Assembly: GCA_919901855.1 (NCBI GenBank)
Contig: CAKKQC010000068.1
Coordinates: 1-41,869 of the forward strand
Direction of reading: 5' to 3'
DNA length: 41,869 nucleotides
Origin: a bacterium
Lineage (GTDB): Bacteria > Oederibacteriota > CAKKQC01
Position numbers and translations under genes: made by a program. The notes under the pieces are model-generated. The model saw only the letters and a list, made by a program, of their open reading frames with translations. It had not been told where the DNA came from and did not search any database. Shown here piece by piece: positions 1 to 41,869 of this stretch. The first letter of the stretch is position 1. Each line of letters opens with the position of its first letter.

Positions 1-414
1 GCTCAGCTCACGGCTGCCTCAGGGAAAGCGGTAAGACTTTCTGGACACCCCACAGACGACTTCGTCTTTCGGAACCAGCTCGGGAAGCCGTATCGGGATC
101 TGCGGGAGGCGTTTGAGCGGGCGTTACGCCGTGCCGGGATCAAGCCGTGCCGGTTCCACGATCTGCGGCATACGTGCGTGAGTCATCTGGTGAGTAACGG
201 CGTGGACATCCTCGTGGTCAAGGAGCTGTTGGGCCACAAGACGCTCGCGATGACCCAGCGATACGCGCACTTGTCGCCAGAACGAGGACGGAGCGCCGTG
301 GGCCTGCTGGCCGATCTGTTCGGCGGCGACAAGGCACCAAAGTCGCCTCAGAAAGGCACCCAGGAGGCACCAAACGAGCTTCCCGCGGCGACCACGCGGG
401 GCGATCCGCGCTAG
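1..414 (+). CDS. Tyrosine recombinase/integrase, C-terminal part (5' end outside window)
   Basis: The frame is open from base 1 to the TAG at 412-414, so only the C-terminal catalytic domain is visible (137 codons). It contains HDLRHT (codons at 157-174), the Arg/His box of the tyrosine recombinase fold, and then LLGHKTLAMTQRYAHLSPE, which holds the second catalytic His and the Tyr nucleophile. These proteins cut and rejoin DNA through a 3'-phosphotyrosine at att or dif-type sites. The hydrophilic tail after the Tyr is typical of phage or island integrases rather than XerC/D. It ends 22 bp before tRNA-Leu on the same strand. No duplicated tRNA 3' end was seen, so an attachment site is not shown. 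The family call is firm; its status as an island integrase is inference. Confidence 0.88.
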   Translation, partial: AQLTAASGKAVRLSGHPTDDFVFRNQLGKPYRDLREAFERALRRAGIKPCRFHDLRHTCVSHLVSNGVDILVVKELLGHKTLAMTQRYAHLSPERGRSAVGLLADLFGGDKAPKSPQKGTQEAPNELPAATTRGDPR

Positions 415-417
415 AAT
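388..417 (+). promoter_or_regulatory. Candidate promoter of tRNA-Leu
   Basis: A good -10 box, TAGAAT (412-417), lies 19 bp before the mature tRNA 5' end. A weak -35, GCGACC (388-393), sits at the 18-bp spacing used by other promoters here. The -10 box includes the TAG stop codon of the recombinase, so the tRNA promoter lies within the 3' end of that gene. Confidence 0.45.
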
Positions 418-436
418 CTCGACAGGGCTACCACAA

Positions 437-519
437 GCCGGGGTGGCGGAACGGCAGACGCAGGGGACTCAAAATCCCCCGGGGGCAACCTCGTGAAGGT
501 TCAAATCCTTCCCTCGGCA
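437..519 (+). tRNA. tRNA-Leu(CAA)
   Basis: The acceptor stem GCCGGGG pairs with CCTCGGC, with discriminator A at 519. The anticodon stem GGGGA/TCCCC encloses loop CTCAAAA, giving anticodon CAA, which reads UUG. There is a long class II variable arm and a T-arm with GGTTCAAATCC. Length is 83 nt. The next bases are CGG, so CCA is not encoded and must be added enzymatically. Confidence 0.95.
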
Positions 520-559
520 CGGTCTTATCTCTCCTGCGCGCCGTATGATAGGAATCGTC

Positions 560-1144
560 ATGGCACGGAGACGACCGCGCCCGTACCGCATCCCGAAGTC
601 CGCGCGGTGGCTGGTCAAGGAAGCCCCGGCGGGCCCGCCGCCGTTCAGGGCGACCTTGGAGGTGATCAACGATCTCCGGGCGAAGGGGCTCTTTGCGGAC
701 TACGCGATCGGCGGCGGCATCGGTGCCATGCGGTATACGGAACCGTTCGAGACGTATGACCTGGACGTCTTCTTCATCCCCTCCACCTCGAATCTGACGG
801 CGGGCATCCCTGCTATCTACCAGGAACTGTCCCGGAGGGGCTACGAACCCTGCAAGGAGCATGTCGTCATCGAGGGGCTCCCCGTGCAGTTCCTGGCCAC
901 GGACGCGCTCACGAGGGAAGCCGTGGAGCAGGCGAGGACCGTCGCCTACGCCGACCTTAGGGTCCGGTTCATGTCACCGGAGCATCTTGTGGCTATTGCG
1001 GTCGGCGCGGGCCGGAAGAAGGACCAGCTCAGGGTTGGGATCATCCTGGACCACGTCAAGGTCGACAAGCCGAAACTGGACGATATCCTGAAGCGGCATG
1101 GGCTCGTGGAGGCGTACTGGGCGATCGTTGGGAAGAAACCATGA
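560..1144 (+). CDS. Nucleotidyltransferase-fold protein (AbiEii/MNT-like)
   Basis: This is a 194-residue protein with the core of a minimal nucleotidyltransferase: GGGIGAMRYTEP followed by YDLDVFF, matching the G-G/S...DxD pattern in which the Asp residues bind the metal and NTP. Such proteins act as AbiEii- or MNT-type toxins or as stand-alone nucleotidyltransferases. I chose ATG 560 over ATG 545 because AGGA (550-553) sits six bases before it; the earlier ATG has no site. The downstream gene overlaps it by four bases (ATGA), so they are translationally coupled. Next to a recombinase tail and a tRNA, it may be island cargo. The fold assignment is fairly secure; a toxin-antitoxin role is inference. 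Confidence 0.75.
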   Translation: MARRRPRPYRIPKSARWLVKEAPAGPPPFRATLEVINDLRAKGLFADYAIGGGIGAMRYTEPFETYDLDVFFIPSTSNLTAGIPAIYQELSRRGYEPCKEHVVIEGLPVQFLATDALTREAVEQARTVAYADLRVRFMSPEHLVAIAVGAGRKKDQLRVGIILDHVKVDKPKLDDILKRHGLVEAYWAIVGKKP

Positions 1145-1335
1145 CCCGGGATCCACTGCGGAGGAAGCTTGCACGGCTGCCCTTCGACCTGAAGGTCAGG
1201 CTTGCTCTTCAGCTCGCGCGTTTCGGGCGGGAAATCCGGAGTGCGCCGGAAATAGCGGAGACGCGGCCTACCGCGGGCCGGAGGCGAGCTCGCGGATCCG
1301 GTCGAGCACCCAAGTCCGGAGGGCGGGGCCGCTAA
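1141..1335 (+). CDS. Small protein coupled to the nucleotidyltransferase
   Basis: This 64-residue protein starts at ATGA, overlapping the stop of the nucleotidyltransferase. The N-terminal part (LARLPFDLKVRLALQLARF) looks like an amphipathic helix similar to small helical partners encoded beside this type of nucleotidyltransferase. The Arg/Gly-rich tail from about residue 40 overlaps the 3' end of the convergent membrane-protein gene for 68 bp, so it may be little constrained. No named family is recognised. A partner or antitoxin role is only suggested by the coupling. Confidence 0.5.
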   Translation: MTRDPLRRKLARLPFDLKVRLALQLARFGREIRSAPEIAETRPTAGRRRARGSGRAPKSGGRGR

Positions 1336-3898
1336 GGCCTGGAAGGCCCGGGTTCACGGCCGCGGCCAACCCCAGCTCCGTTGCCGCGTCAGCATTCCTG
1401 CCCAGGCTGCGCATGATCACGGCACGGCTCGCATGAGCCACGGCGAGGATCGAGATCCCCTCAGCCAGCGGGGTTGGCCGGGTCAGCAGGGCTACGGCTG
1501 CCTCGCACTCACGGTCAGCAGAGGCCGGGTCCCGGTCCAGGATGACGCGAGCGAGCTGGAGCCGGCTCGCCGCCGCGTACATCCGGGCGACCGGCGCGCG
1601 GTGCGGGTTCGCCGCCGCGGCCCGGGGCAGGACCTCGGCGGCGTCCCGGAACCGGCCGGTCAGGAACGCGGACAGTCCGTAGAGGAAGAAGTTCTCGCCA
1701 TCCACGAAGTTGGCTTCCACGGACCCACGGAGATAAGTGAGCGTCTCGTCGTGCCGGTGCGCTTGGAAAGCGAGGAGTCCGACGGTGTCGGCGTTCGTGG
1801 TCACGGGCCCCATCCGGTCGTTCACCTTGCGGGCCGCCTGAAACGCCGCCTCCATGTCCCCCGCATACTCGAGCGCAAGCGCATGGCCGAAGAGGGTCTC
1901 GACACCCGGCAGATGCAGGGGTGTGGCTTTGTTCGCCGTGGGATGGTCAAGCAGCCGGTAGACGTATAGGGCGCCGTGGCGGAAGTCGAGGTTCTCCGAC
2001 GCCTGCGCGAGGGAGGTCCACTTCCGGAAGAACCCGTGCCATAGCCGGAGCTGGGCATCGGTCCAGGCCACGGGCATTCCCTGATGCGCCGCGTTCAGCG
2101 CGCGGACGGGGTTGTAGACGATCCAGCCCACCCGGAGACGCCGGAAGGCTCTCCGCACGTCCGCTTCCGTGGTGGCGGAACGCACGATGTCCCACAGTAG
2201 CACCGGGGGCTTGCGCAGGTCGGGGGCGGCCTCGTAGCAGGGCTGAGGCATCCCATACTGGTGCCATTCGGACACCAGGAGGACGGCGCCGCCCTGCGCC
2301 CGCTCCCGGACGAGGAACCGGCGGGCCTCCTCGACGCCCGTGAGCCCGCGGAAGACATGCTCCGACCGGGTCTCGGCCCCGAGCAGGTACGGGAACGGGT
2401 CGGGCGCAAGAGCGGCGGCCCCGAACGACGAGGCCGTCCGGTTGACCGCCGAGAAGCCGACGAGGACCAGAAACACAACACGCGAAAACCGGGCCGACCC
2501 CGCGAGTGCGGGGAGCGGCGCGTGCAGGAGAAGACAGGCGGCCGCGGCGAAGGCCGGGAACGCGAACCGGGGCGTGTGCACGGTGGGGAAGGCGATGTAC
2601 CACGCCAGATAGGTGGCCAGCGGAACGAGCGCGAGCCGCGATACCGACCATGCCAGCAGGAGTCCAGCAGGAAGGATCCACGCGACGGCCGCGTTCTCGC
2701 TGACGAACCCCCGGACGGATGCCCCGAGCCAGTGGGATCGTTCCGCCACCGGGACGAGCGCGAGGATCATGCCCGGTCCCGGATAGACAGGATCGCCGGT
2801 CAGAAGCCATGACTTCGCCAGCCACGGGAGCAGGGGGATAGCGGCGCCGATCACCCAGCGGGCGAGCCAGCGGCCTCGGCCGGTCCCATGCATCCAGACG
2901 AGGACGATCGGGATCCAGGCGACGTTGAGCAGGGACGTGTTCTTGCTCGCGAGCGCGAGCCCGGCCACGATGCCTGCGAGCCAGGCGGATGCGGCCGGAG
3001 CGCCGGCCTTCCGCCTGGCTTCCAACCCGATCGCGAGCGCGCACAGGATCGCCCCGGTGGCGAACCCATCGCTCTTGGCGGTGGCGAAGACCGCGGAGGT
3101 GGCCGTCGTGCCCAGCGTCACCCACAGAAGCGCGGGCTCCGCGGGAGCCAGCACGGCCACGAGCGCGCCCGCGCCCGCGAGGTAGCCGAGCGCGTTGAGC
3201 CACTTCGGGACGGCGTCGAGGCCGAGCAGGAGCGGGAAGGCGTAGACGAGTTCCGCGGTCATCGGGAAGTGCATGCTGACGTCCACGTGGGCGAGACAGA
3301 GGCCGTGCAGGTCCAGCCAACGCCGGGGGGCCGCGAGGTGGTAGGTCCAGGCATCCTCGTGGGTCTCGGGCGTCAGGAGCCACGGCAACCAGAGGAGGAA
3401 CGCGCCCACGACCCACCACGGGAGATGCGGGAAGAGGAAGGGGGCGGGGTTCTGCCGGGAACCGACGACGCCGGGGCGCCGGGCGGGTACGAGGAGCGGA
3501 AGAAGCGAGAGCGCGAGGACGACCGGGAACCAGAGCTTGACGAACAGCCAGCCGAGGAGCAGGAGCGAGGCGGCGCCGTAACCGAGCAGGGGAGCGGCGA
3601 ACCACCGGACCGACCTCGACGCCGGGACGCCGCGGCCGAACCAGCGGAGCATCCGGCGGCCGGAGAACGAGAGGCAGACGGCCAGTCCGAGCGCGATTGC
3701 GATCGTCGCGGCTTCGGTCGCGAGGTTGATGCCCAGCGCCGGCCACCGGGGGAGGTGCCGGGCCTCGGAAAACGCCCGGGCGGCGGACGTCAGGTTCGCC
3801 CATAGACCCGGCGCCGCGATCGCGACGACGCAGGCCCCCCAGCCGCCGAGGAGGGCGGTGACGATGGGCCGGGCCGGGGAGTCGGATGGCGTCCGCAC
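1268..3898 (-). CDS. Multi-pass membrane protein, GT-C glycosyltransferase-like, with TPR-like tail
   Basis: This 876-residue protein has many hydrophobic segments through about residue 520. Around residue 180, HEDAWTYHLA follows a transmembrane helix, which is the place and style of the acidic catalytic motif in GT-C enzymes (ArnT/PMT type) that use polyprenyl-linked sugars. After about residue 650 the protein becomes soluble, with helix-turn-helix pairs resembling tetratricopeptide repeats. It would act in the inner membrane with the active site in the periplasm. The GTG start at 3898 has no strong ribosome site, so the start is uncertain. The gene faces the sugar operon and shares its upstream region. 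The enzyme class is inferred; acceptor and donor are unknown. Confidence 0.68.
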   Translation of the reverse strand: MRTPSDSPARPIVTALLGGWGACVVAIAAPGLWANLTSAARAFSEARHLPRWPALGINLATEAATIAIALGLAVCLSFSGRRMLRWFGRGVPASRSVRWFAAPLLGYGAASLLLLGWLFVKLWFPVVLALSLLPLLVPARRPGVVGSRQNPAPFLFPHLPWWVVGAFLLWLPWLLTPETHEDAWTYHLAAPRRWLDLHGLCLAHVDVSMHFPMTAELVYAFPLLLGLDAVPKWLNALGYLAGAGALVAVLAPAEPALLWVTLGTTATSAVFATAKSDGFATGAILCALAIGLEARRKAGAPAASAWLAGIVAGLALASKNTSLLNVAWIPIVLVWMHGTGRGRWLARWVIGAAIPLLPWLAKSWLLTGDPVYPGPGMILALVPVAERSHWLGASVRGFVSENAAVAWILPAGLLLAWSVSRLALVPLATYLAWYIAFPTVHTPRFAFPAFAAAACLLLHAPLPALAGSARFSRVVFLVLVGFSAVNRTASSFGAAALAPDPFPYLLGAETRSEHVFRGLTGVEEARRFLVRERAQGGAVLLVSEWHQYGMPQPCYEAAPDLRKPPVLLWDIVRSATTEADVRRAFRRLRVGWIVYNPVRALNAAHQGMPVAWTDAQLRLWHGFFRKWTSLAQASENLDFRHGALYVYRLLDHPTANKATPLHLPGVETLFGHALALEYAGDMEAAFQAARKVNDRMGPVTTNADTVGLLAFQAHRHDETLTYLRGSVEANFVDGENFFLYGLSAFLTGRFRDAAEVLPRAAAANPHRAPVARMYAAASRLQLARVILDRDPASADRECEAAVALLTRPTPLAEGISILAVAHASRAVIMRSLGRNADAATELGLAAAVNPGLPGLSGPALRTWVLDRIRELASGPR

Positions 3899-3968
3899 GG
3901 TCCGATGATAGCCAGCGTGCGCCCTGATAATCCACAGCCTGGCAGCACCCGGGTATCCCGGCGGTTCA

Positions 3969-3998
3969 TTGACAAGGCCCGGGGGCCGTTCCTAGGAT
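3969..3998 (+). promoter_or_regulatory. Promoter of the ara/gal operon
   Basis: TTGACA (3969-3974) and TAGGAT (3993-3998) are 18 bp apart, 40 bp before the araB start codon. The spacer contains GGCCC-gg-GGGCC (3976-3987), and CCGGG-TAT-CCCGG (3949-3961) lies just upstream. Either inverted repeat could be a repressor site, but both are GC-rich and could arise by chance. No ara regulator gene is adjacent. Confidence 0.6.
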
Positions 3999-4038
3999 AG
4001 AGGCGCTTTTGATACATCCGGGACATGGAGGGTCGAAT

Positions 4039-5715
4039 ATGCCCAAGTACGCGATCGGTGTGGACTACGGGACGGAGTCGGGGCGCGCGGTGCTCGTGGA
4101 CGTCCGGAACGGCCGGGAGCTCGCGAGCGCGGTGCACAAGTACGGGCACGGGGTCATCGACCGCGTGATTCCAGGGACGAGCGTCCGGCTGGCGCCCGAT
4201 TTCGCACTCCAGGATCCCCAGGACTACCTCGAGGTCCTCAAGCGCACGATTCCGGCCGTCCTGCGCGCCGCGCGGGTCAGCGCGGACGACGTCATCGGCG
4301 TGGGCACCGACTTCACCGCGTGTACGATGCTGCCGATCGACGAGAACGGCACCCCCCTGTGCATGATCCCCAAGTGGCGCAACCGGCCCCACGCGTGGAT
4401 CAAGCTCTGGAAGCACCACGCCGCCCAGCCCGAGGCCGACCGCCTCAACCGGCTCGCGGCCCAGCGCAAGGAGCCGTGGCTCAAGCTCTACGGCGGCAAG
4501 ATCTCGTCCGAGTGGATGATCCCCAAGATCATGCAGATCGCGGACGAGGACCCCGAGATCTACCGGAACGCGGCCCGGTTCATCGAGGCCGCGGACTGGA
4601 TCGTGCTCCAGATGACCGGCCAGGAGCGGCGCAACTCGTGCACCGCGGGATACAAGGCCATCTGGCACAAGCGGCACGGGTATCCGTCGAAGGCGTTCTT
4701 CAAGGCCCTGAATCCCCGGATGGAGAACGTGGTCGAGGAGAAGCTCTCGACCGACATCTTGCCGCTGGGCGAGAAGGCGGGCGAGATCACGGACGCGGCG
4801 GCCCGGCTCACGGGGCTCAAGGCGGGCACCGCGGTATCGGTCGGCAACGTCGACGCGCACGTGACGGTGCCGGCGGCGGGAATCACGTCCACGGGCAAGC
4901 TCCTCATGATCATGGGGACGTCAATCTGCCACATGGTGATGGGGAAGAAGGAGCAGGTGGTGCCGGGTATGTGCGGCGTGGTCGAGGACGGGATCCTGCC
5001 GGGGTTCCAGGGGTTCGAGGCGGGGCAGTCCTGCGTCGGCGACCACTTCGCGTGGTTCACGAGGAACTGCGTGCCCGAGGCCTACGAGAAGGAGGCGCGG
5101 AAGCGCGGGATCACGATTCACGACCTCCTCGTCGAGAAGGCGTCGCGTCTGCGCGTGGGCGAGAGCGGGATGGTCGGGCTCGACTGGTGGAACGGCAACC
5201 GGTCGATACTCGTGGACGTGGACCTGACGGGGATGATGCTGGGGATGAACCTGCTCACGCGGCCGGAGGAGATCTACCGGACGCTGATTGAGGCGACCGC
5301 CTTCGGCACCTACATCATCGTCGAGAACTTCCACAGCCACGGCGTGCCCATCGAGGAGCTGTACGCGGCGGGCGGGCTCCCGGAGCGCAACGGATTCCTG
5401 ATGCAGATCTACGCCGACGTCACCAACCGGCCGATCAAGGTGGCACGGTCGGCCCAGGCGCCCGCGGTCGGGTCCGCGATGTTCGGCGCGGTGGCCGCGG
5501 GGGCGAACCGGGGCGGCTACGCCTCCATCTTCGATGCCGCGAAGCGCATGGGCGGGGTCAAGGACAAGGTCTTCCGGCCGCGCGCGAAGGAGCACAAGGC
5601 GTATCGCCGGCTGTTCGACGAATACGTCACGCTCCACGACTACTTCGGCCGGGGCAACAACGACGTCATGAAGCGGCTTAAGGCCATCAAGGCCGACGCC
5701 GTGCGGGGCAAGTAG
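4039..5715 (+). CDS. araB: Ribulokinase
   Basis: ATP-dependent phosphorylation of L-ribulose to L-ribulose 5-phosphate in L-arabinose catabolism. The 558-residue protein opens with the FGGY-kinase phosphate loop [29 protein letters not shown] and [12 protein letters not shown] follow, as expected for AraB, and a C-terminal ATPase lobe contains AAGGLPERN. Length matches the family. ATG 4039 is preferred to an upstream in-frame start because GGAGG lies just before it. araD follows after five bases. No arabinose isomerase (araA) is in the window, so either it is elsewhere or ribulose comes from another source. Confidence 0.92.
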
Positions 5716-5720
5716 GTCCC

Positions 5721-6413
5721 GTGGCGAAGACGCTGAAGCTCGCTGCCCTCCGGGCCGAGGTCTGCCGGCTCAACCTCGAGCTTCCGAAGGAGGGGCTCGT
5801 GACGTGGACGTCGGGCAACGTGAGCATCCGGGACCCCAAGACGGGCTGGGTGGTCATCAAGCCGTCGGGGGTCAAGTTCCAGGACCTGACGCCCGCTAAC
5901 CAGGTCATCGTGGACCTGGATGGCAAGGTGATCGAGGGAACGTGTGCCCCATCCGTGGACGCTCCGACCCACCTGTACATCTACCGGAAGCGGCCAGACG
6001 TCTGCGGGGTCGTGCACACGCACTCCCAGTACGCGACGGCGTTTGCGGCCGTGGGGAAGCCTATCCCAATCGTCCTGACCGCGATGGCGGACGAGTTCGG
6101 GGGGGCCATCCCGTGTGGACCGTACTCCAAGATCGGGGGCGAGGAGATCGGCGAGACGATCGTTAAGTACCTCGGGAGCTCGCCGGGCATACTGCTCAAG
6201 AACCACGGCGTGTTCACGGTGGGCAAGACCGGCGAGGCCGCGCTGAAGGCGGCGGTCATGGTCGAGGACGTAGCGCGCACGGTGCATCATGCGCTCCTGC
6301 TGGGCAAGCCCGACATCATCCCCGCGGCCGAGGTGGCCCGGGCCCACAAACGGTACACGGAGAAATACGGCCAGCACGGCGGGGCCGTCAAGGAGGTCGA
6401 CAAATCCACATGA
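5721..6413 (+). CDS. araD: L-ribulose-5-phosphate 4-epimerase (class II aldolase family)
   Basis: Converts L-ribulose 5-phosphate to D-xylulose 5-phosphate, feeding the pentose phosphate pathway. The 230-residue length is right for AraD. TSGNVSIRD binds the phosphate, VVHTHSQYAT carries two zinc-binding His, and LLKNHGVFTVG supplies the third His. The GTG start lies five bases after the araB stop, and the end overlaps the next gene by ATGA. Fuculose-phosphate aldolase is a relative, but the ribulokinase neighbour favours AraD. Confidence 0.9.
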   Translation: MAKTLKLAALRAEVCRLNLELPKEGLVTWTSGNVSIRDPKTGWVVIKPSGVKFQDLTPANQVIVDLDGKVIEGTCAPSVDAPTHLYIYRKRPDVCGVVHTHSQYATAFAAVGKPIPIVLTAMADEFGGAIPCGPYSKIGGEEIGETIVKYLGSSPGILLKNHGVFTVGKTGEAALKAAVMVEDVARTVHHALLLGKPDIIPAAEVARAHKRYTEKYGQHGGAVKEVDKST

Positions 6414-7540
6414 ACTTCGATCGCGTCTCCCAACTCGACGAAACGGCGGAAAAGCGGGCCCGGTTGCTCAAGCTCATGAAGGAGCGGGGGTGGGGGGCCG
6501 TCGTGTTCACGCGGAGGGCGAACTTCGCGTGGGTGTCCGGGGGCTCGGACAATCACGTCCGGCACGGGTCGGACATGGGCGTGGCCAGCCTCATCATCTT
6601 CCTCGACGGCCGCAAGGTCGTGTTCACGAGCAACATCGAGGCGCCCCGGATCATGGACGAGGAGCTGGGCGGGCTGGGGTTCGAGCTCGTGCAGTACCAG
6701 TGGTTCTCCCCGCGGGAGCGGGCGGAGGCGCTCGCGTCGCTGCTGCGGACCACGAAGTCGGCTTCCGACGACGGGACACCCGGGACCGAGGATATCGAGC
6801 CGTGGATGCCGGGGCTGCGCATGCGGTTGAGCCGGCACGAGCTCGCCAAGTACCGGTGGCTGGGCAAGGCCACGGGGTCGGGGATCGGCGACGTCTGCCG
6901 GAAGATCACGCGCGGGATGAGCGAGGAGGAGATCGCGGGGATGCTCTTCTCGGCCCTTCAGGCGAAGAGCGTGAAGGCCACGGTCATGCTCGTCGCGGCC
7001 GACGACCGGCTGACGAAGTATCGCCATCCGATCCCGACCCCGGAGAAGGTCAAGCACGCGGTAATGCTCGTCGTCTGCTCCAAGCGCTGGGGGTTGGTGT
7101 GCAGCGCCACCCGGATCGTCGGGTTCGGCAAGTCATCGCCCGACCTGCGCCGCAAGCACGAGGCATGCGTGTTCGTGGACGCGGCGTTCATCGCCGCGTC
7201 GCGACCCGGCACGCCCATGGTCGAGGTCTTCGAGAAGGGGCGGACCGCCTACGCGGAGCGGGGCTTCCCGAACGAGTGGCGCCACCACCACCAGGGCGGG
7301 CCTACGGGATACGCGGAGCGCGAGTTCACGGTGAATCCCGAGACCCCGAAGGAGCAGAAGGTGGAGGCCGGCATGGCCTTCGCCTGGAACCCCTCGATCG
7401 CGGGCACCAAGTCCGAGGACACTATCCTGGTCACTACCAAGGGCTCGGAGATCATCACGACGAGCCCGGGGTGGCCGATGATGAAGGTCGCGATCGCGGG
7501 CAAGACCGTCCTCCGCCCGGACTGGCTGGTCAAGGCATGA
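6410..7540 (+). CDS. M24 (creatinase/aminopeptidase P fold) protein with lost metal ligands
   Basis: This 376-residue protein has the two-domain layout of creatinase/prolidase-type proteins: an N-terminal domain to about residue 130 and a pita-bread domain after it. In active M24 peptidases the two metals are held by Asp, Asp, His, Glu, Glu. Here the regions where the two Asp should lie read VVCSKRWGLVCSATRIV, with no Asp. The His is kept in RHHHQGGPTGY. The first Glu site reads AWNPS (Asn), and the last Glu is kept in GTKSEDT. Three of five ligands are therefore missing by eye, so ordinary dinuclear peptidase activity is unlikely. It overlaps araD by ATGA and must be co-translated with sugar enzymes. 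Its role is unknown. Confidence 0.8.
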   Translation: MNFDRVSQLDETAEKRARLLKLMKERGWGAVVFTRRANFAWVSGGSDNHVRHGSDMGVASLIIFLDGRKVVFTSNIEAPRIMDEELGGLGFELVQYQWFSPRERAEALASLLRTTKSASDDGTPGTEDIEPWMPGLRMRLSRHELAKYRWLGKATGSGIGDVCRKITRGMSEEEIAGMLFSALQAKSVKATVMLVAADDRLTKYRHPIPTPEKVKHAVMLVVCSKRWGLVCSATRIVGFGKSSPDLRRKHEACVFVDAAFIAASRPGTPMVEVFEKGRTAYAERGFPNEWRHHHQGGPTGYAEREFTVNPETPKEQKVEAGMAFAWNPSIAGTKSEDTILVTTKGSEIITTSPGWPMMKVAIAGKTVLRPDWLVKA

Positions 7541-7692
7541 TGAGACGGCGACGCCGCGGACGGGGTCGTCGCCGAAGCCTCCGGCTTCGGCGTGCGCGCG
7601 TTCCGAAGCTGACGATGGCGAAGGAGACGGTCCGCCGCGGCGATGGCCGTTCCTTTACCTTTTACACGTTCAACCGGAAGGGGGCCCGATGA
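7537..7692 (+). CDS. Possible 51-residue coupled small protein containing repeat copy A
   Basis: An open frame begins with ATGA overlapping the M24 stop and ends with TGA overlapping the epimerase ATG, so it could be translated by coupling on both sides. The first 18 or so residues are Arg-rich and are encoded by the palindromic repeat at 7549-7592. The rest, from an internal ATG at 7615, reads MAKETVRRGDGRSFTFYTF and then a basic tail. I recognise no family. It may be a real peptide, possibly the shorter form, or a fortuitous frame through a spacer. Confidence 0.35.
   Translation: MMRRRRRGRGRRRSLRLRRARVPKLTMAKETVRRGDGRSFTFYTFNRKGAR
7549..7592 (+). repeat. Two-hairpin palindromic repeat, copy A (44 bp)
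   Basis: First hairpin: CGACGCCG, loop CGGA, CGGGGTCG (one mismatch). A single T joins it to the second hairpin: CGCCGAAGCC, loop TCC, GGCTTCGGCG (perfect 10-bp stem). It has the same 44-bp length and layout as copy C at 22878 (about 38 of 44 positions agree by eye). It lies just after the M24 stop. Confidence 0.8.
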
Positions 7693-8615
7693 GGATTCTG
7701 GTGACGGGGGGGGCGGGGTTCATCGGGTCACACGTGGCCGAGGCCTTCCTGGCGGCGGGACACGAGGTGACCGTCCTTGACTGGGAGGCGGACAAGAAGC
7801 GCTCGAACATCCCCGCAGGAGCCAAGGCCCACAATCTCGACATCAGGTCGCCCGAGGTGGCGCGGGTGTTCGAAGCGGGGCGCTTCGACGTCGTCAGCCA
7901 CCACGCCGCTCAGGTTTCGGTGTCCTACTCCGTCCGGGAAGCCGCCGAGGACGCCTCGATCAACCTTCTCGGGGTCCTGAACCTGCTTGAGCTCACGGTG
8001 AAGCACGGGGTGAAGAAGTTCCTCCATGCTTCCTCGGGAGGGACCGTTTACGGACCGACGGTCCATCTGCCCGCCGCCGAGGATCTGCCCTTCGACGCGA
8101 CGTCGCCGTACGGGGTTTCCAAGGTGGCGACCGAACTCTACCTGCGCGTGTACTCGATGCAGAGGGGGCTCAAGTTCACGGCCCTGCGGTATTCCAACGT
8201 CTACGGACCGCGGCAAGATGCACACGGGGAGGCGGGAGTGGTCGCCATCTTCACCGAGAAGATGTTGACCGGCGGGAAGCCCGTCATCTGCGGGGACGGC
8301 GAGTACATACGGGACTATGTCTATGTCGGCGACGTCGCGCGGGCGAGCGTGCTGGCGCTCGACAAGGGGGAAGGCGAGGGGATCAACATCGGGACGGGGG
8401 TGCGGACAAGCACGAATGCGCTCTTCCGGTGTCTCGCCGGGCTGGCCGGGTTCCGGGGGCCGGAGAGCCACGGCCCCGACCGGCCCGGGGACCTGCGAGA
8501 GAGCTACCTCGCGATCGCGAAGGCGAAGCGCGTACTCGGCTGGGAGCCGACGGTGAGGCTGGAAGAGGGTCTCGGGCTTACCGTCGATTGGTTCCGTCAG
8601 AAGGTCGGGGCGTAG
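7689..8615 (+). CDS. galE: NAD-dependent sugar-nucleotide epimerase (UDP-glucose 4-epimerase-like)
   Basis: A 308-residue extended short-chain dehydrogenase. GGAGFIGS (residues 7-14) is the NAD-binding Rossmann loop. The catalytic SPYGVSK carries Tyr141 and Lys145, with SSGGTVYG upstream and RYSNVYGPRQ after it, as in GalE-type enzymes. It probably interconverts UDP-glucose and UDP-galactose, which fits galT downstream. The start overlaps the preceding frame's stop, and GGAAGGGG precedes the ATG. It is slightly shorter than classical GalE, so another UDP-sugar specificity is possible. Confidence 0.82.
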   Translation: MRILVTGGAGFIGSHVAEAFLAAGHEVTVLDWEADKKRSNIPAGAKAHNLDIRSPEVARVFEAGRFDVVSHHAAQVSVSYSVREAAEDASINLLGVLNLLELTVKHGVKKFLHASSGGTVYGPTVHLPAAEDLPFDATSPYGVSKVATELYLRVYSMQRGLKFTALRYSNVYGPRQDAHGEAGVVAIFTEKMLTGGKPVICGDGEYIRDYVYVGDVARASVLALDKGEGEGINIGTGVRTSTNALFRCLAGLAGFRGPESHGPDRPGDLRESYLAIAKAKRVLGWEPTVRLEEGLGLTVDWFRQKVGA

Positions 8616-8666
8616 TGCATCTGCCGATGCTCGTTCGCGACGCGGGAGTTCGGAGTTATCGGGCCA

Positions 8667-9680
8667 ATGTCATCGGGTGACGTGCACGAGAAGAGGGGGA
8701 AGGACTGGAAGGGCCGCCTTCTTAGCTCAGGTCTGCCCTTGGAGCAAATGGTAGCCGAGGTCCTGGCAGACAGGAGGATGCTTCTCTGTGGGCCCTACTC
8801 CTACAGCCGTAAGACGGTAGCCGCTGAGCATCCCGAGCGATCCGTTGACATTCGCGCCAGCGCGCTACTCGCAGGTATACCTGGCATTGAGGGATGGATC
8901 GAAATGCTTGCGGAATGCAAGTATAGCAACCCGAATATAAGGTGGGTCTTCTCGCCCATCACGAGTTTCGAGGAGTCCTTCGCTAATACGTTTTGTTGTT
9001 TCGACCAGCTTTCCGGAGTAGACATTGACGAGCGAGAGCTTCTCGGTGCGGTCCGGGGTTGGCCTTGTTGTGGCAGGGGCGTCGCCGTCAGCGACGATTC
9101 GGAAGACGCGAGACAGATCGCCAGAGGTCTGGAGCAGGTGCGGTATGCTACCGCGAGTCTGCTGGGTTGGCATTTCGCAATTGCGCTGGAAGCGATCAAG
9201 GGCGACGGAAGTAGGGCGATCAAGGGCGACGGCGTAGTTGTGCTACTCCCGCTTCTTGTTACGAACGCGGAGTTGTGGGTGCTACGGCGTGGGGTTGATC
9301 TGGAGACATTCTACGGTGCCAGCGCTCTAGAGGAGGTCGCGGACAAAGCTAAGCTGATCGTCTGCTATGAGCAAGCTGGATCGGAGATGAGGGGCTACTG
9401 TAGGGAGCAGGTGGATTCGCTAAGATCGAACTACCCGAATGCAGACAACGAGATCGGAGAGATGGCAAGAAAGCTCGATCTCCTGCGCCGTCCGATCCAC
9501 ACATACTGGGGGTTCAGCTATTCTCTGCGGATGCTTCAAGAGATAATGGTGTATGCGACACAGAAGGTTCTCGTCGTGTCCCTCTCAGCACTCCCTTCCT
9601 GTGTGCCTGCGCTTCTGGACACTATCAATGATGCCGCGAAGCACGCGCATCGATATGGAGGGGAATCGGGTGAAGGTTGA
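8667..9680 (+). CDS. Unknown protein with PD-(D/E)XK nuclease-like motif, probably acquired
   Basis: A 337-residue soluble protein of no named family that I recognise. The N-terminal third has the order expected of the PD-(D/E)XK fold: a helix with Glu26 and Glu31, then SVDI (Asp61), then AECKY (Glu83-x-Lys85). That pattern suggests a restriction-like or Holliday-junction-like nuclease domain at about residues 20-130; the remainder is unassigned. Its codons are visibly richer in A/T than those of the flanking gal genes, with rare codons such as ATA and AGA, which suggests transfer. It sits between galE and galT on the same strand, splitting what would otherwise be a gal operon. The start is uncertain because no strong ribosome site is seen. 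A defence role is possible but unproven. Confidence 0.65.
   Translation: MSSGDVHEKRGKDWKGRLLSSGLPLEQMVAEVLADRRMLLCGPYSYSRKTVAAEHPERSVDIRASALLAGIPGIEGWIEMLAECKYSNPNIRWVFSPITSFEESFANTFCCFDQLSGVDIDERELLGAVRGWPCCGRGVAVSDDSEDARQIARGLEQVRYATASLLGWHFAIALEAIKGDGSRAIKGDGVVVLLPLLVTNAELWVLRRGVDLETFYGASALEEVADKAKLIVCYEQAGSEMRGYCREQVDSLRSNYPNADNEIGEMARKLDLLRRPIHTYWGFSYSLRMLQEIMVYATQKVLVVSLSALPSCVPALLDTINDAAKHAHRYGGESGEG
9192..9232 (+). repeat. In-frame 24-bp tandem duplication
   Basis: Two exact 17-bp copies (9192-9208 and 9216-9232) have a period of 24 bp. They encode AIKGDG twice, adding eight residues in frame. This looks like a recent slippage or duplication inside the acquired gene. Confidence 0.8.
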
Positions 9681-9690
9681 GATGAAACGG

Positions 9691-9750
9691 CGAGGACTCC
9701 ATGCGGTCATGCCCCCTCCGCTGGGGAGGGAACCACTTGTGTCCTCGTTT
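9691..9750 (+). terminator. Possible terminator after the acquired gene
   Basis: CGAGGAC (9691-9697) pairs with GTCCTCG (9741-9747), which is followed by TTT. An inner hairpin, CCCTCC/GGAGGG (9714-9719 and 9725-9730), lies within the loop. The loop is long and the T run short, so this is a weak call. The rest of the 109-bp gap before galT holds nothing else that I recognise. Confidence 0.35.
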
Positions 9751-9789
9751 GATCCCGATCCTCATGTGGCGAAGGCAGGGAGAGCCTAG

Positions 9790-10776
9790 GTGTCCGAATT
9801 ACGCTGGCATCCCCTGCTCGAGGAGTGGGTGGCCGTGGCCGCGCACCGGCAGGTCCGCCCGATCGCGCTCGGCGGCAAGGCCGACACGACGCCGTCATGC
9901 CCGTTTTGTCCCGGGGGCGCCGAAGGGCTGAACGGCCCCACCGAGTTCGTCGCCTTCGACAACAAGTTCCCGTCGTTCGGCGGGAGCGGCGGCCTGTCCG
10001 CCGCGCCGGCGGATGGCGAACTCTATCGCCGCAAGCGGGGGAAGGGCGTTTGCGAAGTCGTCCTCTACTCGCCCAAGCACGGTTCCACGCTGGCCGAGGA
10101 GTCGCGCGAGCACCTGTTCAAGCTCATCGAGGTCTGGACCGACCGGTACCGGGTGCTCGGGGCCCGCAGGGACGTCAAGTACGTCTACATCTTCGAGAAC
10201 AAGGGCGCGGTCATCGGGGTCACCCTCACGCACCCGCACGGCCAGGTCTACGCCTTCCCGTTCATTCCGCCCCGTGTCGAGCGGGAGCTCAAGGCCGAGG
10301 CCCGGTATCAGCGTCGGCACCATAGGTGCATGCTCTGCGACATGATGAAGACCGAAACCCGGCAGGGGCTCCGAATCGTCGCGGCGAACCGGGCGTTTGC
10401 CGCCTGGATTCCGTTCTTCGCCCGGTACCCCTACGAGGTCCACATCGTCTCCCGCCGGCACCTGGGACACCTGGGTGAAATGACGGCGGGCGAGCGCTGG
10501 GCGCTGGCCGGGATCCTGAAGACGATCCTGGCCAAGTACGACCACCTGTTCGGATTCTCCATGCCCTATATCATGCTCATGCACCAGACGCCGACGGACG
10601 GCCGCCGGCATCGCTCACACCACTTCCACATCGAGTTCTACCCGCCGCACCGAAGCCGGGACAAGATCAAGTTCCTGGCCGGTTGCGAGTCCGGCGCGGG
10701 GACCTTCATCAATGACACCATCGTGGAGGAGAAGGCGGCCGAGCTCCGCCGGACTCCTCCGCGTGTGAGTCGCTGA
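9790..10776 (+). CDS. galT: Galactose-1-phosphate uridylyltransferase
   Basis: A HIT-superfamily enzyme of 328 residues that exchanges UMP between UDP-glucose and galactose 1-phosphate in the Leloir pathway. CPFC near residue 37 and other ligands bind the structural metal. FENKGAVIGVTLTHPHGQ holds the active-site HPHGQ (residues 148-152), with His150 the uridylylated nucleophile. The C-terminal half has SHHFHIEFYPP, typical of GalT. The GTG start has GGGAGAG upstream. With the epimerase before it, it completes much of the Leloir pathway, although galactokinase is not in the window. Confidence 0.9.
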   Translation: MSELRWHPLLEEWVAVAAHRQVRPIALGGKADTTPSCPFCPGGAEGLNGPTEFVAFDNKFPSFGGSGGLSAAPADGELYRRKRGKGVCEVVLYSPKHGSTLAEESREHLFKLIEVWTDRYRVLGARRDVKYVYIFENKGAVIGVTLTHPHGQVYAFPFIPPRVERELKAEARYQRRHHRCMLCDMMKTETRQGLRIVAANRAFAAWIPFFARYPYEVHIVSRRHLGHLGEMTAGERWALAGILKTILAKYDHLFGFSMPYIMLMHQTPTDGRRHRSHHFHIEFYPPHRSRDKIKFLAGCESGAGTFINDTIVEEKAAELRRTPPRVSR

Positions 10777-10787
10777 TCCACCAGCCC

Positions 10788-12314
10788 ATGTCGACCGTCG
10801 CGGGAACCCGGCTCGCCCGCGCCATGGGGGTCCACGCGGACAAGGTGCAGGCCTTTGCGAAGGGCCATCCCGGACTCGTGCTCGCGGGCGGCGTGGTCCG
10901 GGACGCGCTCATGGGACGTCTGGTCAAGGACATCGATTTCGCGGTCGAGAAGGGTTCCGCGCGGGGCGCGGGCAAGGCCTTCGCGGACGCTGCCGGGGGC
11001 GCGCTCGTCATGCTTGGACAGGACCGGCTGGCCAGGGTCGTGCTGGGGGACGCAACAGTCGACTTCACCCCCCTGCGAGCGAAGACCCTGGAGGAGGACC
11101 TGCGGTTGAGGGACTTCACCGTCAATGCGATGGCCGTGCGGATGCCGTGGGGGCGCCGGGCCGGGATCGTGGACCCCACCGGCGGGGTGGCAGACCTGGA
11201 GGCGAAGCGCCTTCGCATATGCGGCCCGCGGTCGTTCCGGGACGATCCGGTCCGGCTGTGGCGGGCCCATCGGCAGGCGGTCCAGCTCGGGCTGAGGGTT
11301 CATCCGGGGACCGCCCGCCTGATGAGCCGGGAGGCGAGGCTGGCGGGGAAGTGTTCGGCCGAGCGGCTGCGGGACGAGCTCTTCAAGCTGTTCGAAGGAT
11401 ACCGCCCCGCCGCCGTCCTGCGCGCGGCCGCGCGATCGGGGGTGCTGGAGGCGACCTTCCCCGTATTCCGTGCCATGCGCAATGTCCGCGTGCCCGGCGG
11501 GAAAGGTACGATCCGGGTCCTCGACCATACGCTCGAGGCGCTCGAGCACCTGGAGGATTCGCTGCGGCGCCTCCGGGCCCTCTATCCGAAGGACGCCTCC
11601 GAGATGGCGGCGCACCTGGCCGAGGAGCCGGTGACGGGGCGCTCCCGGAAGGCCCTGCTGGGGCTGGCCATGGCTTTGCACGACACAGCGAAGCCGAAGA
11701 CGATCCGGCTCACTCCCAAGGGGGACGTGCACTTCTACGAGCACGAGCATCTGGGCGCCCGGCTGGCGGCCGGGATCCTCAGGGACCGGCTCCGGGTCTC
11801 GGAACGCGAGATCGGCATCGTCGCACACGTCATCCACCTGCACCTGCGGCCCGGGTACCTGGCCGGGGCGGGGGCCGTGACGGACAAGGCCGCGTACCGG
11901 ATGATCCGGGACGCGGGGGATGAGCTCTTCGAGCTCGTCCTCCACGCGGAGGCGGACCGGAAGGCCACCCACCACGGCCGGATGCGCACTGCCAGGGGCC
12001 AGCGGGGGGTGGTACTCCGGATCTTGGCGTTTCGCCGGGACCTCCGGGCGCGTGTGCCCGCCGTGCGGCTTGTCTCGGGCCATGATCTCATGCGCGAGCT
12101 GGCCCTTGAGCCCGGCCCCCTGATCGGGGACCTGCTGCGCGGGGTGGACGAGGCCGTGGCGCTGGGCAAGGCACGCACCCGGGATGAGGCTCTCGCCGTC
12201 GCCCGGGGCCTGCTCCCGGGCCTTCGGAAGGCCTCAGCAGCCCCTCGCACGCACGCCGAAGACTCCCTGCCCGCCCGCCACCTTCGGCGACGCTCCGTCT
12301 GCGGAGCGCCTTGA
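10788..12314 (+). CDS. cca: CCA tRNA nucleotidyltransferase / poly(A) polymerase family with HD domain
   Basis: A 508-residue class II nucleotidyltransferase that adds CCA to tRNA 3' ends (poly(A) polymerase is the alternative). AGGVVRDALMGRLVKDIDF carries the GGxVRD box and the catalytic DxD (Asp48, Asp50). LRDFTVNAMA and RDDPVRLWRAHRQA are the next family motifs, and an HD phosphohydrolase domain follows (HDTAKPKT, near residue 300). Both tRNA genes and the tmRNA gene here lack an encoded CCA, so such an enzyme is needed. The last 20 or so residues are encoded by repeat copy B, and the stop overlaps the -35 box of the rplM promoter. Confidence 0.88.
   Translation: MSTVAGTRLARAMGVHADKVQAFAKGHPGLVLAGGVVRDALMGRLVKDIDFAVEKGSARGAGKAFADAAGGALVMLGQDRLARVVLGDATVDFTPLRAKTLEEDLRLRDFTVNAMAVRMPWGRRAGIVDPTGGVADLEAKRLRICGPRSFRDDPVRLWRAHRQAVQLGLRVHPGTARLMSREARLAGKCSAERLRDELFKLFEGYRPAAVLRAAARSGVLEATFPVFRAMRNVRVPGGKGTIRVLDHTLEALEHLEDSLRRLRALYPKDASEMAAHLAEEPVTGRSRKALLGLAMALHDTAKPKTIRLTPKGDVHFYEHEHLGARLAAGILRDRLRVSEREIGIVAHVIHLHLRPGYLAGAGAVTDKAAYRMIRDAGDELFELVLHAEADRKATHHGRMRTARGQRGVVLRILAFRRDLRARVPAVRLVSGHDLMRELALEPGPLIGDLLRGVDEAVALGKARTRDEALAVARGLLPGLRKASAAPRTHAEDSLPARHLRRRSVCGAP
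12254..12308 (-). repeat. Two-hairpin palindromic repeat, copy B (55 bp)
   Basis: Read on the minus strand: CGCTCCG, loop CAGA, CGGAGCG (perfect 7-bp stem), a single T, then CGCCGAAG, a 20-nt loop, and CTTCGGCG. The design matches copies A, C and D, including the C(A/G)GA loop and T linker. It forms the 3' coding end of cca and reaches to within 2 bp of the rplM -35 box. Confidence 0.75.
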
Positions 12315-12340
12315 CCGTGGGGCATGTGGGATGCTAGACT
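12311..12340 (+). promoter_or_regulatory. Promoter of rplM-rpsI-metK-ahcY
   Basis: TTGACC (12311-12316) and TAGACT (12335-12340) are 18 bp apart, with TGC before the -10 (extended -10). The predicted start near 12347 leaves a leader of only about ten bases before the rplM ATG, and no clear Shine-Dalgarno. Confidence 0.7.
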
Positions 12341-12356
12341 CAATGTCTTCCGATAG

Positions 12357-12803
12357 ATGAGCAGGCAGACCACTTATCTCAAGGTCGGCGAGGCGCAGAA
12401 GCGCTGGGTCGTTGTGGACGCGGAGGGCCAGGTCCTCGGGCGCCTGGCGACCCACGTTGCCACCTTGCTGCGCGGCAAGAACCGGGCGAAGTACACGCCG
12501 CATGTGAACGCGGGCGACGTCGTCATCGTCGTGAACGCGGACAAGATCCGGCTCACGGGCGACAAGCTCAACCAGAAGTTCCTCAAGCATTACACCGGGT
12601 ATCCCGGCGGGCTGAAGGAAGTGCCGTACTCGAAGGTCATGGCGCTCCATCCCGAGAAGGCCCTGCGCCGGGCGGTGTGGGGCATGGTGCCGCACGGCCG
12701 CATGGGGCGCGCGGTCCTGCGCAGCCTCAAGATCTATGTCGGACCTGATCATCCCCACGTGGCGCAACAGCCGGTGCGGGACGAGGGAGCGAAGAAATCA
12801 TGA
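12357..12803 (+). CDS. rplM: 50S ribosomal protein L13 (uL13)
   Basis: A 148-residue large-subunit protein. RWVVVDAEGQVLGRLAT, VNAGDVVIVVNADKI and MALHPEKALRRAVWGMVP are the characteristic L13 blocks. It starts the classic rplM-rpsI pair and overlaps rpsI by ATGA. The ATG at 12357 is followed at once by conserved sequence; the leader is very short and lacks an obvious ribosome site. Confidence 0.97.
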   Translation: MSRQTTYLKVGEAQKRWVVVDAEGQVLGRLATHVATLLRGKNRAKYTPHVNAGDVVIVVNADKIRLTGDKLNQKFLKHYTGYPGGLKEVPYSKVMALHPEKALRRAVWGMVPHGRMGRAVLRSLKIYVGPDHPHVAQQPVRDEGAKKS

Positions 12804-13369
12804 CGGAAGAGAACGAGACCGTTATTCCGGCGGCCACCCCCGAGACTCCAGCGGTCGAGACGGCTGCTGCTGTCGTAAGCGGCGCTGCGCCAGCCGTCGA
12901 GCAGCCGACGCTGCCGGAGACGCCCATCGAGGAAGTGAAGCTCCCGGCCGCGGCCGCGATTCCCGCCACCGGGCGGCGTGAGGGTGACCGGGCGTTCGGC
13001 GTGGGCCGGCGCAAGACCGCGGTGGCCCGCGCGATGATGGTTCCGGGCACGGGGAAGTTCCTGATCAAGGGCCGCGATTCCTCCGAGTACCTGCGGCGTC
13101 CCAAGCTCATCGACGAGATCCAGCAACCCTTCGTCCTGACGGGAACCGTCAAGCGGTTCGACGTGACGGTCGCCGTATCCGGGGGAAGCCTGGCGGGCCA
13201 GGCCGGAGCGATCCGTCTGGCGTGCGCGCGGGCCCTCTCGGCCTGGCAGCCGGAGTTCCGTGCGCCCCTCTCGACCAACGGCCTGCTCACGCGGGACCCG
13301 CGCATGGTCGAGCGGAAGAAGTACGGCATCCGTGGCGCCCGCCGGCGCCCGCAGTGGACGAAGCGATAA
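12800..13369 (+). CDS. rpsI: 30S ribosomal protein S9 (uS9) with long N-terminal extension
   Basis: A small-subunit protein that contacts P-site tRNA through its basic C-terminal tail. The S9 core begins near residue 65 (FGVGRRKTAVARA) and runs to the end, GARRRPQWTKR. Before it lies an acidic, Ala/Pro/Glu/Val-rich segment of about 60 residues that most bacterial S9 proteins (about 130 residues) lack. The coupled ATGA start at 12800 fits translation of the extension; a later start would leave a gap after rplM. Confidence 0.95.
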   Translation: MTEENETVIPAATPETPAVETAAAVVSGAAPAVEQPTLPETPIEEVKLPAAAAIPATGRREGDRAFGVGRRKTAVARAMMVPGTGKFLIKGRDSSEYLRRPKLIDEIQQPFVLTGTVKRFDVTVAVSGGSLAGQAGAIRLACARALSAWQPEFRAPLSTNGLLTRDPRMVERKKYGIRGARRRPQWTKR

Positions 13370-13396
13370 CCGCACGAAGGAGGCCTTGAACCCACC

Positions 13397-14542
13397 ATGA
13401 GCGAGCGCAGCCTTTTCACGTCCGAATCCGTAACCGAAGGGCATCCCGACAAGGTCTGCGACCAGATCTCGGACGCCGTCCTCGACGAGGTCCTGCGCCA
13501 GGATCCCACGGGCCGCGTGGCCTGCGAGACCCTCGTGACCACCGGCGTCGTCGCCGTGGCCGGCGAGCTGACAACCAAGGCCTACGTCGACGTGCCCCGG
13601 CTGGTCCGTAGAGTCGTGAAACGCATCGGGTACACGGATGCGGCCATGGGCTTCGACTACGAGACCTGCGGCGTCGTGACCGCGATCCAGAGCCAGTCGC
13701 CGGACATCGCGATGGGCGTGGATCGCGGCGGAGCGGGGGATCAGGGCATGATGTTCGGCTACGCGGTGCGCGAGACCGACGAGCTGATGCCCATGCCGAT
13801 CATGCTGGCGCACAAGCTCGTCCGCCGCCTCTCCCAGGCGCGGAACCGGCGCGAGCTGACGTGGCTCCGCCCCGACGGGAAGTCGCAGGTCAGCGTCGAA
13901 TACGCCGACGGCAAGCCCGTCCGGGTGGACACCGTCGTGGTCTCTACCCAACACGATCCCGAGCCGTCCCACAAGAAGATCTCCGAAGGCGTGATCGAGA
14001 AGATCATCAAGCGCGTCGTTCCGAAGTCCATGATCGACAAGAAGACGCGTTTCCTCGTGAACCCGACCGGCATGTTCGTGGTCGGTGGTCCGCACGGCGA
14101 CACGGGGGTCACCGGGCGCAAGATCATCGTGGACACCTACGGGGGCGCGGGCCGGCACGGCGGCGGCGCGTTCTCCGGCAAGGACCCGAGCAAGGTGGAC
14201 CGGTCGGCATCCTATGCCGCGCGCTACGTGGCGAAGAACGTCGTCGCGGCCGGCCTGGCCGACCGGTTCGAGGTCCAGATCGCGTACGCCATCGGCGTCG
14301 CGGAGCCGGTCTCGATCTCGGTCGAGTGCTACGGCACGGAGCGCGTGCCCGCGTCGCTGATCCTCTCGCTGATCCGCAAGCACTTCGATCTCACGCCGCT
14401 CGGGATCATCCGGCATCTCAAGCTCCGCCGGCCGATCTTCGAGGCGACGGCCGCGTTCGGCCACTTCGGCCGGACGGAGCCCGCGTTCACATGGGAGAAG
14501 ACCGACATGGCGGCCGCGCTCAGGCGCGGCGCCGGAGTCTGA
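13397..14542 (+). CDS. metK: S-adenosylmethionine synthetase
   Basis: Makes S-adenosylmethionine from methionine and ATP in the cytoplasm. The 381-residue length is standard. [20 protein letters not shown] holds the ATP-binding GHPDK motif, [12 protein letters not shown] the second signature, and [18 protein letters not shown] the glycine-rich P-loop-like motif. AAGGAGG precedes the ATG with a longer than usual spacing. It lies two bases before ahcY, placing AdoMet synthesis and product removal in one operon. Confidence 0.97.
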
Positions 14543-14544
14543 CG

Positions 14545-15804
<1,260 letters not shown>

Positions 15805-15831
15805 CGGCGGACAAGCCTCCAGGCCCGTTCG

Positions 15832-15861
15832 TTGACGGTCGAAGAGGCCGGATGCTAGAGT
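15832..15861 (+). promoter_or_regulatory. Promoter of the beta-barrel protein / pheS transcript
   Basis: TTGACG (15832-15837) and TAGAGT (15856-15861) are 18 bp apart, with TGC preceding the -10. The predicted leader of about 43 bases contains GAAGGAGG before the ATG at 15911. Confidence 0.65.
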
Positions 15862-15910
15862 AAGGCCAGTCGTGCCATTTCGACAGCCATTCCCGAAGGA
15901 GGCCGCCCAT

Positions 15911-17083
15911 ATGAAACGCGCGTTACTGGCAACCCTCGTTCTTTGTATGCTCGTCGCGGAGTCGCGAGTCCTCGCGGCCGAGCCGATCGCGCGTGGCGCG
16001 GCCATAGGGAGCGCCTACGGCACCCTGGCCGGCGGCGCGGAGGGCCTCTGGTGGAACCCGGCCGTGCTCGGGAGCCCGATCCTGGGCTCGGCGGCGCTTG
16101 GGCTGACCCTGCAGGGAGGCAACAACGCACTCACGCTCAACCAGTTGCGCGGCATCGTCCAGGACGACGCCACGGCGAAGGCGGAGGCGGTCACCGCGAT
16201 CGAGAAGAAGGGGCGCTGGGATACCCGCGTCGAGGCGGTCGGCGGGGCGGCGGTGTCCGTCATGGGGTTCTCGGTCGGGGTCGCGCCGCGGATCATCGTC
16301 GAGGCGCTGAACGTGAGCCCGCTGCTGGCGAAGGTCGCGCTCCTGGGGAATGTCACACTGCAGCCGAACTCGCACTACGACGTGACAGGCGAGAACCTGC
16401 GGGCGGTCTACAACGAGATCGCGATCGGCTATGCGCATGACCTGCCGATCCCGGTGCCCGGGCTTTCGCTGTCGGGCGGCCTGGCGATCAAGTACTACCA
16501 GGGGTCGGACTTCGAGCGCTGGAAGACGGACCAGCACATCGATACCGGCGCGACGGCCTCCGGGTCCATCGCGAGTTCCACTCATGAGACGGCCACGCAG
16601 GGAACGGGGTACGGCGTGGATCTGGGACTGCGCGGCACCGTGGCCGGCATCGTGAAGTGCGCGATCGTCGTCAAGAACATCGGTGGCGCCATCACGTGGA
16701 CGGGCAAGACGGAATCCTCGAACCTGAATGCGGCCAAGACCGCGTTCGTGACGACGACCACGCTGGGTGACATCAAGGAGAAGCTGCCGACGCAGGTGAC
16801 GGTCGGCGCGTCCGCCTCGATTCCCGTCGTCGGCACCGCCGTTGCGGCGGCTTTGGATGTTCGCACGAACCCCTCCGAGACGCGTGCCAAGGTCGGACTG
16901 GAGCAGAGCATCGCGATCCTGGCTCTCCGGGTGGGCTACGTGACCGCCGCGGGACCGGAACCCGGCATGCTCACGTTCGGGGTCGGGCTGGGCGCGCTGG
17001 TCGCCCGCCTGGACGTCGCCGCCGGGGTTTCGGCCGGCAACAAGGGCGGGATGCTGGGAGCGTCCGGCACCGTGTCCTTCTAG
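15911..17083 (+). CDS. Outer-membrane beta-barrel protein (TraF/PorV-like)
   Basis: A 390-residue protein with a cleavable signal peptide (MKRALLATLVLCMLVAESRVLAA). It then has alternating amphipathic strands and ends in Phe, as expected for a barrel inserted by BAM. The mature N-terminus ARGAAIGSAYGTLAGGAEGLWWNPAVL resembles the Gly/Ala-Trp-Asn-Pro-Ala-x-L start seen in TraF/PorV/FadL-like outer-membrane proteins. I chose ATG 15911 because GAAGGAGG lies just before it. Cargo or partner is unknown. It has its own promoter and is followed by pheS 20 bp later. Confidence 0.7.
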   Translation: MKRALLATLVLCMLVAESRVLAAEPIARGAAIGSAYGTLAGGAEGLWWNPAVLGSPILGSAALGLTLQGGNNALTLNQLRGIVQDDATAKAEAVTAIEKKGRWDTRVEAVGGAAVSVMGFSVGVAPRIIVEALNVSPLLAKVALLGNVTLQPNSHYDVTGENLRAVYNEIAIGYAHDLPIPVPGLSLSGGLAIKYYQGSDFERWKTDQHIDTGATASGSIASSTHETATQGTGYGVDLGLRGTVAGIVKCAIVVKNIGGAITWTGKTESSNLNAAKTAFVTTTTLGDIKEKLPTQVTVGASASIPVVGTAVAAALDVRTNPSETRAKVGLEQSIAILALRVGYVTAAGPEPGMLTFGVGLGALVARLDVAAGVSAGNKGGMLGASGTVSF

Positions 17084-17103
17084 AGGTTTAGAAAGGGCTG
17101 CGG

Positions 17104-18126
17104 GTGACGGACCCCGCAACACTCGACAGCCTCGCGGCCCGGGCGGAATCCGAGATCGCCCGGGCCGTGTCGCCCGAGGCGCTCGACGCCCTCCGCGTCA
17201 CCTTCCTGGGGCGAAAGAGCGACCTGCAGGCGGCCCTCAAGGGCATCTCAGCGCTTCCCGCCGGAGACCGGAAGGACGCCGGGGCCCGGTTGAATCTCAT
17301 CAAGCAGCGCATCGAGGCCGCGGTCGGCTCCCGGGGGGCCGCGTTGGCGGCGGGCGTGGGCGGGCCAGGCGCGGACGTCACGTTCCCGGGCCGCGCGGTG
17401 AGATCGGGCACGCGGCATCCCCTGCCGGCGACGATCGAGGATATCTGCGGGATCTTCGGTCGCATGGGGTTCGAGCGGGCAGAGGGTCCCGAGGTCGAGA
17501 CGGAGTACAACAACTTCGACGCCCTTAACACGCCCGCCGATCATCCGGCGCGCGACATGCAGGACACCTTCTACGTTCGACCCGGCCTGCTGCTTCGCAC
17601 GCAGACCTCCGCGATCTGGGCACGGGTGATGGCCCGGCGGGATCCACCCCTGCGCATCGTGTGTCCGGGCCGGACCTTCCGGCGCGATGCCGCGGACTCG
17701 ACCCACTCCCCGGTGTTCCACCAGGTCGAAGGGCTGTGGATCGACGAGGCCTGCTCGTTCTCGGACCTCCGGGGCGTCCTGACCGCGTTCTTCGCCGAGT
17801 TCTTCGGGCGTGAGATGAAAGTGCGATTCGAGCCCCGGTACTTCCCGTTCACGGAGCCGTCCACGGAGGTGTCGATCGAATGCACCTCGTGCGGTGGCAA
17901 GGGTTGCCCGGCATGCGCGCGGTCGGGCTGGCTCGAGGTGTTGGGTGCCGGCATGGTGCACCCCAACATCCTGGCGAAGGCGGGGCGCGGCTATGCGAAG
18001 CCGGGGGTCCGCGGGTTCGCGTTCGGCATGGGCCCCGAGCGGCTGGCGATGCTCAAGCACCGGATCACGGACATGCGATGGTTGTACGACAACGACCTTC
18101 GGGCCCTCGGTCAGGTACGGGGCTGA
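17104..18126 (+). CDS. pheS: Phenylalanine--tRNA ligase alpha subunit
   Basis: The catalytic class II subunit of the (alpha-beta)2 enzyme, charging tRNA-Phe. The N-terminal coiled coil (LDALRVTFLGRKSDLQAALK) is followed by the class II core: motif 2 region VCPGRTFRRDAADSTHSPVFHQVEGL, the phenylalanine pocket FEPRYFPFTEPS, and motif 3 GFAFGMGPERLAMLKH. GTG 17104 has GAAAGGG before it. The usual partner pheT does not follow; a protein kinase starts two bases after the stop. pheT must lie elsewhere. Confidence 0.96.
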   Translation: MTDPATLDSLAARAESEIARAVSPEALDALRVTFLGRKSDLQAALKGISALPAGDRKDAGARLNLIKQRIEAAVGSRGAALAAGVGGPGADVTFPGRAVRSGTRHPLPATIEDICGIFGRMGFERAEGPEVETEYNNFDALNTPADHPARDMQDTFYVRPGLLLRTQTSAIWARVMARRDPPLRIVCPGRTFRRDAADSTHSPVFHQVEGLWIDEACSFSDLRGVLTAFFAEFFGREMKVRFEPRYFPFTEPSTEVSIECTSCGGKGCPACARSGWLEVLGAGMVHPNILAKAGRGYAKPGVRGFAFGMGPERLAMLKHRITDMRWLYDNDLRALGQVRG

Positions 18127-18127
18127 G

Positions 18128-19927
18128 ATGGCCGTCGCCGCCGGGGCCATGCTCGGCCGCTACAAGCTGTTGACTGAACTGGGATCGGGGTCCTTCGGAA
18201 GCGTATGGCTGGGCGAGGACACGTGGCTTAACAAGAAGGTCGCGCTCAAGATCCCGCACAACCAGAAGACCGATGTCGCTAAACTGCTGGCGGAGCCGAA
18301 ACTCCTCGCTGCCCTGGAGCACCCCAACATCGTTCGCCTGCTCACCGTGGAGCGCGTCGACGACGTCATGTTCATGGTGATGGAGTTCGTCGAGGGGCGA
18401 AGCCTCCGCGACCGGCTCTCGAAGGGTACGATGCCGATCCCGGAGGCGGTCGAGATCACGCGCGCGATCCTCCAGGCGCTCGCGCACGCCCACGCAAAGG
18501 GGGTAGTGCACCGGGACCTGAAACCGGCCAATATCCTGCTCACGGTCCAGGGCGAGGTCAAGATCACGGACTTCGGAACGGCGCACGCCCTCCACGGCGG
18601 GGAGGAGACCGTGGCGGCAGGCACGCTCTTCTACATGCCGAAGGAACAGCTTCTGGGGCGCGCGCTACCGGCATCCGACCTTTACGCCGTGGGCGTGATC
18701 CTCTACGAGATGCTGGCCGGGAAGCTTCCCTTCTTCGACGAGACAGGCGCGCGGGTCATCCAGAAGATCCTGTCGAGCGAGGAGGCGGCGGATGTTCGGG
18801 AGCTGAACCCGGCCGTGCCGCCCGAGCTGGCCTCCATCGTGCGTCGCTCTCTCGACCGCGATCTGAAGACGCGCTATGTCCGGGCGGAGGATTTCATGGA
18901 GGCCCTCGATGCCTGGAAGGGGGGGCGGACGATCCCGGTGGCTGCGCCCTCGCCTCCGCCCCCCCTGCCGGCTTACGAGCAGTTCGCGCATAAGGTGCCG
19001 CGACTCGCGGAATCGCTGGGGCGTTCGCATGAGTTCGGCTATACAGGGGCGTGGGGCCGGCGCGGCAAGGGGGCCGGCGAGTTCCTGCTGCCCGTGGGGC
19101 TCGCGGCCGGCGTGGACGGACAGATCTTCGTGACCGACGCTATCCGGTGCCAGGTGCAGGTGTTCCACCGCGACGGGAAGGTGGGCGCCCGCCTGGGCGG
19201 GGAGGGCACCGTGCTCGACTCGGGGCTCGTCTTCCACAACCCGACGGCCATCGCCGCGAGCCAGGCCGGGCACCTCTTCGTGTGCGACACCAAGAACTGC
19301 CGGGTCGTGATCTTCGACACCGCCGGAGAGGTCGTGGCGCGCTTCGGACGTCCGCTGGTGGTCATCGGACTCCACGAGGAGCCGGGCGTAGTGGGGTTCA
19401 ACAATCCGCGGGGGCTGGCGTTCGACGAGTCGGAGGGACTGCTCTACGTGGCGGACACCGGCAACAACCGGATCAAGCTCTTCAGCGCGGAAGGGACGCC
19501 GATCCAGACGGTGGGGGGCCGCGGGGACCGGCCGGGCGAGTTCGATGCCCCGATCGGACTGGCCATCGGGCCGAACGGGCGGCTGTACGTCGCGGACAGC
19601 CAGAATTGCCGGATCCAGGTGTTCGACCGGGGGTTCAGGTTCGTCGAAAGCTGGGGCCGGCGGGGGACCGGGACAGGCGATTTCTCGCATCCGCCGATCC
19701 ACGTTTCGCTGACCGTTAACGGCGAGGCGGTCGTGTGCGACGATACGGATCAGATGAAGCTGTTCAGCGCGTCCGGGGAGTTCATCGGGACAGTCGCGGC
19801 CCCGCGGAGTGCCGTCCCGACGCCGAAATACTACTCCGCGCTATTCGCCGAGGGCGAGAGCCTGCTGGCCGTGGACGAGAATGGGTGCCAGTTGCACCGG
19901 TTCGTCCTGAAGGAGAAGCCGTCATGA
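18128..19927 (+). CDS. Serine/threonine protein kinase with C-terminal NHL beta-propeller
   Basis: A 599-residue Hanks-type kinase. The glycine loop GSGSFGSV is at 19-26, the catalytic Lys at 41, HRDLKPAN at 128-135, and DFG at 148-150; all key residues are present, so it should be active. A Pro-rich linker near 280-295 leads to about six NHL repeats (for example LYVADTGNNRIKLF and LYVADSQNCRIQVFD), which form a propeller for protein or ligand binding. No transmembrane helix separates the two, unlike PknD-type receptor kinases, so it looks cytoplasmic. It overlaps the FHA gene by ATGA, and FHA domains bind phosphothreonine, so the two are likely partners. Confidence 0.9.
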   Translation: MAVAAGAMLGRYKLLTELGSGSFGSVWLGEDTWLNKKVALKIPHNQKTDVAKLLAEPKLLAALEHPNIVRLLTVERVDDVMFMVMEFVEGRSLRDRLSKGTMPIPEAVEITRAILQALAHAHAKGVVHRDLKPANILLTVQGEVKITDFGTAHALHGGEETVAAGTLFYMPKEQLLGRALPASDLYAVGVILYEMLAGKLPFFDETGARVIQKILSSEEAADVRELNPAVPPELASIVRRSLDRDLKTRYVRAEDFMEALDAWKGGRTIPVAAPSPPPPLPAYEQFAHKVPRLAESLGRSHEFGYTGAWGRRGKGAGEFLLPVGLAAGVDGQIFVTDAIRCQVQVFHRDGKVGARLGGEGTVLDSGLVFHNPTAIAASQAGHLFVCDTKNCRVVIFDTAGEVVARFGRPLVVIGLHEEPGVVGFNNPRGLAFDESEGLLYVADTGNNRIKLFSAEGTPIQTVGGRGDRPGEFDAPIGLAIGPNGRLYVADSQNCRIQVFDRGFRFVESWGRRGTGTGDFSHPPIHVSLTVNGEAVVCDDTDQMKLFSASGEFIGTVAAPRSAVPTPKYYSALFAEGESLLAVDENGCQLHRFVLKEKPS

Positions 19928-21423
19928 GCGCGGAACTGGAACTGAAGGTGATCCGCGAGGGCGGGCTGGGCGAGGTGGTGGCGGTGGGTCGCGAGCCGTT
20001 CACGATCGGCCGGTCGGGCGCCGACCTTATCGTGGACGACGTCGCCGTATCGCGCCGGCACTGCCAGCTCCTGCGGCAGGGCGAGGCCTGGATCGTCCGG
20101 GACCTCAAGAGTTCGAACGGGACGTTCGTGAACGGGGACAAGGTCGTGGAGCGCCCGCTGCGGGAGGGTGACCGGGTCAAGGTCGGGAAGACCGAGATCG
20201 TGATCCATCTTCGGGAGGCGGCGACCCCGGGGGCAGGCCGGGGCGGTGCGGCCGGCGGCGGTCGCGCCGAAGCGGCGACGCCGGATGACACCGCGATCTG
20301 GAGCCTGATGGAACTGTCGGCGGGCGCCTCGGAGGTGAAGAACTGGTACAAGGCCTACCTGGAGATGGCCATGCGGCGGCTTCAGGGGGAGCGGGGGTGC
20401 CTCGTGGTGCAGGATCCCGTGACCGGCGTGGGCGTCCCCGTGGCGTCGGTCGCCATGGAGTACGTGGAGACGGGGCTGGAAGGGCGGGTGCCCTTCTCGC
20501 GATCCATCGTCGAACAGGCGATCCTCGAGCGGCGCGTGGTCATGACGTCGGACGCCGACGAGGATCCCCGGTTCAAGGAAGCCGGGAGCGTCGCCCAGTA
20601 CGGCATTCGCGCGGTCCTGTGCGCGCCGGCCCGGTGGCACGGCATGCCGGTCGGCGCCCTCTACGTCGAACGGCTGATCGGCAAAGCCCTGTTCAACGAG
20701 GAGAACACGCTGCAGGCCCAGGACCTCGCGGACATGTTCGGAGTGGCGGAGATGGCGTGGCGCGGGCACCTGATGTCCAAACGGGAAGCCTGGGAACGGG
20801 ACAGCCTGGGTCGCACGTTTCCCCATTCGACGGTGAACGCGCTGGTCGCCAAGGGCGGGGCGGCCGCCGTCAGGCGCGAGATCCGGGATGTCTGCGCCAT
20901 GACCCTCTACCTCTCCAAGTTGGACGGGGTGCTGAGTGGCGTGCACGAGGAAGCCTGGCGCCTGCTCAGCCAGCTCTACGGCCACTTCTCCGAGGTCGTG
21001 CTCCAGCACGGCGGGGCGGTTCTCGACGGCGGTTACGCGCAGTTCGGGTCGGTCGACGAGGCGGAATCGGATTTCCACATCGAGGCCGTCCGGGCCGGGG
21101 TCGAGATCCAGAAGCTGGCGCGCCCCCTCGTGAAGCGCTTTGCGCGCGACTACAAGCTCAGCCTCGCGGTCGGAGTGGGACTGGCGACGGGGCCCGCGCT
21201 GGTGGGGTATTTCGGCGCGGGGCCGCGGATCGACTTCCTCGGGCTGGGCGAGGTCGAGCCCGTCTCGCGGGGGCTCGCCTTCCAGGCGGAGGATGGGGAG
21301 GTCCTGATCGAGGCCAACACCTACGCCAAGGTCCGCCTCCACGTCAACACGCACCGGCTGGCCCCGGAGTCCCTGACGGGGGTCGAGCAACAGGTGCAGG
21401 TCTACCGGGTCGTCCCCCTCTAG
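19924..21423 (+). CDS. FHA-GAF-adenylate cyclase-like (degenerate) signalling protein
   Basis: A 499-residue protein. The FHA domain (about 1-100) has FTIGRSGADL, VSRRHC and SSNGTFVNG, the phosphothreonine-binding loops. A Gly/Ala linker leads to a GAF domain (about 135-285). The last 180 residues resemble a class III nucleotidyl cyclase: LDGGYAQFG matches the second metal-Asp motif and SLAVGVGLATGPALVGYFG matches the core strand-turn. The first metal-Asp motif (usually F-x-D-I-x-G-F-T) reads MTLYLSKLDGV, and the usual D-Y-x-G-x-x-V-N-x-A-A-R stretch is not kept. It is probably a non-catalytic sensor or scaffold. It is coupled to the kinase upstream. Confidence 0.8.
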   Translation: MSAELELKVIREGGLGEVVAVGREPFTIGRSGADLIVDDVAVSRRHCQLLRQGEAWIVRDLKSSNGTFVNGDKVVERPLREGDRVKVGKTEIVIHLREAATPGAGRGGAAGGGRAEAATPDDTAIWSLMELSAGASEVKNWYKAYLEMAMRRLQGERGCLVVQDPVTGVGVPVASVAMEYVETGLEGRVPFSRSIVEQAILERRVVMTSDADEDPRFKEAGSVAQYGIRAVLCAPARWHGMPVGALYVERLIGKALFNEENTLQAQDLADMFGVAEMAWRGHLMSKREAWERDSLGRTFPHSTVNALVAKGGAAAVRREIRDVCAMTLYLSKLDGVLSGVHEEAWRLLSQLYGHFSEVVLQHGGAVLDGGYAQFGSVDEAESDFHIEAVRAGVEIQKLARPLVKRFARDYKLSLAVGVGLATGPALVGYFGAGPRIDFLGLGEVEPVSRGLAFQAEDGEVLIEANTYAKVRLHVNTHRLAPESLTGVEQQVQVYRVVPL

Positions 21424-21479
21424 CGAACACGGACGTGTTCGTCGTCGAAGGCGATATGCCTGGCGGGGGTCCTTCGACG
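21424..21479 (+). repeat. Two-hairpin palindromic repeat, copy D (56 bp)
   Basis: It starts on the base after the FHA gene stop. First hairpin: CGAACACG-GA-CGTGTTCG, which includes the CGGA motif. After one T comes CGTCGAAGG, a 19-nt loop, and CCTTCGACG (perfect 9-bp stem). Layout matches copy B. It may also act as a transcript 3' end for the kinase/FHA operon. Confidence 0.7.
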
Positions 21480-21498
21480 GGCCTGCGCAGGGGGAGAT

Positions 21499-21528
21499 TT
21501 GACAAAGGTCAAACGGTCTTGATATACC
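21499..21528 (+). promoter_or_regulatory. Strong promoter with overlapping inverted repeat, micropeptide unit
   Basis: TTGACA (21499-21504) and TATACC (21523-21528) are 18 bp apart with TGA before the -10. A perfect inverted repeat, TTTGAC-AAAG-GTCAAA (21498-21513), covers the -35 box and is a good candidate operator. The predicted start is near 21535. Just inside the leader is a start-stop pair, ATGTAA (21539-21544). Confidence 0.7.
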
Positions 21529-21579
21529 CAGATTACGTATGTAAGCCTGACGGTTCCACCCAGGGGGTGAGATTCCACG

Positions 21580-21633
21580 ATGGCGAAGAAGAAGAAGGGG
21601 AAGGACAAGGAGAAGGACAAGAAGAAGAAGTGA
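21580..21633 (+). CDS. 17-residue lysine-rich micropeptide
   Basis: The frame ATG...TGA encodes MAKKKKGKDKEKDKKKK: 11 Lys, 3 acidic residues, no hydrophobic core. AGGGGGTGAG eight bases before the ATG is a strong Shine-Dalgarno. The frame is bracketed by a strong promoter (21499-21528) and an 11-bp terminator hairpin (21653-21680), so it forms its own transcription unit between the FHA gene and ftsK. The all-AAG Lys runs avoid AAA slippage. I know no named family. It could bind nucleic acid or the ribosome, act as a leader peptide sensing lysine supply for ftsK beyond the terminator, or be noise in a regulatory RNA. Confidence 0.55.
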   Translation: MAKKKKGKDKEKDKKKK

Positions 21634-21652
21634 CCAGACCAATGGTAGGCGT

Positions 21653-21690
21653 GAACGGCACCGAAAGTCCGGTGCCGTTCGCGTTTTCCT
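21653..21690 (+). terminator. Rho-independent terminator (or attenuator) before ftsK
   Basis: GAACGGCACCG (21653-21663), loop AAAGTC, CGGTGCCGTTC (21670-21680): a perfect 11-bp stem followed by GCGTTTTCCT. ftsK starts 20 bp further on, so read-through would be needed to express ftsK from the micropeptide promoter. Confidence 0.85.
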
Positions 21691-21709
21691 GCTCCCCGTT
21701 CCGCCTCTC

Positions 21710-24007
21710 GTGAACGCCCCTCCGGGTTCGCGCCTCAAGCACGTCCTCGAGGCGCTGGGCCTCTGGCTTGCATCCGCCCTCGTGTTTCTTTCCCTCGTCG
21801 CGCGCGAGCGCAGCGGCGCCGCGGGTTTCTGGCTCGGGAACCACCTCGCGGATCTCTTCGGAGCCTGCGCGGTGGCCCTGCCGATCCTGCTCGCGACGGC
21901 GGGCGTCTGGGTGTTCCGGGCGGAGGCGATCCGGGAGCACGCTGCGGCTCTCGGCGGGCTCGCGCTGTTCACCGGCGGAGTGGCGACGCTCCTCGGGGAC
22001 CTGCCGGATCTGTGGGGCGAGCGGCTGGCGGGGGGGGTGGGTGTCTGGTGCGCGACGACAGCCACGGACCTCGTCGGTCTGCCCGGGCTCCTGCTGACGT
22101 CGGCGTGCGCCATCGCGGCGGGCGGATGGCTCGGGCGTCACGAACCCGTCGTGCACGCCACGTTCGGCGCGTGCCGCTGGACCGGAGCGGCTCTCTGGCG
22201 CGCAACCGCGGCGGCAGCGCGGGGCGTGAAGGGATGGATCGCCGGCCAGCGGCTGACCCGGCGCACGGTCCAGGCCACGTCCTCGGGTGTGCTGGTGACG
22301 ATGGCGCCGCCCGTCCGGCCGGTTCCGCCTCCACCCGCGGTGGCGGACGACCGGGTCCCCGAGCCGTCTTTCGCGGACGTGGTGCGGGAGCTTGCCGACG
22401 ACGAGGCCTCGGCGGACGCCACGGCCGATGCGGCCGGGGCGTCCACCCCGTCCGCCGCGGACGGCGAGGACCCGGCGACGCCCGCGCGCCCGAAGCGGCG
22501 GCGCAAGGCGGCAACGCGCTGGACCCTGCCCTCGCAGTCCCTGCTGTCCGCGGACACCAACGTGGCCAGTGTGGCGGCCCTCCAGGGATTCATCCAGGAG
22601 CAGATCCGGATCCTCGACGCGACGCTCGCGGCCTTCAAGGTCGAAGGCAAGATCGTCAGTGTCACGCCCGGGGCCCGCGTGATCCTGTTCGAGTGGGCTC
22701 CCGCCCCGGGCGTCAAGGCGAACCGGCTGGAGAGCCTGCAGGACGATCTCACGCTGGCCCTGAAGGCCGAGCGCGTGCGGGTCGTGGTGCCGCTGCCCGG
22801 CAAGGGTACGGTCGGCATCGAAATCCCGCATCCGGCGCCCGCGGGCGTAACATTGGGCGGGATCATGGCCGCGCACGCGATCCCGCAGACGGGATCGTCG
22901 CCGAATCCTTCGGCTTCGGCGGGCCGCGACGCGGGAGACCTGGCCCTCTACCTCGGGCGGGCCCTGACCGGGGAGCCGATGGTGTCGGATCTCGCCCAGA
23001 TGCCGCACCTGCTCATCGCCGGCACCACGGGGTCCGGCAAGAGCGTGTGCATCCATACGGCGCTTCTCTCGCTCATGATGACCCGGAGTCCCGACGAGCT
23101 TCGGCTCGTGCTCATCGATCCGAAACGCGTGGAGCTGATCGCCTACCGGGAGGCGCCGCACCTCCTCTCCGAGGTGATCACGGATTCCAAGATGGCCGTC
23201 ATGCGCCTGCGCTGGTTGGGGCTTGTCATGGAGTCCCGGTACGAGCTCCTGGCGCGGCACGGGTGCCGCGACCTTCACGTCTTCAACCGCATGGTGGCGG
23301 AGGAAGGTCTTCCCGAGGAATCCAACAACGAGGCGGCCGTGCTCAGTCCTTCGGGCCTCCCCTGGATCGTCGTCGCCATCGACGAGCTGGCGGATCTCAT
23401 GGTGGCGCGCGCGAGAGAGGTCGAGGACGCGCTCCAACGCCTCGCCCAGATGGCCCGGGGAGTGGGCATCCATCTGATCGTGGCGACCCAGCGCCCGTCG
23501 GTCGACGTCCTGACGGGCGTGATCAAGGCGAATCTGCCCTCCCGCATCTCCTTTCAGGTCGCGACGCGCGTGGACTCCCGTACGATCCTGGACAGCGGGG
23601 GGGCCGAACAGCTCCTGGGCCGGGGCGACATGCTCTACGCCCCCGCTGGCCTGCCGGCGGCGATCCGGGGCCAGGGCGCCTTCGTGTCGCCCGCGGAGGT
23701 GAAGGCCGTACTCGGGCACTGGACGGCGCAGGGGGATCCGGACTTCGTGGCGGTGGCCGACGTCGAAGGGCCGGGCGGCGATCGCGGGGAGGAGGCGGGG
23801 GGCGACGATCCGCTATACGCGGAGGCCGTCGAGCTCGTGATCAAGTCGGGGGAGGCCTCGGTCTCCCAGCTTCAGCGCAGGCTCGGCATCGGATTCGCCC
23901 GGGCCGGGCGGCTCATCGACCTCATGGAGCGTCGCGGCGTCGTCGGACCGAAGCAGGGCTCCAAGACGCGCGAAATCCTGGCCCGGCGTCCGGGGGATGA
24001 CGAGTGA
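21710..24007 (+). CDS. ftsK: DNA translocase FtsK/SpoIIIE
   Basis: An ATP-driven DNA pump that clears chromosome from the division septum. The 765-residue protein has N-terminal membrane helices (about 10-150), a Pro/Ala linker to about 265, the alpha domain, then the RecA-like motor with Walker A GTTGSGKS (438-445) and Walker B IVVAIDELADLM. The C-terminal winged-helix gamma domain (from about 700, LYAEAVELVIKSGEASVSQLQRR) reads KOPS-type sequences. The GTG start lies 20 bp after a terminator. Residues about 390-404 (IPQTGSSPNPSASAG) are encoded by repeat copy C and lie just before the motor, where relatives have a short linker. Confidence 0.95.
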   Translation: MNAPPGSRLKHVLEALGLWLASALVFLSLVARERSGAAGFWLGNHLADLFGACAVALPILLATAGVWVFRAEAIREHAAALGGLALFTGGVATLLGDLPDLWGERLAGGVGVWCATTATDLVGLPGLLLTSACAIAAGGWLGRHEPVVHATFGACRWTGAALWRATAAAARGVKGWIAGQRLTRRTVQATSSGVLVTMAPPVRPVPPPPAVADDRVPEPSFADVVRELADDEASADATADAAGASTPSAADGEDPATPARPKRRRKAATRWTLPSQSLLSADTNVASVAALQGFIQEQIRILDATLAAFKVEGKIVSVTPGARVILFEWAPAPGVKANRLESLQDDLTLALKAERVRVVVPLPGKGTVGIEIPHPAPAGVTLGGIMAAHAIPQTGSSPNPSASAGRDAGDLALYLGRALTGEPMVSDLAQMPHLLIAGTTGSGKSVCIHTALLSLMMTRSPDELRLVLIDPKRVELIAYREAPHLLSEVITDSKMAVMRLRWLGLVMESRYELLARHGCRDLHVFNRMVAEEGLPEESNNEAAVLSPSGLPWIVVAIDELADLMVARAREVEDALQRLAQMARGVGIHLIVATQRPSVDVLTGVIKANLPSRISFQVATRVDSRTILDSGGAEQLLGRGDMLYAPAGLPAAIRGQGAFVSPAEVKAVLGHWTAQGDPDFVAVADVEGPGGDRGEEAGGDDPLYAEAVELVIKSGEASVSQLQRRLGIGFARAGRLIDLMERRGVVGPKQGSKTREILARRPGDDE
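22878..22921 (+). repeat. Two-hairpin palindromic repeat, copy C (44 bp), inside ftsK
   Basis: CGATCCCG, loop CAGA, CGGGATCG (perfect 8-bp stem), one T, then CGCCGAATCC, loop TTC, GGCTTCGGCG (one mismatch). Same length and order as copy A. It is read in frame through ftsK as a polar Ser/Pro/Ala-rich linker. Confidence 0.8.
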
Positions 24008-24738
24008 GCCGCCTCGCGGCGGGAATCCTCGTGGTCCTGCTGGGCGCGTTGCCGGCCAGGTCAATCGCCGGCGCCGGGGTTCCCGCGGACGCGGCAGCTC
24101 CGCGGGCGTCCGTGGCCCTCTCCACGACGTCGACCGGGGGAGTGGATGGGGTGTTGGCACGGGTCCAGAGCGTCGAGGACCGGGTCAGGGATGTGACGCT
24201 CACGTTCCGGCAGACGACGCTGCTCAAGGCGACCGGGGATTCGGGGTCGACCACGGGCACGCTCGCGCTCATGCGGTCTCCCGAGCGCTTCCGCGTCACT
24301 TTCACGGCACCGGTGGAGCAGATCGCCCTGTACGATGGAACGTACCTCTGGCTGTACCTTCCGGCGGCCGCCCAGGCATACCGCCAGAAGGCGGGGCCCC
24401 AGGAGTTGGCCCGCGTCCTCGGGCTCAATCCCGCGGAGCCGGTTCGGAGTTTCCGGCGCGGGTACCGGGCGTCCCTGGCCGGATGCGACGGGCGCGGATG
24501 CACGGTCGACTTCGCCCGCGGGGGCTCGTCCCCCATGACGTGGCACGTGCGGGTGAGTGCGACCACGTGGCGGATGGATGAAGCCTGGTTCGAGAACGAC
24601 GAGGTCAAGGTGTCGCTATCGTGCTACGATTACCGGGTGAACCGGAAGCTGACCGCGGGTGATTTCCGCCTCGCGCTGCCGCGCGACGTCGAGATCCAGG
24701 ACGGGATTCCCATGATGTTCGGGGCCAAGACCCCGTGA
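24004..24738 (+). CDS. lolA: LolA-type outer-membrane lipoprotein carrier
   Basis: A periplasmic chaperone that carries lipoproteins from LolCDE to the outer membrane. The 244-residue protein has a signal peptide (LAAGILVVLLGALPARSIAGA) and the LolA half-barrel pattern: VEDRVRDVTLTFRQTT, GTLALMRSPERFRVTF, and LYDGTYLWLYLPAAAQAYRQK. It is coupled to ftsK by a GTGA overlap and followed by the RodZ-like gene by another. LolA next to ftsK is a common arrangement, which supports the call. A general outer-membrane-biogenesis LolA relative cannot be excluded. Confidence 0.85.
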   Translation: MSRLAAGILVVLLGALPARSIAGAGVPADAAAPRASVALSTTSTGGVDGVLARVQSVEDRVRDVTLTFRQTTLLKATGDSGSTTGTLALMRSPERFRVTFTAPVEQIALYDGTYLWLYLPAAAQAYRQKAGPQELARVLGLNPAEPVRSFRRGYRASLAGCDGRGCTVDFARGGSSPMTWHVRVSATTWRMDEAWFENDEVKVSLSCYDYRVNRKLTAGDFRLALPRDVEIQDGIPMMFGAKTP

Positions 24739-25616
24739 CCTCCGAGCCGCTGGCGGAACTGGGCCGGCGCCTGCGCGCGGCGCGCGAAGGCAAGGGGTGG
24801 ACGCTCCAGCAGGCTTCGGAACGCACCCGGATCACGGCCAGAAACCTGGGCGCCATCGAGGCGGGGGATCTGTCGAAGTTCCCGGCCGCCGTCTATGTCC
24901 GGGGTTTCGTGCGGAGCTACGCCAACGCGCTGGACCTGGCCGAAGACGAGGAGCTCAAGTTCCTGGACGCCGCGGGATTCACGGCGCCGAGCGCGGCGGT
25001 GTCGAGGCCCGGGGTGCCCGGCGTCGAGCCCCTGCAGGCCGACGGGGAGGGCGCGGAGGCTCCGGAGGCGTGGGAACGTTTCATCCCGACCCCCCGGACG
25101 ATCCTGGCGGGCGGCGCCGTCATCCTGATCGTCGTGGTCGCGGGGGTGGGGGTTCGGGCTCTGGTGCGGTGGATGCACCCGGCCACCGAAGGCCCCGTAC
25201 CGCCTTCGCCGTTCCAACAGGCGGCGCCGCTTCCCGCTCGCGTTCCTGCGGCGAAGACGGAGACTGCGCCGGCCGTCGCCGCCCCGTCGCCCGCGGTCGC
25301 GCCCGCGCGGCCGGGGGCGACGGCCCTGCCCGTCGGAGTCGTGCTCTCCGTGACTGCCCACGCGCTCTGCGAGATGCAGTACCAGCCCGACGCCCAGCGT
25401 GCCCGGTGGATGACGCTGAAGCCGGGGGAGTCGACGGTGCTCAAGGCCAGGACCCAGCTCCGGCTGCTGATCGGCAATCCGTCCGGGGTCGAGATGTCGA
25501 CGCCGCAGGGACCTGTCCCTCTGCCGAAGAAGTCGTCCCGGGCCGAGCATCTGCTCATCACGGCTGCGGGCGTTCAGAAGCTGGCGCTGCCCGTCTTGTC
25601 GTCGACGGTCCAATGA
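24735..25616 (+). CDS. RodZ-like helix-turn-helix membrane protein
   Basis: A 293-residue protein. The N-terminal Xre-type HTH (LGRRLRAAREGKGWTLQQAS...ARNLGAIEAGDLSKFP) is followed by VYVRGFVRSYANALDL, typical of RodZ. A single transmembrane helix (about 118-140), a Pro/Ala linker, and a periplasmic DUF4115-like beta domain (about 195-290) come next. RodZ anchors MreB and helps rod-shape maintenance. The GTG start overlaps the LolA stop. Its end overlaps the GAF-ANTAR gene by ATGA, so five functions share one coupled transcript. Confidence 0.82.
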   Translation: MTSEPLAELGRRLRAAREGKGWTLQQASERTRITARNLGAIEAGDLSKFPAAVYVRGFVRSYANALDLAEDEELKFLDAAGFTAPSAAVSRPGVPGVEPLQADGEGAEAPEAWERFIPTPRTILAGGAVILIVVVAGVGVRALVRWMHPATEGPVPPSPFQQAAPLPARVPAAKTETAPAVAAPSPAVAPARPGATALPVGVVLSVTAHALCEMQYQPDAQRARWMTLKPGESTVLKARTQLRLLIGNPSGVEMSTPQGPVPLPKKSSRAEHLLITAAGVQKLALPVLSSTVQ

Positions 25617-26875
25617 CGGGCAAGGGGGCCCGTGGCAGGCGCCCCGCTTCCGGCGGGGAACAGGAGGAATTGCGCGCCTTGCGGCGCCGCCTGGACATCC
25701 TCCAGCAGGCCACGCGCACGATTTGGGGAACGCTCGACGTCGAGCTGGTGCTCAAGCACATTATCGAGGTGACGAAGGAGGTCGCGGAGGCGGATGCCGT
25801 GCTCCTCTATCTCCTGGATCCGGACGGCGAGCACCTGGTGCTGCGGGCCTCGTCCGCGGCCCATCCGGACCTGGTCGGCAATCTGCGGCTCAAGGTCGGC
25901 GAGGGCGTGACGGGATGGGCCGCAAGGGCGAAGGAACCCGTGGCCATCGCCGAGCACGCGCGGAAGGACAAACGATTCAAGTTCTTCCCGGGCCTGCCCG
26001 AGGACGAGAGCGAGGCATTCCTGGCCGTCCCCATCCTGCGGCGCGGCAAACTGGTTGGAGTCGTTAATTCACATCGGAGAAGGGCGCACGCCTGGGACGC
26101 CGACACGATCGACCTGATTGCGACGATCACCCAGCAGGTGGGTGGAGCCATCGAGAACGCGCTCCTCTACGAAGAGACGCGGAAGCGTGCCGAGCAGCTC
26201 GACATGATCTCGAAACTCAGCGGGGCCGTGGTTTCGGGGAGCTATCTCGACGAGATCCTGCAGCTCATCGTCTCGCTCACGGCCAACCAGATGCGCTCGA
26301 GGATCTGCTCCCTCATGCTTCTGAACGAGGAGGCGGGCGAGCTCGTGATTGCGGCCACCCAGAGCCTTTCGGAGGGGTACCGGAACAAGCCGCCGATCAA
26401 GGTGGGGCAGAGCATCAGCGGGCTGGCGGTCCGGGACCGCAAGCCCCTCGTCGTCAGCGACGTTCAGGCCGACGCGAGGTACGCGTATCCGGACGTGGCG
26501 AAAGCCGAGGGCCTCCGGTCACTCCTGTGCGTTCCCATGATGATCCAGGACCGGTCGCTGGGGGTCCTGAACGTCTACACCACCGAGCTGCGCCGGTTCT
26601 CGGCCGAGGATGTCCAGCTCCTGCAGACAATAGCGAACCAGGCGGCCGTCGCCATCCAGAACACGCGCCTGCTGACCGAAACGCTGAAGATGCGCGAGGC
26701 CCTCGAGTCCCGCAAGATCATCGAGCGCGCGAAGGGGATCCTCCAGCGCGAGATGGGGCTCACCGAGGACAAGGCGTTCCGCCTGCTCCAGAAGAAGAGC
26801 ATGGACTCGTGCAAGCCCATGAAGGAGATTGCCGAGGCCATCATCCTGTCCGCGGAGATGCGCGGCGGCAAATAG
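25613..26875 (+). CDS. GAF-GAF-ANTAR putative antitermination regulator
   Basis: A 420-residue protein. After a short coiled coil come two GAF domains (about 50-190 and 205-355) and then a C-terminal ANTAR helix bundle (about 360-420) with the signature ESRKIIERAKGILQREMGLTEDKAFRLLQKKSMD. ANTAR domains bind paired RNA hairpins to prevent termination, usually under control of a sensor domain or kinase. ATG 25613 overlaps the RodZ-like stop. The tmRNA gene begins 18 bp after its stop. Its RNA target is not evident in the window. Function as an RNA-binding sensor is known of the family; the ligand is unknown. Confidence 0.88.
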   Translation: MTGKGARGRRPASGGEQEELRALRRRLDILQQATRTIWGTLDVELVLKHIIEVTKEVAEADAVLLYLLDPDGEHLVLRASSAAHPDLVGNLRLKVGEGVTGWAARAKEPVAIAEHARKDKRFKFFPGLPEDESEAFLAVPILRRGKLVGVVNSHRRRAHAWDADTIDLIATITQQVGGAIENALLYEETRKRAEQLDMISKLSGAVVSGSYLDEILQLIVSLTANQMRSRICSLMLLNEEAGELVIAATQSLSEGYRNKPPIKVGQSISGLAVRDRKPLVVSDVQADARYAYPDVAKAEGLRSLLCVPMMIQDRSLGVLNVYTTELRRFSAEDVQLLQTIANQAAVAIQNTRLLTETLKMREALESRKIIERAKGILQREMGLTEDKAFRLLQKKSMDSCKPMKEIAEAIILSAEMRGGK

Positions 26876-26878
26876 CTG

Positions 26879-26884
26879 TATACT
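26879..26884 (+). promoter_or_regulatory. -10 box of the tmRNA gene
   Basis: TATACT lies 9 bp before the mature tmRNA 5' end, just after the GAF-ANTAR stop. The -35 at 18-bp spacing (GAGATG) is poor. Confidence 0.5.
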
Positions 26885-26893
26885 GGTGTTGTT

Positions 26894-27249
26894 GGGGGCG
26901 AAAAGGTCTCGACGGGGGCGCTGAACCCGTGTGGGGCAAGCCGAGGTCCGTTCCACCTCGTAAAACAGAGCGGAAACAAACAACTAGCTGAACCACAGCT
27001 GGCTTTCGCGGCGGCTTGACCGCTGCGCGCTCGTCCGCCCTCGCCTAGAGGGCGGGGATCGAGTGTCATAACCTAGGCTAGGCCCGGGCGAGTGCTCCTC
27101 GCGTCCGGGATGAACTTCCAAAACGGAGCTAGCGACCTGTCCTCCTGCCCGGGGGATCAGACGGGGGGCGAATCACCAATCTCGGGCTACGCTTGTAGAT
27201 CCGCCGGGGGACGTACTCTCGGACACCGGTTCGATTCCGGTCGCCTCCA
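26894..27249 (+). ncRNA. ssrA: tmRNA (transfer-messenger RNA)
   Basis: This RNA rescues stalled ribosomes and tags the nascent protein for proteolysis. The 5' end GGGGGCG pairs with CGCCTCC at the 3' end, with discriminator A and no encoded CCA. GGTCTCGACGGGGG near the 5' end and GACACCGGTTCGATTCCGGTC near the 3' end are the hallmark tRNA-like parts. The tag frame probably resumes at GGA (26972) and ends at TGA (27017-27019), giving GNKQLAEPQLAFAAA. The end is AFAAA rather than the usual ALAA. The long GC-rich middle would hold the pseudoknots. Confidence 0.95.
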
Positions 27250-27359
27250 TGTTCTCTTGGTACGTAGTGTCCTCGCACTTCCGCTACGCCTCAGGCGGAT
27301 CGGCCTCCGAGCTCCGCGTCAACCTTGATCGACTGCCGGAGAGCCCCCAGGCGGTGGGG

Positions 27360-28331
27360 CTACTTCACCTGCTTGTTGATCTTGCCGAAGAGGGAGCCGG
27401 CCTTGGCGTGGACGGGGCGGGTCAGGGGCGGCATCTCGGAGGCGGCGACGGCCGCCTCGAGGTGCGCGGGATTCGTGGTGCCCACCAGCGCGCAGGATAC
27501 TTCCCGGTGGTCCAGGACGTACCGGATCGCGGCCTGCGGGAGGGTCGCCTGGGTTCCCGCGGCAAGAGCGCCGTCCGTCAGGAAGTCGAGGAGTGCGGGG
27601 TCGTCGTAGGGGGCTCCGGCCGGGAGCTGGTTCTCGGCCTGCAGGCGCCGGATGTTCTCGGAGGCCGATTCCCGGCTCACGAGCCCCGACCCCGGAGTCG
27701 GGGGCTGGTTCAGGGGCATCATCACGAGGACGCCCGCGTCCGCCTGGTGCGCGAGCGGGAAGATGCCCAGCGCCGCGTTCTGGAGGAACACGTTGTGGGT
27801 CACCATGACGGAGTCGAAGAAGCGCATGGGAAGCGCGGTCTGGAGCATCGTATGCTGGCCGTCGAGCTCGGTCGCCTCGCTCACCGCCAGGTACCGGACC
27901 TTGCCCTCGGTCTGGAGGCGCCGCATGACGCGGGCGACGTCCGAGACCAGGAGCCGCCGGATGTCGTCCGCGGTGTGCACCCAGTGCAGGTGGATGAGGT
28001 CCACGTAGGTTGTCTTCATCCGCTCGAGGCTGCGGGCGAGGCTCTTCGCGAAATCGTCGCCGGACAGGTTCAGGGCGTCCCCCTCGCCGTACGGATAGTA
28101 CTTGGTGGAGAGGATGACCTGCTCGCGGGGGAGACCCTCGAGGGCGATCCCGACGGTTTCCTCGCTGGCCCCGTAGCCCGGGGCGGTGTCGATGAGGGTG
28201 ACGCCGAGTTCGACGGCCCGGCGGATGACCGCGATGTGGGCGTCGCGGCGGGTGGCGTCCTGGAAGGAGTACCCCCCAACCCCGATCTCGGGGACGGGCA
28301 AACCGGTGCGACCAAGGCGGCGCGTTTTCAT
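27360..28331 (-). CDS. Aldo/keto reductase
   Basis: An NAD(P)H-dependent oxidoreductase with a TIM barrel, 323 residues from the chosen start. The catalytic tetrad is visible: Asp and Tyr in LIDTAPGYG, Lys in LSTKYYP, and His in IHLHWVH. ATG 28331 begins MKTRRLGRTGLPVPEIG, the standard family N-terminus, and has GAGG close before it; an upstream GTG would add six unlikely residues. The substrate is unknown. It is transcribed away from the TPR gene, with only about 100 bp between the two starts. Confidence 0.88.
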   Translation of the reverse strand: MKTRRLGRTGLPVPEIGVGGYSFQDATRRDAHIAVIRRAVELGVTLIDTAPGYGASEETVGIALEGLPREQVILSTKYYPYGEGDALNLSGDDFAKSLARSLERMKTTYVDLIHLHWVHTADDIRRLLVSDVARVMRRLQTEGKVRYLAVSEATELDGQHTMLQTALPMRFFDSVMVTHNVFLQNAALGIFPLAHQADAGVLVMMPLNQPPTPGSGLVSRESASENIRRLQAENQLPAGAPYDDPALLDFLTDGALAAGTQATLPQAAIRYVLDHREVSCALVGTTNPAHLEAAVAASEMPPLTRPVHAKAGSLFGKINKQVK

Positions 28332-28378
28332 ATGCCTCGGTTGTACCACAAAAGGCGGCGTTTACGGACCCGTATCAC

Positions 28379-28408
28379 TTGAAGGGGCGGAAACCCCTGT
28401 GTTAGGTT
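28379..28408 (+). promoter_or_regulatory. Promoter of the TPR-GspE operon
   Basis: TTGAAG (28379-28384) and TAGGTT (28403-28408) are 18 bp apart with TGT before the -10. The spacer holds AGGGG-cggaaa-CCCCT (28383-28398), a possible operator. Confidence 0.55.
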
Positions 28409-28433
28409 AGAAAGGCCCCAACGGGCACAACCT

Positions 28434-29456
28434 ATGGCACTGTTCAAGACCGACGCGGAGAAGAAGAAAGAGTACCTCGATGAGGCGATGAAGCTCGCCG
28501 ACAAGGGCGAGGCCGAAGGCGAGAAGGCGATCGCCATCCTCGAGAAGGCGAGGGCACTCGACGAGCGCGATATCCAGGTGTGGCTCCACTTCGGCTATGT
28601 GTATGTCGCGATCGGGAAGACCACCGAGGCGATCAAGGCGTTCAAGAAGGCGACCGAGATCGATCCCGCCAACCTCGACGCCCTGAACAACATCGGGCTG
28701 GCCTACGCCAAGGCCGAACAGTACAACGCGGCGGTCTGGGCATTCAACGGCGCCATCTCGAAGCACCCGAAGGCCGCGATCCTCTTCAACAACCTCGGGA
28801 ACGTGTACTTCGACAAGGGGCTCTACTTCGAGGCCATGCAGGAATTCCGGAAGGCCATCGCCCTCGACCCGTCCTACACGGACGCCTACCATCACCTCGG
28901 CATCACGGGTTCGGGAACGGAATCGGAGGAAGAGGCGCTCGTCAAGTTCGAGGAGGCGATGAAGAAGGGCCTGAACAAGGCGAAGGCGCACCACGACCTT
29001 GGTGTCACGCACATGGACAAGGGCATGTACGACAAGGCCGCAGCGTCGTTCGAGGAAGCCATCAAGATCGACCCGAAGTTCTCGAGCGCGTTCTCGTACC
29101 TGGCCGAGGTTTACGAGGAGAAGGGCCTGCTCGACAAGGCCCTCACGGCGCTGGCCAAGGTCTCGGAGCTCAATCCCCGGAGCGCGAAGGCGTACAACCG
29201 GCTCGGGCTCTTCCTGCACAAGCACGGGAAGACGAAGGAAGCCGTGGAGACCCTGCGGAAGGCGGTCGCCATGGACTCCTCGTACGCCAACGCGCACTAC
29301 GCGCTGGGGCAGGCCTTCGAGGGGCGCGGGTATGCGGATCGCGCCATCAAGGAGTACGAAATCCACATCATGATCAACGAGTCCGGCTGGACCGTGGACG
29401 ACGCGAAGTCGCGCGTCGAGCGCCTCAAGGCCCAGGTCGCGGCGTCGGGGAAGTAG
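28434..29456 (+). CDS. Tetratricopeptide-repeat protein
   Basis: A 340-residue soluble protein made almost entirely of about eight TPR units, for example WLHFGYVYVAIGKTTEAIKAFKKATEIDP and LFNNLGNVYFDKGLYFEAM. No signal peptide is seen, so it is likely cytoplasmic. TPRs form a superhelix for protein binding. It ends four bases before the GspE/PilB ATPase, which suggests it helps assemble or regulate that machine. Specific partners are unknown. Confidence 0.88.
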   Translation: MALFKTDAEKKKEYLDEAMKLADKGEAEGEKAIAILEKARALDERDIQVWLHFGYVYVAIGKTTEAIKAFKKATEIDPANLDALNNIGLAYAKAEQYNAAVWAFNGAISKHPKAAILFNNLGNVYFDKGLYFEAMQEFRKAIALDPSYTDAYHHLGITGSGTESEEEALVKFEEAMKKGLNKAKAHHDLGVTHMDKGMYDKAAASFEEAIKIDPKFSSAFSYLAEVYEEKGLLDKALTALAKVSELNPRSAKAYNRLGLFLHKHGKTKEAVETLRKAVAMDSSYANAHYALGQAFEGRGYADRAIKEYEIHIMINESGWTVDDAKSRVERLKAQVAASGK

Positions 29457-29460
29457 GGGA

Positions 29461-31287
29461 ATGCCGCCTCCGATCAAGACCGTCGACGCCCTGCTCGTGG
29501 AAAAGGGCATGCTGACGGCGGAGCAGGCCGAGGCGGCGAGGAGCGACGCGGGGTCGAACGGTGGCAACATCGCCGCGGCCATCGTCCGGCTCAAACAGCT
29601 TCCCGAGGATGCGGTGGGCAAGGCGATCGCCGAGCTCCGGGGCACGCGGTTCGTGGACGTGACCACCCTCAAGCAGGAGGTCATGGAACAGCTCGCGAAA
29701 CTGGTGCCGGGGGATATCGCCCACAAGTATCGTGCGATCCCGGTGGGCAAGAAGTTCGCCAAGTTCACCTTCGCGGTCGGGGATCCCCTCGAGCCCGCTC
29801 TTATCAATCTCAATGCCGATTTCTTCCGGGGCAAGGCGGGGGAGATCGAATACTGGGTCAGCGGACCGCTCATGATCGAGGATGCGCTGGCCAAATACTT
29901 CCCCGGCGGACCCGGCAAGAAGGCGTCGGCGGCGGCGGCCGCCGCGGCCGCGGGAGCGGCCGCGGGGTCCGGGCTGGATGCGGCGATGGGGGAGCTGGGG
30001 GCCATGAAGCTCGCGGACGGTCCCGACGGCGGATCGCCGGACATGAACATCGAGGTCGTGGAAGAAGCCAAGGATGCGGACAGCGACGAGAAGGTCGACG
30101 AGGCTCCCGTCGTCCAGCTGGTGAACAAGATCATTTTCGAGGCGGTGGAGCGCGGCGCGTCCGACATCCACCTCGACCCGCAGGAGCAGGGGATCGTGCT
30201 GCGGTACCGCATCGACGGCGTCCTGCACGACGTGTCCATGATCCCGAAGCAGTGGAAGAGGGCGCTGGCCGCGGTCATCAAGGTCAAGACGAAGCAGATG
30301 AAGATCGAGGAGCGGCGCCGGCCGCAGGACGCGAAGATAAAGATCAAGGTGCCCTCGCGCGACAAGCCCATCGACCTGCGCGTCTCGACCCTGCCCATCG
30401 TCTGGGGCGAGAAGATCGTCATGCGTATCCTGGACAGCGGGCATCTGTTCACCCTGCCGGAGCTGGGGATGGAGCCCGAGGAGCTGGCGAAGCTCGAGAA
30501 GGCGATCCACATGCCGCAGGGCCTGGTCCTCGTGACGGGCCCGACCGGCAGCGGCAAGACCAACACGCTCTACTCCGCGATCAACGCGATCAACTCGCGC
30601 GACAAGAACATCATGACGGCGGAGAACCCGGTCGAGTTCCAGCTCGTGGGCATCAACCAGGTCCAGATCGTGCCGGAAGCGGGGATGACGTTCCCGGCCG
30701 CGCTCAAGGCCTTCCTGCGGCAGGATCCGAACATCATCCTGGTCGGCGAGGTCCGGGACTTCGAGGAGGTGGACATCGCGGTCAAGGCCGCCATGACCGG
30801 CCACCTGGTGCTGTCGACCCTGCACACGAACGACGCGCCCTCGACCGTGACGCGTCTCCTCGACATCCGGGATCCCATCAGCGGGGCGGGCACTGACCCC
30901 GGCATCATCGCGTCCGCGCTCACGATCGTGATCGCCCAGCGTCTCATGCGGCGGGTCTGCAAGAAGTGCAAGAAGGAGTATACGTACCCGCCCGAGGAGT
31001 TCCGGAGGTTTGGCCTGGATCCCAAGGACTTCGAGGGTGTCCAGCTCTACAAGGGCGAGGGGTGCACGGTCTGCGGGAAGAGCGGGTACAAGGGCCGGGT
31101 CGGCATCTACGAGGTCATGGACATGAGCCGGGGGCTGCGCGACCTGGTCATGGGCCGGGCGGACGCGAACAAGCTGCGCGACCAGGCCCTCAAGGAAGGC
31201 ATGAGCACGCTCCGGATGAGCGCCATCAAGAAGGCCAAGGCAGGCGTCTCCACGCTGGAAGAGGTCAACGAGGCCACAATCGAATAA
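29461..31287 (+). CDS. GspE/PilB-type secretion or pilus assembly ATPase
   Basis: A 608-residue hexameric ATPase that powers type II secretion or type IV pilus extension at the inner membrane. The N-terminal MshEN-like domain (about 1-150) is followed by an Ala-rich linker, then the catalytic core with Walker A GPTGSGKT (360-367), Walker B ILVGEVRD, and a His box STLHTNDAPS. A zinc knuckle has Cys500, Cys503, Cys535 and Cys538, as in GspE/PilB. The TPR gene lies upstream by four bases. No pilin, secretin or GspF gene is in the window, so which system it serves is open. Confidence 0.9.
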   Translation: MPPPIKTVDALLVEKGMLTAEQAEAARSDAGSNGGNIAAAIVRLKQLPEDAVGKAIAELRGTRFVDVTTLKQEVMEQLAKLVPGDIAHKYRAIPVGKKFAKFTFAVGDPLEPALINLNADFFRGKAGEIEYWVSGPLMIEDALAKYFPGGPGKKASAAAAAAAAGAAAGSGLDAAMGELGAMKLADGPDGGSPDMNIEVVEEAKDADSDEKVDEAPVVQLVNKIIFEAVERGASDIHLDPQEQGIVLRYRIDGVLHDVSMIPKQWKRALAAVIKVKTKQMKIEERRRPQDAKIKIKVPSRDKPIDLRVSTLPIVWGEKIVMRILDSGHLFTLPELGMEPEELAKLEKAIHMPQGLVLVTGPTGSGKTNTLYSAINAINSRDKNIMTAENPVEFQLVGINQVQIVPEAGMTFPAALKAFLRQDPNIILVGEVRDFEEVDIAVKAAMTGHLVLSTLHTNDAPSTVTRLLDIRDPISGAGTDPGIIASALTIVIAQRLMRRVCKKCKKEYTYPPEEFRRFGLDPKDFEGVQLYKGEGCTVCGKSGYKGRVGIYEVMDMSRGLRDLVMGRADANKLRDQALKEGMSTLRMSAIKKAKAGVSTLEEVNEATIE

Positions 31288-31304
31288 CGGCCTTGGCCCC
31301 CCCG

Positions 31305-31334
31305 TTGAACGCCGGGGCGGGGGTATGCTAGCCT
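31305..31334 (+). promoter_or_regulatory. Promoter of the cyclic-nucleotide-binding protein gene
   Basis: TTGAAC (31305-31310) and TAGCCT (31329-31334) are 18 bp apart with TGC before the -10. The C-run/G-run hairpin at about 31296-31323 overlaps the -35 and spacer and could end the upstream transcript, though no T run follows. Confidence 0.6.
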
Positions 31335-31376
31335 GTTGGCTGTCCTGACCGTGTACCGAGGAACGGAGGAGGCATC

Positions 31377-31832
31377 ATGGGCATTGCGGATTTTCTGGCG
31401 GAGTACAAGACGTTCGGCAGCTTCGACGAGACGGACCTGGGGGTCCTCTCGGAGGAGTGCACCGAGGCCGGGTTCAAGAAGGACGAGACGGTCTTCCCGG
31501 AGGAGTCTCCGGGCGACAAGATGTACATCATCCGCCAGGGCTCCGTTAAGGTCTTCAAGAAGATCAAGAACAACGAAACGACCCTCGCCATCGTGAACCC
31601 GGGGGAGTTCTTCGGGGAGATGGCGCTCCTGGACGGCGGCCCCCGTTCCGCCGCCGCGAAGGCCATCGAGGACGTCAAGGCGCTCACGATCTCGACGAAG
31701 AACTTCGAATCCCTCCGCGAGAAGAGTCCCCAGGTCGCCCTGCGGATCATGGACGTCCTGGTGCGGACGCTTTCCACGCGCTTGCGCCAAGCGAACAAGA
31801 ACCTGGAAGTCATCTCGTTCTGGATCGACTGA
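31377..31832 (+). CDS. Cyclic nucleotide-binding domain protein
   Basis: A 151-residue protein that is a single CAP/CRP-type sensor domain with no DNA-binding domain. GDKMYIIRQGSVKVFKK and the phosphate-binding cassette PGEFFGEMALLDGGPRSAAAKA (Glu and Arg kept) suggest that cAMP or cGMP binding is possible. ATG 31377 has GGAGGAGG before it. Lone CNMP domains act as adaptors; the neighbouring GspE ATPase may be the partner, but it has its own promoter. Confidence 0.85.
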   Translation: MGIADFLAEYKTFGSFDETDLGVLSEECTEAGFKKDETVFPEESPGDKMYIIRQGSVKVFKKIKNNETTLAIVNPGEFFGEMALLDGGPRSAAAKAIEDVKALTISTKNFESLREKSPQVALRIMDVLVRTLSTRLRQANKNLEVISFWID

Positions 31833-31842
31833 TTTAGCCAGC

Positions 31843-32595
31843 TTGATCCAGGCGCTAACGCTCGACGCCGGCGGCACCCTTTTCCATCCCTCCCGTCCCG
31901 CCGGACTGGTCTATTCCGAGGTCGCCTCGCGCTGGGGCTGCCGGGTGGATCCAGCCACCGTGCAGGAGCGGTTCGCCGCCGCCTGGAAGACCTGGAGCCG
32001 GACCGACCCGGGCCGGACGACTGTCGCGACACCGGAGGAAGAGCGGGCGTGGTGGAAGGCGCTCGTGGCTGAGGTGTTCCGGGGGTGCGGGACATTCGCG
32101 GACTTCGACGGGTTCTTCGACGAGCTGTTCGTCGCGTTCGCGTCCCCCGATGCCTGGTCCCTGTACCCGGAGGTCAAGGCCACGCTGGACCGTCTGCATG
32201 CCGCCCACGTGCCGCTCGCGATCGTGTCCAACTGGGACCCGCGGTTGGAACTGCTGTGCGACCGGCTGGGCCTCTCCGGCTACTTCACCGTGATTCTGGC
32301 GTCGGGGCGCGTGGGCATATCGAAGCCGGATCCCCGCATCTTCGCGGAAGCGGTCGAGCGCCTCGGAGTGGCTGCGCGGGAGGCAGCGCACATCGGTGAC
32401 AGCCTCCGCGACGACGTCCATGGCGCCCTTGGCGCCGGGCTGCAAGCCGTCTGGTTGAGGCGCTCGTCGGAGGGAATGGAGGGACCGCCGGTTCCGCAGG
32501 CGGTGGGGCGCGAACCCGACCCGGAGGACGCGGCGCCGCGAGGCGTGGCCGTTGCCGCCCTCCTTGATGAAGCCGTGAAGCTGGTGGTATCCTGA
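31843..32595 (+). CDS. HAD-superfamily hydrolase
   Basis: A 250-residue haloacid dehalogenase-like phosphatase of subfamily IA. Motif I is LDAGGTL (nucleophile Asp8; the second Asp of DxD is Gly, as in HDHD3-like members). Motif II is AIVSNWDPR, motif III is SKPDPRIF, and motif IV is HIGDSLRDDVHGA. The start appears to be TTG 31843, 10 bp after the upstream stop; no better start is seen. A polar stretch of about 30 residues (RSSEGMEGPPVPQAVGREPD) near the C-terminus is unusual for the fold. The bioU promoter lies in its last codons. Substrate unknown. Confidence 0.82.
   Translation: MIQALTLDAGGTLFHPSRPAGLVYSEVASRWGCRVDPATVQERFAAAWKTWSRTDPGRTTVATPEEERAWWKALVAEVFRGCGTFADFDGFFDELFVAFASPDAWSLYPEVKATLDRLHAAHVPLAIVSNWDPRLELLCDRLGLSGYFTVILASGRVGISKPDPRIFAEAVERLGVAAREAAHIGDSLRDDVHGALGAGLQAVWLRRSSEGMEGPPVPQAVGREPDPEDAAPRGVAVAALLDEAVKLVVS
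32564..32593 (+). promoter_or_regulatory. Promoter of the biotin operon
   Basis: TTGATG (32564-32569) and TATCCT (32588-32593) are 18 bp apart with TGG before the -10, inside the end of the HAD gene. The predicted leader of about 40 bases carries AAGGAGG before the GTG of bioU. No clear BirA operator was found. Confidence 0.6.
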
Positions 32596-32640
32596 ACGCC
32601 GTCCGCAGATGTCGGCAACCAACCAAGGAGGACTGAACTC

Positions 32641-33633
32641 GTGAACGACGTGATCCGGGTGGCGGTGCTGGGAGCGGGTGGGCTGGGCAAGGCGGCCGCG
32701 GCCGTGCTGGAACGCAAGCGCGAGATGCGGCTGGTCGCCATCTGCGACCGGGGCGGCATCCTGCATGCGCCGGCGGGCGTGGACAGCGGGGCGGTCATCG
32801 CCCTGGACCCCAAGCGGTTCGTGTGCGACCTGTCGGGCGGGTATGCGACCAATGACTCCATTGGGGAGATGGTCGAGCTCGGGCGGGCCGGCGCCTACGA
32901 CGGCGTCTTCCTCGCCCTTCCCAACCTGCCCAACGAGTTCTTCCCCTCCGTGCTGACCAGGTTTCTCGACGCGGGGGTGTCGACGTGCTTCGTGGACGCG
33001 CTGAAGCGGACGAAAGCGGCGGAGCTCATGTTCGCACTGGGGGACCGCGTGACGGCGACGAAGTCCACGTACCTGCTGGGCTGCGGCGCTACTCCCGGAC
33101 TCCTGACCGCGGCGGCCGTGGTGGCCGCGCAGTCGTTCGTGAGCGTCGAGCGCGTCAAGATCCGGTGGGGAGTCGGGATCGCCAACTGGGACGCCTACCG
33201 GGCCACGGTCCGGGAGGACATCGCGCATCTGCCCGGGTATACGGTGGAGAAGGCCCAGGCGATGACGGATGCCGAGGTGGACACCCTGCTGGACAAGACG
33301 GACGGCCGGCTGGTGCTGGAGGAGATGGAGCACGCGGACGACCTGATGCTGCAGCGGGCCGGGGTCGTGGAACGGGCGGACCAGGTCGAGGTGGGCGGCG
33401 TGCTGGACACGCGGTCCGCGAAGAAGCCCGTCACGACGACGATGACGATCACGGGCACGACGTTCCAGGGCCTGCGCGCCACCCACACGTTCACGCTGGG
33501 GGACGAAACCTCGATGGCGGCGAACGTGATCGGCCCGGCGCTGGGCTACCTCAAGCGGGCGCTCTGGCTCCGGGCCCGGGGGATCCACGGGATCTTTGGG
33601 TCGACCGAGCAGATGCCCATGATCGTCCGGTGA
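32641..33633 (+). CDS. bioU: BioU-like (S)-8-amino-7-oxononanoate to DAPA suicide enzyme
   Basis: A 330-residue protein with an N-terminal NAD(P)-binding fold (VAVLGAGGLGKAAAAVLERK) related to saccharopine and aspartate-semialdehyde dehydrogenases. BioU, known from cyanobacteria, joins KAPA to an active-site lysine and gives up that lysine's amino group to form 7,8-diaminopelargonate, working once per molecule. It replaces BioA. The candidate reactive Lys here is Lys122 in FVDALKRTK, close to the Lys124 reported for Synechocystis BioU. The strongest support is context: bioF and bioD follow with GTGA overlaps and no bioA is present. The GTG start has AAGGAGG nine bases before it. A generic saccharopine dehydrogenase-like protein is the alternative. 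Confidence 0.75.
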   Translation: MNDVIRVAVLGAGGLGKAAAAVLERKREMRLVAICDRGGILHAPAGVDSGAVIALDPKRFVCDLSGGYATNDSIGEMVELGRAGAYDGVFLALPNLPNEFFPSVLTRFLDAGVSTCFVDALKRTKAAELMFALGDRVTATKSTYLLGCGATPGLLTAAAVVAAQSFVSVERVKIRWGVGIANWDAYRATVREDIAHLPGYTVEKAQAMTDAEVDTLLDKTDGRLVLEEMEHADDLMLQRAGVVERADQVEVGGVLDTRSAKKPVTTTMTITGTTFQGLRATHTFTLGDETSMAANVIGPALGYLKRALWLRARGIHGIFGSTEQMPMIVR

Positions 33634-34838
33634 ATCCGCCGGCCCGCCCCGCGCAACCGGGGGCGGGATGGAGGGACCTCGCCTCGGAGATTCAAGCGCT
33701 GGAGCGGGCGGGGCTGCGCCGGTCCCTGCGGGAAGCCGCCGGGCTTCCTCTCGCGGAATGCACGCTCGATGGGCGGCCCATGGTCAACTTCGGCTCCAAC
33801 AACTACCTCGGGCTGGCGACCCATCCCGAGGTGATCGCGGCGGCCCAGGAGGCGGCGGGGGCGGAGGGGACCGGCACCGGGGCTTCCCGGCTCCTGTCCG
33901 GGAACCAATCGGGTTACCGCCGGCTGGAGGCGACCCTAGCGGACTGGAAGGGCACGGAGTCCGCCCTCGTCTTTTCGTCGGGGTTCGCGGCCGCGGTCGG
34001 AGCCATCCCCGCCCTCGCTGGGCCGGGGGACGCGGTCGCGTGCGACCGGCTGGCGCACGCGAGCCTCCTGGACGGGGCGCGCCTCTCCCGGGCCCGCCTG
34101 CTGGTCTACCCGCACGCGGACCCGGCCGCGCTCGACCGCGTGCTCGCGCGTCAGCGGCGCCGGTTCCGCCGCGTCCTCGTGGTCACGGACGGGTTGTTCA
34201 GCATGGACGGGGATATCTGCCCCCTGCCGGAGCTTATCGCGGTGGCGGAGCGGCACGACGCGCGGTTGCTCGTGGACGACGCGCATGCCACCGGCGTTCT
34301 GGGGGGGGGCGGAGGTGGAACGCTCGAGCACTTCGGCGTCGCGGGGGTGGACCGGGTCGTGCAGATGGGCACCCTCAGCAAGGCACTCGGAAGCGCGGGC
34401 GGGTTCATCGCGGGCCCGGACGTGCTTCGGGAGTGGCTCGTGAACCGGGCGCGCACGCTCGTGTTCTCGACGGGCGTCCCGGCCTCCAGCCTGGCGGCGG
34501 CGGGGGCGGCGGTCGGGCTGGCACGCCGGCAGGCGTGGCGGAGAACTCGCCTGCGGGAATTGTCGGTGCGGGTACGCGGAGCGGCCCGGGCGGCGGGGCT
34601 GGTGGTCCCCGAAGGCGATACGCCGGTGATCCCGGTCATGCTGGGCGACGAGCATAGGGCGATGCGTTGGATGGACGCGATGCTGGCCCGGGGGCTCTTC
34701 GTGCCGGGGGTGCGTCCGCCGACGGTGCCTGCCGGCGGATCCCGGCTCCGGATCTCCCTGATGGCCACGCACACGGATGAGCACGCAGGGCGTCTGGTGG
34801 AGACGCTGGCGGCGTTCGCGGGCCGCGAACCGTCGTGA
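33630..34838 (+). CDS. bioF: 8-amino-7-oxononanoate synthase
   Basis: A PLP-dependent condensation of pimeloyl thioester with alanine to make KAPA, the first ring-assembly step of biotin synthesis. The 402-residue alpha-oxoamine synthase has VNFGSNNYLGLATHPEV, GTGASRLLSGN, DDAHATGVLG, and the PLP lysine Lys251 in MGTLSKALGSAGGFI. The GTG start overlaps the bioU stop (GTGA). The end overlaps bioD in the same manner. Related enzymes (KBL, ALAS) are excluded by context. Confidence 0.93.
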   Translation: MNPPARPAQPGAGWRDLASEIQALERAGLRRSLREAAGLPLAECTLDGRPMVNFGSNNYLGLATHPEVIAAAQEAAGAEGTGTGASRLLSGNQSGYRRLEATLADWKGTESALVFSSGFAAAVGAIPALAGPGDAVACDRLAHASLLDGARLSRARLLVYPHADPAALDRVLARQRRRFRRVLVVTDGLFSMDGDICPLPELIAVAERHDARLLVDDAHATGVLGGGGGGTLEHFGVAGVDRVVQMGTLSKALGSAGGFIAGPDVLREWLVNRARTLVFSTGVPASSLAAAGAAVGLARRQAWRRTRLRELSVRVRGAARAAGLVVPEGDTPVIPVMLGDEHRAMRWMDAMLARGLFVPGVRPPTVPAGGSRLRISLMATHTDEHAGRLVETLAAFAGREPS

Positions 34839-35551
34839 GGCCCGAGGGGCTGGCGGTGCTGGGGACGGGCACGGGAGTAGGGAAGACGGTGGTGACGGCC
34901 GCGCTCGGGATGGCGCTCCGGGCCGGGGGGTGTCCCTTCGCCGTGTGGAAGCCTGTGTCCACCGGGGGAGTGCGGCGGGGCCGGCGGTATGTTTCCGGGG
35001 ACGCCATCTGGCTCCGGAGGGTCCTCGGGCTCCCCGAGCCCGTGGAGGAGATCGGGACCGTCTGCCTCCGGCTCCCGCTCGCGCCGGCCGTCGCGGGCCG
35101 CCTCGAGCGCACCCCTGTCGACCTGGGGGCTCTCCGGCGGCGCTGGAGCGCACTGGGCGCCTCGGGCCGGTTCGTGCTCGTCGAAGGCGTGGGCGGCGCG
35201 CTCGTGCCGCTGCGCGGACGGGTTGCAGTGGCGGACTTCGTCGCCGGCCTGAACCTTCCCGCCATCGTGGTCGGCACGGCCGGACTGGGCACGATCAATC
35301 ACACGCTGCTCACGCTCGAGGCCGTCCGCGCGCGGGGCATTCGGGTGGCGGGGGTCGTCCTGAACGGCGCGCGCGGCCGGGACCCATCGGAGCGTACGAA
35401 TCCGGGCGCGATCGCGGCGCTCGGCCGTACGCGCGTCATCGCGGTCCTGCCCTGGCTCGCGGGCGTCCGGACGGATCGATCGCCGCTGCGGCGCCTGGCC
35501 CGCCGCCTTCCCGCGCGGGAGATCCTGCGGGCAGGCCGGAGGGTGCGATGA
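34835..35551 (+). CDS. bioD: Dethiobiotin synthetase
   Basis: ATP-dependent carboxylation and ring closure of DAPA to dethiobiotin. The 238-residue protein has the P-loop GTGTGVGKT (10-18), WKPVSTGG, and EGVGGALVPL, the BioD signatures. It has a coupled GTGA start after bioF and an ATGA end overlapping a thioesterase gene. bioB, the last step, is not in the window. Confidence 0.93.
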   Translation: MRPEGLAVLGTGTGVGKTVVTAALGMALRAGGCPFAVWKPVSTGGVRRGRRYVSGDAIWLRRVLGLPEPVEEIGTVCLRLPLAPAVAGRLERTPVDLGALRRRWSALGASGRFVLVEGVGGALVPLRGRVAVADFVAGLNLPAIVVGTAGLGTINHTLLTLEAVRARGIRVAGVVLNGARGRDPSERTNPGAIAALGRTRVIAVLPWLAGVRTDRSPLRRLARRLPAREILRAGRRVR

Positions 35552-35970
35552 GCGCACAGCACACGCACGTATGGGAGGACGACGGCTACTGCTACCTCTG
35601 CGGGAAGCGCAATCCCGAGGGATTCAAGATGGAGTTCGCGCTCTCTGAGCGGGGGATCGAAACCAGCTTCGTCGCCGAGAAGCGCCATCAGGGCTACCGG
35701 GACATCCTCCACGGGGGCTTCCTGGCGATGGCCATGGACGAGGTGATGGTGATGCTTCCGTACCGGCTCTACGGGTCGGTGGTCGCCACGGCCGAGTTCA
35801 CGGTGCGCCTGATCGCGCCCGTGGCCGTGGGGGAGCGAGTGACGGTCCGGGCGGCCTTCGACGGGGCCTACGGTCCCGGGCGCCGGCTGTACCGGCTGAC
35901 GGCCGAGTGCCGGCTGTCCGACGGGACGCTGGTGGCTAGCGGCCGCGGCACCGCCGTGAGGGTCCGATGA
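35548..35970 (+). CDS. PaaI-type hotdog-fold thioesterase
   Basis: A 140-residue single hotdog domain. HGGFLAMAMDEVM is the active-site helix region, with Asp/Glu and the HGG turn of PaaI-like acyl-CoA thioesterases. An N-terminal CYLCGKRNPEGFKMEF adds a CxxC pair, seen in a subset of this family. It overlaps bioD by ATGA. It could release or edit an acyl thioester linked to biotin or fatty acid metabolism, but its substrate is not known. Confidence 0.85.
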   Translation: MSAQHTHVWEDDGYCYLCGKRNPEGFKMEFALSERGIETSFVAEKRHQGYRDILHGGFLAMAMDEVMVMLPYRLYGSVVATAEFTVRLIAPVAVGERVTVRAAFDGAYGPGRRLYRLTAECRLSDGTLVASGRGTAVRVR

Positions 35971-36476
35971 CGCCCCGGGACTGGTTCCGAAACCGGTTCG
36001 GGTGCGCGGCGCTGATGGGAATGGTCATCGTATTCGCGCTGGCGGTCTGGTTCTACTTCCACAACCCCGTGCTCGCCGGAGCGATCCTCGTCGCGGCCGC
36101 GCTGCTGCGCGTATTCGGCACGTGGCGCCAGCCGACGATGCGGCTCATGGTGTCGCCGGGCGGAGTCGGGTGGGTCCACCCGGAACGCGGCCCCGGCATG
36201 ATCGTCTGGCAGGACATCGGAGCCCTCATCGTGCGGCAGGCCGGATCGCGGGGGGAGCTTGCGCTGTATCTCGTGCCGCGCGAGGCGCCGGAGGGACGGA
36301 CGACGAACGCTTTCATGATGACGACCGGGGATCTCGGCCTGGAATCGAGGGAGGGCGAAGCCAGGTTGAAGGCTTTCGTCGAGGAGATTCTGCCGAGGCT
36401 GCCGCGCGATCTCGTGCTGGATCGGGAGACCCGGGGGCGGTTCGCGGCGTGGGGGGTGTCCTGGACGCCGCGCTGA
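35967..36476 (+). CDS. Small membrane protein, PH-like/STM3941-like
   Basis: A 169-residue protein with two close hydrophobic helices (about 12-50), then a soluble beta-rich domain containing MRLMVSPGGVGWVHPERGPGMIVWQDIGALIV. This resembles the helix-helix-PH-like layout of STM3941-type proteins. Start ATGA overlaps the thioesterase stop. No function can be assigned; it is probably inner-membrane anchored with a cytoplasmic domain. Confidence 0.6.
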   Translation: MTPRDWFRNRFGCAALMGMVIVFALAVWFYFHNPVLAGAILVAAALLRVFGTWRQPTMRLMVSPGGVGWVHPERGPGMIVWQDIGALIVRQAGSRGELALYLVPREAPEGRTTNAFMMTTGDLGLESREGEARLKAFVEEILPRLPRDLVLDRETRGRFAAWGVSWTPR

Positions 36477-36536
36477 AGCCGGCAACGGTATGTGGGATGA
36501 TGGATGGGACGATACTCACGGAGGAGGTGATGGACA

Positions 36537-36626
36537 TTGCCTTGCGGACGTAAGCGGCATCGCTGGAAGATCAAGACGCACAAGCGGAAGAAGCACCGTC
36601 GGATGATGAAGCGAACCCAGGCATAA
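36537..36626 (+). CDS. AURKAIP1/COX24-like mini ribosomal protein (bL38-like)
   Basis: A 29-residue, very basic protein (PCGRKRHRWKIKTHKRKKHR, then RMMKRTQA). It matches the short AURKAIP1/COX24 family, one member of which was found on the Bacteroidota ribosome and named bL38. The start is TTG: GGAGGTGAT (36523-36531) lies five bases before it and is a near-perfect complement of the 16S 3' end, while the nearby ATG at 36530 is out of frame. A terminator follows 38 bp later. It is too short for most gene finders. Confidence 0.8.
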   Translation: MPCGRKRHRWKIKTHKRKKHRRMMKRTQA

Positions 36627-36664
36627 AGGCAGTCGGCGGATCCTTCCGCCTTCCAGAATGAGGG

Positions 36665-36699
36665 GGGCCGTGACACCCGTTCCCGGGTGCTCGCGGCCC
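36665..36699. terminator. Bidirectional terminator between bL38-like gene and divIC
   Basis: GGGCCG (36665-36670) pairs with CGGCCC (36694-36699) and CACCCG (36674-36679) with CGGGTG (36684-36689); loop TTCC. The T run is short. It sits between two convergent genes. Confidence 0.6.
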
Positions 36700-36702
36700 T
36701 TC

Positions 36703-37116
36703 CTACTTGCCGGAGGGGAACTTGTAGACGGTCTCGCCCTTCCGGATCATGTCGAGCTGCTCGCGGGCAAGCCGCTCGATGGTGGCGGGGTCCGACGAGA
36801 CCCGGCGGAGATCCGCCTCGAGCTTCATCCGGCGGGCCCGCAGGGCACGGATGTCGGCCTGCAGGGCCGCCCGGTCCCGGAGCAGGCCGGTCAACCGGTA
36901 GAGCCCGCGGTCGCCGGGCATGAGCGTGAACAACATGACGGCGAAGACCACCCAGCGCAACCGGCGTCCCGACCGCCGCGTCGCCCCGGACGCGGGGCGA
37001 TCCGGCGGGTGCGCGACGTGCCGGGCCGGACGAAACGAGGGAGCGACGGAGAGCAGGCGACGCCAGGATGGCCAGCCGCGACGCGTAGAGCGATGAGTCC
37101 GGGGCAGGACGAGCAT
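36703..37116 (-). CDS. Septum formation initiator (FtsB/DivIC family)
   Basis: A small bitopic division protein, 137 residues from ATG 37116. A basic cytoplasmic N-terminus precedes one transmembrane helix (WVVFAVMLFTLMPG). A periplasmic coiled coil follows (LLRDRAALQADIRALRARRMKLEADLRR) and then the family tail IERLAREQLDMIRKGETVYKFP. It forms part of the FtsQBL complex at the septum. The N-terminal start is uncertain because no strong ribosome site is visible and the basic region is longer than usual. Confidence 0.85.
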   Translation of the reverse strand: MLVLPRTHRSTRRGWPSWRRLLSVAPSFRPARHVAHPPDRPASGATRRSGRRLRWVVFAVMLFTLMPGDRGLYRLTGLLRDRAALQADIRALRARRMKLEADLRRVSSDPATIERLAREQLDMIRKGETVYKFPSGK

Positions 37117-37181
37117 CTGTTCTATTAGACCGCAGCGCGGCGCGGAGGGGCAAGGGGCCTTAGGAATGTGCGAAGGGTGTC

Positions 37182-37210
37182 TTGCCGCAGCGGGCCGAAA
37201 CACGTAGAAT
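37182..37210 (+). promoter_or_regulatory. Promoter of pckG
   Basis: TTGCCG (37182-37187) and TAGAAT (37205-37210) with a 17-bp spacer; the leader is about 30 bases and contains GAGGGGGAG before the ATG. Confidence 0.5.
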
Positions 37211-37246
37211 CTCCTTGTTTATCAATTCCCGGCGAAGAGGGGGAGC

Positions 37247-39022
37247 ATGCCCGGCAAAGAGAAGCTGATCCAGTGGGTGGAAGAGATGGCCCGGCAGACC
37301 GAGCCCAAGCGCATCGTTTGGTGCGACGGGTCGGACGAGGAGTACCACCAGTTCATCGAGGAGATGCAGGACGACCGGAGCCTCATCCGACTCAACCAGA
37401 AGGAGTACCCCGGCTCCTACCTTCACCGCAGCCACCCGAGCGACGTCGCCAGGACGGAGAAGCTGACCTTCATCTGCACGACGCGCCGGGCGGACGCGGG
37501 GCCGACCAACAACTGGATGTCGCCCAAGGAGGCCCAGACCCGGGTATGGCCCCTCTACCACGGTGCCATGCAGGAACGGACTATGTACGTGGTGCCGTAC
37601 CTCATGGGTCCCCCGGGCTCTCCGCTGGCCCGCGCGGGCGTCGAGATCACGGACAGCCTTTACGTGGCGGTCTGCATGCGCATCATGACCCGGATGGGCC
37701 GGATTGCGATGGAGCAGATCGGCCGGACGGGCGAGTTCGTGAAGGCCCTGCATTCGCTCGGGGACCTGTCCCCGGAACGCCGGTTCATCGTCCACTTTCC
37801 GAAGGGCGACGAGATCTGGAGTGTCGGGTCCGGGTACGGGGGCAACGCCCTGCTGGGGAAGAAGTGCCACGCTCTCCGGATCGCGAGCGTCGAGGCGCGG
37901 CAGGAGGGCTGGCTGGCCGAGCACATGCTGATCCTGGGCGTCCAGTCGCCGCGGGGCGAGGTGACCTACGTGGCGGCCGCGTTCCCGAGCGCGTGCGGCA
38001 AGACGAACCTCGCCATGCTCATGCCGCCCCCCGAGCTCTCGGGATGGCGCGTCTGGACCGTGGGCGACGACATCGCGTGGATGCGCTGGGGCGACGACGG
38101 GCGGCTGTACGCGGTCAACCCGGAGACCGGGTTCTTCGGCGTCGCGCCCGGGACGAGCGCGAAGACCAACCCCAACGCGATGGCCACGATCCGGCGGAAC
38201 ACGATCTACGCCAACGTGGCCATGACGCACGATGGCCTGCCGTGGTGGGAGGGCATGGACGGCCCGTCGCCGGCGGAAGCCTGGGACTGGCGCGGGCATC
38301 CGTGGTCGCCCGCTTCCGAGGACAAGGCGTCACACCCGAATGCGAGATTCTGCTCGCCGGCGACGCAGTGTCCGTGCATCTCCTCCAAGTGGGATGACCC
38401 GCAGGGCGTGCCCATCTCGGCCATCCTCTTCGGGGGCCGCCGGGCCCGCCTGACTCCGCTGGTGTTGGAGTCCTTCAGCTGGTCGCACGGGGTCTACGTG
38501 GGGGCCGGGATGGCGACCGAGACGACGGCCGCCCAGTCCGGAGCCGTGGGGGTGGTGCGCCGCGATCCCATGGCCATGCTGCCTTTCTGCGGGTACAACA
38601 TGGCCGACTACTTCGCGCACTGGCTCGCGCAGGGCGGGCGCGCGGGAGCCGTGCTGCCGAAGATCTTCCAGGTCAACTGGTTCCGGCAGGACGAGAACGG
38701 GAAGTATATGTGGCCCGGGTTCGGTCAGAACCTCCGGGTACTGCAATGGATCGTCGACCGCGCGAGGGGCCGGGGGGCTGTGGTGGAGACACCCGTGGGC
38801 TTCCTGCCCGACCCGAAGGCGATCGACACTACGGGGCTGGGGGTGAGCGAAGAGTCCATGCGGGATCTGCTTGCGATCGACACGGAGGCATGGCTGGCGG
38901 AGATGGAGGAGGAGGCGGCGTTCTTCGGCCTCTTCGGGAGCCGACTCCCGGAGGAGTTGCGCCGTGAGATGTCGTCGCAGGAGAAACGGCTCGAGTCTGC
39001 CAATGCAAAGGGAGGGCGATGA
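37247..39022 (+). CDS. pckG: Phosphoenolpyruvate carboxykinase (GTP)
   Basis: Decarboxylates and phosphorylates oxaloacetate to phosphoenolpyruvate, the entry step of gluconeogenesis. The 591-residue length fits the GTP class. FPSACGKTN (246-254) is the kinase loop, TVGDDIAWMRW binds metal and nucleotide, FGGRRARLTPLV and NWFRQDENGKYMWPGFG are conserved GTP-class blocks. The ATG is preceded by GAGGGGGAG. It overlaps the lipoprotein gene by ATGA, an unexpected pairing. Confidence 0.97.
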   Translation: MPGKEKLIQWVEEMARQTEPKRIVWCDGSDEEYHQFIEEMQDDRSLIRLNQKEYPGSYLHRSHPSDVARTEKLTFICTTRRADAGPTNNWMSPKEAQTRVWPLYHGAMQERTMYVVPYLMGPPGSPLARAGVEITDSLYVAVCMRIMTRMGRIAMEQIGRTGEFVKALHSLGDLSPERRFIVHFPKGDEIWSVGSGYGGNALLGKKCHALRIASVEARQEGWLAEHMLILGVQSPRGEVTYVAAAFPSACGKTNLAMLMPPPELSGWRVWTVGDDIAWMRWGDDGRLYAVNPETGFFGVAPGTSAKTNPNAMATIRRNTIYANVAMTHDGLPWWEGMDGPSPAEAWDWRGHPWSPASEDKASHPNARFCSPATQCPCISSKWDDPQGVPISAILFGGRRARLTPLVLESFSWSHGVYVGAGMATETTAAQSGAVGVVRRDPMAMLPFCGYNMADYFAHWLAQGGRAGAVLPKIFQVNWFRQDENGKYMWPGFGQNLRVLQWIVDRARGRGAVVETPVGFLPDPKAIDTTGLGVSEESMRDLLAIDTEAWLAEMEEEAAFFGLFGSRLPEELRREMSSQEKRLESANAKGGR

Positions 39023-39849
39023 CCATGGACTGGACACGGCGCTGGCTGGGGTTGCTGTTGATGGCGGCATTGACGGGATGCGCGACGATGACCAACCAGG
39101 GCCGTCAGCCCATGAAGGTGGAGTCGAATCCGCCCGGGGCCACGGTGTACGTCGACGGGAAGATCGTGGGATTGACCCCCTCGACGCTCTCGGTTCCGCG
39201 CAAGCAGAACACCCTCGTCCGGATCGCGTTGGACGGCTACCAGGATCACTTCCTTCGCCTGAAGGGGGTCATCGACGATCCGCTCGTGATCCTGGACTGC
39301 CTCACGATCGCGGGGGGATTAGTGGACTTGGCGTCGGGAGCGGCCTACCACATGAAGCCGGAACAGGTTAACGCGACGCTCCAGCCCGTGGACGTCGTGG
39401 CCACCGGCGCGGGGCAGGCGATCCGGAGGGTCTCGGCCCCGAGGGGCGCCTACGCATCGGTCGCGGTGGCCGAAATGGACGCGCAGGGCGTTTCGTCCAC
39501 GGATGCCGCCGTGGTCTCGGAGATGCTCAGGAACCGGCTCGTGAACGCGGGCGGGTTCACCGTCGTCGAGAAGAAGAACATGCAGAAGGTGCTCGGCGAG
39601 CAGGCCTTCCAGCAGACCGGGTGCACGTCGGCGGAGTGCGCGGTGAAACTGGGGAAGCTTCTCAACGTGCGGGGGATCGTCGTCGGGACGTTCGGAAGAT
39701 TCCTGGGCCGGTACGTCCTGAGCGTGCGGCTCGTGGACGTGGAGACGGGGCAGGCGGTGCTGGCGGACGAGGCGAAAGGCGACAGCGTGGACCAGATCGA
39801 GCGGGCGGTGGAGGGGATGGTCATGCGGATGGCGGCCGCGCTGAAGTAG
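39019..39849 (+). CDS. PEGA-domain lipoprotein with CsgG-like C-terminal domain
   Basis: A 276-residue protein with a signal peptide and lipobox (AALTGC, Cys21). A PEGA beta domain (about 33-80) carries VESNPPGATVYVDGKIVGLTPSTLSVP. The C-terminal part (about 140-275), SVAVAEMDAQG...VSEMLRNRLVNAGGFTVVEKKNMQKVLGEQ...GIVVGTFGRF, resembles CsgG/DUF-type curli-secretion-like domains that detect or build outer-membrane assemblies. It overlaps pckG by ATGA. Function is unknown; outer-membrane anchoring is inferred. Confidence 0.8.
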   Translation: MTMDWTRRWLGLLLMAALTGCATMTNQGRQPMKVESNPPGATVYVDGKIVGLTPSTLSVPRKQNTLVRIALDGYQDHFLRLKGVIDDPLVILDCLTIAGGLVDLASGAAYHMKPEQVNATLQPVDVVATGAGQAIRRVSAPRGAYASVAVAEMDAQGVSSTDAAVVSEMLRNRLVNAGGFTVVEKKNMQKVLGEQAFQQTGCTSAECAVKLGKLLNVRGIVVGTFGRFLGRYVLSVRLVDVETGQAVLADEAKGDSVDQIERAVEGMVMRMAAALK

Positions 39850-39879
39850 CATCCTCGCGATAGTCCCCGCAAACACAAC

Positions 39880-39906
39880 GAGGCCCCCGGACGAACCGGG
39901 GGCCTC
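39880..39906. terminator. Bidirectional rho-independent terminator
   Basis: GAGGCCCCCGG, loop ACGAA, CCGGGGGCCTC: a perfect 11-bp stem (12 with the outer C-G) between two convergent lipoprotein genes. Short T stretches lie on both sides. Confidence 0.85.
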
Positions 39907-39940
39907 GCGCTTTCCGTGGCCGGCCGGGCCGGCGGGAAAT

Positions 39941-40270
39941 CTACTGCGGCTTCTTCGAGTTGATCGGCGTCCCTTCGACCGTGTAGCAGTGCATAAGACC
40001 GAGGAAACCGGTCTTGAAGTAGAGCACGCCGTCCACCAGCCCGTCGTAGTCCGTGCCGGCCGACTCGATCGCGCGATCCACCGCACCCTTGAGCTCGGGG
40101 CGCCCGAAGATCTTGCAGTCCTCACCCGTAACGCGGGACGAGCCCCGCGCGACCGGCAGGTTGATGTTCTTCGAGCTGATAACCGTAAAGTCGATGATGC
40201 GCTGGCTGCAGCCAGCCAGCGTGATCCCCATCAGCATGGCGGGGATTCCCAGGCAAAGCACTTTCTTCAT
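39941..40270 (-). CDS. Small lipoprotein of unknown function
   Basis: A 109-residue protein. MKKVLCLGIPAMLMGITLAGC is a clear lipoprotein signal with Cys21. The mature part (FTVISSKNINL, GEDCKIFGRPELKGAVDRAIESAG, LVDGVLYF, CYTVEGTPIN) has a layout like small TRL-type lipoproteins, but I am not sure of the family. ATG 40270 is chosen because the signal peptide starts there; upstream in-frame codons have none. Two Cys in the mature part could form a disulfide. Confidence 0.75.
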   Translation of the reverse strand: MKKVLCLGIPAMLMGITLAGCSQRIIDFTVISSKNINLPVARGSSRVTGEDCKIFGRPELKGAVDRAIESAGTDYDGLVDGVLYFKTGFLGLMHCYTVEGTPINSKKPQ

Positions 40271-40286
40271 GTCTTCTAATCCTCCA

Positions 40287-40315
40287 TCGATATCGAGATA
40301 TCTCTTTGCAGTCAA
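40287..40315 (-). promoter_or_regulatory. Candidate promoter of the small lipoprotein
   Basis: On the minus strand TTGACT (40315-40310) and TATCGA (40292-40287) with a 17-bp spacer, 17 bp before the start codon. The leader would be very short. Confidence 0.4.
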
Positions 40316-40450
40316 GGCCTTTACTGCGGCCCTCATGTTAGTCAGTCGCGGGCGGCGTGTCAACCCGGGCGTGGGGGGATGTCCGGAATGGGCCGGCCGG
40401 AGCGCTGACACAAGGCCCATGAACAAGGGGGGATCAGGGGATGATCCGCG

Positions 40451-40954
40451 TCAGGCGAAGGTGCGTATCCGGGCGGCGTGGCGCGGTCGCGCGGCCGCCA
40501 GCCGGCGGGCGTCGCCAAGCTCGAAGTCCGCGAACTCGAACCCGGGGGCCACGGCGCAGCCGGCGAGGGTGAACGCGGCGCCGCGCCGGGGCCGCGCGGC
40601 GAACCATGTGCCGCCCCGCACCGTGTGCTGGAAGAGGTGGCCGCGCGCGGGGAAAGGTCCGAGGACGGTGCGGCGCCATCCGCCGCCGCGCGCGAGCTCG
40701 ACGAGTTCCAGCGGGCCGCCGAGGTGGTAGTACCAGGTCTCGTCCGAACGGACTCGGTGCCAGCGGCTGACTGAGCCGGCCGGCAGGAGGAAGAGGATCG
40801 AGGTGGCGAACCGGCGGGCTCCACCGTAGCCGCGGGGAAGCGCGTTCCGGGGAATCCGGCCGTGAGACCGCCACGCCTCGCGGTAGAACCCGCCCTCGGG
40901 GTGGGGGCGCAGCGCCAGGGACCGGACGAGCGAGCGGACGGTTGCGGTCATCAT
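40451..40954 (-). CDS. Cupin-domain protein (DUF985-like)
   Basis: A 167-residue cupin. LRPHPEGGFYREAWRS, SILFLLPAGSVSRWHRVRSDETWYYHLGGPLEL, and VAPGFEFADFELGD are the blocks of the DUF985 family, a small-molecule-binding beta barrel of uncertain activity. The start ATGATG at 40954 is six bases after the tRNA-Ser 3' end and lacks a Shine-Dalgarno, so the gene is apparently co-transcribed with the tRNA and released by tRNA 3' processing. Confidence 0.85.
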   Translation of the reverse strand: MMTATVRSLVRSLALRPHPEGGFYREAWRSHGRIPRNALPRGYGGARRFATSILFLLPAGSVSRWHRVRSDETWYYHLGGPLELVELARGGGWRRTVLGPFPARGHLFQHTVRGGTWFAARPRRGAAFTLAGCAVAPGFEFADFELGDARRLAAARPRHAARIRTFA

Positions 40955-40960
40955 GAGAAC

Positions 40961-41045
40961 CGGAGGGTGAGGGATTCGAACCCCCAAGTCCCTTGCGAGA
41001 CGGGAGATTTCAAGTCTCCTGGCTTACCGTTCGCCACAACCCTCC
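40961..41045 (-). tRNA. tRNA-Ser(TGA)
   Basis: Read on the minus strand: acceptor GGAGGGT pairs with ACCCTCC, discriminator G (typical of Ser). The anticodon stem GGAGA/TCTCC has loop CTTGAAA, anticodon TGA, reading UCA. There is a long variable arm, and the T-arm has GGTTCGAATCC. 85 nt, no encoded CCA. Confidence 0.95.
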
Positions 41046-41052
41046 ACCAAGG

Positions 41053-41058
41053 ATTCTA
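41053..41058 (-). promoter_or_regulatory. -10 box of tRNA-Ser
   Basis: TAGAAT on the minus strand with TGG before it. It lies only 7 bp before the mature tRNA 5' end, so transcription may begin almost at the mature end. No convincing -35. Confidence 0.45.
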
Positions 41059-41123
41059 CCAGCGCGGACCACGGACGCTACAGGCCATTGTCTTGCCCGA
41101 TATCCCTCCACTGCCTGCAGAGG

Positions 41124-41153
41124 TTGTCGCGGTTTCGCAACGACCTCTATACT
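41124..41153 (+). promoter_or_regulatory. Promoter of the LysE-type exporter gene
   Basis: TTGTCG (41124-41129) and TATACT (41148-41153) are 18 bp apart. The predicted start (near 41160) falls next to the GTG/ATG start codons at 41161 and 41164, suggesting a leaderless mRNA. Confidence 0.6.
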
Positions 41154-41163
41154 GGTCCGCGTG

Positions 41164-41817
41164 ATGACCACCGGCCACGTGTTCGCGAGTTCATTCGCAG
41201 TCGGGCTGTCGGGCGCGATGTCGCCCGGACCGCTGCTGGTGGTGGTGATTGCCGAGACGGTGAAGTCGGGGATGGCGGCGCCGCTGCTGATGATGGCCGG
41301 TCACGCCGTGCTGGAACTGGGCATGACCGCGGGCCTTTTCTTCGGGCTTCAGCGACTGAGTGACCTGCCCTGGTTCGAGCCGGGGCTGAGTTGTGCCGGT
41401 GGGGTGGTGATGCTGCTGCTCGCGGCGGGCATGCTCCGGGCTCTGCCGAACGTGTCGCTGGACTTTCCTGACGCCGGGAAGCGGACCTCCGGTGTCGGAG
41501 CACTCGGCGCGTTGCGACTGGCGGGTCTGGGCGCGGGCGTGAGCGTCCTGAACCCGTACTGGACCGTCTGGTGGCTCACCATCGGGGCCGGGTTCATGGC
41601 CACGGCGGGTGTGGCCTCGGCGTCCCGCGCGGCGGCCTTCTACACGGGGCATATCCTGTCCGATGTCGCGTGGTACGTCTTCGTGGGGATCCTGGTCATC
41701 CGGGCCCGGCGGTTCCTGACGGTCCGCGTGTACCGGGGCGTCCTGGGGTTATCTGCCGTCATCCTCGCGTGTTTCGGCGCGGCCTTTCTTTATCACGGCG
41801 TCGGGGGAATCCTTTAG
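41164..41817 (+). CDS. LysE/RhtB-family amino acid exporter
   Basis: A 217-residue inner-membrane protein with about six hydrophobic helices. The N-terminus FAVGLSGAMSPGPLLVVVIAETVKSG carries the family's S/G-x-x-x-PGP motif, and GVSVLNPYWTVWWLTIG is the conserved Asn-Pro helix. Members export lysine, threonine, homoserine or other small amino acids. The ATG at 41164 (or GTG 41161) follows the -10 box by about ten bases, with no Shine-Dalgarno. Substrate cannot be told from the sequence. Confidence 0.85.
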   Translation: MTTGHVFASSFAVGLSGAMSPGPLLVVVIAETVKSGMAAPLLMMAGHAVLELGMTAGLFFGLQRLSDLPWFEPGLSCAGGVVMLLLAAGMLRALPNVSLDFPDAGKRTSGVGALGALRLAGLGAGVSVLNPYWTVWWLTIGAGFMATAGVASASRAAAFYTGHILSDVAWYVFVGILVIRARRFLTVRVYRGVLGLSAVILACFGAAFLYHGVGGIL

Positions 41818-41869
41818 CAGGTCGCTGAAAAAACGGTCATGACGACGAGAAAACTGATCGTGACGAGGT

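Follow-up and report, generated by a model that had tools for sequence, protein, structure and literature searches.

AlgP peptides carrying KPAA repeats bind DNA, and AlgP itself associates with polyphosphate granules (PMC9239181). Among very small reading frames, the attenuator leaders TrpL and HisL combine a tiny ORF, holding a run of codons for one amino acid, with a hairpin behind it, an arrangement that recurs in the lysine-rich unit described here. Frames of such a size do enter some catalogues. In particular, the GMSC smORF catalogue holds predicted ORFs from 30 nt upwards, and a high smORF density has been noted for Methylomirabilota, the main text of that paper making no mention of lysine (PMC11364881); given the 30-nt floor, lysine micro-ORFs may be listed there. 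In the open-access literature that we searched, no description of this gene class was found. The unit analyzed below, which lies in a window of 41,869 nucleotides (the whole stretch of DNA under study), very probably belongs to a real class of genes that are too short for annotation.

Layout of the lysine-rich micro-gene

Between an FHA-GAF gene (19735-21423 in the ORF list, Pfam FHA and GAF, its true start probably near 19924) and ftsK (21710-24007, Pfam FtsK_SpoIIIE, FtsK_alpha and FtsK_gamma), all on the forward strand, lies a complete small gene whose product is a lysine-rich peptide of 17 residues. Its -35 element, TTGACA (21499-21504), matches the consensus exactly and is followed, after an 18-nt spacer, by a weak -10 element, TATACC (21523-21528). 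The Shine-Dalgarno sequence (SD), GGGGGTGAG (21563-21571), stands 8 nt before the ATG at 21580, from which the micro-ORF MAKKKKGKDKEKDKKKK runs for 17 codons to the stop TGA at 21631-21633 (21580-21633 with the stop included); 11 of the 17 residues are lysine and 3 are acidic. Since an in-frame TGA directly precedes the ATG, the frame is not extendable. Beginning 20 nt after the lysine codon run, there follows a GC-rich, terminator-like hairpin, GAACGGCACCG-AAAGTC-CGGTGCCGTTC and then GCGTTTTCC (21653-21689), whose stem (21653-21680) has 11 perfect base pairs, or 17 if wobble pairs are counted. The promoter, strong SD, lysine frame and hairpin claimed by an earlier note on this DNA are thus all in place, with only the -10 element and the T-tract being weak. 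Namely, the -10 element matches 4 of the 6 consensus positions and lacks the final T, while only four Ts stand 3' of the hairpin, and for these reasons a consensus promoter and terminator scan of the window reported neither signal at the micro-gene.

With an anti-SD duplex energy of -13.7 kcal/mol, the SD is stronger than those of the 26 window genes tested (the best of which reaches -12.6) and beats 99.8% of random 19-mers taken from the window. The RNA fold of the unit has a z-score of -3.4, and the minimum-energy fold of the window, to which the examination was confined, showed no conspicuous competing structure in which the ORF takes part. Rfam 15 covariance models gave no match at gathering score at the unit, the one match seen being insignificant (E 0.83). 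The sequence ATGGCNAARAARAAR has a single occurrence in the 4.68-Mb genome and none in the reversed control.

Two further observations concern the surroundings of the unit. The ftsK gene starts with the GTG at 21710, which has no clear SD (SD energy +0.7) and is situated about 20 nt past the hairpin; ftsK may depend on read-through, or its start may be misplaced. Further along the window, a tmRNA gene (26894-27249, forward strand) has a predicted tag, EPQLAFAAA, which is short and lacks the usual ALAA ending.

Conservation in the phylum and occurrence elsewhere

The survey of the window's phylum, an uncultured one, covered 45 genomes, for which we inspected the ftsK matches together with about 5 kb upstream. 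As a loose pattern search yields many chance matches in the AT-rich genomes, loci were counted only if they had an SD, a hairpin and a corresponding neighbourhood. A lysine-rich micro-ORF with a strong SD (-10.7 or stronger in every case) occupies the equivalent locus in 18 of the 45 genomes, which belong to families f1, f2, f6, f8, f10, f13 and f14; families f3, f7 and f12 have other gene neighbourhoods, and the unit is absent at this locus. The usual gene order is phosphohexomutase, micro-ORF and ftsK, with f8 showing M16 peptidase, micro-ORF, RNase J and ftsK, and f2 showing phosphohexomutase, M16 peptidase and micro-ORF up to the contig end. TTGACA is found upstream at corresponding positions in most orthologs (its last base differs in G013, G017 and G002), and the -10 element reads TATACT in several AT-rich ones. 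What is more, comparable units exist at other loci in three more genomes of the phylum (G033, G012 and G005), while a second copy is present in each of G002 and G017.

The encoded peptides are between 10 and about 44 residues long, as exemplified by MAKKKAAKKKKK in f10, MACKKKAKKKKK in f13, MAKKKKAKKKK in f14, MAAKKKAAKKKAKKK in f6 and MATKKKVVKKATKKAAKKTAKKKK in f8, and among the orthologs at the equivalent locus, which have 11 to over 30 residues, length differs by whole codons. Substitutions spare the lysine positions almost without exception and fall at the spacer residues, which differ among members (A, V, T, G, D/E, with G, D and E used in f1), and no conserved arginine, glycine or aromatic positions are found among the member peptides. 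Of 20 independent codon differences within families, 14 are synonymous, against an expectation of 22% for unconstrained sequence (P about 6e-6). Here it should be noted that, although the loci were found by their lysine-richness, this test uses the substitutions inside the loci and not their discovery. The hairpin is conserved as well: an alignment of 17 of the 18 orthologs, anchored on the AAC...GTT base that they share, covers 11 stem positions. All of these are paired in every sequence, even though most of them vary, with compensatory changes, as in the stems AACAACGTAG, AACGGCACCG and AACATAAAAA. T-runs follow the hairpin in the AT-rich families. In f1, the T-tract after the hairpin is short, which makes it possible that transcription reads through into ftsK, and hardly any space is left for ftsK to have a promoter of its own.

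The single other genome of the same family available for comparison, G001, has its unit directly upstream of ftsK, with the peptide frame MAKKKGKDKDKKKK, the SD context GGGGGTGAGAATCCA, TTGACA 75 nt upstream of the ATG, and the hairpin GCAAACGGCACCGG...CCGGTGCCGTTTGC. Between the window and G001, two codon differences are synonymous and none nonsynonymous, all indels are in frame, and the -35 element, SD, frame and hairpin are kept, while the remaining UTR is poorly alignable. The earlier proposal of a self-contained unit for a lysine-rich peptide is in this way borne out, the SD, frame and hairpin being kept in 18 genomes of the phylum. In particular, the two checks that had been suggested, conservation of the frame upstream of ftsK and at synonymous sites, both speak for the frame, and the damaging case, that of promoter and hairpin kept with the lysine frame broken, was not seen in G001.

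Several neighbouring observations in the phylum deserve mention. Longer lysine-repeat ORFs with a strong SD and a hairpin, one of 44 aa (L252 near 2738, G017) and one of 35 aa (L243 near 3614, G005), are apparently expanded relatives of the micro-ORF, and such longer paralogs have KKKVA or KKKA repeats resembling H1-type tails. In G037 (L249 near 2315), a 54-aa ORF starts with a lysine-rich N-terminus, MAAKKKTKKTVKSNKQKKK, as in the micro-ORFs, and continues with a cysteine-rich domain. Finally, the 5' UTRs of f8 and f2 (L047, L048, L052, L059 and L248) contain a possible hairpin just 3' of the -10 element, with differing sequence and similar pairing, which weakly suggests that the 5' UTR folds next to the -10 element in some families.

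Outside the phylum, a strict pattern finds such units in 53 of 95 genomes of Methylomirabilota (the phylum of G064), seeds included, while the reversed pattern gives no matches in the same 95 genomes. At least 11 Methylomirabilota genomes have two copies in tandem, 85 to 100 nt apart, and the 28 loci that we read have SD energies of -9 or stronger throughout, with a median of -15.5. Three other groups have far lower rates, of about 1%, with matches in 2 of the 185 genomes in the class of G068, in a single one of 119 (the seed itself) in the phylum of G073, and in one of 100 in the order of G066. When GTDB contigs were scanned with a pattern, matches appeared in many phyla, with at least 38 in-frame lysine-rich frames, a minority of which have a strong SD energy among the matches listed. 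Matches in viral contigs, which served as a negative control, mostly form the C-terminal ends of longer ORFs and have poor SDs (median energy -2.9), and we rejected a viral origin of the micro-ORFs on these grounds. Being so simple in sequence, the units seen in different phyla may have arisen by convergence and not from a common ancestor.

Some features of these loci are recorded here for their own sake. In certain Methylomirabilota (L268, L271, L273 and L126), the micro-ORFs come after a small gene pair that, by its sequence motifs, resembles a nucleotidyltransferase and a HEPN protein, and behind many micro-ORFs of this phylum (L275-L292) there is a conserved GC-rich inverted repeat, GGTGGGRGGTGGCGGCCTYCCACC, with no T-run. 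A lysine micro-ORF adjoins lysA in two unrelated lineages (L127 84-140; L144 5385-5435; L174 4239-4289), lying about 340 nt downstream of it in two Betaproteobacteria and upstream of it in one planctomycete contig; this adjacency may be a coincidence or may reflect a link to lysine.

A proposed polycation microprotein and its alternatives

The status of the unit as a gene has good support from the sequence comparisons, and we consider it probable that it is a small, mostly self-transcribed gene for a 17-residue disordered polycation, which would bind polyanions by charge in the manner of a minimal histone H1 tail. Its own promoter would drive a mostly separate transcript of the micro-ORF, the mRNA would be plentiful and translated with high efficiency, and through its charge the peptide would bind DNA, RNA, ribosomes or polyphosphate, with selection acting on length class and charge and not on exact residue order. 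Binding of nucleic acids or ribosomes, one of the roles suggested in the earlier note, is a plausible function for it. A product is favoured over a cis-acting leader because of the tandem copies, the variable length at constant composition, and the differing downstream genes; in particular, repeated tandem ORFs argue for the dosage of a product. That said, the family is patchy, and the f1 peptides hold acidic residues, unlike typical H1 tails, both of which count against such a polycation. It should also be noted that most of the genomes surveyed are metagenome assemblies.

A more specific proposal, namely that the peptide is a ribosome-associated microprotein sitting at a defined site, comparable to other basic proteins of the ribosome that are very small, is in our opinion unlikely. 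While the high basic charge, the very strong SD and the apparently constitutive unit would all suit such a role, a fixed site fits poorly with the wide variation in length and spacers, the repeat expansion and the lack of conserved arginine, glycine or aromatic residues.

The earlier note had also suggested a lysine-sensing attenuator for ftsK. In such a leader, low charged tRNA-Lys would slow ribosomes at the lysine codons, changing the hairpin and with it the expression of the downstream gene. In its favour are the lysine codon run with a hairpin 20 nt on, the little space for an ftsK promoter in f1, the missing clear SD of ftsK and the one planctomycete contig with the unit upstream of lysA; leaders with lysine codons have, moreover, been put forward in another case (S. 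meliloti SEP5, PMC10117765). We nevertheless regard this as improbable. Namely, the downstream genes vary, being ftsK, RNase J (in f8) or convergent genes, with quite different neighbours in other phyla, and neither ftsK nor RNase J is a lysine gene. A gene of lysine metabolism stands downstream in that single lysA contig only. What is more, lysine stands at nearly every residue, far exceeding the needs of a sensor, no antiterminator was identified in the minimum-energy fold of the window, and, unlike TrpL and HisL, the near-pure lysine unit occurs in tandem copies and is kept across different loci with no consistent biosynthetic gene downstream.

Equally, we see little chance that the unit is a small regulatory or dual-function RNA with the peptide secondary. 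It does have its own promoter and hairpin, and some families may have a structured 5' region, but Rfam has no match in 18 such loci and the constrained part is the amino-acid frame. The suggestion that such an RNA carries its frame by chance is not supported, as between the window and G001 the lysine frame outlasts the UTR sequence. As for a low-complexity frame arising purely by chance, the sequence is short and simple, and AAR tracts are so common in AT-rich genomes that the phylum pattern controls are not empty there, but this is already contradicted by the conserved locus, SD and hairpin, by the synonymous substitutions, and by the zero control matches in the GC-rich Methylomirabilota.

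Returning to a charge-binding product, one can tentatively extend it further: near-pure polylysine micro-genes, widespread and unannotated, could supply a genetically encoded equivalent of polyamines, adjusted through peptide length and copy number and neutralising the polyanions of the nucleoid, the ribosome or polyphosphate in several uncultured phyla. We rejected the idea that the peptide replaces HU, which is present in 43 of the 44 phylum genomes; with HU nearly universal, the peptide would supplement it and not substitute for it. If the product is indeed an encoded polycation, it would rank with the simplest known nucleic-acid-binding proteins, and the minimal requirements of nucleoid or RNA condensation would become directly testable. 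In Methylomirabilota, where copies stand in tandem behind near-perfect SDs, a test of gene dosage is in principle within reach. More generally, since annotation pipelines commonly drop ORFs this short, apparently strongly expressed micro-genes would go unseen across tens of phyla-level genome sets.

Relation to histone H1-like proteins

How does the micro-ORF compare with the lysine-rich DNA-binding proteins already described? The view that its product resembles no family holds at the level of the family libraries, the longer members matching the HC2 and H1-like models far below cut-off. Namely, in Pfam and NCBIfam searches, which have a 20-residue minimum that the 17-aa window peptide falls below, only the 44-aa paralog matches the HC2 profile, weakly, at 8.7 bits against a cut-off of 40, and it reaches 7.3 bits against a cut-off of 80 for the Burkholderia H1-like profile. 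Consequently, we do not file the micro-ORF as a member of HC2 or of the H1-like proteins. The scale differs too: H1-like systems are long proteins or domains (AlgP has 352 aa), while here the whole product has 10 to about 44 residues and is usually free of proline. Lysine-rich low complexity with Ala, Pro, Val or Thr spacers is seen in most members, the f1 peptides having G, D and E as spacers. In their lysine-rich, repeat-like and disordered composition, the peptides resemble HC2, the C-terminal KPAA domain of AlgP and the Burkholderia H1-like proteins.
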